In this document: one piece after another, positions 1-64,000 of the stretch
How the letters are laid out: each line of letters starts with the position of its first letter
How positions within the stretch are numbered: position 1 is the stretch's first letter
From: Exiguobacterium sp. J17977
GTDB taxonomy: Bacteria; Bacillota; Bacilli; Exiguobacteriales; Exiguobacteriaceae
Length of the DNA stretch: 64,000 bases
Assembly: GCF_018616375.1 (NCBI RefSeq)
Contig: NZ_JAEQBB010000005.1
Location: 124,001-188,000 of the forward strand
Direction of reading: 5' to 3'
Program-made: the position numbers and the translations under genes
Notes under the pieces: generated by a model
Databases searched by the model: none
What the model saw: the letters and a program-made list of their open reading frames with translations, nothing else
Told to the model about the DNA's origin: nothing

Positions 1-1616
1 ACATCGATACATATCGGTTTGATGCCAGCGTCCCTGCGGTCGATTCGACGTCGTTCAAGTTTCAAATCCATTATTTCACGACGTTGAACCAGTTGACGCA
101 AGCGTATGCCGCCACCGGACGAGATGATTATCTCCGCTACGGGAAGCGGATTGTCACGAGTTGGACCAAGCAGTATCCGGCCGCGAATTATACACGCTAC
201 CGCTGGCCGTATCACGACCATGGCACCGCCATCCGGACGTTCCATTTGCTCAACTTCTGGAATGAATTCCGTTCGTCCGCGGTCAACACCGACCCGGCCT
301 TCTCACAGCTGTTCGCCAAGACACTATATGAACACGCGACACTGCTGGCGACGCCGAGTTTTTATAAGCCGAACAACAATCACGGCATGTTCCAAGATAT
401 GGCCTTGACCGCCGTCGCGGAGACGCATAGGAGCTTCTATCGTTCCTCGGCCTGGCGCTCGCTCGCGACGAACCGGCTCACGCAGCAGTTGAACCACAGC
501 TTGAGCACGGACGGGGTCCATCTCGAACACTCGCCGTTCTATCAAATCTATCTATATGACACGCTCGCCCGGTTCAACGACTGGGCGGCCGCCAACCGCT
601 TCGCCCTATCGAGCCGGATGCGTGACGTCAAAGATATGCCGAGCGCGCTGACGTATATGTTGAAACCGAATGGGACCCTGCCGATGTTCGGCGACACCCC
701 GTCCATCACGCACCGGACGGACGCGATTCCGTATATCGAGCGCTATCCGCATCTAAATTATGCGATGACGCAAGGACAGTCGGGGACCCAACCGTCGACA
801 CGGGTCGGCAAGCTATCGAACCAGTACGCCTTCTTCCGCCAACATTGGGGCGGGGCCTCTGGTCCGTTCCGGGATGCGGTCCAAGTGATGATGACGGCTG
901 GCTATCATAGCAACATCCATAAGCACGCCGACGATTTGTCGATCGACCTGTACGGCTACGGCCGCGACTTTATCGTCGAGAGCGGACGTTACGCTTATAC
1001 GAACCGTCCCGAACGTAGCGCCGTCATGCAGGCCGCGGCGCATAACACCGTCCATGTGGTGGGTAAGAATTTCAACTTGACGTCGAGCAACTTGCGGCGA
1101 AGCCAAATCACATCGGTCGGGGCCGCGTCGACGCAATGGACGGCCGCCGGAACGAGCGGGCTGCTCGGAAACGGGATGACGCACACCCGTCGTCTCGCCT
1201 ACGACCGTGATGGGACGGTGCTCGTCTACGATGACATCACCAGTCCGACGACGACCTCGTTCGTCCAGCGGTTCCATCTCGGGACCGGCTTGAACCGCGT
1301 CTCGAGCGGCAGCCGTCACGCCATGTATAAAGACAACGAGAACCGATCGATTCATCTGTTGCAACTTGACGTCGGCTCGACGCCGAAAGTCGCCGTCGGC
1401 GCAAGTTATGTGTCGTATCGTGACTATGACTGGCAACGTCGCAATCAAGTCGTGACGACAAAGCGTGGCAAGGAAGTCGAGTATTTGACGCTGATCCATA
1501 TCGGCGAAAAGACGACCAAAATCACGTCCGCCACAGTCCAGACGACGTCGCGCCACTACGTCGTGCGCTACAAACTGTCGGACGGCACGACGAAAACGCT
1601 ATCGATGTTACGCTAA
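1..1616 (+). CDS. Heparinase II/III-family polysaccharide lyase, 5' end outside window
   Basis: The reading frame is open from base 3 of the window with no credible start, so the gene begins upstream; the TTG at 84 is internal. About the first half resembles the helical alginate-lyase-like toroid of heparinase II/III proteins, with a WPYHDHGTAIR stretch and a NNNHG motif. The second half is the beta-sandwich domain, with HKHADDLSIDLYGYG followed by AAHNTVHVVG, the usual heparinase II/III C-terminal signature. Such enzymes depolymerise acidic polysaccharides (heparin-like, alginate or exopolysaccharide) by beta-elimination. Any signal peptide would lie outside the window and the substrate cannot be read from sequence. 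A terminator follows directly. Confidence 0.8.
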   Translation, partial: IDTYRFDASVPAVDSTSFKFQIHYFTTLNQLTQAYAATGRDDYLRYGKRIVTSWTKQYPAANYTRYRWPYHDHGTAIRTFHLLNFWNEFRSSAVNTDPAFSQLFAKTLYEHATLLATPSFYKPNNNHGMFQDMALTAVAETHRSFYRSSAWRSLATNRLTQQLNHSLSTDGVHLEHSPFYQIYLYDTLARFNDWAAANRFALSSRMRDVKDMPSALTYMLKPNGTLPMFGDTPSITHRTDAIPYIERYPHLNYAMTQGQSGTQPSTRVGKLSNQYAFFRQHWGGASGPFRDAVQVMMTAGYHSNIHKHADDLSIDLYGYGRDFIVESGRYAYTNRPERSAVMQAAAHNTVHVVGKNFNLTSSNLRRSQITSVGAASTQWTAAGTSGLLGNGMTHTRRLAYDRDGTVLVYDDITSPTTTSFVQRFHLGTGLNRVSSGSRHAMYKDNENRSIHLLQLDVGSTPKVAVGASYVSYRDYDWQRRNQVVTTKRGKEVEYLTLIHIGEKTTKITSATVQTTSRHYVVRYKLSDGTTKTLSMLR

Positions 1617-1643
1617 CCTCCATTTTAAAAATGGGGGTTTTTT
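1616..1643 (+). terminator. Rho-independent terminator after the heparinase-like gene
   Basis: A CCTCCATTT / AAATGGGGG hairpin is followed by TTTTTT directly after the stop codon. Confidence 0.75.
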
Positions 1644-1661
1644 CTCGGTCGGTTAGGGAAA
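1637..1661 (+). promoter_or_regulatory. Weak SigB-like promoter candidate for the catalase
   Basis: GTTTTT (1637-1642), a 13-base spacer and GGGAAA (1656-1661) loosely resemble the Bacillus general-stress consensus GTTTAA-N12-15-GGGTAT. Each hexamer matches only 4 of 6 bases and the -35 overlaps the upstream terminator T-run. It is listed because large catalases of this class are SigB targets in Bacillus; the match itself is weak. Confidence 0.25.
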
Positions 1662-1725
1662 ACTCGTACAGTAGGCCAAAATGTGGCTTACGGTGTGTGC
1701 GCATACTTAAAGGGGAGGCAATAAC

Positions 1726-3735
1726 ATGGGGAACAAGAAAGAAGAACAGTTAAAACAACATACGATTGATAACGAGCAGCAAGCCGGGCTCACGACGAAC
1801 CAAGGGCTGAAGATGGCAGAGGACGAATTCTCGCTCAAAGCCGGACGTCGTGGACCGACACTGATCGAGGATTTCCATTTCCGCGAGAAGATGACGCACT
1901 TCGACCACGAGCGGATTCCTGAACGCATCGTGCACGCACGCGGCGTCGGGGCGCACGGGGAGTTTCAAGTGTATGAGTCGCTCGCCGACTATACGAAAGC
2001 CGACTTCTTGAACGATCCGTCGAAAGTGACGCCGGTGTTCGTTCGCTTCTCGACGGTGCAAGGTTCGCGTGGGTCTGGGGATACCGTGCGCGACGTTCGT
2101 GGGTTCGCGACCAAGTTCTATACCGACGAAGGCAACTATGACCTTGTCGGGAACAACATGCCGGTCTTCTTCATTCAAGACGCCATCAAGTTCCCCGACC
2201 TCGTCCATGCCGTCAAACCGGAGCCGCACACGGAAGTACCTCAAGGCGGCAGCGCCCACGACACGTTCTGGGACTTCGTCGGACAGAACCATGAGACGGC
2301 CCATATGATCATGTGGGCGATGAGCGACCGGGGCATCCCGCGCAGCCTTCGCATGATGGAAGGGTTCGGCGTGCACACGTTCCGTCTCGTCAACAAGGAA
2401 GGCAAGGCGCATTTCGTCAAGTTCCATTGGAAACCAAAACTCGGGGTCCATTCGCAAGTTTGGGACGAGGCGCAGAAAGCGCTCGGTAAAAACGCCGACT
2501 TCCACCGCGTCGACCTGTATGAAGCAATCGATAAAGGCGATTATCCAGAATGGGAGCTCGGGCTTCAAATCATCGCTGAAGAAGACGAGTTCAAGTTCGA
2601 CTTCGACATTCTCGATCCGACGAAACTTTGGCCGGAAGAGGATGTGCCCGTCAAACTTGTCGGGAAGATGATGCTCAACCGCAACGTCGACAACTTCTTC
2701 GCCGAGACCGAGCAAGTCGCGTTCCACCCTGGCCATCTCGTGCCCGGCATCGACTTCTCGAACGACCCGCTCCTCCAAGGGCGCCTGTTCTCGTATACGG
2801 ATACGCAACTGTCACGTCTCGGAGGACCGAACTTCCATCAAATCCCGATCAATAAGCCGGTCTGTCCGTTCCATAACAACCAGCGCGACGGCATGCATCA
2901 GATGGCCGTCCACAAAGGCCAGACGAGCTATCATAAAAACGCGCTCAACAACAATCAACCGGAGCCCGTCCCAGCCGACCAAGGCGGGTTCGAGCACTAT
3001 CAAGAGAAAGTCGACGGCCATAAGATTCGGGGCCGGAGCGACAGCTTCCTCGACTTCTACTCGCAAGCGAAGATGTTTTATAACAGCATGACCGACGTCG
3101 AAAAGCAGCACATCCAAGATGCCTGCAGCTTCGAGCTCGGCAAATGCGAGTCGGATATGGTCAAAGAGAACGCCGTCGACCTGTTGAATCGAATCGACCG
3201 TCATCTCGCTACGGTCGTCGCCGACAATCTAGGTGTCGACCTCCCGGCCGAGAACAACGAAGTCGTCTCGGACAAGGTCTCACCGGCGCTCAGCATGGCC
3301 AACACGATTGCGAAGCCGGATACGAAGAGCGTCGCCGTCCTGCTTGCCGGAGACGTCGATGCCGCGCAAGTGAAGGCGTGGGTGCAAGTACTCGCCGATC
3401 ACAAGGTCAATTACAGCCTCGTCGGGAAGAAATCGTATACGCTCGGCGATTTGAAAGTGAAAGAGACGTACGACACGGTCGACTCGAGCCTGTTCGATGC
3501 CGCGTTCCTCGTCAGCGCCGCGACCTCGGTCGAAGACGACGTGCTCGAGTTCATCGAGAACACGTATAAGCACTTCAAGCCGCTCGCGTTGCATGTGCAT
3601 CACGATGAAGTGCTCGACCGTTGCCGCGTGAAGACGGACCAGCCTGGCGTCTACACGTTCAAACAACATAGCCTCGATGGCTTCGATACATTTATCGACG
3701 GCATCGCGCAAGGCCGGTTCTGGGACCGTCAATAA
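1726..3735 (+). CDS. katE: Large-subunit haem catalase (clade 2, HPII/KatE type)
   Basis: Converts hydrogen peroxide to water and oxygen in the cytoplasm. At 669 residues it is a large-subunit catalase: a haem catalase core to about residue 500 and a C-terminal flavodoxin-like (DJ-1/PfpI-like) domain to the end. The distal His70 ([10 protein letters not shown]), Asn143 ([10 protein letters not shown]) and proximal haem-ligand Tyr357 (RLFSYTDTQ) are all present, with the same spacing as H128/N201/Y415 of E. coli HPII. The ATG at 1726 has GGGGAGG upstream. The gene stands alone between two terminators. Stationary-phase or general-stress control is plausible from the family, but only a weak SigB-like sequence is visible. 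Confidence 0.95.
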
Positions 3736-3747
3736 TTGCTCGATTGT

Positions 3748-3777
3748 AACCGATTCGCTGTGGCGAATCGGTTTTTT
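3748..3777 (+). terminator. Rho-independent terminator after katE
   Basis: AACCGATTCGC / GCGAATCGGTT hairpin followed by a T-run. Confidence 0.9.
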
Positions 3778-3881
3778 GGTGGGAATGCGTCTGTTCGGAC
3801 AAATCTCTCTCCTTTTGTTATACTCCTTTAGTTATGTTTATTAACTATTTAGAATCAAACGGATAAGGAGGCGGGCTGCAG

Positions 3882-5066
3882 ATGCATTTGACCGCACAAA
3901 AATTATGGACGAAAGATTTCCTGATCATCTCTCTCGTCAACTTCTTCTTAACGCTCATCTTTTTCTTATTGATGGTGACGATCGGCGTCCACGCCGTCTC
4001 GGCATATGGGGCTTCGACGAGTGAGGCCGGCCTTGTCACCGGTATCTTCATTATCGGGACCCTCGTCGGGCGGCTCTTTATCGGACGCTTGATTGACTCG
4101 ATTGGACGTCGCAAGACGCTCCTCATCGGCCTGACGTTCTTCACGGCTACGATTTTGCTCTATTTCCTCGACTTCGGTATCGGCTTCTTGCTGTTCACGC
4201 GCTTTGTCCACGGTCTCGGGATGGGACTGTCGAGCACGGCGACCGGAACGATTGTCGCCCAAGTCATTCCCGGCTCGCGAAAAGGCGAAGGCATCGGCTA
4301 CTACAGCATGAGTTCGACACTCGCCACCGCCATCGGCCCGTTCGTCGGCTTGATGATGAGCCAATATACGAGCTTCTCGGTCATCTTTCTCACTTGCCTC
4401 GTGATCGGTCTCATCAGTCTCGGCAGCGCCTTGTTCGTGACGGTGCCGGAAGCGGACAATCCACAAGTCGTCCGTGGCCTGTCGCTCGGCGCGTTCGTCG
4501 AGCCGAAGGCGTTACCGATTGCGCTCATCATCGGCGTCGCCGCCCTCAGCTACTCGAGTGTGCTGTCCTACATCAATTTCTATGCGAGTGAGCTCGACCT
4601 CGTCGAAGCGGCGAGTATCTTCTTCCTCGTCTACTCTGTCGCCGTCCTCATCTCGCGCCCAATCACAGGTCGTCTGATGGACGCGCGCGGCGCCAATATC
4701 GTCATGTACCCGGCCATCGTCCTCTTCGCCGTCGGGATGCTCGTCTTGAGCCAGGCGAACAATGCCGCCATGCTGTTACTCGCTGGGGCGTTAATCGGAC
4801 TTGGCTTCGGGAACATCCAGTCCGGTACGCAGGCCATCGCCGTCAAGGCGGCGGACCCCCATCGGATGGGCATGGCCACGTCGACGTTCTTTATCGCTCT
4901 CGACGCAGGACTCGGGTTCGGCCCTTACTTGATTGGTTTGCTCATTCCATTGACCGGCTTCTCGACGCTGTATCTCTTGCTGGCCGGTGTCGTCTTCTTC
5001 ACTGTATTCCTCTATTACTTGATGAACGGCCGCCGCGAGCGGACCCGCATGAAGCAAGCTGCCTGA
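3882..5066 (+). CDS. MFS transporter, 12-TM drug/metabolite efflux type
   Basis: Major facilitator superfamily integral membrane protein of 394 residues with about 12 hydrophobic helices. The loop after TM2 carries the MFS motif A (GRLFIGRLIDSIGRRK, about residues 63-78), and TM5 has an antiporter-like motif C region (GPFVGLMMS). These features favour proton-coupled export, but the substrate cannot be deduced. AAGGAGG stands about 12 bases before the ATG. The gene is monocistronic, between the katE terminator and its own, so no operon partner hints at the cargo. Confidence 0.85.
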   Translation: MHLTAQKLWTKDFLIISLVNFFLTLIFFLLMVTIGVHAVSAYGASTSEAGLVTGIFIIGTLVGRLFIGRLIDSIGRRKTLLIGLTFFTATILLYFLDFGIGFLLFTRFVHGLGMGLSSTATGTIVAQVIPGSRKGEGIGYYSMSSTLATAIGPFVGLMMSQYTSFSVIFLTCLVIGLISLGSALFVTVPEADNPQVVRGLSLGAFVEPKALPIALIIGVAALSYSSVLSYINFYASELDLVEAASIFFLVYSVAVLISRPITGRLMDARGANIVMYPAIVLFAVGMLVLSQANNAAMLLLAGALIGLGFGNIQSGTQAIAVKAADPHRMGMATSTFFIALDAGLGFGPYLIGLLIPLTGFSTLYLLLAGVVFFTVFLYYLMNGRRERTRMKQAA

Positions 5067-5094
5067 CAGGACGTCTCATCGTCCTGTCTTTTTT
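5065..5094 (+). terminator. Rho-independent terminator after the MFS gene
   Basis: GACAGGAC / GTCCTGTC hairpin and TTTTTT. The 5' arm overlaps the stop codon. Confidence 0.9.
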
Positions 5095-5176
5095 GGAATG
5101 TTCACACATTTTGTCACGACTTACGGTAATATGAGAATGACGCGCCGAAAAGTTTTTGATTGAAATGAGGGACATG

Positions 5177-7234
5177 ATGCACGCCGACCAGACCATCCAA
5201 CACTATTCCTCCGTCCTGCTCCGTACGTTCGATAAAATCTCGGATTTTGTCTTCTTTATGGAAGTGGACGGTTCAACTTATCGCTACATATTCGTGAACG
5301 AACCGGGAAGACAGGCGATCGGCTGGACAGAGGCCGATATCGGGAAACGTGTCGAGGACATGGTGCCACCCGAAACGGCCGCTCTCGTCACGCGCCACTA
5401 TGACGAGGCGATACGAGAACGAAAGAGCCTCATTTTCGAAGACTATCGCCTGGCCGAACCGTCTTATACAAAAACATCTGCCTCGCCCAAAATCCACTTA
5501 CCTGTTCATTATTATGAGTCCGAGGTGACACCGATTTTCGATGAGGCAGGTATTTGTACACACGCCATCTCGGTCGTCCGTGAAGTGACGGAACGGAAAC
5601 ACCGCGAACTCGAGCTGTCCATCTTGAAAGATCAACATGAATCGCTCCAACGCTATTCACCGCACGGTATCTTTGTGCTTGACGATGCGTTTCGTGTCCA
5701 ATCGGTCAATCCTGCCGTCACGCAGATTACCGGTTACGAGGAAGCCGACTTGTTGGGACAGTCCTTTTTGTCATGGTTGCCAGAGTTGGAACGAACCGTC
5801 GTCGATGAAGGTCTCCGCTTTGCCTTGTCCGGGACACCGCACAAATATGGAATCACGGCTATCCAAAAGACAGGTAGTTGGCTCGACTTGGCCATCTTGA
5901 ATATTCCAATCGAAGTGGGTGGCCAAATCACGGGACTGTTCGCCATCATTATCGACCATACCCCAGAGAAAAATGCGGAACGGGCGACCCAGGAAAGCGA
6001 GCGCCGGTATCGCCAACTGATTGAGACGATTCCAGAAGGCATTATCGTCCATAAAGACGGGATGATTCTATATGCTAACGCCCTGGCGCTCGAAACGATT
6101 GGTGAGACGTATATCGAGAGCGAGTCGATTTTTACGTTCGTCGCCTCGGAATATCATGAGATGACGAAGACACGCCTTCAGGCGTTGCGCCAAGGCGATT
6201 CGGTCCAAGATACAGAGATCGTGCTCATCACCCCATCTGGACGAAAACTGCATATGGATATCGGTAGCCTGTTAATCGATTATGAAGGCTCGACCGCCGT
6301 CATGACCTTGTTGCGTGACGTGACCGAGAAACGTGAGATGGAGCGTGCCCTGCACCAGAGCGAGACGCAATATCGTCTCATCACGGAGAATATGAGCGAC
6401 CTCGTCTGCATCCTTGAGCGTGATGGTCAAGTCCGCTACGCCTCGCCGTCCCATCAAACCGTGCTCGGATATGCCCCGTCGTTCTACGAGGGCAAAAACA
6501 CACTCGACTTCATCCATCCGAATGACGTCGAACCGGCGAGACAACAACTTCGGACGATGACAGCGACGAGTGAGCCGCTCACCCTCGAATTCCGTCACCT
6601 GCACCATGATGGTCGTTGGATTTGGCTCGAAACGAAGATTCAAGCGATTTATGACGACACTGGTCAACTGCTTCACTACTTGACCGTCACGCGTGAAATC
6701 ATGAAACGAAAAGTGCTTGAAAAACAGCTCAAGCATTTGGCCTATCATGATACGTTGACCGACTTACCGAATCGGCGCTATTTCCTCGCCTATTTGGAAG
6801 AGACGGTCGCCCGCTTCGGAGAAGAAGACGAATCACTCGCCGTCCTGTCGCTCGATATCGATTGTTTCAAACAAATCAACGATACGCTCGGTCACGACAT
6901 CGGTGATGAGTTGTTGCGTCAATTCTCTATGCGTTTGACCGACGTGTTGCGAAACCAAGATGTGATCGCCCGCTTCGGCGGGGACGAATTCTCGGTGCTC
7001 ATCCGTTACACGGAAGCTGACGCGCCAAAGCGAGTGGCTGAAAAACTTGTGACCGCTCTTCAGCGTCCATGGCAGATGGAAGACCATTCATTCGTCACAA
7101 CATCGAGCGTCGGCGTGGCCCCTTATAGGCCCGGCATGTCGACGAAACGCTTGCTCAAACAGGCTGACTTGGCCTTATATCAGGCGAAAGCCAACGGCCG
7201 CAATCAATACGTCGTGTTTAAAGACCGTTCCTAA
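5177..7234 (+). CDS. Multi-PAS diguanylate cyclase (PAS-PAS-PAS-PAS-GGDEF)
   Basis: Predicted soluble sensor that makes cyclic di-GMP from two GTP. Four PAS-like segments lie at about residues 10-135, 145-260, 275-385 and 395-510, some with PAC-type ends (ITGLFAIIIDHT, LLHYLTVTREI), followed by a GGDEF domain from about 520. The signature RFGGDEFSVL is intact at 601-605. RNQD at 592-595, five residues before it, matches the RxxD product-inhibition I-site. No transmembrane helix is evident. ATG 5177 is chosen because GAGGG lies 5 bases upstream; ATG 5174, ATG 5165 and TTG 5156 are in-frame alternatives. The input ligand is unknown. Confidence 0.9.
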   Translation: MHADQTIQHYSSVLLRTFDKISDFVFFMEVDGSTYRYIFVNEPGRQAIGWTEADIGKRVEDMVPPETAALVTRHYDEAIRERKSLIFEDYRLAEPSYTKTSASPKIHLPVHYYESEVTPIFDEAGICTHAISVVREVTERKHRELELSILKDQHESLQRYSPHGIFVLDDAFRVQSVNPAVTQITGYEEADLLGQSFLSWLPELERTVVDEGLRFALSGTPHKYGITAIQKTGSWLDLAILNIPIEVGGQITGLFAIIIDHTPEKNAERATQESERRYRQLIETIPEGIIVHKDGMILYANALALETIGETYIESESIFTFVASEYHEMTKTRLQALRQGDSVQDTEIVLITPSGRKLHMDIGSLLIDYEGSTAVMTLLRDVTEKREMERALHQSETQYRLITENMSDLVCILERDGQVRYASPSHQTVLGYAPSFYEGKNTLDFIHPNDVEPARQQLRTMTATSEPLTLEFRHLHHDGRWIWLETKIQAIYDDTGQLLHYLTVTREIMKRKVLEKQLKHLAYHDTLTDLPNRRYFLAYLEETVARFGEEDESLAVLSLDIDCFKQINDTLGHDIGDELLRQFSMRLTDVLRNQDVIARFGGDEFSVLIRYTEADAPKRVAEKLVTALQRPWQMEDHSFVTTSSVGVAPYRPGMSTKRLLKQADLALYQAKANGRNQYVVFKDRS

Positions 7235-7246
7235 GCGGTCTTTTTT
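7221..7246 (+). terminator. Rho-independent terminator after the diguanylate cyclase
   Basis: AAGACCG / CGGTCTT hairpin with TTTTTT. The stop codon lies in the loop. Confidence 0.85.
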
Positions 7247-7273
7247 CACGTGAAACATAGCTTATCATAGATA

Positions 7274-7286
7274 AAAACCGAACGAT
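7274..7286 (+). promoter_or_regulatory. PurR box-like sequence upstream of guaC
   Basis: AAAACCGAACGAT matches the Bacillus PurR box AWWWCCGAACWWT with one mismatch. In B. subtilis guaC belongs to the PurR regulon. An inverted partner at the usual 16-17 base spacing is not seen here. Confidence 0.4.
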
Positions 7287-7341
7287 TTCATTATTTTTAT
7301 GTTAATTATAAAGGAATTTTATATTTTATCGCTGTATCCCT

Positions 7342-7370
7342 TTGACATTGGACTTCTTTTGCGGTACATT
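7342..7370 (+). promoter_or_regulatory. SigA-type promoter of guaC
   Basis: TTGACA (7342-7347), a 17-base spacer and TACATT (7365-7370). Transcription would start near 7377, giving a leader of about 58 bases. Confidence 0.7.
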
Positions 7371-7407
7371 ACCGAATGGGCGAAGTATTTACCATTAAAC
7401 AAATCAA

Positions 7408-7420
7408 ATTGTTCGTAAAT
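7408..7420 (+). promoter_or_regulatory. Inverted PurR box-like sequence in the guaC leader
   Basis: ATTGTTCGTAAAT matches the reverse complement of the PurR box (AWWGTTCGGWWWT) with one mismatch. It lies in the transcribed leader just before the ribosome binding site, where bound protein could block transcription. Confidence 0.35.
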
Positions 7421-7434
7421 AGGGGTGTGACAAC

Positions 7435-8418
7435 ATGGATAAAGTATTTGATTATGAAGATATTCAATTAATTCCCGCAAAATGTGTCGTCGACAGCAGA
7501 TCTGAATGCGATGCGAGCGTGACGCTCGGAGGCTTCACGTTCCGATTGCCGGTCGTTCCAGCCAATATGCAGACGATCATCGATGAGAATGTCGCTCGGT
7601 CGCTTGCCGAAAACGGCTATTTCTATATCATGCATCGCTTCAATCCAGAGACGCGACTCCAGTTCATCGAGGATATGCACGGGCGTGGCCTGTATGCATC
7701 AATCAGCGTCGGTGTGAAAGAAGACGAATATCGCTTCGTCGAGATGCTCGCGGAAGCCGGACATACGCCGGAATTCATCACGATTGATATCGCGCACGGC
7801 CACTCGAATGCGGTCATCCGGATGATTCAACATATCAAACACCATCTTCCAAGCTCGTTCGTGATCGCCGGGAACGTCGGCACACCAGAAGCGGTCCGAG
7901 AACTCGAACATGCCGGGGCAGATGCGACGAAGGTCGGCATCGGGCCAGGGAAAGTCTGTATCACAAAAATCAAGACGGGCTTCGGCACGGGCGGATGGCA
8001 ACTTGCCGCGCTCCGTTGGTGTGCCAAGGCGGCGACAAAACCGATTATCGCGGATGGGGGCATCCGGACACATGGTGACATCGCCAAATCGATTCGTTTC
8101 GGGGCATCGATGGTCATGATTGGTTCGCTGTTCGCCGGACACGACGAGTCGCCGGGCGAGACGTTCGAACAGGACGGGAAGTTGCTCAAAGAATACTTCG
8201 GGTCGGCTTCTGAATTCCAAAAAGGGGAACGGAAAAACGTCGAAGGCAAGAAAGTGTTCGTCGAGCATAAAGGGGCGCTCCAAGACACGTTGACCGAGAT
8301 GGAGCAAGACCTGCAATCGGCCATCTCTTACTCGGGTGGGGACAATCTTGATGCATTGCGTACTGTCGATTACGTCATGGTGAAAAACTCAATCTTTAAC
8401 GGGGATAAAGTATATTGA
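7435..8418 (+). CDS. guaC: GMP reductase
   Basis: NADPH-dependent deamination of GMP to IMP, returning guanine nucleotides to the common purine pool. The 327-residue length and sequence fit the bacterial GuaC type within the IMPDH/GMPR TIM-barrel superfamily, with no CBS insert. Catalytic Cys175 lies in the [11 protein letters not shown] loop, and [11 protein letters not shown] ([17 protein letters not shown]) forms the phosphate-binding site. The ATG at 7435 has AGGGGTG upstream. Single-gene transcript with its own SigA-like promoter; PurR-like half-sites upstream suggest repression when purines are abundant. Confidence 0.95.
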
Positions 8419-8449
8419 AAAAAGGCGACTCGCGCGAGTCGCCTTTTTT
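8418..8449. terminator. Bidirectional terminator between guaC and the GNAT gene
   Basis: Hairpin GGCGACTCGC / GCGAGTCGCC (8424-8443) flanked by A-run and T-run, serving both converging genes. Confidence 0.9.
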
Positions 8450-8876
8450 ATAACTGCTTCGTCATCATATAGTAGTCCGATCCCGGCGGATAATCATGGA
8501 GCACGCCGGCGACTTCATAGCCGAAGCGCTCATAAAACGTCTTCGCTTGAAACGAGAACGTCGTCAATTTGACGCGCGTCGCCCCGAGTTCACGGGCCAA
8601 CCGCTCCCCTTCCTCGAGTAGACGGCTCCCTAGGCCGGTCCCCGCATGTTCTGACGCGACCCAGAGCCGGTCCAAGTCGAACCAGCCCCAATAGACGCTC
8701 CCGAACAACCCTGCGATCACGTCCCCGTCCTGTTCCACTTTCAGCTGGACGACCGGGACTTCCGCGTTGCGGATCTCACGATGGTGCACCGAGTGAGTGT
8801 CATTGAACATCCGCAGTCGACTCGTCAAAAACTGTTGAAACGCTTCGTCCTCATCGTGAATCCGTTTGATGTCCAT
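8448..8876 (-). CDS. GNAT family N-acetyltransferase
   Basis: Small acetyltransferase of about 142 residues. The acetyl-CoA pyrophosphate loop GTGLGSRLLEEGERLA and the following ARELGATRVKL...AKTFYERFGYE are the standard GNAT motif A and B regions. The acceptor is unknown. It is the last gene of a minus-strand operon: its ATG at 8876 overlaps the stop of the preceding MBL gene (TGATG), so translational coupling is likely. GTG 8879 is an in-frame alternative start. Confidence 0.85.
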   Translation of the reverse strand: MDIKRIHDEDEAFQQFLTSRLRMFNDTHSVHHREIRNAEVPVVQLKVEQDGDVIAGLFGSVYWGWFDLDRLWVASEHAGTGLGSRLLEEGERLARELGATRVKLTTFSFQAKTFYERFGYEVAGVLHDYPPGSDYYMMTKQL

Positions 8877-9736
8877 CACGCTTCCTCGCTCGAACCGTTC
8901 ACGAAGAACGAAATCAGCTCTTGTGCTTCTTCGTCGATGGTCCGACTTGTCAAACGTTCGTATTGAGCGGTTATCGCTTCTTTATTTCCTGGGAAATCAG
9001 TGGTGATTCGTGCCAAATGACGTAAAATGTCTCGGTCTTTCTCATATTCGGCACGGGTCACGACTTGACCGTGTGACCAGACGTACGCCTCGGCCTCGAA
9101 CTGATCGAGCAGGTCTAAGAGGCGTAATGTCCGTACCGGGGTCATCCGCCAAGTCGGCGCGTACAAATTCGCATAGAGCGCATCCCCTAAAAACAACACC
9201 TTTTCCTCTGGCACGTAAGCCACGACCGCATCAGCGGCGTGATCTCCCCCGACGTGTTTCAAGATGACGTGCACCCCGCCGAGGTCGAGGGTGAGCGTAT
9301 CATCGAACGTCATCGTCGGTAGGACGACGCGCATCGACCGCTCCGCACCGTATTCGAGTTGAATCGCTTCTGCGCAAAACGCGATCTCGCGTCCGTCTTC
9401 GACTCGTTCGGCTAAGGAAGCATCATCCCACGCATAGGGCAACAGTCGCTCCATCCCAGCTTTGGTCGCCGTGCTCGCGATGGAGACGGTGTCGGTCAGC
9501 GCCGATAAGCCAAAGATGTGATCCCAATGCCAATGCGTCAACGCAACGAGCGTCGGCCGCTTAATGCCCCGTTCAACCAAGGCGTCTAGAAACAAGTTCG
9601 TGTGCGGCTCTGAGTTCCCCGCATCAATCATGAGCGTATGTGTGTCGCCGACGACGGCCCCTAAGATGGGACGGTCGGTCTCTGCGACCGGGTCCATATA
9701 CCAAAACCGGTCCGAATGCTGTTTAAGCGTCTGCAT
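8876..9736 (-). CDS. MBL-fold metallo-hydrolase
   Basis: Metallo-beta-lactamase-fold hydrolase of 286 residues with the zinc-binding motif HWHWDH (His68, His70, Asp72, His73), preceded by the usual GxxTLMIDAG strand. Further ligand candidates are the GGDHAAD and SHGQV segments. The substrate cannot be predicted; this fold covers thioesterases, glyoxalase II and many lactonases. ATG 9736 is chosen because GAGGAGG precedes it; a longer frame to 9796 would read through the upstream gene. It overlaps that gene's 3' end by 14 bases and is coupled to the GNAT downstream. Confidence 0.85.
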   Translation of the reverse strand: MQTLKQHSDRFWYMDPVAETDRPILGAVVGDTHTLMIDAGNSEPHTNLFLDALVERGIKRPTLVALTHWHWDHIFGLSALTDTVSIASTATKAGMERLLPYAWDDASLAERVEDGREIAFCAEAIQLEYGAERSMRVVLPTMTFDDTLTLDLGGVHVILKHVGGDHAADAVVAYVPEEKVLFLGDALYANLYAPTWRMTPVRTLRLLDLLDQFEAEAYVWSHGQVVTRAEYEKDRDILRHLARITTDFPGNKEAITAQYERLTSRTIDEEAQELISFFVNGSSEEA

Positions 9737-10481
9737 GATCGGCCTCCTCTCTACTCCGTAATACGTCGAACGCTTCGAACGCCCCTCGTTCGTCATTGAC
9801 GAGGCGAATCGTCCGGAGCGGTAGACGTTCTAACAAACTTAATTCCCGTCGTTGCCGTTCTTCCAACAGTTGAATCGTCCCTTCCATCCCGCTCAACCCG
9901 TTCGCCTGAGCGTAGGCACGGGTCGTATAGTACTCGACGAAACCATGTCGCCAGTCGGTGGGCCGTTCCGCATAAACTTCGCGAAACACCGTAGGGACAT
10001 CAGCCGTCTCCAAATAGACGACGGTCGGGTCGAGCGGGGCCAGCAAGTCTGCCACCGTCTCGATATAGGCTTCAATCTGCTCGTTCGGGACGTCTTGGGC
10101 CACCATGCCGATCGTGAACGGGTTTTGTAGGAGCGCACATTCGAACACGTATACGTGATCCGCCTCCTTGACCCTTTCCACGAAACGACGCCAACGGCCG
10201 ACCATCAAGTCGACATGCTTGTCGAACGGCAACTCATAGACGTCGACCCCAGAACGACGTTCGTTCGGACGATATCGTATGAATCGACCTGTCCCGTCTT
10301 GATCGATGACCTCACCTTCCGTCTCGGGACCAGCTTCGACCCAATAGACGTCATGGACATCGACCGGATGTGACGCATCGATTTCCGAATAAAACGTATA
10401 GCCCGGTGTCGTAGCAAGTCTCTCCGCGAACGTCGTCTTCCCGCTCCCTGGTAGCCCTTCAATCAACCATAATTTACCCAT
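9723..10481 (-). CDS. P-loop NTPase / kinase-like protein of unknown substrate
   Basis: A 252-residue soluble protein whose N-terminus holds a perfect Walker A loop (LIEGLPGSGKTTFAERL, about residues 5-21), placing it among kinase-like P-loop NTPases. The rest is acidic and helical, without a motif I can tie to a known substrate. ATG 10481 is used because GGAGG lies 8 bases upstream; the longer frame begins inside the preceding gene. It starts 16 bases after the GGDEF-EAL gene and overlaps the MBL gene, so it belongs to the same operon. A role in nucleotide or small-molecule phosphorylation is inference only. Confidence 0.7.
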   Translation of the reverse strand: MGKLWLIEGLPGSGKTTFAERLATTPGYTFYSEIDASHPVDVHDVYWVEAGPETEGEVIDQDGTGRFIRYRPNERRSGVDVYELPFDKHVDLMVGRWRRFVERVKEADHVYVFECALLQNPFTIGMVAQDVPNEQIEAYIETVADLLAPLDPTVVYLETADVPTVFREVYAERPTDWRHGFVEYYTTRAYAQANGLSGMEGTIQLLEERQRRELSLLERLPLRTIRLVNDERGAFEAFDVLRSREEADHADA

Positions 10482-10497
10482 ATGTGAAGCCTCCGGA

Positions 10498-13400
10498 TCA
10501 ATTTTCTTGATGTGAGTCGTACACGTAATACCCATCCCCGCCGCAATTTTTGGCGACATACATCGCCGCATCCGAATGATGAATCATCGCATCGAGCGAA
10601 GCGTGGTCTTCTGAGCAAGCGACGCCGATACTGGCCGACAGCCTTAAGGATAAGCCATTCCCAACAATCATTTCCTGGGAAATGATACGGTTCAACTCCT
10701 CAAACCGCTCTGTTCCGAGCACTTCCTGCTCGGCATCGATGACAAGTAAAAACTCGTCGCCTGCGAAGCGATACGCCTTCCCATCATACGTTTGACCGAA
10801 CGAGCGAATCCGTCGCGCCGTCTCGATGAGCACTTCGTCCCCAATCAGATGACCGTAGGAATCGTTCACTTGTTTGAAGTCATCCAAATCGATGAACAAC
10901 AGCACGACCGGCTGCTTCCGATTCATCTTTTGTCTTAAGTCGGTCATGAACGAGTGCCGGTTCGCCAGTTTCGTCAAACTGTCTTGGGTGATGAGTTCGA
11001 TGACTTCCTGATGCTTCCGTTCGCGCCGAATCTCGTTTTCCATCCATCGGGTCACGAGTAGAATCGTATCCGTCATCTCATTGATTGTCGTGGTGTCGAC
11101 GACGTCGTTCAAGCTGCCCTGCTCGGCCAAGAACACGACCCAGCCGAACGTCTTGCCATCATTGGACAACGGCAGACTGATCATCGAGCTAAACTCGAGT
11201 CCATCGATCACAAGTTCGGCACGATCTAATTTTTGATGCCCGATTGTCGTCAAAGCATGAAGTTGTTGTAGCGCATCACTCGTCCAGCCGAGCTTGCCTT
11301 CCCCATCCTCCGATAAGACGCGATAGTTCGACTCTGTCGAGAAGATGACGGCGTGGGAATAACCAATCCAGCTACGCAGGACCATCTGAATTCGTTTCAG
11401 TTTATTGCCGAACGGTTCATGGAGCGCCGTCACTTCATACAGTGACTCGAGCGTCTGTTGCCGTTGCGCCTGCGCCCGAGTTTGTTCCGTCAACTCGATT
11501 TCGGCCATGACCCATCGCGCGAAATCTTCAAGCGACTGCAACGCTGCCTCGTCAAACGTGCGAGCTCGTTCGTCCGTCACACAAAGCGTGCCGATGACAT
11601 GTCCACTTCGCGTCGTGAGCGGCACACCCGCATAAAAACCGAGGTTTTCAAGCAACGGATTGTTCGTGCCGGCCTCAGACGTCTGCACGTCCTCGATGAC
11701 GACCGACGATTGGCCCGTCACGACCCGATCACACAGTGTCCATTCCCGATCCACGTGCGGAGTCTCAAGCAACGGACCCGCACAGGACTTGAACCATTGT
11801 TGGTCCGTCGTCAAAATCGAGATGAGCGCGACCGGCATGTTCAACGTGCGTGCGACAAGTCGCGTAATCCGATCATAACGCTCCTCTCGCGGAGTGTTTA
11901 AAATCTCAAGGCGCAGAATCGTCTTCAAACGCTCAGCTTCCTGCTCATCAAGTAACGTCGAAGGAGAAGTCGTGGCCAACTCGAGTTGCCGTAGCGCCGC
12001 ATGTTGATAGACGAGCGCATCGAGCGCCTGTTGGAGATCATTCAGCGGGAGCGGACGACTGAAGAAGTACCCTTGAATCTCATCACAACCGAGCTGTTCC
12101 ATCACCCGGTACTGTGCTTCCGTCTCGACCCCCTCGGCCGTGACCTCTAAATTCAATTTTTTAGCGAGCGAGACGATCAGTTTGACGATCTCATACTCTT
12201 TTAAGCCGTTGTCTTTATCCAATTGACTGATGAACGAGCGGTCAATCTTAATGCCGTCAATCTCAAACATCTTCAAGTAATTGAGGGACGAGTAGCTGAC
12301 GCCGAAGTCGTCAATCAACACGCGAAAGCCTTTCGTCTTCAAATATTCGACCGTCTGAATGCCGAGGAGCGGTTCTTGCATGAGCGTATGTTCCGTGATC
12401 TCAAACTCGAACTGTTCCGGTCTCAATCCATATGCGGCGAGCACCTGCAACAACTGCTGGATATAATCTTGCCGGAACAACACCGGTGACACGTTGACCG
12501 CGACACGGCGCCCTGCAAACAGATCCGGTTGCTCCATCATGTCACGACAGACACGGTCGAAAACGAACCCAGTGATGTCTTCAATCAAGAGTGACGTTTC
12601 GGCAATCTTAATGAACGTTTCCGGTGAAACGTTACCGAGCGTCGCACTGTGCCACCGCACGAGCGCCTCAAAATGAACCATCCCGTCCTGACAGCCGATT
12701 TTTGGTTGATAGACGACGCTCAGTTCGTCGGTTTTCAATCCTTTGATGAGCTCCATCTCGATCGTCATCTCATCGATATAATGTTGGACGTAATCGTCCT
12801 TCTCGTACACTTTAATCATCTGCTTGCCCGCTTGTCTCGCTTCGAGGAGCGCCGTCGACGCATTCATGATGACCCGGTCGGCGTCCTCGCTCCCCGCGCT
12901 GATTCCAAGGCAACCGGATAAGGCGAACTCGGTTTCGGCCACTTGATACGTATACGCAGCGATGGCCGCTAGCAATCGCTCCCCATGCGTCGTCGCCGTC
13001 TCGATTGAGGTGTAAGGCAACACGGCGATAAAATCTTCTCCGTCCACGCGCCCGATAATCGAGCCTTTCGGTAACAAGTCCGATAAGTGGCGCGTCATCT
13101 CTTTAATCAGGCGATGAGATTGTTCCACGCCTTGCAAGGACAAGATGATTTTAAATCGGTTGATGTGCAACCGCATGACGCTCGTCACTTCCGCTCCTTC
13201 TCGTTGCGTGAACAGCTTCTCGAGCTCGAGCTTCACTTTCATCAAGTTCGGCATCCCGGTCAAATAATCGATATTCTCGATGCTGCTCAATAGCTTCATC
13301 TCTGCCTCTTCCGATAAATCGGTCGTCAGCCCTAACACATAACGCACGTTACCCGCCTCATCTTCGAGCGGCATGAGGACCGATGATGCGAAGCGGGCCG

Positions 13401-13680
13401 TATTGGCCTCGATGTTCATCTGCGACATGAAATAGACCGGTGCATGCGTCGCGACGACTTCATCGTAATGTCCGATTAACTCGCTGGCGACATCGACCGC
13501 ATACATATCATGTAAATACATGCCACTCACATCGTCCGGGAGTGAGGACGCCAGTTTCCCCTGTTCACTGACGCGCACGTATCGATACCCCTCAGGCATC
13601 ACTTCCATCAAAAACACCATCCGGTATAAGTGAACGAATACATTAAACAAATAGTGCGGGTCGATCTTCATCTGCTGCAT
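10498..13680 (-). CDS. c-di-GMP protein: PAS-GGDEF(degenerate)-EAL-GAF-GAF-GGDEF
   Basis: A 1060-residue soluble protein with two c-di-GMP output units. PAS-like segment about 10-125; first GGDEF domain about 135-295, with its motif degraded to DGEDF near residue 211; EAL domain about 305-560 with FEALVRW near 337, NVSP, EITEH, DDFG, KIDRSF, AEGVET and QGYFFSRPL, so the phosphodiesterase residues look complete. Two GAF-like domains follow (about 585-750 and 765-890), and a C-terminal GGDEF domain has AGDEF near 973, an accepted active variant without an RxxD I-site. The protein may therefore both make and break c-di-GMP. First gene of a four-gene operon. Confidence 0.9.
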   Translation of the reverse strand: MQQMKIDPHYLFNVFVHLYRMVFLMEVMPEGYRYVRVSEQGKLASSLPDDVSGMYLHDMYAVDVASELIGHYDEVVATHAPVYFMSQMNIEANTARFASSVLMPLEDEAGNVRYVLGLTTDLSEEAEMKLLSSIENIDYLTGMPNLMKVKLELEKLFTQREGAEVTSVMRLHINRFKIILSLQGVEQSHRLIKEMTRHLSDLLPKGSIIGRVDGEDFIAVLPYTSIETATTHGERLLAAIAAYTYQVAETEFALSGCLGISAGSEDADRVIMNASTALLEARQAGKQMIKVYEKDDYVQHYIDEMTIEMELIKGLKTDELSVVYQPKIGCQDGMVHFEALVRWHSATLGNVSPETFIKIAETSLLIEDITGFVFDRVCRDMMEQPDLFAGRRVAVNVSPVLFRQDYIQQLLQVLAAYGLRPEQFEFEITEHTLMQEPLLGIQTVEYLKTKGFRVLIDDFGVSYSSLNYLKMFEIDGIKIDRSFISQLDKDNGLKEYEIVKLIVSLAKKLNLEVTAEGVETEAQYRVMEQLGCDEIQGYFFSRPLPLNDLQQALDALVYQHAALRQLELATTSPSTLLDEQEAERLKTILRLEILNTPREERYDRITRLVARTLNMPVALISILTTDQQWFKSCAGPLLETPHVDREWTLCDRVVTGQSSVVIEDVQTSEAGTNNPLLENLGFYAGVPLTTRSGHVIGTLCVTDERARTFDEAALQSLEDFARWVMAEIELTEQTRAQAQRQQTLESLYEVTALHEPFGNKLKRIQMVLRSWIGYSHAVIFSTESNYRVLSEDGEGKLGWTSDALQQLHALTTIGHQKLDRAELVIDGLEFSSMISLPLSNDGKTFGWVVFLAEQGSLNDVVDTTTINEMTDTILLVTRWMENEIRRERKHQEVIELITQDSLTKLANRHSFMTDLRQKMNRKQPVVLLFIDLDDFKQVNDSYGHLIGDEVLIETARRIRSFGQTYDGKAYRFAGDEFLLVIDAEQEVLGTERFEELNRIISQEMIVGNGLSLRLSASIGVACSEDHASLDAMIHHSDAAMYVAKNCGGDGYYVYDSHQEN

Positions 13681-13833
13681 ACTGTACCTCCAGGCAATCT
13701 CCGTTTCTTCTAGTTTAGTAGTTTTAGCTGGTCTTGTTCACGAAACCGTTCAAAAAAAGGGGAAGACGTTTTCAATGAGCGGGCAATAATCGGGTATTGA
13801 TAAGTAAAAGTCGCAAAAGCGAGGTGAACCATC

Positions 13834-14145
13834 ATGCTCAGTCGAAACGTCACTCCACAGACACGGCCAGGAAAATGGTCGGTCCTCTTGTTACTTGCGG
13901 TGTTCGTGCTCTTACTCGTGTCTGCCCTCATCGTCCAATCCGCTCAACCGTTCAACTTCGACACGTTATTCGACAATACGTGGGCGGCCGTCGTATCGAT
14001 GTTGGCCATCGTCTCCGCACTCGGTGCATTCGTCGTCGGGATGTATACCATCTTACGCAATCACGAACGCTCGGTCGCGGTCTTCGTTACCGTCTCGCTC
14101 GGCGGTCTTGTCGCTTTGTTCGTGCTCATGCAACTGTTCCTCTAA
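13834..14145 (+). CDS. Small three-helix membrane protein (paralogue of 19730-20056)
   Basis: A 103-residue hydrophobic protein of unknown function with helices at about 14-36, 48-70 and 78-102. It shares an N-terminal PGKWS motif, a central LGAFVxG segment, a basic loop (ILRNHERS) and a C-terminal LFVLMQL stretch with the 108-residue protein at 19730-20056, so the two are paralogues. GAGGTG precedes the ATG. GGGTAT at 13792-13797 looks like a SigB -10 element but lacks a convincing -35. I do not recognise the family. Confidence 0.75.
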   Translation: MLSRNVTPQTRPGKWSVLLLLAVFVLLLVSALIVQSAQPFNFDTLFDNTWAAVVSMLAIVSALGAFVVGMYTILRNHERSVAVFVTVSLGGLVALFVLMQLFL

Positions 14146-14151
14146 CTGACA

Positions 14152-14184
14152 AACGCACCTTTCCGTTAGGAATAGGTGCGTTTT
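14152..14184. terminator. Bidirectional terminator
   Basis: AACGCACCT / AGGTGCGTT hairpin followed by a T-run, between converging genes. Confidence 0.8.
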
Positions 14185-14186
14185 CG

Positions 14187-15179
14187 TCATAGAAGTTCTT
14201 TTGCGAGCAACCGATAGACGTTCAAGCGGCTCTCTTGTGTATGCTGGATACTGCAAATCATTGCCTCATCAAACCCATAATGAGCCGATTCTTCCTGCAA
14301 TTGCGTCGCAATCTGTTTCGGTGTCCCGACGAGATGGATTTTTCGGTTGTTGGCGATTTGAATCTTGTCGATCTCGGTGAGCGGATAGTCGTGTGCCGCC
14401 TCCGGGCTCATCAATTGACGAAGCTGGCCTTTCATCAAGAACAGACGTGATAAATCCGACGGACGTGCCAAATACTCGGCCTCTTCTTCCGTCTCGGCCG
14501 TCGTCACGAGATACGTGACGCTGATGTCCGGCTTCTCCATGAAAGCGGACGGAGTGAAATGCTGACGATACGCGTCGAGCGCAGCGACACTCAGTTCTCC
14601 ATTGAAAAATTGGGCGAAGGAATAGCCGAGCCCCATCCGTCCTGCTTGGATGGCGCTGTTGCCGCTCGACCCGAGGAGCCACGCCTCTGGTAGCGTGACG
14701 CCGGTCGGAGCAGCCGGCGTATTCTTATACCAGCGTTCCTCCGGTGCCTCATCGTTGATGAGTTGGAGCGTCGTTCCGAGCTTTTCATACAGGCCGTCCA
14801 TCATCGGCTTTTGCCCTTGCGACATCGCGTAGATGGCGTTGGCGTCCCCGCCCGGTGCCCGGCCGACCCCGAAGTCGATACGTCCCGGTGCGAGCGCGCT
14901 GAGCGTCTTGAACACTTCGGCCATTTTGAGCGGTGAATAGTGCATCATCATGATGCCACCTGAACCAAGACGAATTCGTTCTGTTTTTGCCGCGATGTAA
15001 GCCGCGACAACTTCCGGTGCCGAGCTGGCGAACGACATGCCGCCGTGATGTTCGGCCATCCACATCCGGTAATAGCCGAGCTCTTCTGCCAATTGGGCCA
15101 GTTCGACCGCACTTTGTAACGCATGTTCTGACGTATGTCCGGATGTCACCGGCGCTTGATCCAATACACTTAATCTCAT
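14187..15179 (-). CDS. Luciferase-like (LLM class) flavin-dependent oxidoreductase
   Basis: A 330-residue protein of the bacterial luciferase-like monooxygenase superfamily (TIM barrel, FMN or F420 type), close to the MsnO8/YhbW-type group that begins MxLSVLDQxP. Diagnostic segments are WMAEHHGG (about 45), RIRLGSGGIMM (about 70-80) and GRIDFGVGRAPGGD (about 100-113). It probably uses reduced flavin to oxidise a small organic substrate; the substrate is unknown. GGAGCG precedes the ATG. Monocistronic on the minus strand. Confidence 0.85.
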   Translation of the reverse strand: MRLSVLDQAPVTSGHTSEHALQSAVELAQLAEELGYYRMWMAEHHGGMSFASSAPEVVAAYIAAKTERIRLGSGGIMMMHYSPLKMAEVFKTLSALAPGRIDFGVGRAPGGDANAIYAMSQGQKPMMDGLYEKLGTTLQLINDEAPEERWYKNTPAAPTGVTLPEAWLLGSSGNSAIQAGRMGLGYSFAQFFNGELSVAALDAYRQHFTPSAFMEKPDISVTYLVTTAETEEEAEYLARPSDLSRLFLMKGQLRQLMSPEAAHDYPLTEIDKIQIANNRKIHLVGTPKQIATQLQEESAHYGFDEAMICSIQHTQESRLNVYRLLAKELL

Positions 15180-15281
15180 CTGTATCGCTCCGTTCCTAAA
15201 GTATATATGGTGAATATCTCGATTTTGTAAGACTCGCCGTCATCATACTAAAGTGAGCCGGAGAATACGAATAGTTCGCTC

Positions 15282-15296
15282 TTGAGAACGCTTTCT
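15282..15296 (+). promoter_or_regulatory. cre-like site upstream of yjiH-type gene
   Basis: TTGAGAACGCTTTCT matches the CcpA site WTGNAANCGNWNNCW with one mismatch (G for A at position 5). It lies about 160 bases before the membrane protein gene. No clear promoter hexamers were identified around it. Confidence 0.4.
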
Positions 15297-15453
15297 TTAT
15301 TTCAGAAAATTACAACGAATTGTTGCTTGCTCCCTGTTCACTTCTCTATAATGGACGAGAAGAAGCTATTCCTTCATAGCAATTCACGTAACGCACGATG
15401 GGGACGTGCCAGTGAAGTGCACACTACACTTTCGGGGAAAAGGGGTAAATTGA

Positions 15454-16830
15454 ATGAATCACACACCAAACCGGTCCGGTCATGACGGGCCCAGATTCAC
15501 ATCAGCAGATTACATGAAATTCATCATTCCATCGTTAATCGGGATTTTATTCTTCATCGTCCCAATCCCGTCTGGTGACGGGTTCACCATTCCCGTCGCC
15601 TTTTTATCGAACTGGCTGATTGATTTGATTGGCGACTTCGTACCGACGATTGCCGTCATCATGATGGGAATCTCGGTCGTCGGTTCACTCATCGCGTATG
15701 CGGTCAAACCGGTGTTCATCTTAGAGCGCCCGCATTTGAACACGTTGTTCAACGTCACACCGTTTTGGTTTGTAATGCGCGTCATCGGCTTCATCGCCGG
15801 CTTCATGACGTTACTCGTCATCGGTCCTGAAGCGATCACGTCCGAGTTCACGGGTGGCTTGTTGTTATATGACTTGATCCCGATTTTGTTCGCGACGTTC
15901 TTGTTCGCCGGGATGTTATTGCCGCTCCTGTTGAACTTCGGATTGCTCGAATTCGTCGGGACGATTCTCATCAAAGTGATGCGTCCGCTGTTCCGTCTCC
16001 CAGGTCGAGCCTCGCTCGATGCGCTCGCATCTTGGGTCGGAGACGCCACAATCGGAATTTTGTTGACGACGAGACAATATGAAGAAGGCTATTATACGAA
16101 ACGAGAAGCCTCGATTATCGCCACGACGTTCTCCGTCGTCTCAATCACATTCACGATTGTCATCTTGTCGTACATGGAGCTCGACGCCTACTTCCCACAT
16201 TATTACGGAACCATCATCCTATCTGGAATCGTCGCCGCGCTCATCATGCCGCGCATCTATCCGTTGTCACGTAAGCCTGACACGGCGTATGAGAAGACCG
16301 AATTGAAACCGGAAGAACCGGTACCGGCGAACGTCCCGATGCGCGGCTGGGCACTGCGTCAAGCGTTGCTCAAATCAAAATCGAGTAAAGGCGCCGGTGC
16401 CACGTTCAAAGACGGGTTCCAAAACGTGCTCGACATGTGGCTCGGCATTTTGCCGGTCGTCATGGCCGTCGGAACGATTGCGCTCGTCATCGCCGAGCAC
16501 ACGTCATTGTTCACGATTCTCGGCAAACCGTTCGAACCGATTCTCATGTTGTTGCAAGTGCCCGAAGCAGAGGCCGCGGCCCAGACGATGGTCGTCGGGT
16601 TCGCCGATATGTTCTTGCCGGCCGTGCTCGGCAGTGGCATCGAAAGTGAGTTGACGCGATTCGTCATCGCCTGTGTGTCCGTCACCCAGCTCATCTTCAT
16701 GTCTGAGGTCGGCGGACTGTTGCTCGGCTCGAAATTGCCAATTTCGTTCTTCGATCTCGTTCTCATCTTCTTGTTGCGGACGATCATCACGTTACCGATT
16801 ATCGTCGGGATCGCCCATCTCATCTTTTGA
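15454..16830 (+). CDS. YjiH family membrane protein (nucleoside-recognition/Gate domain)
   Basis: Integral membrane protein of 458 residues with about ten hydrophobic helices. It matches my recollection of the YjiH family, which carries the Gate domain shared with nucleoside transporters and FeoB; two such segments are visible at about 150-250 and 315-455. A transported solute has not been established for the family, so I give none. AAAGGGG precedes the ATG. Single gene with its own terminator-like hairpin. A cre-like site upstream suggests carbon-catabolite control. Confidence 0.75.
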   Translation: MNHTPNRSGHDGPRFTSADYMKFIIPSLIGILFFIVPIPSGDGFTIPVAFLSNWLIDLIGDFVPTIAVIMMGISVVGSLIAYAVKPVFILERPHLNTLFNVTPFWFVMRVIGFIAGFMTLLVIGPEAITSEFTGGLLLYDLIPILFATFLFAGMLLPLLLNFGLLEFVGTILIKVMRPLFRLPGRASLDALASWVGDATIGILLTTRQYEEGYYTKREASIIATTFSVVSITFTIVILSYMELDAYFPHYYGTIILSGIVAALIMPRIYPLSRKPDTAYEKTELKPEEPVPANVPMRGWALRQALLKSKSSKGAGATFKDGFQNVLDMWLGILPVVMAVGTIALVIAEHTSLFTILGKPFEPILMLLQVPEAEAAAQTMVVGFADMFLPAVLGSGIESELTRFVIACVSVTQLIFMSEVGGLLLGSKLPISFFDLVLIFLLRTIITLPIIVGIAHLIF

Positions 16831-16833
16831 CGA

Positions 16834-16870
16834 CAACACGCCCGTTCTCTCATTCCAGAGGACGGGCGTT
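16834..16870 (+). terminator. Hairpin terminator after the YjiH gene
   Basis: CAACACGCCCGT / ACGGGCGTTG stem. The downstream T-tract is short (TTGTTTG), so efficiency may be moderate. Confidence 0.6.
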
Positions 16871-16902
16871 GTTTGTATAATAAAGAAAAAGGGAGGTGCG
16901 TC

Positions 16903-17559
16903 ATGGACGAACATTATGCCGGACAGCTCGAAGTCGCAAAGAAAGGTTACGCTGGAATCATCGACCCCAAGGCCTACGTGAACGACCGCTATCACGGCCA
17001 TTGGACGGTCAAGAGCGAGAAACGCATCAACGGGGTTCCCGTGTTGCTTCAAAAAGCGTTCAACGGAGGCAAGAACAATTGTACACTCACCTCGATGACG
17101 GCCATTTTCCGCTATTACCATGACCTTGGCTATGCGCGCATCCCGGGGGACGTAATCGAGATTCAACGAGACGCACGTGAGATTGCGCTCGCCCATCAGT
17201 TTAAGGACGAGAAAGGCACACCACCGACTCGAATCAGTACAATCGTCACGAAACTTTGGGCCCATTACGGCTACAAAGGGCACGGCAGCTCGCGTTATCT
17301 ATGGAAATGGTCGACGTTCGAGCGTGAACTCGCGGCCGACCGCCCTTTTATCCTGAATATGGCGAACGGCTTTTATAAAAATCACTCCGTCACCGGAATC
17401 GGGTATATCATCTTCCACAAACCCGGCTTTCCCGACGTCATCTTGCTCGAGGTGCTCGACAACCGGGCCCGTGACATTCGCTACATCGATTTCAACGAGT
17501 TCAACTTTTGGGGTAGCATCACGCGCGTGTATCCGCCACAGGACGTTCAGGAGAAATAA
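16903..17559 (+). CDS. C39-like cysteine peptidase-fold protein, cytoplasmic
   Basis: A 218-residue protein with a papain-like C39 layout: Cys60 in GGKNNCTLTSM, His161 in KNHSVTGIGY, and Asp186/Asn187 in LEVLDNRA as candidate third residue. There is no signal peptide or membrane segment, so it would act in the cytoplasm unless exported unusually. Similar domains process leader peptides or act as amidases, but no peptide substrate or ABC transporter is adjacent. ATG 16903 follows GGGAGGTG; a longer frame to 16873 lacks an SD. Its 3' end overlaps the converging gene by 13 bases. Confidence 0.6.
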   Translation: MDEHYAGQLEVAKKGYAGIIDPKAYVNDRYHGHWTVKSEKRINGVPVLLQKAFNGGKNNCTLTSMTAIFRYYHDLGYARIPGDVIEIQRDAREIALAHQFKDEKGTPPTRISTIVTKLWAHYGYKGHGSSRYLWKWSTFERELAADRPFILNMANGFYKNHSVTGIGYIIFHKPGFPDVILLEVLDNRARDIRYIDFNEFNFWGSITRVYPPQDVQEK

Positions 17560-18356
17560 CGATTAGCCCTCGCCTCGATGGCTTGCCCGATTCGAATCAG
17601 ATGCTCCCGTTTCGCATACGAGCCATGGTGGAGACCGAAAGCGTCTCGACCGTTCCCGAGACCGACGAACACTTCGGACGGTTTGACATGCAGTCCGATC
17701 ATTGGGATATGGAGCGTCGCATGATAGCCGAGTTCGAACTGGGCGCTCGGGTAAGCCTCGATCATCTCGCTATGCGTAAAACCGTCGAACGCTGCACAGT
17801 TATCCCGCCCAAGGACGATCAAACGGGAAGGGTTCACATAACGAATCGTCCGTTCGAGCAAATCGAGCGATGTCGGGTGCTCCATCCATTGGCGTCCCGT
17901 CCGCAATTGGCCCATCTGACGCCACGTCGCATATTTGAAAAAGTCGACATGGAGCGCGGACCCGTCGTAGAATGAGCATCCCATGCCTTCAAGCAGGGCC
18001 TCGAGTTTCGCCCCTCCCGGTTTGCCGAACCAGCTCGTCGTCGCCCGTCCGGCCTCGAAGTAAGCCGCGGCGTAGTGAAGTGTCGCGTCGAGCGCGTTGT
18101 CATCTTGCAGGTAGGCATCGAGTGATTCGTCACGCCAATAGAACTTTTGTGACTCTCCTCTACGAACGGTGCCGTCCCGTTCAAAAAATTCGCCGCGCGA
18201 CGGATTCGTCCCGACGGTGAGCCACTGTTGCTCCGTCGGGCGCCCATACCATAGGACCGGAGAGGCCCCCTCAATCAGCTCTGTCTGAAACGACGATGTC
18301 ATGAGCGCTTGTTGAAACCGAATCGCGTCTTGCAATAGCACTCGTGCCTGATCCAT
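17547..18356 (-). CDS. Uracil-DNA glycosylase-superfamily-like protein
   Basis: A 269-residue soluble protein. The segment [13 protein letters not shown] (about 46-58) resembles motif 1 of the UDG superfamily (GxNPS/GINPG), and [13 protein letters not shown] plus [12 protein letters not shown] near the end could be the second core strand and motif 2. The usual HPS triad is not exact. A DNA base-excision role is therefore inferred, not shown. GGAGG lies before the ATG. The 3' end overlaps the converging C39-like gene. Two further UDG-like proteins lie at 34145 and 36118. Confidence 0.5.
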
Positions 18357-18452
18357 CGAGCCACCTCCTCTCTACTCGTTCGTTTCCCGCTTTCAGGCAC
18401 ATGTAAAATACGTTATAGTGAGAGGACGAAGCCAAAAAAAGGACGTGGATCT

Positions 18453-19163
18453 ATGCGTATCAATAAATTCATCAGTGAATCCGGCAAGGCGTCCCGCCGC
18501 CAAGCCGACCGTCTCGTCGAAGAAGGACGGGTTACCATCAACGGGAAGAAAGCGAAAATCGGCGACCAAGTGAACCCAGGGGACGAAGTGCTCGTCAACG
18601 GTTCGGCCGCCCGCGTCGCACGAAACAACGTTTATATCGCCGTCCATAAACCAGTCGGCATCACGAGCACGACCGAGAAGAAAGTCAAAGGCAACTTGGT
18701 CGACCTCGTCAACCATCCGCTCCGCATCTTCAATATCGGCCGTCTCGATAAAGACTCGGAAGGGCTCATCTTGATGACGAACGACGGTGATATCGTCAAC
18801 GAGATTCTTCGCGCCGAGGGTGAGCACGAGAAAGAATACATCGTCTCGGTCGATAAGCCGATCACCCCGGAGTTCGTCGAACAGATGGAAGCCGGCGTCA
18901 GAATTCTCGGCCAAAAGACGTTGCCGTGTAAAGTCCATCAACTGTCAAAGTTCGATTTCAACATCACGCTGACGCAAGGGCTCAACCGCCAAATCCGTCG
19001 CATGTGTGAAGCGCTCGGTTACGAGGTGTACCGCCTTCAGCGCGTACGTGTCATGAACATCACGCTCGGCAAGCTCCCGCCCGGACAATGGCGCGACCTG
19101 TCGAAAAAAGAACGCGAGCAGTTGTTCCGTGAATTGAATTACGAACCGAAAGAATGGTATTAA
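18453..19163 (+). CDS. rluF: 23S rRNA pseudouridine synthase, RluF/RsuA type
   Basis: Isomerises a uridine in 23S rRNA to pseudouridine (U2604 in the E. coli enzyme). It has an N-terminal S4 RNA-binding domain (about 1-48, [19 protein letters not shown]) and a RsuA/RluB/RluF catalytic domain with [10 protein letters not shown]; Asp99 is the catalytic residue. Length of 236 residues is typical. The [16 protein letters not shown] segment is also characteristic. The start codon lies about 20 bases after AAAAAAGGACGTG. Single-gene unit. Confidence 0.9.
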
Positions 19164-19164
19164 A

Positions 19165-19196
19165 ACAAGCCCAGACGCTTTTTGTCTGGGCTTGTC
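19165..19196. terminator. Hairpin terminator shared by converging genes
   Basis: ACAAGCCCAGAC / GTCTGGGCTTGT perfect 12-base stem. A T-run follows on the minus strand only. Confidence 0.65.
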
Positions 19197-19608
19197 ATCG
19201 TTCATAGAGCGATGCGACATGGTCGGTCTCTCGTCGGATGAAGCGTTTGAGTTGAGCGCATAAGTCATCGAGCTGCCCCATCGTCGTCTCGAACGAAAAG
19301 GTCGCCTTCATATCCCCGCCATCGCCTTTCATTTGTTCGACCACGGCGTTGACTCGGACGGTGCCTCGCGCATTCGCCAGTTCGAACGTCAAGGAGACAT
19401 GGACGAGCGGGACATCGAGGACCCACGTCTGGGGCGACTTCCCATTGTGTGCATTGAACACAGATAATGTGGAGACGAGTGTGTCGATGTCGGATACGGT
19501 GACGTACTCATCCACCGTGACCGCGCACCATTTTCCCTTCAGCGTCAATACGATTTCCATTTCCAAACCGTCTTCCCAAATCCGTCTCATCTTCAACTGT
19601 TCGACCAT
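19195..19608 (-). CDS. Hypothetical protein
   Basis: A 137-residue soluble protein I do not recognise. It is predicted to be mostly beta-strand, with alternating hydrophobic segments (MEIVLTLKGKWCAVTV, VSLTFELANARGTVRV), and contains two Cys residues and no signal peptide. ATG 19608 is preferred because GAGGG lies 6 bases upstream; ATG 19614 is an in-frame alternative. It converges on rluF and is divergent from the small membrane protein at 19730. Confidence 0.6.
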   Translation of the reverse strand: MVEQLKMRRIWEDGLEMEIVLTLKGKWCAVTVDEYVTVSDIDTLVSTLSVFNAHNGKSPQTWVLDVPLVHVSLTFELANARGTVRVNAVVEQMKGDGGDMKATFSFETTMGQLDDLCAQLKRFIRRETDHVASLYER

Positions 19609-19729
19609 TGCCATCCCTCACTCTCTCATTTCGAATATATCATGGCGTTTCCACGAAATCCGTCAACTTTTCACCAAAACGGGAATAGACTTATACAGAT
19701 GATTTCGTAACGAAAAGAGGTGAATCGTC

Positions 19730-20056
19730 ATGAATGGCGCCTTGTTCCCCCGCACCTCGGTCGGCAAGTGGTCGATCATCCTCATCGGCTTGTTCCTGGC
19801 CATGTACGTGCCGTTCCTCCTGCTCGATAACTTCGATACGACCTTTCATTCGACGCTTTGGAGCGACAACGCCGCGAACATGCTCCGGCTCAGCTATATG
19901 ACCACGTTCTCCGTCCTCGGGCTCGGAGCGTTCGTGACCGGATGGTGGGCCATCTTGAAACAAAAAGAGTACGCCGTGCTCGTCTTCTTCGCGGCCGTTC
20001 TCGGCTCCGGACTGTTCGTCCTCTTAGTCATGGAGCTCCTCGGCATCCTCGAATAG
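19730..20056 (+). CDS. Small three-helix membrane protein (paralogue of 13834-14145)
   Basis: A 108-residue hydrophobic protein of unknown function with helices at about 14-33, 52-75 and 82-106. Shared blocks with the protein at 13834 are VGKWSIIL near the start, VLGLGAFVTGWWAIL in the middle, a short charged loop (KQKEY), and LFVLLVMELL at the end. GAGGTG precedes the ATG with almost the same leader as the paralogue. GTCAAC (19662-19667), 13 bases, GGGAAT (19681-19686) is a weak SigB-like promoter candidate. Confidence 0.75.
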   Translation: MNGALFPRTSVGKWSIILIGLFLAMYVPFLLLDNFDTTFHSTLWSDNAANMLRLSYMTTFSVLGLGAFVTGWWAILKQKEYAVLVFFAAVLGSGLFVLLVMELLGILE

Positions 20057-20065
20057 AAGACAAAA

Positions 20066-20093
20066 TAAGGAGTTCGCCGCGGCGAACTCCTTG
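20066..20093. terminator. Terminator between small membrane protein and subtilase genes
   Basis: AAGGAGTTCGCCG / CGGCGAACTCCTT, a perfect 13-base stem. ATTTTG follows on the minus strand, so it serves the subtilase gene best. Confidence 0.75.
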
Positions 20094-20105
20094 TTGATTG
20101 CGCAC

Positions 20106-22727
20106 TTATTTGACGATGACTTGCTTCATCTGGCTGGCGCGGCCTTTCGCATCTTCGATATGGACCGAGAGACGCTCTCCTTTTTTGAGCGTGCGTGTCT
20201 TCGTGACGAACGATCCTGTGAGTCCAGTCGTCCCTTTCCCGATGACACGGCGCTTCGCATCACGCACGATGACCGTCATGCCAGCGTCGGCGCGACCCGT
20301 CACTTGCTTCGCGTTCGCACGCGGCGTCGAGACGGCCGGTTGTTTCGCACGGGCACCTTTCACAACGAGAAGGCGTTCGCTCGAAGCGAGCTTGCCGTTG
20401 CTATAGACGACACGGAGTGTGGTGCCTGCTTTTTGTGCCCCAATGTTCAACGCGACCCGAGCCTGTTTCGACGTTCCTGTCGCCAGACGTTTCTCGCCGT
20501 TATACACCGTCACTTTTGTCCCGCTCTGCACGCTAGCGGCAAACACGGTCGAATTATCACGAACGATTCCTGGCTTGGCATAGAGACGTAGCATCGAAGC
20601 CGCATAATGCACGTTCACTTTGCCGTAGCCGCTGATGTAATCGTAGTTGAACGGAAGCTCTTCTTCAGACTCATCCATGAAGTAGCTGAGCCCATCTTCA
20701 TAGCTCATCCCACCGATCGCGTCGCCGCCTGAGAAGGCGACTGGTTCCGCTGTACGATGGAGCAATTGACGTACTTCTTCCACTTTGAGTGTCGGGCGTG
20801 TTGATAACAACAAGCCAACGACAGCCGAGACGTGCGGTGTCGCCATGCTCGTTCCGTCCATATAGACGACGTTACCGTTCGGTACGAGACTCGCGACTTT
20901 TGTTCCCGGTGCCACGACGTCGACGCCGTATCCGTAGTTCGAGTAATCCGAGACGATGCCGAACGTGTTCGTCGCACCGACCGAGATCGTGTATTTCGAT
21001 GATGCTGGGTAGGACAGGCTTGAATCGCCATCGTTCCCGGTTGCCGCAACGACGACGACACCGCGGTCATACGCGTACTTCAACATATAACCGATCGTCC
21101 GGCTCTCGCTGCCGCCGAGGCTCATGTTGATGACTTTGGCTCCCGCATCGACAGCATACTTGATGCCGAGCGCGATTTGTTCCGTGTCTCCCGAACCGCT
21201 CGCGTCGAGCACTTTGACCGGGAGAATCGACACGGCCGGCATCATACCGCGCATCGATGTCCCGTTGTTTTGAATCGCACCGATGACGCCGGCGACGTGT
21301 GTCCCGTGGCCGTGGTCATCGATGGCACTGCCTTCCCCGTTCGGGTCGACAAAGTTCTTCTCGTTGGCGATATCGACGCGTCCTTTGAAGTCAAGGAGGC
21401 GATAATCGACACCCGTATCGAGCACGGCCACTTTGACCGATCGAACCGGCAAGTTGAGTGCCTCGTATGCGTCAATGCCGATGCCAGCATCTTGGAACGG
21501 CGCCAACACCGATTTCGAGTTGAGTGACCATTGATAATCGTAGCTCGTGTCGGCCATGAACGCTTGGTACTTCTGGACCGGTTCGATGAACTCGACGTTC
21601 GCATCACGCTCGAGCGTCGACTTGGCTGTCGCTTGCGTTTTCGTGCTCGCCGCTTCGACGTCGACGACTGCGAAGTGGTCACCCGGGCGACCGAGATTCA
21701 CTTTCTCCGCCGAGACGTTCGACAATGCGTTCATCTTGCCGAGCGATTTGCTTGGTGACGACTTGTATTTGACGATATAACGCGGCGCATCATCAACTTC
21801 AATCGATACCCCGAATTTACCCATCACATCTTGGAGCGGTGTTCCGGCAAGCGTCCCCGTCCCAAGCTTAGCTGCCACTTGATTGACTTCTGCTTGCAAC
21901 GCTGTCGGCACGCTTGACGTCACGAGCGCCTGCAACCGTTCGATGGCTGCGTCATCCGCTGGCGTGAGCGTGTATGATTTCCGATCAACGAGCGCGTTCA
22001 TGAGTGGCTGTAACGCCTTCAAATCATTGTACGCTTGTTGGCGTTTCGCTCCGTCTTTCACCATCGCTTTGATGAGGTATGGCGACGTCCGATAGTACAA
22101 GGCAGCCAAATCGTTGCCTGACTCTGATTGCGTCAACACTTCCGTCTGAATGCGACGGATGAGTTTCAACATCGATTCGCGCTCTGGTGCTGGATTTAAA
22201 ATCGATTCGACAGCACACATGCCCGCCTCCGTCTCGATGTTTTCATACTTGACCGGCAATTTGACCGGGTTGTAGACGAGTTTGATGTCGGAAGGCGACA
22301 TCGTTTCTTCTTCCATCAACGGGAGATACTCCACTTTGATGTAGTACGGACCTTCCCATGCATACGGGAATCGAATTTTCGCCGTTTGCTGTCCGTCTTC
22401 TTGTGACGCGCTCGAACGATACTGTTCGAACGTCTCGTCTTTCGCTGCCAAATCGGCACTTGGATAAACCGAGATATTCGCGAGCTTCGTCGAATCGAAC
22501 TGAATTTCCATATGCGTCATCGCCGATGGAGTCCCCCGTTCCATTTTGAACCAGTATGTATTCGTGGCGTCTGTCCCGGTTTCGAACGTGACTTCCACTC
22601 CTGGGCTGAGCGTCTTCGCCTCTTGCATTCCCGCTCCAGCGTCCGCACTCGCTTGTGGCGGAATCAATGCCAGTACGAGCATGAGCACCGTGACGAATGA
22701 TAAAACTTGTTTCCATGTTGCTTTCAT
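20106..22727 (-). CDS. Secreted subtilisin-like serine protease (S8) with C-terminal Ig-like repeats
   Basis: An 873-residue exported protease. Residues 1-28 form a signal peptide ending ASADA. A pre-peptidase-like beta-domain covers about 35-140, and an I9-type inhibitory propeptide (PRYIVKYKSS...AVVDVEA) about 320-390. The S8 catalytic domain follows, with Asp437 (VLDTGVD), His474 (GHGTHVAG) and Ser627 (GTSMATPHVS). About 720-873 holds two bacterial Ig-like modules rich in TVYNG and VRDAKRR segments. It probably digests extracellular protein for nutrition. GAGGAGA precedes the ATG. Single gene. Confidence 0.93.
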   Translation of the reverse strand: MKATWKQVLSFVTVLMLVLALIPPQASADAGAGMQEAKTLSPGVEVTFETGTDATNTYWFKMERGTPSAMTHMEIQFDSTKLANISVYPSADLAAKDETFEQYRSSASQEDGQQTAKIRFPYAWEGPYYIKVEYLPLMEEETMSPSDIKLVYNPVKLPVKYENIETEAGMCAVESILNPAPERESMLKLIRRIQTEVLTQSESGNDLAALYYRTSPYLIKAMVKDGAKRQQAYNDLKALQPLMNALVDRKSYTLTPADDAAIERLQALVTSSVPTALQAEVNQVAAKLGTGTLAGTPLQDVMGKFGVSIEVDDAPRYIVKYKSSPSKSLGKMNALSNVSAEKVNLGRPGDHFAVVDVEAASTKTQATAKSTLERDANVEFIEPVQKYQAFMADTSYDYQWSLNSKSVLAPFQDAGIGIDAYEALNLPVRSVKVAVLDTGVDYRLLDFKGRVDIANEKNFVDPNGEGSAIDDHGHGTHVAGVIGAIQNNGTSMRGMMPAVSILPVKVLDASGSGDTEQIALGIKYAVDAGAKVINMSLGGSESRTIGYMLKYAYDRGVVVVAATGNDGDSSLSYPASSKYTISVGATNTFGIVSDYSNYGYGVDVVAPGTKVASLVPNGNVVYMDGTSMATPHVSAVVGLLLSTRPTLKVEEVRQLLHRTAEPVAFSGGDAIGGMSYEDGLSYFMDESEEELPFNYDYISGYGKVNVHYAASMLRLYAKPGIVRDNSTVFAASVQSGTKVTVYNGEKRLATGTSKQARVALNIGAQKAGTTLRVVYSNGKLASSERLLVVKGARAKQPAVSTPRANAKQVTGRADAGMTVIVRDAKRRVIGKGTTGLTGSFVTKTRTLKKGERLSVHIEDAKGRASQMKQVIVK

Positions 22728-22902
22728 CTGTTCTCCTCATTTCTATATGTCCAAAGCTACAACCGACGGATCCGTCAATTCATGTATACGTGACAATGGC
22801 TTGAAGGTTCCAACAATTAACTACAAAAAATCACTTAATTTCATTATTTTAGGAAACTCTTGATTTGTCTATCTCTAATATGGTTTTTTCGAAAAATAAT
22901 TT

Positions 22903-22937
22903 AAAAAACAGGTCAGAGGAATTCTTCCCCTGACCTG
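22903..22937 (-). terminator. Terminator after the SDR gene
   Basis: On the minus strand CAGGTCAG-GGAA / TTCC-CTGACCTG is followed by TTTTTTAA. Confidence 0.85.
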
Positions 22938-22951
22938 ACGAGTTGTGTGGC

Positions 22952-23701
22952 TTATTTTGCTGTGACGCCCCCATCGACCGGAAGCTCGATTCCCGTGATG
23001 TGATTGGCCTCATCCGACGCGAGGAACAGGACAGCCGTCGCCACTTCTTCAGCCCGACCTAGATTCGGCAAAGCGATTTGATTCAAGAAATGCTGTTTAT
23101 AGTCCGGGTGCTCCATGTGCGGCGCGCTCATCGGTGTCACGATATAGCCCGGATGGACCGAGTTGACGCGAATGTTGTGTTTCCCGTAATCGACGGCCGC
23201 CGCTTTCGTGAGCGAACGGACGGCTCCTTTCGAGGCCGTATAGGCACCGGCACCGGCCATGCCTGTGAGCGCCGAGATGGATGAGATGTTGACGATCGAA
23301 CCGCCGCCGTTTTGCTCCATGAGCGGGATTGCATATTGCGTTCCGAGCATGACGCCATCGATATTGATTCGATACGTGCGTGCCCAGTCTTCCTCTGTCT
23401 GGTCCAAGAACGGTTTCGCGAGCGCGATGCCCGCATTGTTGACGAGCACATCGAGTTTCCCGCACACGGACTGGACTTCGTTATAAATGTTTTTCCAATC
23501 GTTGCGTGACGTGACGTCGTGTTGAAGCGCAATCGCCTCGCCACCGTTCGACCGGATTGTCTCCACGACGTGCGTCACCGCTTCAAGATTGATGTCCGTC
23601 GCGACGACAGTCGCCCCTTCTCGTGCGAACAGCTTGGCCGTCTCCTCACCCATGCCACTGCCTGCCCCTGTAATGACCGCTACTTTCCCCGTTAACCGCA
23701 T
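22952..23701 (-). CDS. Short-chain dehydrogenase/reductase (classical SDR)
   Basis: A 249-residue NAD(P)H-dependent oxidoreductase of the FabG/glucose-dehydrogenase-like class. Visible motifs are TGAGSGMG (cofactor loop, 11-18), NNAGIA (about 88), catalytic Ser in VNISSIS, YTASK (Tyr and Lys) and the HPGYIVT loop. Asp in TDINLE after strand 2 favours NAD(H) over NADP(H). The substrate is unknown. It is divergent from a TetR gene with a palindrome (23726-23744) just ahead of its start, so it is probably the target of that repressor. Confidence 0.9.
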   Translation of the reverse strand: MRLTGKVAVITGAGSGMGEETAKLFAREGATVVATDINLEAVTHVVETIRSNGGEAIALQHDVTSRNDWKNIYNEVQSVCGKLDVLVNNAGIALAKPFLDQTEEDWARTYRINIDGVMLGTQYAIPLMEQNGGGSIVNISSISALTGMAGAGAYTASKGAVRSLTKAAAVDYGKHNIRVNSVHPGYIVTPMSAPHMEHPDYKQHFLNQIALPNLGRAEEVATAVLFLASDEANHITGIELPVDGGVTAK

Positions 23702-23725
23702 AATCCCAGCTCCATTTCTTTAAAT

Positions 23726-23744
23726 ATGATAGTCTAACTATCAT
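23726..23744. promoter_or_regulatory. Operator-like palindrome between SDR and tetR genes
   Basis: Perfect 7-base arms ATGATAG and CTATCAT separated by five bases, 25 bases before the SDR start. Position and size fit a TetR-family operator. Confidence 0.6.
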
Positions 23745-23823
23745 TATAGTAGTCGATGCACATTCGATTCTCAACGAAACTGCCTCGACACGGTATAATA
23801 ACGAGATATAAAGAGGTGATTTC

Positions 23824-24450
23824 ATGAGTAAACGACAACAAAATAAAGAAGAGCGAATGAATCGTATCATCGAGCAAGCCGAGGTCCTCTTCTTACAAGA
23901 TGGATTTGAACGGGTGCAAATGCAGGATATCGCGGACGCGTCCGAGCTCGGGGTCGCGACGCTGTTCCGGTACTTTCCGAAAAAAGACCAATTGATCGTC
24001 GCTGCGGCCGTGCGCAATTTGGCACCGACGCTCGACGTGTTCAAAGAACTGACGAACCGACCGGGAGATGCCTACTCGCGACTCGAGGCGATTCTCGACT
24101 ATCTGCTCGACCAACAAGTGAAGCGGACGAACCACTCTCGTTTCCGCGAGGCGTTCGAGAGCTATGCCTCGTTCGTCGCAAGCCCACTCCCTGGGATTGG
24201 CGACTATATCGAGTTGCAGCGCGAGATTATGGAGACGCTCGAACCACTCATCGCGGACGGGAAGACGGACGGTTCGTTCCGGCGTGACCTTGACGTGAAA
24301 ACGACCATCGTCACCATCATCAACGCGTTCGGAACGTTCGGCAACAACATCATTTTAAAGTCGCATATCAGTTATTTAGAGGACGACATCGAGCCCCTCA
24401 TCCAACAGCGGGTGTTGCGAGAGATGCTCTTGTCGTATGTGCGCCCATAA
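23824..24450 (+). CDS. TetR/AcrR family transcriptional regulator
   Basis: A 208-residue repressor. The N-terminal helix-turn-helix spans about 12-58 (RIIEQAEVLFLQDGFERVQMQDIADASELGVATLFRYF in substance), typical of TetR. The C-terminal ligand-binding part is variable, so the inducer is unknown. GAGGTG precedes the ATG. Divergent orientation to the SDR gene and the shared palindrome indicate control of the SDR and possibly of itself. Confidence 0.88.
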   Translation: MSKRQQNKEERMNRIIEQAEVLFLQDGFERVQMQDIADASELGVATLFRYFPKKDQLIVAAAVRNLAPTLDVFKELTNRPGDAYSRLEAILDYLLDQQVKRTNHSRFREAFESYASFVASPLPGIGDYIELQREIMETLEPLIADGKTDGSFRRDLDVKTTIVTIINAFGTFGNNIILKSHISYLEDDIEPLIQQRVLREMLLSYVRP

Positions 24451-24452
24451 CG

Positions 24453-24478
24453 AAAGCCCCTTCGCGTGAAGGGGCTTT
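24453..24478. terminator. Bidirectional terminator
   Basis: AAAGCCCCTTC / GAAGGGGCTTT stem between the converging tetR and VOC genes, with flanking A and T bases. Confidence 0.8.
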
Positions 24479-24857
24479 ATTCGTGCAGTTCGAGCGGCAG
24501 ACCGTCCGGGTCGAAGAAGAACGTCATCTTCTCACCCGTGAACGTGTCAAACCGAATCGGTTCCGTCGTGACGCCGTGCGCATTCAGTTCGGCGACGACC
24601 GCCTCGATGTCGTCGACTTTGAAAGCGAGATGGCGGAGTCCGCATGCCTCTGGGAAGCTCGGTCGTTTCGGGCTGTCCGGTTTGATGAACAGCTCGAGCT
24701 CGTAGGCGCCGAGCCGCAGGTCGATCTTGTGATCACCTTTGTCCGGACGATGATGCTCGCGAATGACATCGAACCCTAAGATATCGATATAGAATCGTTT
24801 CGCCTCATCATAGTCTGAGGCGATAATCGCCACGTGATGGATGGTATGTAGTTGCAT
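24477..24857 (-). CDS. VOC family protein, SMU1112c/YaeR glyoxalase I-like
   Basis: A 126-residue metalloprotein-like member of the vicinal oxygen chelate fold. It agrees well with the YaeR group: HHVAIIASDY at the start, FYIDILGFDVI, LELFIKPDSPKRPSFPEACGLRHLAF and FFFDPDGLPLELHE at the end. Candidate metal ligands are His9, Glu and His of ACGLRHLAF and the terminal Glu. The physiological substrate of this group is not settled. ATG 24857 is favoured, with GGGGG six bases upstream; ATG 24860 is an alternative. A terminator and unknown RNA lie directly upstream on the same strand. Confidence 0.85.
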   Translation of the reverse strand: MQLHTIHHVAIIASDYDEAKRFYIDILGFDVIREHHRPDKGDHKIDLRLGAYELELFIKPDSPKRPSFPEACGLRHLAFKVDDIEAVVAELNAHGVTTEPIRFDTFTGEKMTFFFDPDGLPLELHE

Positions 24858-24874
24858 CATAATCCCCCATATAC

Positions 24875-24906
24875 AAAAAAATGAGCACCTCTCACTAGAG
24901 GTGCTC
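24875..24906 (-). terminator. Terminator between the unknown RNA and the VOC gene
   Basis: Perfect 10-base stem GAGCACCTCT / AGAGGTGCTC with a 4-base loop, then seven U on the minus strand. Confidence 0.9.
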
Positions 24907-24992
24907 TCGAAAAGTCTACCGCGTCGAACCACGCTCCACAACGTGCTCCCGAAGGAATGTCCGCCGTCTTACATAGACCAGCTCATCGCATG
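24875..24992 (-). ncRNA. Probable small RNA or transcription attenuator, unknown class
   Basis: A strong promoter at 24999-25027 would start transcription near 24992, and a perfect intrinsic terminator sits at 24875-24906, giving an RNA of about 118 nt with no plausible ORF. The end segments GTCTA (24972-24976) and TAGAC (24915-24919) can pair to enclose smaller hairpins. GAGCAC at 24943-24948 could pair with the terminator 3' arm GTGCTC, so an antiterminator is possible. I do not recognise SRP RNA, 6S, tmRNA, T-box or a known riboswitch in it. The VOC gene starts 18 bases beyond the terminator. Confidence 0.6.
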
Positions 24993-24998
24993 TACTCA

Positions 24999-25027
24999 AC
25001 TATAGGCGAATCCGAGCCCCGCGTCAA
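24999..25027 (-). promoter_or_regulatory. SigA-type promoter driving the unknown RNA
   Basis: On the minus strand TTGACG (25027-25022), a 17-base spacer and TATAGT (25004-24999). Confidence 0.8.
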
Positions 25028-25045
25028 TCTTTTGTTTACATCGGG

Positions 25046-25073
25046 TTGACATCTTCCTAAAAATTAGGATAAT
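25046..25073 (+). promoter_or_regulatory. SigA-type promoter of htpG
   Basis: TTGACA (25046-25051), 16-base spacer, GATAAT (25068-25073). The CIRCE element begins 9 bases after the -10, where transcription should start. Confidence 0.8.
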
Positions 25074-25081
25074 CAATAGTG

Positions 25082-25108
25082 TTAGCACTCTTAATATCAG
25101 AGTGCCAA
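25082..25108 (+). promoter_or_regulatory. CIRCE element (HrcA operator) at htpG
   Basis: TTAGCACTC, nine bases, GAGTGCCAA: the consensus inverted repeat TTAGCACTC-N9-GAGTGCTAA with one mismatch in the second arm, at the usual position around the transcription start. Confidence 0.9.
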
Positions 25109-25136
25109 AATCGAACAATGAAAAAGGAGAACGATC

Positions 25137-27005
<1,869 letters not shown>

Positions 27006-27009
27006 TTGA

Positions 27010-27036
27010 AAGGCAGAGGGCGACCTCTGTCTTTTT
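27010..27036 (+). terminator. Terminator after htpG
   Basis: GGCAGAGG / CCTCTGTC hairpin with TTTTT. Confidence 0.85.
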
Positions 27037-27101
27037 CATTTATTCGTATGGAGACGTGATACAATTTAACGTAGAAGAAATTCTTGGGAATGAGGTGTCA
27101 T

Positions 27102-27899
27102 ATGCTGTTCGAAAAAAATAAGTTGTATAAACGCTCTGAACTTCACGATCGTTACGGTGGAAGTCGACAACGAGGGATTAGTACCCCAAACAAACATAAA
27201 CTCATCTTTATATTCGATAGTGGAATGGACGAAGAGTTTGGCTATAAAAATGGCTGGAATGAAGATGACGGTCTCTACTATTACAGCGGAGAAGGACAGG
27301 AAGGGAATCAATCGTTTTCTTTCGGAAATAAAGCTCTACTCAACCATGTAGAAAATGGCGAAGACGTTTATTTATTCGAATCGCTTGGACGAGGGACTTA
27401 CCGCTTTGTCGATCAACTCATTTTAATTGGTTTTGATATTCAATTTGGAATTGATAAATATCACAATCAACGAGAAGTGATCGTCTTTGCGTTTGAGCCA
27501 CTACACGTCATTCAGGAAGAAGCCCAGCAGTTCTCATCGACGATGCGCTATAAATCAATTGAAGAGTTAGAGGAAATTGCATCTCGCGACCCAAAACGAG
27601 CAACTGGTTTAAGTATGTCCGCCCGAAAGTTACAAGTCCGTGAGCAAACAGCGGCGCTTCATTATTATGTGCTGGCTCGTGCCAATAACTGTTGCGAAGC
27701 TTGTGGGCAACCAGCTCCGTTTGAAACGGAAAACGGACCTTATCTCGAACTCCACTCGCTTTACAAAGAGTCCGATGCTGGCTTATCACAACCTGATCAA
27801 GTTGTAGCAGTTTGTCCGAACTGTCACGCTCGCCTCCATAAAGGCATCGATCGAGTAGAATTTAATCAACATATTATCCATAAAATTCAGCAACCTTGA
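27102..27899 (+). CDS. HNH endonuclease with ScoMcrA-like SRA/PUA-type domain
   Basis: A 265-residue protein with two parts. Residues about 1-145 contain GxSRQRGISTP, DDGLYYYSGEGQEGNQSF and GNKALLNHVENGEDVYLFE, a pattern I associate with the SRA-like modified-base-binding domain of ScoMcrA-type enzymes. Residues about 195-262 are an HNH nuclease with CCEACG, LELHSLYK, VAVCPNCH and LHKG, giving a zinc ribbon and the catalytic His. This fits a type IV, modification-dependent restriction enzyme. ATG 27102 has GAGGTG upstream. Base composition is visibly AT-richer than the neighbours, suggesting transfer. No methylase partner is adjacent. Confidence 0.7.
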   Translation: MLFEKNKLYKRSELHDRYGGSRQRGISTPNKHKLIFIFDSGMDEEFGYKNGWNEDDGLYYYSGEGQEGNQSFSFGNKALLNHVENGEDVYLFESLGRGTYRFVDQLILIGFDIQFGIDKYHNQREVIVFAFEPLHVIQEEAQQFSSTMRYKSIEELEEIASRDPKRATGLSMSARKLQVREQTAALHYYVLARANNCCEACGQPAPFETENGPYLELHSLYKESDAGLSQPDQVVAVCPNCHARLHKGIDRVEFNQHIIHKIQQP

Positions 27900-27927
27900 T
27901 CTGCCTTCAGATTAAGGTTTTTTTATT
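27893..27927 (+). terminator. Terminator after the HNH gene
   Basis: AACCTTGATCTG / CAGATTAAGGTT stem with one mismatch, followed by seven T. The stop codon lies in the stem. Confidence 0.8.
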
Positions 27928-28170
27928 TGCAATTGATAATCGAGTGATTTATGACGAGAATCATGTATTGATTTCTTCATAAAACAGATGTCTATGCATC
28001 AGCTTTTATTTTTTTCACATAGGTTATTGAAAACAAAAGCACATTTATTTTGTAATCGTTTTCTTTCCTTTCATCAAGCGTTTTAACCATTTAACGTTGA
28101 TATATCAACATTTTACCAGACATGCAAACGCCTTGACATTTTTGGCGGGTTATATGAAGTTAGTATTACA
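27928..28170. other. AT-rich intergenic region before ahpCF
   Basis: No credible gene. It holds TTGACA at 28133-28138 without a well-spaced -10, and the palindrome GTTGATATATCAAC at 28096-28109, which is short enough to occur by chance. It continues the low-GC character of the HNH gene. Confidence 0.5.
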
Positions 28171-28185
28171 TTATAATTATTCTAG
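28171..28185 (+). promoter_or_regulatory. PerR box-like operator upstream of ahpC
   Basis: TTATAATTATTCTAG matches the PerR box TTATAATNATTATAA at 12 of the 14 fixed positions. It includes a TATAAT (28172-28177) that may be the -10, and lies 48 bases before the ahpC start. Confidence 0.65.
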
Positions 28186-28232
28186 TAGAGACGAAAGTCC
28201 ACTAGAGTAAAAAAACAAGGAGGACATATCCC

Positions 28233-28796
28233 ATGTCATTAATCGGCAAAGAAATCTTACCTTTCAAAGCACAAGCATTCCAAACAGGTGAATTCCTCGA
28301 AGTATCGGACAACGACTTCAAAGGTCAATGGAGCGTCGTTTGCTTCTACCCAGCTGACTTCACATTCGTCTGCCCGACTGAACTTGAAGACCTTCAAAAC
28401 GAATACGCAACACTTAAAAACCTCGGCGTTGAAGTCTACTCAGTATCGACTGACACACACTTCACGCACAAAGCATGGCACGAAACGTCTGAGAAAATCG
28501 GCAAAATCGAGTACATCATGATTGGTGACCCATCACACACAATCTCACGTAACTTCGACGTCTTGAACGAAGAAGATGGCCTTGCTGACCGCGGTACGTT
28601 CATCATCGATCCAGACGGCGTCATCCAAACAGTTGAAATCAACGCAGGCGGCATCGGCCGTGACGCGAGCACGCTCGTTAACAAAGTCAAAGCGGCACAA
28701 TACGTCCGCAACAATCCAGGCGAAGTTTGCCCGGCGAAATGGGAAGAAGGTTCTGCAACACTTCGCCCGAGCCTCGACCTCGTCGGCAAGTTGTAA
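28233..28796 (+). CDS. ahpC: Alkyl hydroperoxide reductase peroxiredoxin subunit
   Basis: Typical 2-Cys peroxiredoxin of 187 residues that reduces hydrogen peroxide, organic peroxides and peroxynitrite. Peroxidatic Cys47 lies in [10 protein letters not shown] and the resolving Cys in [10 protein letters not shown] near residue 166. Codon use is strongly biased, as expected for a highly expressed protein. AAGGAGG precedes the ATG. It is followed 12 bases later by ahpF, its reductase, in the usual operon. A PerR-like box upstream indicates peroxide induction. Confidence 0.97.
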
Positions 28797-28808
28797 GGAG
28801 CGGATTTC

Positions 28809-30332
28809 ATGTTAGAAGCAGATATTAAACAACAGTTGGACCAATATCTCCAGCTCATGGAGGGCGATGTCGTCCTCCGTGTCAGCGCTGGAGACGACGC
28901 GGTCTCTAAAGAGATGCTCGACCTCGTGAACGAACTCGCGAGTATGTCGTCACGCATCTCGGTCGAGAACGTCACGCTCGAACGCACACCGAGCTTCAGC
29001 GTGAGCCGTCCGTCTGAAGAGACAGGGATTGTCTTCGCGGGCATCCCGCTCGGTCACGAGTTCACGTCACTCGTCCTCGCGTTGCTCCAAGTGAGCGGCC
29101 GGGCGCCGAAAGTGGACGCGGATGCAATCAAACAGATTCAAAACATTCAAGGCACGTACCACTTCGAATCGTATATCAGCCTCAGCTGCCACAACTGCCC
29201 GGACGTCGTCCAGGCACTCAACGTCATGAGCGTCCTCAATCCGAACATCTCACACACGATGATCGACGGTGGCGCGTTCAAGGCAGAAGTTGAAGCGAAA
29301 GAGATTATGGCTGTCCCAACCGTCTTCTTGAACGGTGAGGCGTTCGGCAACGGGCGCATGTCACTTGAAGAGATTTTGGCGAAACTCGGTACTGGTCCAG
29401 ACGCTTCGGCGTTTGACAACAAAGAACCGTATGACGTCCTCGTCATCGGTGGCGGCCCGGCCGGTTCGAGCGCAGCGGTTTACGCGGCTCGTAAAGGCAT
29501 CCGGACCGGCATCGTCGCAGAACGCTTCGGTGGTCAAGTGATGGACACGATGGGGATTGAGAACTTCATCGGCACATCTTACACAGAAGGCCCGAAACTC
29601 GTCGCGAGCTTGGAAGAGCACGTGAAAGAGTACGGCATCGACGTCATGAACCTCCAGCGCGCGAAGCGCCTCGAGAAGAAAGATCTCGTCGAGGTCGAAC
29701 TTGAGAACGGTGCCGTCTTGAAGAGTAAGAGCGTCATCTTGTCGACTGGTGCACGCTGGCGCAACGTCAACGTCCCAGGTGAGGCCGAGTTCAAAAACAA
29801 AGGTGTCGCCTACTGCCCGCACTGTGATGGCCCGCTCTTCGAAGGCAAGCGCGTCGCGGTCATTGGTGGCGGTAACTCTGGAATTGAAGCAGCCATCGAC
29901 CTCGCTGGAATCGTCAAACACGTGACGGTGCTCGAGTTCGCTGCCGAACTCAAAGCCGACCAAGTACTTCAAGACCGTCTCCACAGCCTCCCGAACGTGA
30001 CCGTCGTCACGAACGCTCAGACGACAGAAATCACGGGTACGGACAAAGTGAACGGCATCTCGTACTTGTCTCGCGAGACGAACGAGACGCATCACGTCGA
30101 ACTCGAAGGCGTCTTCGTCCAAATCGGCCTCGTCCCGAACACGGACTGGCTCGACTCGGTCGAACGCAACAACTTCGGTGAGATTGTCGTCGACCGTCAC
30201 GGCGCGACGAATGTCCCAGGTGTGTTCGCAGCAGGTGACTGCACGAACAGCGCCTACAAACAAATCATCATCTCGATGGGATCTGGTGCGACTGCCGCAC
30301 TCGGTGCTTTCGATTATATGATTCGCAACTAA
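28809..30332 (+). CDS. ahpF: Alkyl hydroperoxide reductase flavoprotein subunit
   Basis: NADH-dependent FAD disulfide reductase that recharges AhpC; 507 residues, full length. The N-terminal domain has two thioredoxin-like folds with the CHNC dithiol centre ([10 protein letters not shown], about 128-131). The FAD domain begins at [12 protein letters not shown] (about 214), the NADH domain has [12 protein letters not shown] (about 356), and the second redox centre is CPHCDGP (about 337-340). [11 protein letters not shown] near the end completes FAD binding. Cotranscribed with ahpC. Confidence 0.97.
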
Positions 30333-30335
30333 TGT

Positions 30336-30369
30336 AAAATGCGTCCTCGAACCTGAGGACGCATTTTTT
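30336..30369. terminator. Bidirectional terminator after ahpCF
   Basis: AAATGCGTCCTC / GAGGACGCATTT hairpin with flanking A and T runs, shared with the converging gene. Confidence 0.9.
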
Positions 30370-30769
30370 AGATTTCGAATGATTTTCCAGAGTCCGGGAT
30401 AAACAACAACTTTTGTCCCGCTTCTGTTTTAAAGACATATGCGACATTTGAAATGAACGGATTCCACTCGCCCCCTTCCGTGCGCACACTTTCTGTATAC
30501 GTGACGTTTCCATACGCCCTAGACAGCTCTTGTTGTGCCGCAGCGACCGAGTAAGTCGGAATCGATAAGACAATCGTCGCACCGACCAAAAAGACAGCCA
30601 CGAACGCAGACCACCATTTGCGTTTCGGATACGTCATTCTTACTAAAATCAAGATTGAAACCATCCAACTAATCGGCACCCAAAACGTCGCTGCCTGTCC
30701 GTACCACCTGTCGTTCACATAAAACAACGCGATTACCACGATCAATCCGAGCATCCACCACCATTTCAT
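30368..30769 (-). CDS. Hypothetical membrane protein
   Basis: A 133-residue protein with three hydrophobic helices (about 5-20, 28-45, 52-75) and a C-terminal soluble part of about 55 residues ending LLFIPDSGKSFEI. The family is not recognised. ATG 30769 is chosen because GAGGTG lies six bases upstream; in-frame starts at 30775 and 30778 are too close to that SD. Converges on ahpF. Confidence 0.6.
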   Translation of the reverse strand: MKWWWMLGLIVVIALFYVNDRWYGQAATFWVPISWMVSILILVRMTYPKRKWWSAFVAVFLVGATIVLSIPTYSVAAAQQELSRAYGNVTYTESVRTEGGEWNPFISNVAYVFKTEAGQKLLFIPDSGKSFEI

Positions 30770-30911
30770 TCCCATCACCTCATGTCAATTATCCCAAAAA
30801 CAGGAAAATAGGCAACGATATTCTGATTCACGGCAACCGATTCAAACGTTTGATTCCCCGGGAAAGTGGAATATCGGACAAGAGAACGGATTTTGAATGA
30901 GGAGGCATTTT

Positions 30912-31748
30912 ATGAACATCCCAACCATCAAACTACATGACGGCTACGAGATTCCGGCCATCGGACTCGGTACCGTTTATTTGCGAGGCGAACCGGGTGT
31001 CGACGCCATCACATGCGCCATCCGCAACGGGTATCGCTTAATCGACTCGGCAATCCGCTATGACAATGAAGGTGCCGTCGGCGAAGCCGTCCGCCAATCC
31101 AGCATCCCGCGCGAGCAGCTGTTTTTGACGTCGAAGCTGCGGGCTCAATATTTTAATTATGATGATGCACTCGAGATGATTCGTGAGTCACTTTACCGGG
31201 CAAATCTCGACTATTGGGACTTGTTCCTATTGCATTGGCCGAACCCGAAACAAGACAAATATGTCGAGGCGTGGCGCGCGCTCATCCAAGCGAAAGAAAA
31301 CGGATGGATTCGCTCCATCGGCGTCTCGAACTTTATGCCCGAGCATCTCGACCGGTTGATTGAGGAGACAGGTGAGACACCGGTCATCAACCAAATCGAG
31401 ATGCACCCGTACTTCTCACAAGTCGAGCAACGTCAGGCTGACAAAGAGCGCGGTATCGTCACCGAGGCCTGGAGCCCGTTGAGCCGAGCCCGTACCGTCA
31501 CTCATGACGAGACGATTGCCGAGCTTGCACGACAGAAAGGCAAGACCGTGTCTCAAGTCATTCTGCGTTGGCACGTCCAGCTCGGTGTCATCCCGCTCCC
31601 GCGTTCGTCGAGCGAGTTGCACCAAAAAGAGAACCTCGACGTCTTCAACTTCGAATTGACCGAGGACGAGATGGAGACGCTCAACGCCCTGACGAAGCCA
31701 GACGGCCGCATCGATAATCAAGACCCAAGAGAATACGAGGAATACTAA
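30912..31748 (+). CDS. Aldo/keto reductase
   Basis: NADPH-dependent reductase of 278 residues in the AKR5-like bacterial group (similar to YvgN/YtbE, which reduce methylglyoxal and related aldehydes). The catalytic tetrad is visible: Asp in RLIDSAIRYDNE, Tyr in the same segment, Lys in LTSKLR, and His in LLHWPNP. The C-terminal NADPH loop is IPLPRSSS. ATG 30912 follows GAGGAGG; the longer frame from 30897 overlaps that SD. Aldehyde detoxification is the likely role, with the exact substrate unknown. Confidence 0.9.
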   Translation: MNIPTIKLHDGYEIPAIGLGTVYLRGEPGVDAITCAIRNGYRLIDSAIRYDNEGAVGEAVRQSSIPREQLFLTSKLRAQYFNYDDALEMIRESLYRANLDYWDLFLLHWPNPKQDKYVEAWRALIQAKENGWIRSIGVSNFMPEHLDRLIEETGETPVINQIEMHPYFSQVEQRQADKERGIVTEAWSPLSRARTVTHDETIAELARQKGKTVSQVILRWHVQLGVIPLPRSSSELHQKENLDVFNFELTEDEMETLNALTKPDGRIDNQDPREYEEY

Positions 31749-31779
31749 AAAAGATTGAGCCGTCTGGGCTCAATCTTTT
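31748..31779. terminator. Bidirectional terminator
   Basis: AAAAGATTGAGCC / GGGCTCAATCTTTT stem between the AKR gene and metQ. Confidence 0.9.
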
Positions 31780-31783
31780 CTCG

Positions 31784-32602
31784 TTAAAACGCCGGAATCG
31801 CCGTTTCTTCGTAATTCTCTTCCAAGAACGCGCGGACTTCGTCACTTGTGAGTGCTTCGCCGAGTTTCTGGATCGCTTCTTCATCTTTGTTGTCTTCACG
31901 AGCAACAAGCGTGATGGCGAAGTCGTTCTCGACACCTTCCGTCAAGAGGGCATCGCTCTTCGGCGTCAAGCCGAGTGGCGCCGCATAGGCCGGCGTCATG
32001 AGGACCGCATCGACGTCATCATACGCACGCGCGAGCATGAGCAAATCGACTTCCTCGAACTTGAGGTTCTTCGGGTTTTCCGTGATATCGGCTTGCGTGT
32101 AATACGAACCATTTTTCTCACCGAGCTCGATCACATCGTGTTGGGCGAGCAACGAGAGCGAGCGGTCGATGTTCGACACGTCGTTCGCGATGGCAATTGT
32201 CGCGCCTTCCGGGATATCGTCCATGTTGTCATGCTCTTTCGAGTAAACACCGTAGTTGGCGAAGTAAATCGGTTCGATTGGGACGAGGTTGGCGTCATTG
32301 CTGCGATTGAACTCTTCCATGTACGGGACGTGTTGGAAGAAGTTCGCATCGACTTCTTTCGCCGCGAGCGCCGTATTCGGTTGGACGTTGTCACCGAGGA
32401 CGACGATTTCGAGCTCGATGTTGTCTTCTGCGAGCTGCTCTTTCGCGATTTCAAGCATATCCGTCATCGGTGGGATGAGCGATGCGACTTTGAGCGTCTG
32501 CGGCTCGTTTGACGGGGCTTCCGTCGTGTTCGTTTCTGAATCGTTTCCACACGCCGCGAGGACGAGTGTGAGTGAGGCGAAAAGCGCCATTAATTTTTTC
32601 AT
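31784..32602 (-). CDS. metQ: MetQ/NlpA-type substrate-binding lipoprotein
   Basis: Extracytoplasmic binding protein of 272 residues anchored as a lipoprotein: signal peptide with lipobox LVLAAC, mature Cys at 18. The rest follows the NlpA/MetQ fold (KVASLIPPMTDMLEIAKEQL, PNTALAAKEVDANFFQHVPYMEEFN, VLMTPAYA). It is the last gene of a metN-metI-metQ operon, 25 bases after metI. Methionine is the usual ligand, but the missing NIL domain in MetN and absence of an S-box leave the ligand less certain. Confidence 0.9.
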   Translation of the reverse strand: MKKLMALFASLTLVLAACGNDSETNTTEAPSNEPQTLKVASLIPPMTDMLEIAKEQLAEDNIELEIVVLGDNVQPNTALAAKEVDANFFQHVPYMEEFNRSNDANLVPIEPIYFANYGVYSKEHDNMDDIPEGATIAIANDVSNIDRSLSLLAQHDVIELGEKNGSYYTQADITENPKNLKFEEVDLLMLARAYDDVDAVLMTPAYAAPLGLTPKSDALLTEGVENDFAITLVAREDNKDEEAIQKLGEALTSDEVRAFLEENYEETAIPAF

Positions 32603-32627
32603 GTGGTTTCCTTCTTTCTGTAGATGA

Positions 32628-33290
32628 TTAGCGTTTGTCGATGAGTCGGGCCACCGTCGTACCGGTGAACTGAATCATCTGGACGAAGACGAGCATGATC
32701 AAAATCATGTACATCATCAGCTCCGTCTTAAACTGCTGATAGCCGTAGCGGATGGCAAAGTCACCAATGCCGCCGCCCCCGACCACCCCCATGATGGTCG
32801 AGTACGAGATGAAACTGATAATTGACGTCGTCAGTCCTAGGACGAGTCCGGAGCGGGCCTCGACGTATAGGAACTTGAAGATGACGTCTTTGATGGACGC
32901 CCCCATCGACACGGCCGCCTCGACGACGCCGCGTGGGACGTCAAGGAGTGACTGCTCGACGAGTCGCGAGTAATGGGCGATGGCGATGATGGCGAGCGGT
33001 ACGGTTGCCGCTGCCGTCCCGATGGCTGTTCCGATGATGAGCCGCGTAAATGGAATCAAAAACACGACGAGTAGCAGGAACGGGAACGAGCGGACGATAT
33101 TGACGATCAAGTTGAGCACGGAGAAGACGGCCCGATTCTCGAGCAGCTGTCCTTTCCGTGACAAATAGAGCCACGTCCCGAGCGGCAGACCCAGGAGGAC
33201 GGCCGCGAGAATCGAGACGCCGACCATGATGAACGTCTCCCCGATCGATTGCCAAATCTCGGTCTGGTATTGCAGGAGCACCTCAGGCAT
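32628..33290 (-). CDS. metI: Methionine-type ABC transporter permease MetI
   Basis: Membrane subunit of about 220 residues with five hydrophobic helices and the BPD_transp_1 cytoplasmic loop (VVEAAVSMGASIKDVIFKFLYVEAR) that docks to MetN. ATG 33290 is selected because AGGTGA lies five bases upstream; GTG 33299 is an in-frame alternative. It overlaps the metN stop by a few bases, so translation of the two is likely coupled. Confidence 0.9.
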   Translation of the reverse strand: MPEVLLQYQTEIWQSIGETFIMVGVSILAAVLLGLPLGTWLYLSRKGQLLENRAVFSVLNLIVNIVRSFPFLLLVVFLIPFTRLIIGTAIGTAAATVPLAIIAIAHYSRLVEQSLLDVPRGVVEAAVSMGASIKDVIFKFLYVEARSGLVLGLTTSIISFISYSTIMGVVGGGGIGDFAIRYGYQQFKTELMMYMILIMLVFVQMIQFTGTTVARLIDKR

Positions 33291-34029
33291 GTGGTTCACC
33301 TGCCTTCTTCAGTTGGTCGACGAACCAGGACGGATTGTCGTCGATGTCTGCGACCCCGCTCGGAATGACGTCAATCGTCTCATACACCGAACCGTCCGTC
33401 ATAACGGTCACGCGTTCACACACTTGTTTGATGACGTCCATCTCATGCGTCACGATGACGATGGTGACGCCGAGCCGCTCATTGATCGACTTCAACACGC
33501 CGAGCACTTCGGCCGTCGTGTTCGGGTCGAGCGACGACGTCGGCTCATCACACAATAAGACGTGCGGTTCGTTCGCGAGCGCCCGTGCGATGGCGACGCG
33601 CTGTTTCTGTCCACCGCTGAGCTGCGCCGGGTATTTGTCTTTGAACGACTCGAGCCCGACGAAACGAAGGCACTCGAGCACCCGGGCCTCATGCGTCGCG
33701 CGCGGTCGGCCAGCCAGTTTGAGCGAGGCGGCCACATTGTCATAGACGGTCTTGTTCGCGACGAGATTGAATTGTTGGAAAATCATGCCGATGACGTGAC
33801 GCTTCTCGCGCAGCTGTCGACTCGACAGGCCCGTCAACTCGTCGCCATCGACGGTGACTTTTCCTGTATCAGGTGTCTCGAGCAGGTTCATCAGTCGGAG
33901 CAACGTCGATTTGCCGGCTCCGCTCGCGCCGATGATGCCATATACCTCGCCACGCTCGATGTGAAGCGAGACGTCACGGACCGCTGCGTCGCGGCCGAAC
34001 TGTTTGCTGACATTCGTTAACGTGATCAT
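33283..34029 (-). CDS. metN: Methionine-type ABC transporter ATPase MetN, short form without NIL domain
   Basis: ATPase subunit of 248 residues: Walker A GASGAGKST, Q-loop, signature LSGGQKQRVAIARAL, Walker B VLLCDEPTSSLD and switch His in VIVTHEMD. Standard MetN is about 340 residues with a C-terminal NIL (ACT-like) domain that binds methionine for feedback inhibition; here the protein ends soon after the ATPase domain, so that control is absent. ATG 34029 is used because AAAGGAA precedes it. First gene of the metN-metI-metQ operon, with its own promoter. Confidence 0.88.
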   Translation of the reverse strand: MITLTNVSKQFGRDAAVRDVSLHIERGEVYGIIGASGAGKSTLLRLMNLLETPDTGKVTVDGDELTGLSSRQLREKRHVIGMIFQQFNLVANKTVYDNVAASLKLAGRPRATHEARVLECLRFVGLESFKDKYPAQLSGGQKQRVAIARALANEPHVLLCDEPTSSLDPNTTAEVLGVLKSINERLGVTIVIVTHEMDVIKQVCERVTVMTDGSVYETIDVIPSGVADIDDNPSWFVDQLKKAGEPHA

Positions 34030-34064
34030 AGACGGTTCCTTTCTCTCATGGGAAAACTGGGTCA

Positions 34065-34110
34065 ACCTCGTACCCCATTTTAGCGAACTAAAGCAAACTT
34101 GTCAGGTGAG
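34065..34110 (-). promoter_or_regulatory. SigA-type promoter of metNIQ
   Basis: On the minus strand CTGACA, 17 bases, TAAAAT, lying between the upstream terminator and metN. The remaining leader is too short for an S-box (SAM) riboswitch. Confidence 0.65.
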
Positions 34111-34118
34111 GTGCTTCA

Positions 34119-34147
34119 CAAAAAAAGAACCGCAAGATGGCGGCTCA
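34119..34147 (-). terminator. Terminator after the UDG-like gene
   Basis: On the minus strand GAGCCGC / GCGGTTC hairpin followed by seven T. Confidence 0.85.
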
Positions 34148-34891
34148 CTTCAGCGGATGCTGTTTGAAATGATCAGCGATATGGCGCCGCATCGATTCAC
34201 GATTCTCGGCAAAGATGCGATGCCGGTGGCCGTTCCCTCCGGATGGATGGGGAAACCCGCTCACGACGCGTTCCGGTGCGATGATGCCTTTGTCGACGAG
34301 CGTCTCGATGGCTCGGCGGACGTTGATGCCCATCGGTAAAATCAAGGCGTCCTTCACGACAGCCATCTCATCAGCGAAACCGCCCTCGACGTAAGATTGA
34401 AATAAGGCCGTCTTCAAAATGTCCGGGCTCGACCCGTTGTAGTTCTTCCCTTTATAGAAGACCGGATACGGTAACACCGCCGTATTCTGCACGAGATGGT
34501 TCGCCTCGCCGAACAAATCGAGCGTCGACGGGATCCCGAGGTGGTAATGCAAGTCCAAGTCGTCGAGCATCGTCACCAAGTTCTTGCGAATCGGTCCGGA
34601 GAAGCTACCTCGTTGTTTGACAGCCCGAAGCGCCTCCTCGTCGGGCGCGTCCGCCAAATCACGGATTGCCTCGAACGATTGCCGCATTTGATACAGTCCC
34701 GGTGTGATTCCCGCGATGACGACTTTGGCGTTCGGGTTGATGTATTCGAACGGCGCATAATAAATCGTGAGTTGCTTGTTCGAGTCTTCTTCGAGAAGGA
34801 ACGGTTCACTCTTCAGAGTCGTCTCCTCCAAATCAGGTAACTCGAGAATATGTTGTTTATAGCGTTGAAATAAATCGGTACGTGTCGGCAT
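34145..34891 (-). CDS. Uracil-DNA glycosylase-superfamily protein
   Basis: A 248-residue soluble protein with two UDG-fold signatures: KVVIAGITPGLYQMRQ (about 56-71, motif 1 GxTPG) and VVSGFPHPSGGNGHR (about 220-234, motif 2 HPS). It contains an extra helical segment between them and a C-terminal basic tail. Removal of a damaged or unusual base from DNA is the natural inference, but the usual catalytic Asp/Asn of characterised families is not obvious in motif 1. GAGGG precedes the ATG. Monocistronic. Confidence 0.65.
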   Translation of the reverse strand: MPTRTDLFQRYKQHILELPDLEETTLKSEPFLLEEDSNKQLTIYYAPFEYINPNAKVVIAGITPGLYQMRQSFEAIRDLADAPDEEALRAVKQRGSFSGPIRKNLVTMLDDLDLHYHLGIPSTLDLFGEANHLVQNTAVLPYPVFYKGKNYNGSSPDILKTALFQSYVEGGFADEMAVVKDALILPMGINVRRAIETLVDKGIIAPERVVSGFPHPSGGNGHRHRIFAENRESMRRHIADHFKQHPLK

Positions 34892-34965
34892 GTAAGTCCC
34901 TCCTCTGTTTTTCTGTTCCCTAAACCGTCAAATCCTATCAGAGGATGGTGAACTCGTTTCGCGCA

Positions 34966-34994
34966 TTGACGTGACACATCCGCTTTTGTATAGT
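34966..34994 (+). promoter_or_regulatory. SigA-type promoter of the marR-like gene
   Basis: TTGACG (34966-34971), 17-base spacer, TATAGT (34989-34994). Confidence 0.8.
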
Positions 34995-35027
34995 TAGGAA
35001 CGACAAAAACGAATAGGAGTGACCAAT

Positions 35028-35456
35028 TTGACTCCAACAGAACCAACGACACGACTCCTCGATCTCCTCAGTGAGCGACATGACCAAATCCGTCGCATCA
35101 GCGAGCGGGCTTGGAACGAGCAACACGATATCTATATCTCCAACTCCGAATGGTATGTACTTGCCCGCATCTATAAAAAGAAACCGACCATTGCTGAAGT
35201 GACGCGCAACGTCCACATCTCCCGTCAAGCAATCCATAAGCTCATCAAGAACTTGAAAGCGAAAGAACTCGTCACGGTGACTGATCATCCGACGAGTCGA
35301 AAAGATAAATGTATCGAGTTGACCGAACTCGGGGTCCGTTGCTATGAACAGAACGAGGCACTGAAGGCCGAACTCGAACAAAAAATAGCCGATTCACTCG
35401 GTGACGACGCGTTCCGACAACTGAAAACGTTGTTGAAAGCCGACTGGAATTTGTAA
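35028..35456 (+). CDS. MarR-family transcriptional regulator
   Basis: A 142-residue winged-helix regulator. The DNA-binding part is TIAEVTRNVHISRQAIHKLIKNLKAKELV (about 53-81), followed by the wing TDHPTSRKDKCIELTELG. The ligand is unknown. TTG 35028 is chosen because AGGAG ends eight bases before it; GTG 35019 would overlap that SD. Its target is not certain, but the carD gene begins 115 bases downstream and its promoter carries a large palindrome. Confidence 0.85.
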   Translation: MTPTEPTTRLLDLLSERHDQIRRISERAWNEQHDIYISNSEWYVLARIYKKKPTIAEVTRNVHISRQAIHKLIKNLKAKELVTVTDHPTSRKDKCIELTELGVRCYEQNEALKAELEQKIADSLGDDAFRQLKTLLKADWNL

Positions 35457-35486
35457 TCTCTCCTAACGATTGGGAGGGATTTTTTC
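35455..35486 (+). terminator. Terminator after the marR-like gene
   Basis: AATCTCTCC / GGGAGGGATT stem with TTTTTT. Confidence 0.75.
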
Positions 35487-35491
35487 GTGTC

Positions 35492-35526
35492 ACATTTCAC
35501 CTCAAATGTCAACCGAGTTGACATTT
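35492..35526. promoter_or_regulatory. Operator-like palindromes at the carD promoter
   Basis: AAATGTCAAC (35504-35513) and GTTGACATTT (35517-35526) form a perfect 10-base inverted repeat around CGA. A further ACATTT at 35492-35497 faces the first AAATGT, so half-sites alternate. The right arm covers the -35. Confidence 0.75.
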
Positions 35527-35547
35527 CGTGTCATGAACTACTATACT
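35518..35547 (+). promoter_or_regulatory. SigA-type promoter of the carD-like gene
   Basis: TTGACA (35518-35523), 18-base spacer, TATACT (35542-35547). The -35 lies inside the palindrome. Confidence 0.8.
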
Positions 35548-35571
35548 TGATGAAAGGAAGAGGTGATCGAT

Positions 35572-36087
35572 TTGTTCAAAACTGGTGATTTAATCATCTA
35601 TTCGACCCACGGAGTTTGCCGCATTGACGACATTTCCGACATGACGGTCGCGGGTGAGACGAAGTCGTACTACACGCTCCATCCCATCAATAACGCACAG
35701 AAGTTGCAAATCAGCATCCCCGTCGATAGTGATAAAGTGATGATGTTGACGCTCTTAGAAGCAACAGAAGCAAAAGAGATCCTCGAATCGTTCCGCTCGC
35801 CGGGTGTCGAATGGAATCCCCATCCGAACAACCGCAATCGCGAATTCTTGAACGTCGTGCACTCGGGTAACCGTCACGACATCGCTCAAGTCATCAACAC
35901 GCTTGCCCGCCGCCAAAGCGAGGCGCTCGCGTTGAACAAAAAGTTATATGAACAGGACCGTAAGATTTTAGAGAACGCTAAAACGATCCTCGTGAAAGAA
36001 CTTTCGCTCGCGCTTGAATTATCGGAAGAAATCATCGATCAACAAATTGCTGCTTATTTGAGCGAAGAACCTGTCGCCACTACTTGA
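35572..36087 (+). CDS. CarD/CdnL-family transcription factor
   Basis: A 171-residue protein with an N-terminal CarD/CdnL/TRCF RNA polymerase-interacting domain (MFKTGDLIIYSTHGVCRIDDI..., about 1-60) and a helical C-terminal part rich in charged residues (about 90-165). Such proteins bind the RNA polymerase beta subunit and stabilise open promoter complexes. TTG 35572 is favoured, with GAGG eight bases upstream; GTG 35563 is the alternative. Single gene with its own promoter, probably controlled through the palindrome there. Confidence 0.85.
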   Translation: MFKTGDLIIYSTHGVCRIDDISDMTVAGETKSYYTLHPINNAQKLQISIPVDSDKVMMLTLLEATEAKEILESFRSPGVEWNPHPNNRNREFLNVVHSGNRHDIAQVINTLARRQSEALALNKKLYEQDRKILENAKTILVKELSLALELSEEIIDQQIAAYLSEEPVATT

Positions 36088-36089
36088 TT

Positions 36090-36119
36090 GGCCCCTTCCG
36101 TGCGAAGAGGTCTTTTTTT
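36090..36119 (+). terminator. Terminator after the carD-like gene
   Basis: GGCCCCTTC / GAAGAGGTC stem with one mismatch, then seven T. Confidence 0.65.
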
Positions 36120-36813
36120 ATTGTTCAAAGACGGCCAGCACCTGTTCTTTCAGCGGTTGAAAACTTTGTCCCACATGTCCATGGTACATAAAATGCTTGG
36201 AACAGAAAATCGTCCCGACTGTCCCATTATCGTACGTAAATGTAATCGGACCTTTAGAAATCCAGTCTTTCAACGCAATTTTCTTTTTGAACGTCTCAGA
36301 TGGTCTCATCTGCTCCGCCTCCAACAAATTAAGCAATTCCCCGAGCGCCTGCTTACTGTGTACAATAATCACTTTTGGCTGATAGAGAGATAGTAGCTCA
36401 CGAAATACACTGCTGCCGTGCTGAATTAACCCATCTTTCACTTGAAGCAAGTCTTTCGTACGCTTTGTCGGATACGCGTTCATATTCGTCTCAATGATGC
36501 TAATCTTCTCCCCTGACCTCTCTTCTAAATCTTTCACAAATCGATTTAAACCGACTCTCGTACGGGATAAGGGACTCTTTCCTTGTGATAGTCGAATCAT
36601 CTTTATTTGTTCAATGAAGCGTTCACGATTACAAAGTATTTGAATATAGTCCTCGACACTTGAAAACGCATCTTTTGAAATTGGTGTGGCCGGATTGATA
36701 CCCACTATAAAAACATTCCCTTTTGAATCAGGTGATTTACTGACGAATGGACGAAAATAGATGTCATGGGAAGGGACTTCAATCCATGTATGTAGCTGTT
36801 CATTTGTTTGCAT
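36118..36813 (-). CDS. UDG-superfamily-like protein in a low-GC gene pair
   Basis: A 231-residue soluble protein. NVFIVGINPATPI (about 33-45) looks like motif 1 of uracil-DNA glycosylase-like proteins, IIETNMNAYPTKR (about 105-117) and KVIIVHSKQAL (about 148-158) like the following core strands; KHFMYHGHVGQS near the end sits where motif 2 would be, without an exact HPS. DNA-base recognition is therefore only an inference. ATG 36813 is eight bases after GGAGG. It follows the 162-residue gene at 36828 by 14 bases in one transcript, and both are AT-richer than the surroundings. Confidence 0.5.
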   Translation of the reverse strand: MQTNEQLHTWIEVPSHDIYFRPFVSKSPDSKGNVFIVGINPATPISKDAFSSVEDYIQILCNRERFIEQIKMIRLSQGKSPLSRTRVGLNRFVKDLEERSGEKISIIETNMNAYPTKRTKDLLQVKDGLIQHGSSVFRELLSLYQPKVIIVHSKQALGELLNLLEAEQMRPSETFKKKIALKDWISKGPITFTYDNGTVGTIFCSKHFMYHGHVGQSFQPLKEQVLAVFEQ

Positions 36814-36827
36814 AATCATGTCCTCCT

Positions 36828-37316
36828 TTAATCACTCTCAACAATGACATCTTCCGCGAGCCCTGTGTTATTGATTTTCTTATACTGATCATACACATCC
36901 GCCACATCAACAAGTTCTTCGGGATCCACAAGCAATGTCTTCGACCCTTTTTCAATCAAGAGAAGTGGATGGTCTTTGAATTTGATTTGTTCAACCACAT
37001 CATTCGCATGTGAGATTAGAAGCGTCTCTGTTGTCGGTCTCATGCAACGGACTTCCCAACGGTCGAGCCATTCTAGAACTTGTCTCGTTTCCCATTCGAC
37101 ATCGAACAGGAGAGCAACAAGGATATAGTGGCCTGCATGCCTCATCAATACTGCGAAACAATCGCCCAACTGGATACATTCCGTCTGTGCCGTCTCCATA
37201 TGATCTTCGTAGTTAGGGAGCACACAATATTCGAAGCAATCCGGGTACTTTCGAAGTTTGTCGACATAATCACCGTACTTCTTACGCTCCCATTCAGATA
37301 AAATGATTTTATTCAT
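36828..37316 (-). CDS. Hypothetical protein, first gene of a low-GC pair
   Basis: A 162-residue acidic soluble protein I do not recognise. It has no signal peptide or membrane helix; segments such as CFAVLMRHAGHYILVALLFDVEW and LLLIEKGSKTLLVDPEELVDV suggest an alpha/beta fold. GAGGTG lies just before the ATG. Base composition is lower in GC than mqo and carD on either side. The tight spacing to the UDG-like gene downstream suggests that the two act together. Confidence 0.6.
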   Translation of the reverse strand: MNKIILSEWERKKYGDYVDKLRKYPDCFEYCVLPNYEDHMETAQTECIQLGDCFAVLMRHAGHYILVALLFDVEWETRQVLEWLDRWEVRCMRPTTETLLISHANDVVEQIKFKDHPLLLIEKGSKTLLVDPEELVDVADVYDQYKKINNTGLAEDVIVESD

Positions 37317-37390
37317 GCAGCACCTCCTAATTTTATGTAGACTTAAACTTACTTTTAACCAATATATGGATTAATTGTCTTACAACCAAA

Positions 37391-37424
37391 AAGAAAAAGC
37401 GAGAATATGAACATATCCTCGCTT
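37391..37424 (-). terminator. Terminator after mqo
   Basis: On the minus strand AGCGAGGATATG / CATATTCTCGCT stem followed by TTTTTC TTTTT. Confidence 0.8.
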
Positions 37425-37432
37425 GTACTCGC

Positions 37433-38932
37433 TTAGTTGTGGACGACACCTTTCTCTTTCAAGCCGAGCGCCATCGCTGTCGATTCGTGAATCGTCTTGA
37501 ACAGTTCCGGGTGATCGGAGAGTGAGACGCCATAAGACGGCACCATCTCTTTGATTTTCGGTTCCCATTCCGGCATCCGGCTTGGGAAGCACTGCTCGAG
37601 CACTTTTAACATGACGTGCACGGCCGTTGAGGCGCCCGGTGACGCACCGAGAAGTGCTGCGACCGATCCATCTTCGGCGCTGACGACTTCCGTTCCGAAC
37701 TGGAGAGTCCCTTTACCGTCTGGCGTGTCTTTGATGACTTGCACGCGTTGTCCGGCGACGACAATTTCCCAGTCCTCATTCTTCGCGGTCGGAATGAATT
37801 CGCGGAGCTCGTCCATCCGTTTGTTGTGCGACAAGAGCACCTGCTCAATCAAATATTTCGTGAGCGGCATCTCTTTCGCCCCAGCCGCGAGCATCGTCAC
37901 GACGTTGTATGGTTTGACCGATTGGATGAGGTCGAGGTTCGAGCCCGTTTTCAAGAACTTCGGCGTGAAGCCGGCGAACGGTCCGAACAACAACTCTTTG
38001 CGTCCTTCGATGAAGCGCGTGTCGAGGTGTGGCACCGACATCGGCGGTGCGCCGACTTTCGCTTTGCCGTATACTTTCGCATTGTGCTGTTCGATGACGT
38101 CACGGTTCTTACAGACGAGGAACAGACCACTTACCGGGAATCCGCCGATGTGCTTCGACTCCGGGATGCCCGTCTTTTGAAGGAGCGGTAGGCTTCCACC
38201 ACCGCCACCGATAAACAGGAACGGCGCCGTGTGCGTCTCAATCGTGTTCGCCTCGATGTCTTTCACTTTCACTTCCCACAATCCGTTCGCCAACCGTTTC
38301 ACGTCCTCGACGCTATGCTTGTAATTGACCTCGACGCCTTGGCCGGTCAAATGATCGAACAGCATCCGTGTGAGCGCACCGAAGTTGACGTCTGTACCCG
38401 AGTCGATTTTCGTCGCCGCAATCGGCTCATCGACAGAACGACCTTCCATGACGATCGGCATCCATTCCCGAAGCTGTTCCGGGTCATCAGATAACAACAT
38501 ACCCTCAAACAACGGATTTTTTGTGAGCGCTTCCAAACGTCGCTTCAAGAAGTCGACGTCTTTCTCGCCTTGGACCATGCTCATATGTGGAATCGAACGG
38601 ATGAACGCTTCCGGGTTTCGAATCAAGCCTTTATTGACGAGATGCGCCCAAAACTGACGCGAGATTTGGAACTGCTCGTTCACGTTGATCGCTTTCGAGA
38701 TATCGAGCGTGCCATCCGGCTTCTCGGTCGTATAGTTCAACTCGCAGAGGGCGGCATGTCCCGTCCCGGCGTTGTTCCATTCGTTCGAACTCTCTTCCCC
38801 TGCACTTTCGAGCTTCTCAAACACTTTGACTTCCCACTCTGGTACGAGCTCTTTAAAAAGCGACCCGAGCGTCGCACTCATGATGCCTGCACCAATCAAA
38901 ATGACGTCTGTTCTCTTTTGAACACTGCTCAT
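37433..38932 (-). CDS. mqo: Malate:quinone oxidoreductase
   Basis: FAD-dependent peripheral membrane enzyme that oxidises malate to oxaloacetate and passes electrons to quinone, replacing or supplementing NAD-malate dehydrogenase in the citric acid cycle. The 499-residue length is standard. The FAD loop is [17 protein letters not shown] (about 9-25), with [21 protein letters not shown] typical of Mqo and [14 protein letters not shown] in the second core. ATG 38932 follows AGAAGGATGGGG; the longer frame from 38989 has no SD. Single gene. Confidence 0.95.
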
Positions 38933-39103
38933 GAAAACCCCATCCTTCTCCCCTGGATTTGTGTATGAGACGATTCGGTAAATCCCCATTCGCCGACTCG
39001 CCCCGTTTATAATTGTTATATTGATTATAACGCTTTTGTGATGTTTGATAAGGGTTAAGTACGGATTTCATCCATGAAACTTTTGAAGGGGGGCATGCAA
39101 TCC

Positions 39104-39565
39104 GTGAAGCGCGGCATCCGTTTTAAAATCCCGAATACATATGGACGCTTTCTGGCCGACATGTTGAGTCCCATCGATATCACCTCTTACAGCTGGTTCG
39201 TCGGTGGTGAGGAATCGTATCGTGTGAAGAACGGCGACCTCGATCAACCGTTGTTTCCTGGAGAGACCGAGGTAGATGGAGAAACGTTTTCTCATTTGAT
39301 TCATCAGGATGAGCACTATCTCATCTTCGCGAATTTAAAGGCCTTTTCGAAAGGACCGGTGAAAGACATTGAGACGTATGAGGCGTTTCGTGATAGCCAT
39401 TGTGACCTTGCCCTGCTCATCGTCGACTCCACGTTCGTCGATATGTACTGCAAAGATCAACAAATGATTGAATCACTCTATACGCACGCCCTATCCCGTT
39501 CCTTTGAGGACGTCGCCTATTTGACCGACGTCAACGATACGAGGACGAGTTTGACCGTCTGGTAA
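39104..39565 (+). CDS. DUF2691-like protein
   Basis: A 153-residue soluble protein of unknown function. MKRGIRFKIPNTYGRFLADMLSPIDI resembles my recollection of DUF2691 proteins found in Bacillus relatives. The GTG at 39104 gives the family-typical MKRGI start and has AAGGGGGG about ten bases upstream; an ATG at 39074 is in frame but lacks an SD. It precedes the histidine phosphatase gene by 32 bases, in the same direction, and may be cotranscribed. Confidence 0.6.
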   Translation: MKRGIRFKIPNTYGRFLADMLSPIDITSYSWFVGGEESYRVKNGDLDQPLFPGETEVDGETFSHLIHQDEHYLIFANLKAFSKGPVKDIETYEAFRDSHCDLALLIVDSTFVDMYCKDQQMIESLYTHALSRSFEDVAYLTDVNDTRTSLTVW

Positions 39566-39597
39566 GCACCCAACCCTATAACGAAGGAGGATCCATC

Positions 39598-40149
39598 ATG
39601 TCTACGTTCTATCTCATCCGTCATTGCTCGGCGACTGGCCAAGAACCGGACGCCCCACTCACTGAAGACGGCGAACAACAAGCACTCGCCCTTGCTGACT
39701 TCTTTCGAGACATTCCCGTCGACCGCATCATCTCGAGCGACTATACGCGAGCTACTGCCTCGATCGCACCACTCGCCACATCCAAGCAACTGACCATCGA
39801 GACGGAGCCGAGGTTGCGCGAACGCATCCTCTCGCTCGAACCGCGCGACGATTGGTTCGAACTGCTCCGTCATTCGTTCACCGATGCCTCGTTCCGTGTG
39901 CCGGGTGCCGAGTCAGGTCAAGATGCGACGGACCGGATTTTGAGCGTCATCGAATCACTCGACGACGTAAACGGCACGACCGTCCTCGTGACACACGGCA
40001 ACCTGCTTGCACTACTTCTTCAACATGTGGATAACCGCTTCGACTTCGACACGTGGCGCACACTCAGTAATCCCGACGTCTATCGCCTCAAAGTTGTGGA
40101 TAACTCTTGGGCCGTGGAACGCGTCTGGTCCGTCCCTGCCTGTGGATAA
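39598..40149 (+). CDS. Histidine phosphatase family protein
   Basis: A 183-residue phosphoglycerate-mutase-like phosphatase. The N-terminal LIRHCSATG carries the nucleophilic His (RHC instead of the usual RHG), followed by Arg in SSDYTRATAS and a second His in LVTHGNLLA (about 124). The natural substrate is unknown. AAGGAGG precedes the ATG. Unusually, the last 125 bases contain three perfect DnaA boxes, the third of which contains the stop codon, with a fourth immediately after. Confidence 0.88.
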   Translation: MSTFYLIRHCSATGQEPDAPLTEDGEQQALALADFFRDIPVDRIISSDYTRATASIAPLATSKQLTIETEPRLRERILSLEPRDDWFELLRHSFTDASFRVPGAESGQDATDRILSVIESLDDVNGTTVLVTHGNLLALLLQHVDNRFDFDTWRTLSNPDVYRLKVVDNSWAVERVWSVPACG

Positions 40150-40160
40150 CGTTATCCACA
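40026..40160. other. Cluster of four perfect DnaA boxes
   Basis: TGTGGATAA at 40026-40034, 40095-40103 and 40141-40149, and TTATCCACA at 40152-40160. All four equal the strongest DnaA box (TTATCCACA) or its complement. The last two face each other in a perfect 22-base palindrome (40140-40161). No such box was noticed elsewhere in the window. The cluster covers the 3' end of the histidine phosphatase gene and the gap before its terminator. Confidence 0.8.
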
Positions 40161-40162
40161 GA

Positions 40163-40194
40163 AAAAGCCGTCTCGTAAATGAGACGGCTTTCGT
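40163..40194. terminator. Bidirectional terminator
   Basis: AAAGCCGTCTC / GAGACGGCTTT hairpin between the phosphatase and degV genes. Confidence 0.85.
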
Positions 40195-40195
40195 T

Positions 40196-41059
40196 TTATT
40201 TCTCCACAAAGAACATCGAGATGGCCCCAAGACCGACATGCGTCCCGACCGAGACGCCCATCTGCATGAGGTAAATCTCGCCGTCAAAGTCGGATTCGGC
40301 TTGAATCTTCGCCTTCAAGTTCTCGGCAATCTTTTGATCTGACGTATAGCCGATGATGACAAAGTTGGTAATGTCCTTGTCGCAGCGTTTGATGAACTCG
40401 TCCGTATAGTGCTTGAGCACTTTTCGCGTTCCCCGCTCTTTGGCGACGATGGCCCCTTTGCCGTTCTTCATACTCATGATCGGCTTGACCATCAACAGCT
40501 TTCCGATGATGGCACTCGCGTTCGAGATACGACCGCTCTTAATCAAGTGATCCAAGTCGTCGACCGACAAGAAGTGCTTCACTTTCAGCTTATACGTCTC
40601 GTTGAAGTCGACGAGCTCCTCGAACGTCGCCCCGGCTTCACGCATCTGGGCGCTCTTCATTAACAACCAACCGCTGCCATGGCTCATTGAGCGTGAGTCG
40701 ACGATATGAATTTTCACCGTCGAATCGGGATGCGCCTCTTCGAAATATTCTTTACCGAGCACGGCCGATTGATACGATCCGCTCGTCCCGCTCGACATGC
40801 AGATGCAAAGAATCTCGTCATGTCCGCTCTCGACAGCCTCTTCCATCAGCTTCATAAATGTCGCCGGGCTCGGCATCCCCGTCGTCGGGAATTCCGGTAG
40901 CGCTTCCAACATTCCGTAAAACTCATCGGGTTGGATGTCGACACGGTCCTCATACGATTTATTGTCAATCGTAATGATGAGCGGCGCGACGCCAATCTCA
41001 TATTTTGCTAAAATCTCATCGGATAAATCGCAAGTTGAATCTGCTAGTAATTTAATCAT
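40196..41059 (-). CDS. DegV family fatty-acid-binding protein
   Basis: A 287-residue cytosolic protein of the DegV/FakB family, which binds a fatty acid and presents it to the FakA kinase for phospholipid synthesis. The opening MIKLLADSTCDLSDEILAKY, PTTGMPSPATF near residue 65 and CICMSSGTSGSYQSA near residue 97 are the family signatures. No FakA gene is adjacent, and which fatty acid it prefers is not predictable. ATG 41059 follows GGAGGG; the longer frame to 41071 starts inside that SD. Confidence 0.9.
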   Translation of the reverse strand: MIKLLADSTCDLSDEILAKYEIGVAPLIITIDNKSYEDRVDIQPDEFYGMLEALPEFPTTGMPSPATFMKLMEEAVESGHDEILCICMSSGTSGSYQSAVLGKEYFEEAHPDSTVKIHIVDSRSMSHGSGWLLMKSAQMREAGATFEELVDFNETYKLKVKHFLSVDDLDHLIKSGRISNASAIIGKLLMVKPIMSMKNGKGAIVAKERGTRKVLKHYTDEFIKRCDKDITNFVIIGYTSDQKIAENLKAKIQAESDFDGEIYLMQMGVSVGTHVGLGAISMFFVEK

Positions 41060-41148
41060 AGTACCCTCCAAAAATCGCTCCTGAGTGACGAGAATCGTCC
41101 TAGACCACTACGTCGATTCAGACGTCACGATAGGACTTCTCCATTGTA

Positions 41149-41661
41149 TCAGATATGGAGGGGTAGATGTTTTTTTGCCAGGCCTGAATATGCGTTGGCT
41201 TGTTCGTGCCGAAGCAGCCATTCCTTCCGCCACAGTCCGCCCGCATAACCCGTCAACGTCCCATTCGATCCGATGACGCGATGGCACGGGATGACGATGC
41301 TCAACCGGTTGCGTCCGTTGGCACTGCCGACGGCCCGGACGGCGCGGTCCCGACCTAGTTTCACGGCCAGTTCTCGATAAGACGCCGTCACGGCATATGG
41401 GATTGTCGCCAACGTCTGCCAGACATCTTGCTGAAAAGGTGTTCCCTCGACTTCATACGGGAACGTAAACGTTTGCCTGCGTCCGTTGAAGTACTCGTCA
41501 ATTTCTCGGTAGCACATCGTCAACACGTCTGGCGTCGTCTTATCCGCTTCAAAGCAGACGTCATCGCGTTCGACGAACAGGATGGAACGGATGGCCATCT
41601 CTGTCCCGACAATCTCCAGAATGCCAATCGGACTCATATAGTCCAGTCTATACGTCTCCAT
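41149..41661 (-). CDS. ogt: Methylated-DNA--protein-cysteine methyltransferase
   Basis: Suicide repair protein of 170 residues that removes O6-alkyl groups from guanine. Acceptor Cys126 lies in VIPCHRV, with GSANGRNRL before it and [13 protein letters not shown] after it; this corresponds to AdaB of Bacillus. ATG 41661 follows ATGGAGG, and the start overlaps the end of alkA by 14 bases. Third gene of the adaA-alkA-ogt operon, so it should be induced by methylating damage through AdaA. Confidence 0.93.
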
Positions 41662-42547
41662 ACAATGACCTCCATAAATAGAATGTGGCGTACGCTTCCC
41701 ATCCGGCAAACCGTTCCCCGTACAACCTCACTTCGTTCGCCGTCAACTTGTCGCTTCGCCCGAGGTGATGCTTCAACGCTTGGTGCAGACCGGCGTCCGC
41801 GACCGGGAACGCCGTCGGGTCTTGGAAACACTTCATCCGCACATACGCGGCCGTCCACTCCCCGACACCGCGTAAGCTCAGCAACCGTTCATGCATCACG
41901 TCGGGTGGCTCGCTCCGTAATTGCTGTTTCGACAATCGTCCGACCGTCATTTCCTGGGCGATGCCGATAATATATTCTGCTTTCCGGGTGCTGAATTGGA
42001 GCGGTCTCAGTTCACCCGGGTCGAGCTGTGCAATCGTCTCTGGGCTCGGGAACGCCCAGTACGTCACGTCGTCCACTTCCCGGGATGGTCCGTAGCGCTC
42101 GACGAACCGTCGTTTCAGCGTATAGGCGAACGACAGCGTGATCTGTTGACCGATGACGGCCCACGTGAGCGCTTCGAACAAGTCTGGGAAGCCGATCAGT
42201 CGCAGCCCTGCGTACTCTCGGACGAGCGGACGCAACAGTTCATCCGTTTCAGCCATCCGCACGAACGCGGCGACGTCTTGGTCGAGGTCGAACCAGTCGC
42301 GGACGTATCGTTCCACGTGTTCTTGTTCCGCGCTCGTGATGTCGTCTTCCGGGAACACGATGACAAGGCCATGAGACGTCTCCATGATGTCCCCGAGCAG
42401 CAATCGTCCGTCCACATCGAACAGTTTGGAGACGGACGTTTCGCGGGCGACATGCATCACTTCATCGTTTGAGCGTCGTAAAAACTGCAGACATTGTTGA
42501 AAGTCAAACGGAGCGGTGACGTGAATCTCGAACGACGAGCGACTCAT
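41648..42547 (-). CDS. alkA: DNA-3-methyladenine glycosylase II
   Basis: Base-excision enzyme of 299 residues for 3-methyladenine and other alkylated bases. The helix-hairpin-helix is [14 protein letters not shown] (about 223-236), and the catalytic Asp lies in [12 protein letters not shown] (about 250). An N-terminal AlkA_N-like domain covers about 1-110. The start at 42547 lies within the end of adaA (44-base overlap) and the end overlaps ogt. The overlaps imply coupled translation of the alkylation-response genes. Confidence 0.92.
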
Positions 42548-43091
42548 CGGCTCCCCCCTTTCGATACCTGCTCGGTGAACAACCCTTTAAGCGCCGGAAG
42601 ACGCGATAAAAGTTGGATGGGGTTTGAAAGCCGACCTCATAACAGACGGCAAGATTGTTCATGTCCGTCGTCCGCAACAGATGGGCCGCCTTGTCGATGC
42701 GAACTTTTTCGAGCAGACGACGCGGCGTCTCGCCCGTCGCCTGGGTGAACGTCCGCTCCACATAGAACGGGCTCAAGTTGACATGCTCGGCAATCTCCTC
42801 GAGTTTGAGCGGCCGTTTGTAATGCGTGAGCACGAACGCCGTCACGTCATGGACGAGCGCGCTCGCCGGACTACGGTCGACCTCGGGCTGACATCGTTTG
42901 CACGGCCGAAAACCGGACGACTCCGCTTCCGCTTTCGTCTCATAGAAATCGACATTCTCTCGCTTCGGTTTCCGCGAGCGGCACGAGGGACGACAGTAAA
43001 TCCCGGTCGTCTTGACCGCGGTATAGAACTGTCCGTCATATGTCGCGTCACAGGCGATCACTTTCTCCCACTTCTCTTCAAACGTCAGCAT
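42504..43091 (-). CDS. adaA: Ada-type methylphosphotriester methyltransferase and AraC-type activator
   Basis: A 195-residue sensor and activator of the adaptive response. The N-terminal Ada zinc domain has Cys33, Cys37, Cys64 and Cys67 (GIYCRPSCRSRKP, RPCKRCQPE); the first would accept a methyl group from DNA phosphotriesters. An AraC-type pair of helix-turn-helix motifs follows (about 83-180, LKLEEIAEHVNLSPFYVERTF). Methylation turns such proteins into activators of their own operon. AGGGGGG lies just before the ATG. It leads adaA-alkA-ogt; B. subtilis has alkA on the other side of adaA-adaB. Confidence 0.92.
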   Translation of the reverse strand: MLTFEEKWEKVIACDATYDGQFYTAVKTTGIYCRPSCRSRKPKRENVDFYETKAEAESSGFRPCKRCQPEVDRSPASALVHDVTAFVLTHYKRPLKLEEIAEHVNLSPFYVERTFTQATGETPRRLLEKVRIDKAAHLLRTTDMNNLAVCYEVGFQTPSNFYRVFRRLKGCSPSRYRKGGADESLVVRDSRHRSV

Positions 43092-43285
43092 CTCAGTCCC
43101 CCCTTTTGTTTTACTGTATCAGATTGATTTTCGTTCACTCGTCCTGTTTCTTGCGCTTACAGTCTATATTCCCACGGTTCACGAATCTCATTGATTTTGA
43201 ATCCGTCTTCCCGTCTGACTCGTACTATGATTACATGGCTCAATTGAGTACACTTTAGCTAATCAAGCCAGAAGGAGTACATACG

Positions 43286-45784
43286 ATGCAAAAGCGATTT
43301 TCCTGGAAACAACTGAAATGGTTGCTTCCATTCCTATTGATTGGATTGATTCTATATCAGAGTGGCCAAGAGCTCCAAAACCTGTCGCTCGCCGCGGCGT
43401 TTCAAACGTTAGAGGCGTTGACGGGCTTCGAACAAATCGCTTTGATTGGACTCGGACTCGTCGCCGTTTTGACAATGACCGGCTACGACTACTTTTTACT
43501 GCGCTCGCTCGACGTCCAGCTCCCGCTCGCGAAGCTGCTCCGCGCGGCATGGATCACCAACGCGATGAACGGCATGATCGGGTTTGGTGGCGTCATCGGC
43601 ATCGCGCTCCGGACGTCGCTGTATCGTCCATATACGGACACGAAGCGTTTGCTCCGGGCCATCGGTTGGATGACCCCGACGCTCATCAGCGGCTTGTCGC
43701 TGCTTGCCGCAGGGGTGCTCCTCGGGTTTTTCCCGGCCGGTGCGCTCACCGGAACGAAACAGTGGATTTGGCCGGTGCTCCTCGCGACACTCGCCGTCCT
43801 GCCGCTCTACATATATGTGACGCGGAAGCGGTCGAACTTAGATTGGCCGACCTTGCTCGGCTATATCGCGACGTCGCTCGCCGAATGGGTGACGGCTGGA
43901 CTCGTCGCCTTGTATGCCCTGCATTTGCTCGGAGGCGAGGCAACGCTCACTGCCATGATGGGTATCTTCATCGTCGCGACCATCGTCGGGGTCGTCTCGC
44001 TCGTCCCGGGTGGTGTCGGTTCGTTTGATCTATTATACCTCGTCGGGATGACCCAGCTCGGCATCGACCAAGAGATTGTCCTGTCTTCCTTGATCGTCTA
44101 TCGCTTCGTCTATTTCATCGTCCCGTTCATGATCGGGCTGTTTTTGGCGGCGCTCGTCTTCGGAGACCAGGTCGTCAAACAGATTGAGTATAAGCCGATG
44201 ATCGGGTCGTCTTATGAGATCGGGACCGTCGTCTGGCGCATCGTGTCGCGTACACTTGCCAAGACCGGACGGCTCGCCGGAAGCCTGATTGCATTGATGA
44301 CGAGCCTCGTCCTATGGTTTCAGACGTTGTTGCCGAGCGTGTCACCGCTCTATTCGACTGCCCTTTGGTTACAGTGGATCGGTACGCTCGCGCTGTTCAG
44401 CGCCGGTCTGTTGACGCTACTGACCACGTTCGGGATGTACATCCGGACGAAACGCGTGCTCTGGCTCGTCTGGATCGCATGTATCGTCGCCGGCATCGGT
44501 GTCATCGCACGCGGCTTCAATTTGTTCGAAGCGTTCGTCGTCGGTGGGTTCGCCTTGTTCGTGTGGTTGACCCGGAGCCAGCACAAACGCTATCGCTCCA
44601 TCGTGACCATCAGCCGCTTCGTCCGCAACATCGCCTATGTCGCGCTATATGTCGGCACGCATGCGTTCCTGCTGCAGTCGTTCAGTCAGACTGACACGAT
44701 TTTCTTCGATTCGGAAGCAGCCGCCGGGTTAAGCATCGCTGCCGTCGTTTTGTCCGGACTGCTGTTGATTGGCATCTTCATGCTGTTCAACCGGTTGAAA
44801 CGTCCGAAGCTCGGCTCACCGTTCGAACCGTCCCGCTTCGCGGCGTTTCAAGCTACGCATGCGACGACGAGCGCATTCGATTTGGCCTATATGAACGACA
44901 AGCTCGTCTACTATGGGCCAGACGACGAGGCATGTCTCTTGTTTGCTAAATCCGGCAATCACGCCATCGTCCTCGGGGATGTGCAAGGAGCGCGGGACGC
45001 CGCATCACACCTGTTGCTCGCCTTTATCGAAGAGACGGACCGCCTCGGCTATATCCCACTCTTTTATCAGGTCACCCCGGACTGGATGCCGCGTCTGCAC
45101 GACGCCGGGTTCACGTTCTTCAAGCTCGGGGAAGAGGCGACGGTCGATGTCGCCACGTTCTCGCTCACCGGGAAAAAGCGCGCCAACATGCGCTCGCTCC
45201 ATAATCAATTCACGAAGCGAGGCTACACGGCCGACGTCGTCATGAATCCGTCGCCTGAGTTGATCACATCATTGCGCGGCATCTCGGACGACTGGCTCGG
45301 CAATCGAAGCGAGAAAGGGTTTTCGCTCGGCTTTTTCAATGAGCAGACCTTGCCCCATTATCCGGTCGCCCTCCTTCGTGACGAGACGGGACAAGTCGTC
45401 GCCTTCATCACTCTCCTCCGCGGCAACGATACCGTCTCCATCGATTTGATGCGCTCTCACGGTGACGCCCTGCCCGGATCTATCGAAGTGCTGATTCTGC
45501 ACGTGATCGAGTGGGCGCGGGACAATGGCTATGCCCACGTCGGCCTCGGCATGGCGCCGCTCGCCTCGGTCGGGGAGCAACCGTTCGCGTACTGGCCGGA
45601 GCGGATTGCGGCCGACATCTTCGAGAACATCAGTTACATCTATCCGTTCAGCGGGCTCCGTCAATTCAAACGCAAGTTCACACCGAGGTGGGAAGCCAGA
45701 TATTTGGCCATCCGCAAGCGTCGTAAACTGCTGCCGTCCTTGCTTCGGACGGCACGGTTGATCAGTCGGAAACGAGAGTCTTAA
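43286..45784 (+). CDS. mprF: Bifunctional lysylphosphatidylglycerol flippase/synthetase MprF
   Basis: Membrane enzyme of 832 residues that transfers lysine (or alanine) from aminoacyl-tRNA to phosphatidylglycerol and flips the product outward, lowering the negative surface charge and giving resistance to cationic peptides. About 14 helices fill residues 1-510 (flippase part, GFGGVIGIALRTSLYR, VPGGVGSFDLLYL), and a soluble DUF2156 synthase domain covers about 520-832 (GNHAIVLGDVQG, MRSLHNQFTKRGY, YPFSGLRQFKRKFTPRWEARYLA). AAGGAG precedes the ATG. Single gene. Confidence 0.95.
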   Translation: MQKRFSWKQLKWLLPFLLIGLILYQSGQELQNLSLAAAFQTLEALTGFEQIALIGLGLVAVLTMTGYDYFLLRSLDVQLPLAKLLRAAWITNAMNGMIGFGGVIGIALRTSLYRPYTDTKRLLRAIGWMTPTLISGLSLLAAGVLLGFFPAGALTGTKQWIWPVLLATLAVLPLYIYVTRKRSNLDWPTLLGYIATSLAEWVTAGLVALYALHLLGGEATLTAMMGIFIVATIVGVVSLVPGGVGSFDLLYLVGMTQLGIDQEIVLSSLIVYRFVYFIVPFMIGLFLAALVFGDQVVKQIEYKPMIGSSYEIGTVVWRIVSRTLAKTGRLAGSLIALMTSLVLWFQTLLPSVSPLYSTALWLQWIGTLALFSAGLLTLLTTFGMYIRTKRVLWLVWIACIVAGIGVIARGFNLFEAFVVGGFALFVWLTRSQHKRYRSIVTISRFVRNIAYVALYVGTHAFLLQSFSQTDTIFFDSEAAAGLSIAAVVLSGLLLIGIFMLFNRLKRPKLGSPFEPSRFAAFQATHATTSAFDLAYMNDKLVYYGPDDEACLLFAKSGNHAIVLGDVQGARDAASHLLLAFIEETDRLGYIPLFYQVTPDWMPRLHDAGFTFFKLGEEATVDVATFSLTGKKRANMRSLHNQFTKRGYTADVVMNPSPELITSLRGISDDWLGNRSEKGFSLGFFNEQTLPHYPVALLRDETGQVVAFITLLRGNDTVSIDLMRSHGDALPGSIEVLILHVIEWARDNGYAHVGLGMAPLASVGEQPFAYWPERIAADIFENISYIYPFSGLRQFKRKFTPRWEARYLAIRKRRKLLPSLLRTARLISRKRES

Positions 45785-45791
45785 AACGCCA

Positions 45792-45819
45792 AAGAGCGCC
45801 TCGCATGCGAGGCGCTCTT
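45792..45819. terminator. Hairpin terminator between mprF and the GH16 gene
   Basis: AAGAGCGCCTCGCA / TGCGAGGCGCTCTT, a perfect 14-base stem. T-tracts on either side are short. Confidence 0.65.
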
Positions 45820-45827
45820 GCTTTCGC

Positions 45828-48218
45828 TTATTTTACGGTCACGCTGACGTTGTCGATCGTCACATCGTGCGCGCCGAGCGGCGAGCCTTCCGTGCGGCCG
45901 AGCAAGAATTTCATCGCTGTCATGTCCGTCTGGCCCATCGTGAGCTCGAACTCGTACGACTTCGTCTCAGGAGTGACTTGGACGATTTCGCTCAAGTAAC
46001 GCGTGTAGGCCGCGTTCTCGATTGTCACTTCCATGTTGCGGGCCACAGTTGATGAAGCGTCAAAGCGCACGACGTACGCTTGACCTGCATGCAACTCGAG
46101 GCCACCTTGTTCCATGAGCACGCTCCACGGCTCTTGTCCTTCTTGTGTGATTGACAAGCGAGCCGCCTCGTTCACCGCTTCAACTGCCGCTTGGGCGTCA
46201 AAGTGGACGTATGAGCCCCAGTGCGTCAATCCTTCTGTGAACGAACCGTTCTTGAGCGGTGACGGGTCAACCTCGACCGGTGTCACATCCAATAATTGTA
46301 CATCGTCGAGTGTGATTTCACCTTTCGCTGAACCGAGGACGAATTGGAGTTGGCTCAACAAGTCCGTCTCTTGTCCCATCGTGAACGGGATTTCGATTGA
46401 CTGGAAGTCGCGCGTCAACGCCACGTCTTGGAGAGGGAGATACGCGTCGCCGTCCAATCCATTCAAGCCGACTTGAAGCGATTTGATGCGTTCCGATTTT
46501 GCGTTGAAGCGAAGCACGTACTCACGGCCTTCCGTCAATTGGATGCCATTTTGGACGAGTGTTGCCGGTTGCCCTTTCTTCGCGTTCGTCACGAACTCGA
46601 AATGACGCGCTTCCTCATCCACTGTGCCGGTGCCTTTCGTCGCGCCTGGGTCGAACTGCCAGTACGTCAAGCGGTCCATTGCCCCTTGGTCGAACGTTCC
46701 GTTATAGACGTGGTTGCCGTCTCCGAGCGCCGGTTTCGTCGCGTTCGGGTCGAGCGCTTCACGCGGCGTCTGTTCGACGCGGACGTTCCCGATTTGGACG
46801 CCTGCCGTGCTGAGACCGACGTTGAACTCGAGGCGTGCCGCGAGATCCGTGTCTTCTGTCATGTCGAACGTCATCGAATACGTCTGGACGTCGGTCGTCA
46901 AATCGAACGAGCCTTCATCCGAATATTTGGCGTAACCACGGTCTGGTCCGCCGCCGACTTTGACAGCGATCGAGCGGGCCGAGTCGGCACTCGCGTCGAA
47001 CGTCACTTTGTAGTGACCGCCTTTGCCGAGTGACACGTTTTGAATCAATTGGTGCGAGTACGGCTGACTGCCCGCTTGTGTGATTGAGATATCTGCGAAG
47101 CGCGAACCTGCCTGCTCAATCACGTCGATAGTTCCAACTCCACCGAAGTCCGGGAGCGCCACATAGTTCCAATTCATCGGGTCGAGCGCCTGCGAACCGT
47201 TCGTCACGGTCGTGATTGGCTCCGTGTAGCCTTGGTCGTAGACGAGGTTGCCGTCTTCAGACGGTTGTTTCGCTCCGTCCGGAAGCACGATCGTTTCATC
47301 CGTATACACCGGTTCGACCGCTTCGCGATAGTCGCGGTTCTTCAAATCGAAGACGCGAACGTAATCGACTTTCATATCAGCTGGGAATGGTGTCGTCGCA
47401 TCGACGTCCCCGTCAAACCAGCCGCCGACGGCCAAGTTCATAATCAAATAGAAGTTTTGGTCGAACGGTGCCGGATAGCTGTATTTCGTCGCTTGGTTCA
47501 ACCCTTTCGAGTACCAATCGTTTTGAGTCTGATACAATTTTCCGTCGACGTACCAGCGCAACTCGCCTGGCTCCCACTCGACCGCATATGTATGCCATTT
47601 GTCGATGCCGTCGCCTTCTTCGAAGTGGTAGTCTTTACCGGTATATTTATTGTTCGGCCAGTTCTCGCCGTAATGGATTGTCCCGGCGACCTTGTCAGGC
47701 TGGCTGCCCCATGCTTCCATGATGTCGATTTCACCAGACGCGGCCCAGGCGCCGTAGCGGTCCTGTTCCGGCAACATCCAGAATGCTGGCCATAGCCCTT
47801 TGCCGGTCGGGAGCTTCGCACGCATCTCATAACGGCCGTATGTTTGACTGAACTTGCCTTTGGTCGTCAACTTCGCTGACGTGAAATCGTATGACCCGAG
47901 TTCGTCTGTCACTTGTTCTTTTTTGGCACGGATGACGAGGTTCCCGTCTTCTACGAAAGCGTTTTCGTTTTTGTTCGTGTAAAATTGCTTCTCATTGTTT
48001 CCCCAACCTGGTGTGACTGGCGTGCCATCTTTATCCTTCAACCAGTTCCCCGTGTCAAAGTTCCATTTCGTTTGGTCGATTTCTGATTCGTTGAACTCAT
48101 CCGACCAGACGAGCTTCCATTTCGTGTTATCTTTTTTCTCCGGTTTTTCGGCAGATGCGCCTTGTGCGGCAGATAGGACAAGACCGGTCCCGAGTGCAAG
48201 TGCGACCCATTTCTTCAT
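45828..48218 (-). CDS. Secreted GH16 beta-glucanase (laminarinase type) with three CBM-like modules
   Basis: An exported glycoside hydrolase of 796 residues. Signal peptide 1-23 (ends ASAE). The GH16 domain spans about 32-290, with catalytic Glu163, Asp165 and Glu168 in the GEIDIMEAWG motif of beta-1,3(4)-glucanases. Three CBM4/9-like beta-sandwich modules follow at about 320-485, 500-650 and 655-796, each with repeated segments such as YKVTFDASADSARSI, YVLRFNAKSERIKSL and YVVRFDASSTVARNM. It likely degrades laminarin or mixed-linkage glucan outside the cell. GGGAGG precedes the ATG; cre-like sites lie upstream. Confidence 0.93.
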   Translation of the reverse strand: MKKWVALALGTGLVLSAAQGASAEKPEKKDNTKWKLVWSDEFNESEIDQTKWNFDTGNWLKDKDGTPVTPGWGNNEKQFYTNKNENAFVEDGNLVIRAKKEQVTDELGSYDFTSAKLTTKGKFSQTYGRYEMRAKLPTGKGLWPAFWMLPEQDRYGAWAASGEIDIMEAWGSQPDKVAGTIHYGENWPNNKYTGKDYHFEEGDGIDKWHTYAVEWEPGELRWYVDGKLYQTQNDWYSKGLNQATKYSYPAPFDQNFYLIMNLAVGGWFDGDVDATTPFPADMKVDYVRVFDLKNRDYREAVEPVYTDETIVLPDGAKQPSEDGNLVYDQGYTEPITTVTNGSQALDPMNWNYVALPDFGGVGTIDVIEQAGSRFADISITQAGSQPYSHQLIQNVSLGKGGHYKVTFDASADSARSIAVKVGGGPDRGYAKYSDEGSFDLTTDVQTYSMTFDMTEDTDLAARLEFNVGLSTAGVQIGNVRVEQTPREALDPNATKPALGDGNHVYNGTFDQGAMDRLTYWQFDPGATKGTGTVDEEARHFEFVTNAKKGQPATLVQNGIQLTEGREYVLRFNAKSERIKSLQVGLNGLDGDAYLPLQDVALTRDFQSIEIPFTMGQETDLLSQLQFVLGSAKGEITLDDVQLLDVTPVEVDPSPLKNGSFTEGLTHWGSYVHFDAQAAVEAVNEAARLSITQEGQEPWSVLMEQGGLELHAGQAYVVRFDASSTVARNMEVTIENAAYTRYLSEIVQVTPETKSYEFELTMGQTDMTAMKFLLGRTEGSPLGAHDVTIDNVSVTVK

Positions 48219-48292
48219 TACATTTCCTCCCTTAGCATGAATGAAGGCAGGGACGACACAATCGACCTTGCCTTTATTGAGTGACGTACAAA

Positions 48293-48320
48293 TTGAAATC
48301 GCTTTCCGAAAGCGCTTTCG
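48293..48320 (-). promoter_or_regulatory. Tandem cre-like sites upstream of the GH16 gene
   Basis: TTGAAATCGCTTTCC (48293-48307) fits the CcpA site WTGNAANCGNWNNCW with one mismatch at the end; CGAAAGCGCTTTCG (48307-48320) is a perfect 14-base palindrome of the same type. Confidence 0.7.
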
Positions 48321-48389
48321 TTAACGTCATTATAAATTTTTTCCATGCCTCGATTCAACCGTTTTCTTGAAGTGAAATGAAAATGACAT

Positions 48390-48423
48390 AAAAAAGCATC
48401 GACGATGAATCAAGTCGATGCTT
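48390..48423 (-). terminator. Terminator after the DUF1349 gene
   Basis: On the minus strand AAGCATCGAC / GTCGATGCTT with a TTTTTT tail. The stop codon lies in the loop. Confidence 0.8.
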
Positions 48424-48982
48424 CCGTAACGGTCCAATTTGAAATCGTGACGTTGAATCCAGGCGCTTCCTTATCCGGACTACAGGCGTATGGCCCGACG
48501 CGTAACGTCGACACGTCATGGAGATGGGCAATCCGCAACTGCTCACGCGTACCATCCTCGTATTCGAAGAACACCTCAACATCGCCATCTGTATAGACGA
48601 GTTCGAACGTCAACGGTCCGTAAATGTCTTTATTCGGGAAATCTCGCGTCGACCAATCCGAGTAGCCAAAGGATGTAACGACGGCCCCAAGATGTGACGG
48701 TCCGTCCGGGATATACTCGACGGACGTCTTGAGCCAATGATCGTCGTTGATGTACAACAGGATGCCGGCCTGATCGTATGTATGGCTCGGCTCCATCTGA
48801 ATCGTCGCCCGACACGTGAAGCGTTCGACCGAAACGTCCGTCACGAAAGCGTGCGCTGTCATCCGGTTGAAGCCGTAATGGGTGTTCCGCCAGAAGTCGG
48901 TGTCTGGTGCCGTCTGAAATGTCAGGCGTTCACTTGCATTTACTTTGTCTGGTTCATTGATCCACTTGTATGGCTGCCACAT
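48410..48982 (-). CDS. DUF1349 domain protein (concanavalin-like fold)
   Basis: A 190-residue cytoplasmic protein resembling DUF1349: FWRNTHYGFNRMTAHAF near the start, YDQAGILLYINDDHWLKTSVEY in the middle and VGPYACSPDKEAPGFNVTISNW at the end, the usual beta-sandwich pattern. The function of the family is not established; carbohydrate contact is suspected from the fold. GGGGAGG precedes the ATG. It overlaps the Nudix gene by 29 bases and so shares its transcript. Confidence 0.8.
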   Translation of the reverse strand: MWQPYKWINEPDKVNASERLTFQTAPDTDFWRNTHYGFNRMTAHAFVTDVSVERFTCRATIQMEPSHTYDQAGILLYINDDHWLKTSVEYIPDGPSHLGAVVTSFGYSDWSTRDFPNKDIYGPLTFELVYTDGDVEVFFEYEDGTREQLRIAHLHDVSTLRVGPYACSPDKEAPGFNVTISNWTVTEAST

Positions 48983-49496
48983 GATTGATTCCTCCCCACT
49001 GTCCTCGCATCGCGAACAATAATGGAATCATCCCCTCGTGATACGGGATGAATTCGCCTGAACGGATCATGTCGAGAATCGTCGCCTCATCCGCCCACTT
49101 TACGGCCTGCACTTCTGATTCCTGTAACGTCAACTCGTCGAGGTCGATTTCGGCCTCGACAAGATAGATGTCGTCGAATCCTTCGTCAAAATTGACCGTC
49201 AAATGCGGTCGTGTGTGGGCTAAGTCGAGCTTCAGCCCGATCTCTTCTTCGAGCTCGCGCATCGCCGCCTGTTGGCTCGTATCACCGACCGTTGCGCTGC
49301 CGCCGACGGTGATGTCCCACATGTTCGCCCAACCGTCCTTGAACGGTTGGCGTTGCTGAATCAACATCTGTCCGTCCTTGTTAAAAATGCAGACGTGGAT
49401 GACGAGATGATAATCCCCGTTCTCGAGACGGTTGCCCCGCTGCCACGTCCGCCCTGTCTTCTTGCGGTCCACATCATACACATCCCAAAATTCCAT
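48954..49496 (-). CDS. Nudix hydrolase
   Basis: A 180-residue hydrolase for nucleoside-diphosphate-linked substrates. The Nudix box is GGSATVGDTSQQAAMRELEEEIGL (in two parts: GGSATVGD and AMRELEEEIGL), with Asp at the first conserved acid, where Glu is usual; the REL-EE core that binds metal is intact. The opening MEFWDVYDVDRKKTGRTW resembles the IPP-isomerase-like Nudix group. ATG 49496 follows GAAGGGG. Between the LURP-one gene (13-base gap) and the DUF1349 gene in one operon. Confidence 0.9.
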   Translation of the reverse strand: MEFWDVYDVDRKKTGRTWQRGNRLENGDYHLVIHVCIFNKDGQMLIQQRQPFKDGWANMWDITVGGSATVGDTSQQAAMRELEEEIGLKLDLAHTRPHLTVNFDEGFDDIYLVEAEIDLDELTLQESEVQAVKWADEATILDMIRSGEFIPYHEGMIPLLFAMRGQWGGINHVAAIQVDQ

Positions 49497-49509
49497 CGTT
49501 CCATCCCCT

Positions 49510-50004
49510 TCATGTCGCCGCGCTAGCACCTGCGGCCTGGTCTGCCTTCGCACAATCGATGGCGACGACGATCGAGATGAGCATGTGCTCCATCGTCTCG
49601 TCCATCACTTGAATCTCGTAACTGTCACCCCATGACAACCATTTCTTCTGGACGCTGCCGATAACTTGCCCGTTCTGCATCACTTGGAAGTCCATGTCCC
49701 ACCAGTTGCCTTGCACATCGATGCCGGCCGCATCAATCGTATAACGCGGTTTGAATAACGTAAACTCTTTCGAAATCGTGACCGTCTCCTGCCCTTCGAC
49801 GTCGACATAGAACTTCGGCAAGAAACTGAACGTCTTTTTCGTGATTGTCGTAATCTCGTGGCCGTCTTTGTCTGAGATTGTGAACGATTTCGGCAGCTTC
49901 ATGAAGCTCCCTTCGACGAAGTAACGATCGTTTTCCTCTGCATCTTTGATAGTGAAGCGTCCGCGCAGGCTAAATACCTTCTGTTTCATGTAGAGCGTGT
50001 TCAT
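49510..50004 (-). CDS. LURP-one-related (Tubby-like fold) protein
   Basis: A 164-residue protein with LURP-one/Tubby-like features: MYMKQKVFSLRGRFTI-like opening, GSFMKLPKSFTISD and repeated short strands such as TISKEFTLFKPRYTID. Members in bacteria have no assigned role; phospholipid or membrane association is suspected from the fold. GGAGGG lies six bases before ATG 50004. First gene of a unit with the Nudix and DUF1349 genes. Confidence 0.8.
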   Translation of the reverse strand: MNTLYMKQKVFSLRGRFTIKDAEENDRYFVEGSFMKLPKSFTISDKDGHEITTITKKTFSFLPKFYVDVEGQETVTISKEFTLFKPRYTIDAAGIDVQGNWWDMDFQVMQNGQVIGSVQKKWLSWGDSYEIQVMDETMEHMLISIVVAIDCAKADQAAGASAAT

Positions 50005-50060
50005 CGTCATCCCTCCGATTGAGTGTGATACCTTATATACGGAACAATACCCAAATCGAT

Positions 50061-50735
50061 TCAGTTTCCTTCAACGCTGATATGACTCTTCGAGAGGATG
50101 TCTGGAAGATCCGCCAATCGATTGATGACATGGTCCGCCTGGCGCAACTCGTCTTCTTGAGAAAAATCGAATCGACACCCGACGGCAGTCAGAGCGTTCG
50201 TTTGCGCCGCTACAATATCTGAAAGTCGATCACCGACGACGAATCCGTCTTGAATGTTATGAGTTGTCAGGATGTGAGCCACCAAATCACTTTTATTCAA
50301 CGTTTCGATGTGCTCGATGCTGTATGTTGCTGTAATCCAGTCGTGCAAGCCATAGTGCGACACAATCGCCTCCAAATAGGGGATTAAACCGTTGCTCGCG
50401 ATATACAGGGTACAATTCATCGCCGTCAGTTTCTCAAACAACGCAACCACCCCTGGGTAGAGTGCCCCGTTGCCAATTCGAATATTTTCGATTAAGCGGT
50501 TCAAGAAATAATGGTCTGCTGCGTCTCGAACAGACACCGAATACTCGGGGAGCAATGTCTCCCACACGACAGGCAAGGGAACTCCCATAATCTCACGATA
50601 TTGTTCAATCGGTGTATCACCTTCCCATCCCTCATTCTTGCGTAAAAAGTGAAACGTTTCGTCAAGCGCCTTTTCTAAGATGGTCTCTGTCCGAAACAAG
50701 GTGCCGTCCATATCAAAAATAATGGAAGTGTTCAT
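50061..50735 (-). CDS. HAD-superfamily hydrolase, phosphoglycolate-phosphatase-like
   Basis: A 224-residue phosphatase of HAD subfamily IA. Motif I is FDMDGTLF (nucleophile Asp8, acid Asp10), motif II IASNGL, and motif IV VVGDRLSDIVAA. A helical cap lies at about 18-85, as in PGP/beta-phosphoglucomutase relatives. The substrate is not predictable. AAGGGGA precedes the ATG. The region from here to 52700 is somewhat AT-richer than the rest. Confidence 0.88.
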   Translation of the reverse strand: MNTSIIFDMDGTLFRTETILEKALDETFHFLRKNEGWEGDTPIEQYREIMGVPLPVVWETLLPEYSVSVRDAADHYFLNRLIENIRIGNGALYPGVVALFEKLTAMNCTLYIASNGLIPYLEAIVSHYGLHDWITATYSIEHIETLNKSDLVAHILTTHNIQDGFVVGDRLSDIVAAQTNALTAVGCRFDFSQEDELRQADHVINRLADLPDILSKSHISVEGN

Positions 50736-50854
50736 ACATGTTCCCCTTACAATGAAATGACATTTAATGGTTTATTTATCATACAACTTTTTGTTCAAGA
50801 TGCACTACAATCAGTCACCATTCATCTGACATTACTCATTAAGGAGGAGCGTAC

Positions 50855-51298
50855 TTGCTAAATCATATTTCAATCGAACTTGATGTACATTCGTTAATAT
50901 ACTCGAATCAAATCGTTGGCAATATTGCCGTCGTCATCGATTTCCATGATTATTTCCCGGGACAAGGTTGGTCGGATTTCGTCGCCATCGTCTTGAACTG
51001 GTGGGCCGACAATGCCCGTGCCCTCGTATTCGCCCCGTTGCGAGAGACATACTCGTTTCAGTTCATGGACGGTCCGATTCGGATAGCGGCTAAAAAAATG
51101 ACCGCCACAGACGTTGAGCTCACATTTGTAGAAGAGGGTCATCCTAAGACGCTTATGGGGACTGTATCGCTTGAGGGATTGAAAGATGCACTCATCAAAG
51201 CCAGTCATCAGTTACTCAATGCTGTGGATCGGAACGGATGGAAAAACGAGGAAATCGAACAACTCCGTTATGCCGTCAAAATGCTTCGGACATACTAA
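50855..51298 (+). CDS. Hypothetical protein
   Basis: A 147-residue soluble protein of unknown family, starting at a TTG with a strong AAGGAGGAG eight bases ahead. The middle holds QGWSDFVAIVLNWWADNARAL and SFQFMDGPIRIAAKK, then a helical C-terminus. The layout looks like an intact single-domain protein with no export signal. Single-gene unit. Confidence 0.6.
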   Translation: MLNHISIELDVHSLIYSNQIVGNIAVVIDFHDYFPGQGWSDFVAIVLNWWADNARALVFAPLRETYSFQFMDGPIRIAAKKMTATDVELTFVEEGHPKTLMGTVSLEGLKDALIKASHQLLNAVDRNGWKNEEIEQLRYAVKMLRTY

Positions 51299-51374
51299 AG
51301 CGCCATCTCGTTTCACATCCGAAGTGAATATAAATCAACTCAGTATCGCTGTATATCTTTCATGTTTTAAAACC

Positions 51375-51402
51375 AAAAAAGAATCGACGCCTGGTCGATT
51401 CT
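51375..51402 (-). terminator. Terminator after the FusB-like gene
   Basis: On the minus strand AGAATCGAC / GTCGATTCT stem followed by TTTTTT. Confidence 0.8.
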
Positions 51403-51406
51403 CTGT

Positions 51407-52057
51407 TCACTCTTTCAACGCCGTTTCGACGAACGTCATCAATGCGTCCAAATTGGTCATGTGTTCGTTGCACGAGGCACTGTCTGTGCATACATACGTC
51501 CCAATCGCTTTATAATAGTCAGGATTTTTCGCTTGTTTCGTCTTGGTGATGGTCACACAATACGACACTTGTGCAAACTGGTTACAGAAGGCGCAAATAT
51601 TTTTCTTCGCGTTTGAGCTTGCCTTACACTCAATTCCAATGAGCTGATGATCCTTCTCGCAAACGATATATTTCCGATTGGAGCGCAGGTCGTTCCAGCT
51701 CATATAGGACATCCGATTCACATTGAGATTATCTCGGTCTGGAAGTCTCAGTTTTTTCTGTTTGGGAAACATTTTTTTCACGTGTTGTTCCGTAACTTGA
51801 GGGAATGACCGGACATGAGGTCTTAGGCCGTCTATAAAAGCGTCATACGATTCATCTGTTTTTAAAGTTGATACGTCCATCATCGCGAGTTGAGCTGCCG
51901 TCGCCTCAGGAAACAGATATGCGATTTTAGCATTGGCCAAATCGATGACGGCTTGCAGCACGGAAGCCGGCAAGCTTTTCTTTCGGCTGTCTCGAATGAT
52001 TTCCACTTGTTCTTGAATGAAGTTGAATTGATGGTTTTCAATAAATCGCTCTAGCAT
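51407..52057 (-). CDS. FusB/FusC-family EF-G-binding protein
   Basis: A 216-residue protein that matches the staphylococcal FusB family in length and layout: an N-terminal helical part (about 1-80) and a C-terminal treble-clef zinc domain with Cys155, Cys158, Cys190 and Cys196 (ICAFCNQF, CTDSASCN). The SYMSWNDLRSNRKYI stretch is strongly conserved in the family. FusB proteins bind elongation factor G and release it from fusidic-acid-stalled ribosomes. Whether this one gives resistance or serves ribosome recycling is unknown. Single gene. Confidence 0.88.
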   Translation of the reverse strand: MLERFIENHQFNFIQEQVEIIRDSRKKSLPASVLQAVIDLANAKIAYLFPEATAAQLAMMDVSTLKTDESYDAFIDGLRPHVRSFPQVTEQHVKKMFPKQKKLRLPDRDNLNVNRMSYMSWNDLRSNRKYIVCEKDHQLIGIECKASSNAKKNICAFCNQFAQVSYCVTITKTKQAKNPDYYKAIGTYVCTDSASCNEHMTNLDALMTFVETALKE

Positions 52058-52188
52058 GCTCAGTCATCCTTTCTCAATCCTGACTTCTTTCAGTGTAAAG
52101 GATTTTACAAGACAAGATTGCACCGACTTCAAGTTAGAACTGTTTTATACAAAAACGGCACAATCGCAACTATGCGACGTGCCGTTGA

Positions 52189-52455
52189 TTAATTTGAAGA
52201 GTAAACGATTTTTCGAATGGTCGTGACAGCCAAATGATAGTCAGCCGCCAACTCTTCGACCCGAGTCCCCTTCGCAAAGGATGTTCGAATCGCTTCATTC
52301 CGCTGCTCAAGCAACTGTTTGCCACCACTCACCGTTCCCCAGCGCTTCTTGTCTTGAACGGTCCGCGGGACGTAAAGCGTCTCCCCTTGGACGTATCGTT
52401 GAACTTCTTGAAGCAACTCCTCTGGAAGGACATGTTGCGCATTTACGTACTTCAT
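52189..52455 (-). CDS. CD3324-family HTH protein (Mor-like)
   Basis: An 88-residue protein, starting at ATG 52455 after AGGAGCGAG. MKYVNAQHVLPEELLQEVQRYVQGETLYVPR and the WG...RNEAIRTSF pattern resemble CD3324-type proteins; the C-terminal VEELAADYHLAVTTIRKIV is a helix-turn-helix. Probably a small DNA-binding regulator with unknown targets. A longer frame to 52503 lacks an SD. Confidence 0.75.
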   Translation of the reverse strand: MKYVNAQHVLPEELLQEVQRYVQGETLYVPRTVQDKKRWGTVSGGKQLLEQRNEAIRTSFAKGTRVEELAADYHLAVTTIRKIVYSSN

Positions 52456-52729
52456 ATCTGCTCGCTCCTTATTCAAAATCCGACAATAAGGAAGCAAAGC
52501 CATTGTTGTAAAAGATTACCTAGCGATCAAATGAAACGTTCTGCCCCATGCAAATGATCGCCCTTGTGACAACTGGCTTTGCATGAGTGATTGAAGACTT
52601 AGAAAATCTCAAACGATTTTCCACGTATATGCGCCCCCTTTCCAATCACAAGATGTTGACCTCATTATACAAAATATCTCGTGATGTTTAAAAGGCAGGC
52701 GAACATATACGATGAAGAGCTCTTGTTGA

Positions 52730-55504
52730 TCATCCGTTTTTCATGCTGAACGAGTCGACGAGCGTGAACGTGATGTCTTTCACGTCGAGACCGCCGAGCG
52801 CGAAGTAGAGTTGCAAGTAGTTGTGTTGGTTCAAGAAGAACACTTGCTTCGTCTGCGTCACCCATTCTCCGTCCGTCCCGTTGAACGTGAACGTCGGGCC
52901 TGGGATGTTGTTGGCGAACAACGTGACCGGCATCTGGGCGAGTTCGCCCGCGTCCGACTTCGCCGTGATTGTCACGTCGTATGTGCCCGTCTCATCGACC
53001 GAGACGGCAAAGACGTGGGTGTTCCCCGTCGATGTGTCGGCGTCACTCAGACTGACGCTTTCCCCGTTTTCGAGGTGGCGATACGTCACATCGAAATCGA
53101 TGGCTTGTCCGGCCTCTTCGTCGAGCCCGACCACCTCGACCGTGCCGTCATGAATGCCGAGCTCGCGCTCCATCGCCGGAGACTGCAAGACGAAACGACA
53201 GATGTTCGCCGCACTCCGGAGCAGTTCACCGCGCGTCAATGTCCCAGCAGCGAGCGCCGCGCCCGTATTGTCATCGAACGAGTTCGTGTCCGGACGGTCG
53301 ACGACCATATACAAGTCGTTTTGCGACTGGACCATCGCCGCCGTGTTCTGACGGTTCGCCGGCTCGTCTTCATGGTGATTCACTTTCGCCCACCAGTCGG
53401 TCATGACGATACCCTCAAAGCCCCACTCGTCCCGGAGGATACGTGTGTTCTGGTCATACAATCCGGCCGTCCAGACGCCGTTGACGGCGCCATACGTCGT
53501 CATGATCGATGTCGCCTTGCCTTCTTTGACGGCCATCTCGAACCCTTTCAAGTAAATCTCACGTAGCGCCCGCTCCGAGACGATGGAGTCGATATCGTGA
53601 CGGTGCGCCTCTTGGTTGTTGGCGCTGAAGTGCTTGAGCGTTCCTGTCACACCGACGCGATGCATCCCATTCAATTGGGCGATCGCCATCTTGCCGGTCA
53701 CGTGCGGGTCTTCCGAGAAGTACTCGAAGTTCCGGCCGTTCAGCGGGTTGCGGTGAATGTTCATCCCAGGTCCGAGGAGCGTATCGACGCGATTTTTTCG
53801 CATCTCGAGTCCGGTCATCTCGAACAGGTCTTCCACTAACTGGACGTTGAACGTCGAAGCGAGGAGCGTCCCGTTCGGAAGGGCGAACGCCTTCGTCCCG
53901 ATGTCCATCCGGATGCCGGACGGACCGTCCGCGCAACATGCCGCTGGAATGCCGAGTTCGTTCAAGCGGTCCGATACCCCACCGAACGCAGCTGCCGTCC
54001 CCGGCGTCACCCGTGGCGAGTTCATCCCTTGTCCACGCACGATGCAGGCGAGATCCTCGTCCGACAATTGATCGAGGAACGCATCGAGCTCGACCTTGCC
54101 CGCGTAGACGTCCTTCAGTGTGATGCCGTTGTCACCGGCGTAGTCGCGCGTGACCGGACGTTCGGCGAGGTAGCGCGCCTCGATATCGACTGCGCGGAGG
54201 GGTGTCGGCACGTATTCGACCAAATAGCCGTTCTCGCCGACGACCGGCTTGATGCGATCGAACGGAGTGACCGGGGCCATGTTCTCGCTGAGTGTCTCGA
54301 CGACTTGTTGGGTATCCACTTCATACGTGAACACCGGTTGTGCCGAACGGACGTCGGTCCCAAGGTGAAGCGTGTATGTGCCGGCCTCGAGGACGAAGCT
54401 TGACACGTGCCCGGTCGCGCCGTGATCGTCATAGCTCGCGAAGTCCGTGACCGGGACGCTGAGTGTGAGCGTCGTCCGTTCCCCCGGTGCGAGTGTGTCC
54501 GTTTTAGCGAAGGCGACGAGCGAACGCGCTGGGTTGCCGAGCACACCTTGCGGCTTCTCGACGTAAAGTTGGACGACTTCTTTTCCTTCAACGGCGCCTG
54601 TGTTTGTCACATCGACGGTCACCGTGATTACGCCATCCTGTTCGCTCGCTGTCGCGACGTCGGTCGTGAACGTCGTATACGATAAGCCGAACCCGAACGG
54701 ATAGAGCACTGAATCCTTAGCGAACGTCTCGAAATAGCGGTAGCCGACGTAGATGTCTTCTTGGTAGATGCCCTTGTCCGCATGTCCGAAGTTTTTCGTC
54801 GATGGGTAGTCCTCAATCGATTTGGCAATCGTATCGGTCAGCTTACCAGATGGCGTGACGGCACCCGTCAAGACGTCGACGAGTCCAGTCCCGCCTTCCA
54901 TACCGCCTTGCCACGTATAAAGAATCGCGCTCGGCTGGTGCGCCCAGTCCATGTCGATGATATTGCCGACGTTCAAGACGACAGCCGTCTTCGTGAATGT
55001 TTTTGATACCTTCTCAATCAATGCCTGCTCGATGTCCGTCAACAAATAGCTGCCCGGGTCGGCCGTGTTGTCCCGGTCCTCACCGGCCGTGCGTCCGATG
55101 AAGATGAGCGCCAAATCAGAAGCCCCGGCCGCTTCCGCGACGAGCTCGTCCGTCACTTCCATCTCCGGCTGCGACCACGGTTCTCCGGCCCAGCCGACAC
55201 CTTGGTCGAACGGGTTCGCCTCGACCCACGTCTCATACGTCTCAAGAAGCGATGCATTCAATTGAACCCCTTCGGTCGCCTGAAGCGCCTCGAGCGGACT
55301 CGTCACATGCGAGACGTTGACCATCCCGCCTGACCCCGTGCCGCTCTTGTAGTAGTTGAATTGGCTGCGTCCGAACACAGAAACGGTCGTCTCTGCTTGA
55401 ATCGGAAGCGTCGCGTGCTCGTTCTTCAAGAGGACGGCCCCTTCTGAGACGGCTGTCCGCGCCAATTGTTTATATGTATCCCAGTTCAATGTGTAAGTCT
55501 TCAT
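52730..55504 (-). CDS. GH3 beta-glucosidase with permuted domain order
   Basis: A 924-residue glycosidase without a signal peptide, so probably cytoplasmic. The part normally C-terminal in GH3 comes first (VLLKNEHATLPI, VSVFGRSQFNYYKSGTGSGG, about 1-260), then an FnIII-like domain (about 270-390), then the TIM barrel (about 450-740) with ADGPSGIRMD, KHFSANNQE and nucleophile Asp703 in IVMTDWWA, and a final beta-rich module (about 770-920). Permuted GH3 enzymes are known in Ruminococcus and Butyrivibrio. It would release glucose from beta-glucan oligosaccharides. It overlaps the upstream esterase gene by 4 bases. Confidence 0.92.
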   Translation of the reverse strand: MKTYTLNWDTYKQLARTAVSEGAVLLKNEHATLPIQAETTVSVFGRSQFNYYKSGTGSGGMVNVSHVTSPLEALQATEGVQLNASLLETYETWVEANPFDQGVGWAGEPWSQPEMEVTDELVAEAAGASDLALIFIGRTAGEDRDNTADPGSYLLTDIEQALIEKVSKTFTKTAVVLNVGNIIDMDWAHQPSAILYTWQGGMEGGTGLVDVLTGAVTPSGKLTDTIAKSIEDYPSTKNFGHADKGIYQEDIYVGYRYFETFAKDSVLYPFGFGLSYTTFTTDVATASEQDGVITVTVDVTNTGAVEGKEVVQLYVEKPQGVLGNPARSLVAFAKTDTLAPGERTTLTLSVPVTDFASYDDHGATGHVSSFVLEAGTYTLHLGTDVRSAQPVFTYEVDTQQVVETLSENMAPVTPFDRIKPVVGENGYLVEYVPTPLRAVDIEARYLAERPVTRDYAGDNGITLKDVYAGKVELDAFLDQLSDEDLACIVRGQGMNSPRVTPGTAAAFGGVSDRLNELGIPAACCADGPSGIRMDIGTKAFALPNGTLLASTFNVQLVEDLFEMTGLEMRKNRVDTLLGPGMNIHRNPLNGRNFEYFSEDPHVTGKMAIAQLNGMHRVGVTGTLKHFSANNQEAHRHDIDSIVSERALREIYLKGFEMAVKEGKATSIMTTYGAVNGVWTAGLYDQNTRILRDEWGFEGIVMTDWWAKVNHHEDEPANRQNTAAMVQSQNDLYMVVDRPDTNSFDDNTGAALAAGTLTRGELLRSAANICRFVLQSPAMERELGIHDGTVEVVGLDEEAGQAIDFDVTYRHLENGESVSLSDADTSTGNTHVFAVSVDETGTYDVTITAKSDAGELAQMPVTLFANNIPGPTFTFNGTDGEWVTQTKQVFFLNQHNYLQLYFALGGLDVKDITFTLVDSFSMKNG

Positions 55505-56580
55505 CGTGTCATCTCCTTCATTCCATTTGCGATTTCAATCATGCAGTCTTCGGCTTGCGGGTAGTCGCCGAGCTTGTCCATAAAGGCGTGGTCCATCCCG
55601 CGGTATTGAATCAGTCGTGTCGGTACGCCGTCGCGTGCGAGTTTACGCGCATACGCCTCGCCTTCGAGACGAAGGTAATCGTATTCGGCCGTGATGATCA
55701 AAGCCGGCGGTAAGCCAGTCACATCATTCGCGAACAACGGGGAGACGAGCGGGTCGGTCAGTTCGGCCTTGCCCTGTAAGTACACATGGTTGAGCAAACC
55801 GTCAGAATCACCGAGCGCCATGACGACGCCACGGATCAAGTCGTGGTGGTGCTTGATCTCATAATCGTCGAGTTTCCATTCGTAATCGTCTGTCGGGATT
55901 GAGCCTAGATTGACGACCGGATAAATGAGCGCCTGGAAACGAATCATGTTCGTCTCGTTCGATTGGTCGAGTAAGCAACAAGCGGTCGCCAAGTTGCCAC
56001 CGGCACTGTCGCCGGCGACGGCGATTCGTTCGTTCCGTACATTCAGCTCGTCGGCCTGCTCGTATACCCATTCAACCGCTCGGTAGCAGTCGTTCAGTCC
56101 GGCCGGAAACGGATGCTCCGGCGCGAGCCGGTAATCGACCGAGACGACGAGAGCGTTCGCTTTCTCCGCGAGCAGTTTACACGGGTTCTCGACCGTATCG
56201 AGCGTCCCTCCAAAGAAACCGCCACCGTGAAAGAACAGGATGGCCGGTAACGTCTCTTCGGTGCGCGGTCGATAGAGACGCGCCGGGATGTCACCGTCAG
56301 CGCTCGGAATCATAACATGATTTGTCGTGATGTCCGTCGTCGTCATGTCCTGGTTCGGCCAACCCATGCTGGCACGGGCCGATGCCAAGTCGAATGACGT
56401 CTCCGGCTCGGATGCGGCATAGCCTTGGATGACGGCCAGGACGCGCGGGTCCAAATCCCCGCTGACATCCGAGTCGGGAATCGGTTTGATGATTGTCTCG
56501 ACACGGTCTATTGTGTGGACTTGTCGAGCTGTCTCGAGTTGTTCTGCCAATACACGATACGTCTCACGTGAATTCAACAT
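55501..56580 (-). CDS. HSL-type alpha/beta-hydrolase (esterase)
   Basis: A 359-residue carboxylesterase of the hormone-sensitive-lipase group: oxyanion motif FFHGGGFFGG, nucleophile elbow AGDSAGGNLA, acid Asp in ITAEYDYLR and His in MDHAFMD. No signal peptide is visible. Deacylation of small esters, perhaps acetyl or aryl esters on oligosaccharides, is inferred from its coupling with GH3. ATG 56580 follows AAGGGGA; the longer frame from 56616 lacks an SD. It is the first gene of a two-gene operon. Confidence 0.88.
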   Translation of the reverse strand: MLNSRETYRVLAEQLETARQVHTIDRVETIIKPIPDSDVSGDLDPRVLAVIQGYAASEPETSFDLASARASMGWPNQDMTTTDITTNHVMIPSADGDIPARLYRPRTEETLPAILFFHGGGFFGGTLDTVENPCKLLAEKANALVVSVDYRLAPEHPFPAGLNDCYRAVEWVYEQADELNVRNERIAVAGDSAGGNLATACCLLDQSNETNMIRFQALIYPVVNLGSIPTDDYEWKLDDYEIKHHHDLIRGVVMALGDSDGLLNHVYLQGKAELTDPLVSPLFANDVTGLPPALIITAEYDYLRLEGEAYARKLARDGVPTRLIQYRGMDHAFMDKLGDYPQAEDCMIEIANGMKEMTR

Positions 56581-56734
56581 GATATGTAGTCCCCTTTCCA
56601 TAGGCAAAATTGACACGTAGATTCAATTCCCTGATTCCTTACTGATTCGTCCTACTCAACAAGAAAAAATTGACAATTATCCAGCTTTTCCATACCATTC
56701 TACTAATGCTCCAGTAGAAAGGATTGATGTCCAT

Positions 56735-57874
56735 ATGTCACAACCAGTTCGATACGACGTCGCCGTCATCGGCGCCGGCACGATGGGTATGTCAGCTGCC
56801 TCGCTTTTGACGGAACGCGGTGCCCATACGCTCGTCATCGATGCGTTCGACCCGCCTCATAACAAAGGCAGCCATCACGGGGACACCCGGATGATCCGAC
56901 ATGCCTACGGGGAAGGTCGTGCGTATGTCTCACTCGTCAAACGGGCCCAAAAACTATGGGAAGAGCTCGACCATACGTCGCAGTATCCAATTTTCAAGAA
57001 AACGGGCGTGCTCGGTCTCGGGCCACGCGACTCGGCGTTTCTAGACGAGACAATCGCCTCGGCCAAGAAGTATGACTTGCCGCTCCAACTGTTATCGAAA
57101 CAAGATGTCGAGACGCGCTGGCCTGGGATTTCAATCCCGGACGACTATATCGGTTGCTATGAGACCGAGTCGGGACTGCTCTACAGCGAGAACGCGATTC
57201 GAGCGTATCGCGAACGAGCCACCGCAAATGGCGCCGAGCTCGTCATGAACACGCCGGTCGAGTCACTCGAATTCCATGAGGACGGGGTCACCATCGTCAC
57301 GTCCGAGGCGACGTTTTACGCCAAGAAAGTGATTGTCACAGTCGGGGCCTGGGCGAAACAACTGCTCCCCGACCTGTTGCTCCCGCTCGCACCGACCCGG
57401 AAAGTCGTCGGTTGGTTCGATGCGGATGAGACGCTTTATTCGGATGCGTCGTTCCCGTCGTTCTTCGTCGAGGAAGATGACCGGATGTTCTATGGATTCC
57501 CAAGTCTTGACGGGGCCGGACTAAAAGTCGGACGGACCGACGGCGGTCAGGCCATCAATCCGAACCTACATACGCAAGACTTCGGTCGCTATGAAGCCGA
57601 CGAAGGCGATTTGCGCCACTTCCTCGAGACGTATATGCCAGAGGCAAACGGTGCCTTGAATCAAGGCAAGACATGCCTGTATACGATGTCGGACGATCAC
57701 GACTTCATCGTCGATGTTCATCCCGAACATCACAACGTAATCATCGCCTGCGGTTTCTCAGGTCACGGCTTCAAGTTCGGCAGTGTCATGGGCGAAGTGC
57801 TGAGTCAGCTCACGCTAGACGGACAGACACCATTCGATTTGAGTCGCTTCCGTCTCGCTCGTTTTCGTGCATGA
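56735..57874 (+). CDS. solA: Sarcosine oxidase / N-methyl-L-tryptophan oxidase type flavoenzyme
   Basis: Monomeric flavin oxidase of 379 residues that demethylates N-methyl amino acids with release of hydrogen peroxide and formaldehyde. VAVIGAGTMGMSAA (about 9-22) binds FAD, SHHGDTRMIRHAYGEG lies at the substrate pocket, and Cys314 in GKTCLYTMSDDHDF is the covalent FAD attachment site (Cys315 in Bacillus sarcosine oxidase). Sarcosine and N-methyltryptophan specificity cannot be separated here. AGAAAGGATTGATG lies upstream. Single gene. Confidence 0.9.
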   Translation: MSQPVRYDVAVIGAGTMGMSAASLLTERGAHTLVIDAFDPPHNKGSHHGDTRMIRHAYGEGRAYVSLVKRAQKLWEELDHTSQYPIFKKTGVLGLGPRDSAFLDETIASAKKYDLPLQLLSKQDVETRWPGISIPDDYIGCYETESGLLYSENAIRAYRERATANGAELVMNTPVESLEFHEDGVTIVTSEATFYAKKVIVTVGAWAKQLLPDLLLPLAPTRKVVGWFDADETLYSDASFPSFFVEEDDRMFYGFPSLDGAGLKVGRTDGGQAINPNLHTQDFGRYEADEGDLRHFLETYMPEANGALNQGKTCLYTMSDDHDFIVDVHPEHHNVIIACGFSGHGFKFGSVMGEVLSQLTLDGQTPFDLSRFRLARFRA

Positions 57875-57973
57875 ACGACGAACTGCTTCGTTTCGTGTAT
57901 AATGAAGCGTAATCCAAATTGCTAATGAAAATTTCTCGAATAGAAGTTTCTTACACGAAAATGAGGTAAACCT

Positions 57974-59419
57974 ATGAATCAACCAAGCTTTTCAGACTAT
58001 CGCCTAAGCGAAGATATCCAACGTGCGCTCGGCATCATGAAATACGAATCACCGACCGAAGTCCAACAGAAAGTCATCCCGCTCGCACTCGAGCGCCAAG
58101 ACTTGGTCGTCAAAGCCCAAACCGGCAGCGGGAAGACCGCAGCGTTCGGCATCCCGGTCACAGAACTCATCGAATGGGAAGAGAACAAGCCGCAAGTCTT
58201 GATTCTCACACCGACGCGCGAACTCGCCGTCCAAGTCCGTGAGGATATGACGAACATCGGTCGTTTCAAACGCATCAAGGCGACTGCCGTTTACGGGAAA
58301 GAACCGTTCTCGAAGCAACGTGAAGAATTGAAGCAGAAGACGCACGTCGTCGTCGGGACACCGGGACGCGTCATGGACCACATCGAACGGGAGACGCTCG
58401 TTTTAGATAAAATTGATTACTTGATTATCGATGAGGCCGACGAAATGTTGAACCGCGGCTTCCTCGCTGACGTCGAGGCGATCCTTCAAGAATTGCCGCG
58501 CGATCGCGTGACGATGGTATTCTCGGCGACGTTCCCGAACGATATCGAACGTTTATGCCAAAAGCATATGAACGAACCAATCCGTGTCGCCATCGAATCG
58601 AGCGGTGTCACCGCATCGACGATTGAACATGGTTTGATTGAAGTCCGCCGTGAAGACAAGCTCGCCGTGCTGAAAGATGTGACGGTCGTCGAGAACCCGG
58701 ACAGCTGCCTCATCTTCTGCCGGACGAAAGAACATGTCGACACGGTGTATACCGAGCTCGACCAAGCCGGTTACTCGTGCGAACGACTCCACGGTGGCCT
58801 AGAGCAAGAAGACCGCTTCGCCGTCATGGAAGGCTTTAAGATGGGTAACTTCCGATATCTCGTCGCGACCGACGTCGCAGCACGTGGAATCGACGTCGAT
58901 AACGTCAACCTCGTCATCAACTATGACGTGCCGATGGAAAAAGAGAGCTACGTGCACCGGACCGGACGCACAGGCCGTGCCGGCAACGCCGGAAAAGCGA
59001 TCACGCTCGCGACGCCTCACGAGGGCAAGTTCGTTCGCGCCATCGAAGCGTTCATCAAGTTCGATATCCCGGAGGTGGATGCACCGACTGAAAGAGAAGT
59101 CGCGCGCAACCAAGCCGCATTCGAAGAGAAGTTGAGCGGTCGACGTGTCGTTCGCAACAACAAGACGGCCCGGATCAACCAAGACATCATGAAGCTTCAC
59201 TTCAGCGGCGGGAAGAAGAAAAAACTCCGCGCCATCGACTTCGTCGGTACAATCGCCAAAATTCCTGGCGTGTCGGCTGACGATATCGGCATCATCACGA
59301 TCAACGACCAGATGACGTACGTCGACATTTTGAACGGCAAAGGCTCACTCGTCCTTCAGGCGATGGAATCGACACCGATCAAAGGGAAGAAGTTGAAAGT
59401 GAGCAAGGCAAAAAAATAA
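57974..59419 (+). CDS. dbpA: DEAD-box RNA helicase DbpA/YxiN type
   Basis: ATP-dependent RNA helicase of 481 residues for 50S ribosome assembly. Helicase core about 1-370 with [23 protein letters not shown] (IIDEADEML), SAT and HRTGRTGR motifs. The C-terminal RNA-binding domain ([15 protein letters not shown] to the end, about 405-478) is that of DbpA/YxiN, which recognises hairpin 92 of 23S rRNA. A long leader with TATAAT at 57898-57903 precedes it; GAGGT lies near the ATG. Single gene. Confidence 0.95.
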
Positions 59420-59429
59420 TCATCACTCC

Positions 59430-59471
59430 AACCTCAATACCTCTCCACGCGGAGCAGGGTTGAGGTTTTTT
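59430..59471 (+). terminator. Terminator after dbpA
   Basis: AACCTCAA-CC / GG-TTGAGGTT hairpin with an internal stem, followed by TTTTTT. Confidence 0.85.
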
Positions 59472-59485
59472 ATTGAATCCACCCA

Positions 59486-59545
59486 TATCGAAAGCGCTTT
59501 CGATAAACTTTAAAAAAATAAGACTCATCGAGAGAACGCTTTCAA
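59486..59545. promoter_or_regulatory. Two cre-like operators without an adjacent target gene
   Basis: TATCGAAAGC / GCTTTCGATA (59486-59505) is a perfect 20-base palindrome with a CcpA/LacI-type core. On the minus strand TTGAAAGCGTTCTCT (59545-59531) fits the CcpA consensus at every fixed position. Neither is close to a gene start: dbpA ends upstream and the DUF4317 gene ends at 59745. Confidence 0.7.
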
Positions 59546-59597
59546 GAGCATCATACCGATAACCGTTCCGAAATTCAACCATCCTCACGTGATTGAC

Positions 59598-59627
59598 AAA
59601 AAAAGGCTCAGACGATTGTCTGAACCT
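59598..59627 (-). terminator. Terminator downstream of the DUF4317 gene
   Basis: On the minus strand GGTTCAGAC / GTCTGAGCC stem followed by seven T, 118 bases after the stop codon. Confidence 0.8.
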
Positions 59628-59744
59628 CAGTCTTCTCGATGAAGAAAATCAAGCTTGTCCTCTCGAATCGAACGATGTATCGACAGGAGGACAGCAAGGA
59701 TAGTCATCCGCTCAACGATTTCTAACGGATGAACCCGCTCAGCG

Positions 59745-60938
59745 TCAGTCCAGCAGTTCTTCCGAAATGAGTTTGAACCCTTCGATTTCCGTATCCTCTT
59801 CTAGTTCAATCAACAAACAACGTTTCCCTTTCACGTTCACTTGTCTCACGTACTTCAAGTCTTGCGGGCTGATCGAGATATTGGCGACTTTCGTATTGAT
59901 TTTAATCGACTTCGACGTGTATTTCGGGACGACGCTGCTCGCCTTCATCTCATATTGGCGGTCGTCGACAACTTGTTGGAACGCCGCTTCGACTTTCTCC
60001 GTCGTCACGTCCTCGACCCCACTCGCTTTCAACACGATTTCGACGGTTCGTGCATCAATCATCGGGACGGTCTCTTCCTCGTCCTCACGCTCCGCCTCGG
60101 CGAGAATCATTTGGTTAATTTCATCGTAAACGGTAGCGAGCGTCCCCACGTTCACTTCTTCGCCGATGACAGTTTTGACGACTTCCTCGAACATCGCCTT
60201 CTCCTCGACCGCCGTCACAATCTCGGTCCCGTTCAAGACGTTCTCGATGAAGCCGAAGTCTGGTTGGTGTGCTTTCTGGGCTGCATATAAGATGTGGTTG
60301 ACGTCGGCCGCGTTGTCCGTGAAGCACGGGAACATAAACCCACCGATTGGGGCATCGAGCTTGATGACGGGATTGATGAAGATGTTCGACTTGAACTCCC
60401 GCTCGATATAGTCGAACACGAGCGATTGTTTCGGGAGCTCGGTCTGATTGATGCTGCATAGGATGAATCGTGACGTCCACACCTCGTCGCGCATATCGAT
60501 TTCTGTCTCTTCAGAATGACGACGCGTCGGCTTATTGTATTTGAAGCGGATGAACGTGACGACCATATCTTTCTCGAACGGCGCCTCCTGTACCATCTTC
60601 AGCGCGACCCGCTGCATCATGCCAGCCCATTCTTCGATGTCGTCGGTCCGCAGTGCTTCATACAACAACGTCTGCGTATGATCGGTCTGTCCCGCTTCAG
60701 GATGTTGGAACTTCACTTCGAACAGTTTCTCATCGATTTTGCCACCGAGCACTTTCTTGAAGTTGGCGAGGAACAACTCTTGGTGCTCCTGCTCGACGAA
60801 CGGGAACGAGCGTAACTCCTCGTAAAAAATCTCGTTACTGTCTTGGCGAATATAAATATTATAAATATCAGCGATTTTGACCGCTTCCGCATTCAACTTG
60901 AAATGCTTGCGAATCGCCGCGATGTCTTTTTGATTCAT
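59745..60938 (-). CDS. DUF4317 family protein
   Basis: A 397-residue cytosolic protein resembling DUF4317: MNQKDIAAIRKHFKLNAEAVKIADIYNIYI at the start and QEHQELFLANFKKVLGGKIDEKLFELKF-like sequence soon after. The C-terminal third is acidic and ends with short beta-strands. The function is unknown; the family is common in Firmicutes. AAGGAG precedes the ATG. Monocistronic, with a terminator well downstream. Confidence 0.8.
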   Translation of the reverse strand: MNQKDIAAIRKHFKLNAEAVKIADIYNIYIRQDSNEIFYEELRSFPFVEQEHQELFLANFKKVLGGKIDEKLFEVKFQHPEAGQTDHTQTLLYEALRTDDIEEWAGMMQRVALKMVQEAPFEKDMVVTFIRFKYNKPTRRHSEETEIDMRDEVWTSRFILCSINQTELPKQSLVFDYIEREFKSNIFINPVIKLDAPIGGFMFPCFTDNAADVNHILYAAQKAHQPDFGFIENVLNGTEIVTAVEEKAMFEEVVKTVIGEEVNVGTLATVYDEINQMILAEAEREDEEETVPMIDARTVEIVLKASGVEDVTTEKVEAAFQQVVDDRQYEMKASSVVPKYTSKSIKINTKVANISISPQDLKYVRQVNVKGKRCLLIELEEDTEIEGFKLISEELLD

Positions 60939-61193
60939 TGATTCCCACTCCTTCGTCCTTTGCTACAAACCGCCTTCATTATACCAATAGTTGGTGCCTG
61001 CGCGTATGCCGGTAGTGCTAAAGCCGGGACGTCTGATGTCATGTATCATGTCCCTGACCTCAACTTTTATAATCTTTGGATTCATTTTTTGTAAATTTGC
61101 GTATTTCTCACTTCCTTGCCATGTATAGTCGATGTGCATCGTGCGTTTACGATGCGCGTCGTTCAGTCGTCATACATAATAGGAGGCACAAAC

Positions 61194-61826
61194 ATGCTTA
61201 AAAAATGCATCAGTTCTTTATTCACGATCATCTTGGTCGCCACGTCGCTCCACTTCACGACGCCGACCGCCTCGGCACTCCCGCCCAATATTCCATCGAA
61301 ATCGAGTGCGCTCACGAAGTTGAACGCGTTGACCGTTAAAACTGAAGGAACGATGACCGGCTATAGCCGTGACCTGTTCCCGCACTGGAGCGGACAAGGG
61401 AACGGCTGCGACACGCGGCAAGTCGTCTTAAAACGTGACGCCGATTCGTACGTCGGTGACTGCCCGGTCACATCGGGCTCGTGGTACAGTTACTATGACG
61501 GCATCACGTTCACGTCACCGTCTGATCTCGATATCGACCACGTCGTACCGTTGGCCGAAGCGTGGCGTTCAGGTGCCAACAGCTGGACGACGACGAAACG
61601 TCAAAGCTTCGCCAACGATTTGACCGGACCACAGCTGATTGCCGTCTCGGCCAGCTCGAACCGTTCAAAAGGGGACCAAGACCCGTCAACATGGCAACCG
61701 ACACGCACCGGTGCACGTTGCGCTTATGCGAAGATGTGGGTCGAGACGAAGAGCCGCTGGGGTCTCAGCCTCCAATCTACAGAAAAGACGGCCCTTCAAA
61801 CGGCCATCAATGCTTGCGTCTATTGA
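61194..61826 (+). CDS. Secreted HNH nuclease (GmrSD C-terminal/DUF1524-like)
   Basis: A 210-residue exported protein: signal peptide 1-27 ending TASA, then YSRDLFPHWSGQGNGCDTRQVVL (two segments), a DIDHVVPLAEAWRSGA HNH core near residue 110, and NDLTGPQLIAVSASSNRSKGDQDP with the Asn/His region expected after it. Four Cys may form two disulfides outside the cell. Use of extracellular DNA as nutrient or competition are both possible. ATG 61194 follows AGGAGG. A small ORF follows after 18 bases. Confidence 0.85.
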   Translation: MLKKCISSLFTIILVATSLHFTTPTASALPPNIPSKSSALTKLNALTVKTEGTMTGYSRDLFPHWSGQGNGCDTRQVVLKRDADSYVGDCPVTSGSWYSYYDGITFTSPSDLDIDHVVPLAEAWRSGANSWTTTKRQSFANDLTGPQLIAVSASSNRSKGDQDPSTWQPTRTGARCAYAKMWVETKSRWGLSLQSTEKTALQTAINACVY

Positions 61827-61844
61827 TTCAGAAAGGAGTCTACG

Positions 61845-62087
61845 ATGAACCAGCAATCTTCAGTATTTAAAGCTACTCACGGCGTCATGACCGAGGAAGT
61901 CGGCGTCATCAGTGGAGATCTTGAATTACGGACGACGTGCCAGGAAGACGGCACGCTCGAGCTCGCCATCACGTACGTCGGTGCGGCCGAGTGGTACACA
62001 TTGCCCGGGAAAGACTACAAACTGCATGATGTGCGCGACCATGAGGTCGTGCATCGCTTGCTCGTGAACGTCCTCGAGCGGGCATAA
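61845..62087 (+). CDS. Small hypothetical protein
   Basis: An 80-residue soluble protein with AAAGGAG before the ATG. TEEVGVISGDLELRTTCQEDGTLELAITYVGAAEWYT suggests a small beta-sheet with one Cys; no signal peptide. It begins 18 bases after the secreted nuclease gene, so cotranscription and an accessory or protective role are conceivable but unproven. Confidence 0.65.
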   Translation: MNQQSSVFKATHGVMTEEVGVISGDLELRTTCQEDGTLELAITYVGAAEWYTLPGKDYKLHDVRDHEVVHRLLVNVLERA

Positions 62088-62088
62088 C

Positions 62089-62124
62089 AAATGAGCCGAC
62101 ACGGCATCGTGTCGGCTCATTGTT
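62089..62124. terminator. Bidirectional terminator
   Basis: ATGAGCCGACAC / GTGTCGGCTCAT hairpin between the small ORF and msrA. Confidence 0.8.
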
Positions 62125-62590
62125 TGTACTTCTCTAATAATGTCTTCGGGATATGGCAGTAATCGTCCGGACATCGCTCAAGCCGGTCTTGATGCTCGTC
62201 CGCGCTTCGGACGTAGTTCGTGAGCGGCAATACCTCGACCGCGATTCGGTCCGCATCGCTTCGGTTGTCGATCAATGTGCGTGCGACTTTCAAATGGCGT
62301 GGGTCTGCACTATAGACGCCAGTCCGATACTTTTCGCCGACATCCTCGCCTTGGCGATTGATGCTGTACGGGTCAATGATTTCAAATAAGTAATCCATTA
62401 AATCCTCCATCGTGACGATGCTCGGATCGAACGTCGTTTTGACGCATTCGGCGTAACCGTCATATGCTCCATCGAGCGTATCGGTCGTCCCGTTCGCCCG
62501 TCCGGCCTCCGTTTCGATGACACCGGGTAACGTCTTCATGAACGCTTGGACGCCCCAGAGGCATCCTCCCGCTATATATACCGTTTGCAT
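62117..62590 (-). CDS. msrA: Peptide-methionine (S)-S-oxide reductase
   Basis: Repairs oxidised methionine residues. Compact 157-residue MsrA with catalytic Cys10 in GGCLWG (Leu replaces the common Phe), DGAYDGYAECVKTTFDP and YSINRQGEDVGEKYRTGVY as family landmarks. C-terminal Cys in LERCPDDYCHIP may act as recycling cysteines. GGGGGATG lies before the ATG. Monocistronic; no msrB is adjacent. Confidence 0.92.
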   Translation of the reverse strand: MQTVYIAGGCLWGVQAFMKTLPGVIETEAGRANGTTDTLDGAYDGYAECVKTTFDPSIVTMEDLMDYLFEIIDPYSINRQGEDVGEKYRTGVYSADPRHLKVARTLIDNRSDADRIAVEVLPLTNYVRSADEHQDRLERCPDDYCHIPKTLLEKYKQ

Positions 62591-62697
62591 CCAATCATCC
62601 CCCTTAAAATTTTAGTCAATAATTCCCACGATTCGGTAGAAATGCGCTACGATAAACTCAAATCTTTTATCCGTGAACAGATACGGGGGAATTTATT

Positions 62698-63216
62698 TTG
62701 AAAAAACTCATGTGGACCACCTTTTGGACCATCACCATCGTCGCAAGCTTGTATGCTGTCACGACGGGAGAATCGTTCGTCTCGATGAGCCAGTCTGTTT
62801 CGGTCGATTATCAAGAGATGGAGCGCTACTTGACGACCGAAGTGATGAACCCGAACTTCGGCGGTGACGTGTGGACGTCATATAAAATTCTCGACACGAA
62901 TACGACGAAAAATGAGGTGTACGTCTGGGCGCTCATCCAAGAGTACGTGCAAGAAGGTGATCGCTTCGAGCAAGGTTCGGGCATGTCCGTCCCCCTTGTA
63001 TTATACCTTGACGACGATGACGAATCATTTACGATTCAAGGTCATCGGACACCGCGGGACGGCTCGTATTATCCGACCGATTTATGGACCATGTTCCCGG
63101 TCCATGTTCAACTCGCGATTTCTTCGCATCCGGACGGGATTGTCACGAAATTACATACGCAAATGGAACAAAAGCTTTCGCAAAGCCAGTACGCGAAAGA
63201 CGGAAAGGAAGATTGA
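62698..63216 (+). CDS. Hypothetical protein with N-terminal membrane anchor
   Basis: A 172-residue protein starting at TTG (GGGGGAA about 11 bases upstream; MKKLMWTTFWTITIVASLYAV forms one membrane helix or uncleaved signal). The remainder is extracytoplasmic and acidic, with YLDDDDESFTIQGHRTPRDGSYY. Not recognised. The next small gene begins at 63218 directly after its stop, so the two form an operon. Confidence 0.65.
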   Translation: MKKLMWTTFWTITIVASLYAVTTGESFVSMSQSVSVDYQEMERYLTTEVMNPNFGGDVWTSYKILDTNTTKNEVYVWALIQEYVQEGDRFEQGSGMSVPLVLYLDDDDESFTIQGHRTPRDGSYYPTDLWTMFPVHVQLAISSHPDGIVTKLHTQMEQKLSQSQYAKDGKED

Positions 63217-63217
63217 C

Positions 63218-63481
63218 TTGAAGATTACAAAACGCGCGATGCTCATCTCGACCGCGCTTCACCTCATGTATCTCATCGTCACGTTCGGAATCGGCTTCAT
63301 CCGCACGCTCAACTATACACCCGACATCATCGCCGAGGCGGACAACGTCACGTCACTTCAAAGCGAAGTCGCCATCGGGACGACCGGGACTCCGTTCGTC
63401 TATGTCTTCACCTGGATTGGCCTCACCATCGTTCTCGCGATTGGAATGCTGACGGTTCAACGCATCCGTCAAACGTGTTAA
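63218..63481 (+). CDS. Small two-helix membrane protein
   Basis: An 87-residue protein that starts at TTG 63218, with GGAAAGGAAG just upstream and one base after the stop of the preceding gene. Helices lie at about 8-27 and 60-80, separated by an extracytoplasmic loop of about 30 residues (NYTPDIIAEADNVTSLQSE). Not recognised; it is probably cotranscribed and may work with the anchored protein upstream. Confidence 0.55.
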   Translation: MKITKRAMLISTALHLMYLIVTFGIGFIRTLNYTPDIIAEADNVTSLQSEVAIGTTGTPFVYVFTWIGLTIVLAIGMLTVQRIRQTC

Positions 63482-63534
63482 CCAAGAATACATGCGCTAC
63501 ACGGTCACAGATGCCACTTTAGGAGGGATATCGT

Positions 63535-63906
63535 TTGAATCTTATTCAGCAAATCAGACAAATCTACGTGCCGGTGCACGACTTGGATCGCGCGGTCCGT
63601 TTCTACCGGGACACACTTGAAATTCCACTCCTGTTCCAAGCCGGCAGCCTCGCCTTTCTAGAATGCAACGGCGTGCGGCTCATGTTGTCGCGTCCCGAGA
63701 ATGAAGACTTTGCCAAAGCGAGCTCTGTGCTCTATCTCCAAGTGAACAATCTCACTGAGGCGTATGAACAGCTCTTGGCAAAAGGTGTGCAGTTTATCGA
63801 CGAGCCGCACCTCGTCGCAAAAATGGAGCACCTCGAGACGTGGATGGCTTTCTTCAAGGATTCTGAGGGTAACACACATGCGTTGATGAACGAGATCCAC
63901 ACGTGA
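63535..63906 (+). CDS. VOC family protein
   Basis: A 123-residue glyoxalase/bleomycin-resistance-fold protein with TTG start after AGGAGG. IYVPVHDLDRAVRFYRDTLEIPLLF and FKDSEGNTHALMNE are typical first and last strands of the fold. The substrate is unknown; it is unlike the YaeR-type VOC protein at 24477. Single gene with its own terminator. Confidence 0.85.
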   Translation: MNLIQQIRQIYVPVHDLDRAVRFYRDTLEIPLLFQAGSLAFLECNGVRLMLSRPENEDFAKASSVLYLQVNNLTEAYEQLLAKGVQFIDEPHLVAKMEHLETWMAFFKDSEGNTHALMNEIHT

Positions 63907-63916
63907 TCTGCGACCA

Positions 63917-63955
63917 CATAAAAAGGAAATCTACAATAACGTAGATTTCCTTTTC
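63917..63955. terminator. Bidirectional terminator
   Basis: AAAAGGAAATCTAC / GTAGATTTCCTTTT perfect stem. Confidence 0.85.
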
Positions 63956-64000
63956 TCATAGATAGCCGAGCCGTTTCAAATCCTCATAGACGAGAGAAGA
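63956..64000 (-). CDS. 3' end of an unidentified minus-strand gene
   Basis: On the minus strand an open frame enters from the window edge and ends at TGA (63958-63956) with SLVYEDLKRLGYL. The terminator just beyond supports a real gene end. Too short for a product name. Confidence 0.4.
   Translation of the reverse strand, partial: SSLVYEDLKRLGYL

Follow-up and report, generated by a model that had tools for sequence, protein, structure and literature searches.

A probable DnaA sink near oriC in Exiguobacterium: a DnaA-box cluster at the end of a phosphatase gene

Four perfect DnaA boxes lie together at the 3' end of a histidine phosphatase gene in Exiguobacterium sp. J17977, about 62 kb from oriC. 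We propose, with a probability of roughly 0.7, that this cluster, DBC-B, is an oriC-proximal DnaA-box cluster of the Bacillus subtilis type, which would bind DnaA and lower the level of free DnaA after initiation; the proposal draws on sequence comparison and on analogy with B. subtilis. The locus combines several boxes beyond chance expectation, closeness to oriC, selection on the sites and, as judged by homology, a canonical DnaA in the host. The initial annotation had suggested a titration or regulatory locus resembling the clusters of B. subtilis, and the small number of clusters genome-wide, together with conservation at the gene, supports that suggestion, with titration as the probable function. 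Most likely, then, the kind of cluster is known and its place is new. Its placement partly inside a gene is unusual, and in the proposed reading the phosphatase gene just happens to carry the DnaA sites.

Anatomy of the cluster and its genes

The window, a stretch of 64 kb (G000:C22:124001-188000), belongs to a draft assembly of 2.94 Mb in 27 contigs. As initially annotated, it carries four perfect matches to TTATCCACA within 40026-40160, and no fifth perfect match was found in the 64 kb (Table 1). The claim that such a cluster is improbable by chance also held: window shuffles that kept dinucleotides gave a mean of 0.15 boxes and none of 100 reached four, while random placement of the 25 boxes of the genome yields an expectation of 4e-9 four-box sets this tight. 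Together, the two estimates rule out a chance origin. The last two boxes do form the perfect 22-bp palindrome described for them, and its 20-bp core recurs in oriC of the same genome, upstream of dnaA, as well as in oriC of a sister-genus genome (G023). The boxes had been placed inside coding sequence and at its stop codon: boxes 1 and 2 lie inside the open reading frame, box 3 ends on the TAA stop, and box 4 is intergenic.

Table 1 Features of DBC-B and the related clusters (window positions unless a contig is given)
Feature	Position	Strand	Details
Histidine phosphatase family gene (His_Phos_1)	39598..40149	+	Host of boxes 1-3; PF00300, 1.2e-26
DnaA box 1 (TTATCCACA)	40026..40034	-	In phosphatase CDS: third base of CAT, then GTG GAT AA; perfect in 10/12 box-bearing genomes
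DnaA box 2	40095..40103	-	Within phosphatase CDS; perfect in 11/12
DnaA box 3	40141..40149	-	Last two phosphatase residues plus TAA stop; perfect in 12/12
DnaA box 4	40152..40160	+	Intergenic; inverted to box 3, 2-bp CG spacer; perfect in 12/12
Palindrome of boxes 3 and 4	40140..40161	.	22 bp, perfect; 20-bp core TGTGGATAACGTTATCCACA
Intrinsic-terminator-like hairpin	40164..40191	+	12 pairs, T-rich tail; directly after box 4, between convergent genes
degV-family gene, convergent neighbour	40196..41059	-	PF02645, 8e-75
Possible weak fifth box TTCTCCACA	40200..40208	+	One mismatch; in degV 3' end
DBC-C (L011)	G000:C22:199523-199543		Two perfect boxes plus near-matches, tandem, 12 bp apart
DBC-A (L113)	G000:C22:35091-35161		Three boxes between HxlR-type regulator and S66 LD-carboxypeptidase genes

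The phosphatase and degV genes are separated by a gap of 46 bp, which holds box 4, and degV adjoins the phosphatase gene in all 17 genus loci examined. Among named genomes, the phosphatase has eight relatives, five in Exiguobacterium (88-93% identity) and three elsewhere (28%). The long stem of the hairpin is largely retained in the alignment of the 12 box-bearing genomes; terminator-like matches in the region number two against a shuffle mean of 1.8, so that the count itself is no evidence. The position of the weak fifth box reads TTYTCCACA in nine of these 12 genomes, a retention that the degV codons alone may explain.

Conservation of the boxes and constraint on their codons

Conservation at this gene in relatives, a point raised by the initial annotation, extends to 12 of 19 genus genomes. 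Four boxes occur at identical offsets in 10 of them, and three are perfect in G009, which has a single mismatch in box 1, and in G018 (L042, G018:C6), where an in-frame deletion of ~69 bp between boxes 1 and 2 has left one box of the two. Apart from that base and that deletion, all four boxes are unchanged in the alignment of the 12 genomes. The G018 deletion runs between direct repeats, namely boxes 1 and 2 themselves, as if these had recombined, or else it is an assembly artefact.

The remaining seven genomes have no boxes at the locus. Five of them carry a phosphatase ortholog with its degV neighbour, whereas G003 and G013 lack the ortholog (in G013 the search returned only a weak match, 3.4e-6) and are therefore uninformative on box loss at the gene. 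In the protein tree, a single branch (support 92/94, present in 89% of bootstrap trees) separates the 12 box-bearing phosphatases from the others, and a degV gene tree of 17 genus rows without an outgroup groups the same 12 genomes with support of 100/100. Phosphatase homologs scoring above 140 bits, at 45-51% identity, are encoded by 16 of the 19 sister-genus genomes. No perfect box was found within 1.5 kb of 13 sister-genus homolog loci, and none of the 13 has degV beside the homolog, which makes orthology there less sure. The simplest history has DBC-B gained once, at the root of its clade, although a loss in the sister clade may have occurred instead. The cluster is not essential to the genus, since it is absent from five genomes that have the gene and from the 13 sister-genus loci; two further genomes lack the gene.

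We compared codons whose degenerate amino acid (or stop) is invariant among 11 box-bearing genomes, leaving out G018 for its deletion. The third base is invariant in 7 of 7 box codons and in 12 of the gene's 94 other such codons (Fisher p = 2.9e-6, a guide only, because the codons are few and share one history). Consistent with this, the two Asp codons within boxes are always GAT, whereas each of the six other columns with an invariant Asp contains both GAT and GAC. The box codons are thus synonymously frozen, which argues that selection acts on the DNA motif. A motif-binding factor other than DnaA may be its reader.

Box clusters around oriC in Exiguobacterium and its sister genus

The whole assembly contains 25 perfect boxes, and the reversed pattern, a control for composition, occurs three times. 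Of the 25 boxes, 21 belong to oriC and to three clusters at most 191 kb to one side of it, and the other four are singles. At oriC there are 12 perfect boxes: nine lie upstream of dnaA, and the dnaA-dnaN interval holds three (dnaA identified by Pfam, dnaN by eye). The initial annotation had reported none of the usual oriC genes nearby; none is close by, but the contig does contain oriC with dnaA 62 kb further downstream, past the end of the window. We named the clusters DBC-A (191 kb), DBC-B (40026-40160) and DBC-C (27 kb); their three, four and two perfect boxes lie 191.2, 62.3 and 26.8 kb from the oriC palindrome, respectively, all to the left of oriC, the side away from dnaN. Many similar clusters genome-wide, which had been named as grounds for rejecting a special role, were not found: only these three occur outside oriC, all within 191 kb of it.

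This layout recurs in the perfect-box lists of the 19 genus genomes (25-32 boxes each; distances calculated from the listed positions). DBC-C has at least two boxes in all 19 genomes, 26.5-28.2 kb from oriC, and a pair with its 12-bp spacing is kept throughout. DBC-A has at least two boxes on the oriC contig in 15 of 19 genomes, at 174-224 kb; its box spacing is found on another contig in G006, G013 and G018, and G003 has a single box at the locus. DBC-B and oriC share a contig in 10 of the 12 box-bearing genomes, and the distance between them there is 46.7-65.1 kb. With oriC and the three clusters set aside, inspection of the box lists by eye revealed perfect boxes paired within 160 bp only in G006, which has one such pair ~2 kb to the left of its oriC boxes. 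Six of the seven genomes that lack DBC-B (G001, G002, G003, G012, G013 and G016; e.g. L112) have a single perfect box ~2 kb to the right of the dnaA-dnaN boxes, in G002 inside a recF-like gene (by eye).

The genes at DBC-A were viewed in G000, G001, G003 and G007, with Pfam assignments for G000. One of its boxes abuts the likely ribosome-binding site of the S66 peptidase gene and another lies within the first codons, so that DnaA could repress this gene.

DBC-C is located between rlmH (PF02590), which we take to be the yydA of B. subtilis, and a YyzF-like gene (PF14116), with an htrA-like gene (by eye) close by. It thereby shares its locus with a high-affinity site of that species, in-vitro region 8, which is described in excerpts of PMC4447404 as lying upstream of yydA and downstream of yyzF and as binding ATP-DnaA with a Kd of 0.16 uM. 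This common locus links the clusters of Exiguobacterium with ones that DnaA has been shown by experiment to bind. The same excerpts describe region 4 (gcp/ydiF), which, like DBC-B, lies between two 3' ends. In both organisms DnaA-box clusters outside oriC are few, as far as the B. subtilis sources extend. DBC-B differs from the B. subtilis clusters in that three of its four boxes are in coding sequence or at the stop codon and in that it is present in only part of the genus; the eight strongest B. subtilis regions are intergenic and those within genes (codV, rplB and others) bind more weakly, according to the excerpts of PMC4447404, whose table, in the part available, has no degV-named locus among the top regions. 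By comparison, partial text of PMC12371093 reports that boxes accumulate towards oriC in E. coli and Salmonella, which is read there as favouring titration, and that the E. coli chromosome controls free DnaA. Set against the broad box density described there, the boxes of Exiguobacterium are tightly clustered, at fixed loci to a single side of oriC. A literature search for DnaA boxes in Exiguobacterium returned a sole match, concerning a Psychrobacter plasmid.

The sister-genus layout was taken from G019, G021, G022 and G023. G019, G021 and G022 have clusters to the left of oriC at ~119-127 and 97-104 kb, and there is another on that side at ~26 kb, where the genes (checked in G022) include rlmH. 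G022 and G023 have a further cluster ~17 kb to the right. In G022 this right-side cluster (L102, G022:C3:1420900-1423200) coincides with the 3' ends of guaB and a convergent aminotransferase-like gene (by eye; a Pfam scan of the convergent gene gave no match), and one box is inside the latter, the same anatomy as DBC-B at another locus.

The sister-genus clusters at other loci imply that loci turn over while closeness to oriC stays. Tentatively, and with more doubt than confidence, one could go further and suppose that it is the stock of sinks near oriC that is regulated as sites come and go, DBC-B having been born once, in a gene at the base of its clade, where selection turned codons and a stop into four perfect boxes. 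Near the rlmH cluster, all seven genomes without DBC-B do have one or two extra boxes, but G005, G006 and G014 have such a box in addition to DBC-B, the box counts are small and only two clades are compared. Were this turnover real, selection would act on the total titration capacity near oriC and not on any single locus, and the genus would offer a natural experiment for the titration model.

Probable role of the cluster and its alternatives

We infer DnaA binding because the boxes are perfect, the host DnaA is canonical and the TGTGGATAACGTTATCCACA core is common to DBC-B and oriC. The DNA-binding domain of this DnaA is of the canonical type (PF08299, 9.5e-32), with a helix-turn-helix stretch ~1 letter different from that in the DnaA of PDB 8btg, presumably the B. 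subtilis protein. DnaA would occupy the boxes with high affinity. Being ~62 kb from oriC, DBC-B would be copied very soon after each initiation, so that DnaA sinks would rise at once and free DnaA would fall, and this drop would help to delay the next initiation alongside YabA, which the host genome encodes, and other regulators at oriC.

The sink role is proposed by analogy, because deletion of six clusters in B. subtilis gives early initiation (Okumura et al. 2012, as cited in the portions available of the reviews PMC5295017 and PMC13220808). In one of these two reviews, the available portion states that the phenotype is strong only when all six clusters are removed and that clusters with a significant role in initiation control have not been identified in B. 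subtilis, unlike in E. coli. The other, within its available portion, reports no over-initiation upon ~10-fold DnaA overproduction and lists datA, DARS1, DARS2 and IHF as absent from B. subtilis. Given these doubts, titration may be a minor control.

It is unlikely, though the best of the alternatives, that DnaA acts here mainly on the host genes, blocking or ending transcription at the phosphatase 3' end or affecting degV in step with the replication cycle. Three boxes in the coding region and the adjacent hairpin would suit such a function. Control of a promoter was rejected: no promoter-like site is near the boxes, the region's two matches (39024-39051 and 40938-40965) compare with a shuffle mean of 2.2, and a cluster placed where both genes end is badly positioned to control a promoter. 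Moreover, in G005 (L034, G005:C1:423664-424203) all four boxes remain perfect despite an internal TGA in the phosphatase frame upstream of box 1, an observation from one genome that may reflect a sequencing error.

Still less probable is an active change of DnaA nucleotide state in the manner of E. coli datA or DARS. Like datA, DBC-B is a DnaA-box cluster outside oriC proposed to restrain initiation, and the datA core is intergenic, downstream of genes; datA, however, acts through IHF and ATP hydrolysis. The inversion of box 4 relative to boxes 1-3 recalls DARS1 and DARS2, which have one inverted box beside boxes of the same orientation (box I opposite II and III). The arrangement (+)14(-)12(-), with 0-2 mismatches allowed per box, is present in the bioD-uvrB gap of MG1655 and again in its rppH-mutH gap; we take these two gaps to hold DARS1 and DARS2, in agreement with published map positions. 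In these presumed cores the inverted pair has its 3' ends facing, 14 bp start to start, with the third box at 12 bp, whereas in DBC-B (-69-46-11+) it is the 5' ends that are opposed, at 11 bp, with 46 bp to the next box. The differences in both polarity and spacing led us to reject a DARS identity, and the reported lack of datA, DARS1, DARS2 and IHF in B. subtilis, from the review portion cited above, also argues against this mechanism.

Retention of the repeats for the protein, or through chance and common descent, is very improbable. The boxes do encode two VDN motifs and a C-terminal Cys-Gly, but the third bases, invariant unlike those of most of the gene, and the equally invariant non-coding box 4 led us to reject protein-level constraint, and box-free homologs carry other residues at the box positions. 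Finally, a relic or back-up replication origin, for which the several boxes and the palindrome common to oriC might speak, hardly merits consideration, as an AT-rich unwinding region is missing from the locus (100-bp windows over 39500-40699 have a G+C of 0.44-0.63), the box arrangement is unlike that of oriC except for the palindrome, and the true origin, whose 12 perfect boxes adjoin dnaA, lies 62 kb away.

A DnaA sink near oriC thus remains our preferred reading of DBC-B. For B. subtilis, one review, in the portion available, reports the six-cluster phenotype yet doubts a significant role of the clusters. On the question of how far DnaA titration controls initiation outside E. coli, DBC-B offers a clean comparison: it is synonymously frozen, apparently gained once, and missing from close relatives with the same gene. 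As synonymous changes suffice to remove boxes 1 and 2, effects on replication are separable from those on the gene. The restriction of the clusters to one side of oriC, like the sharing of the cluster at rlmH, points to a layout conserved in at least part of the Bacillales.
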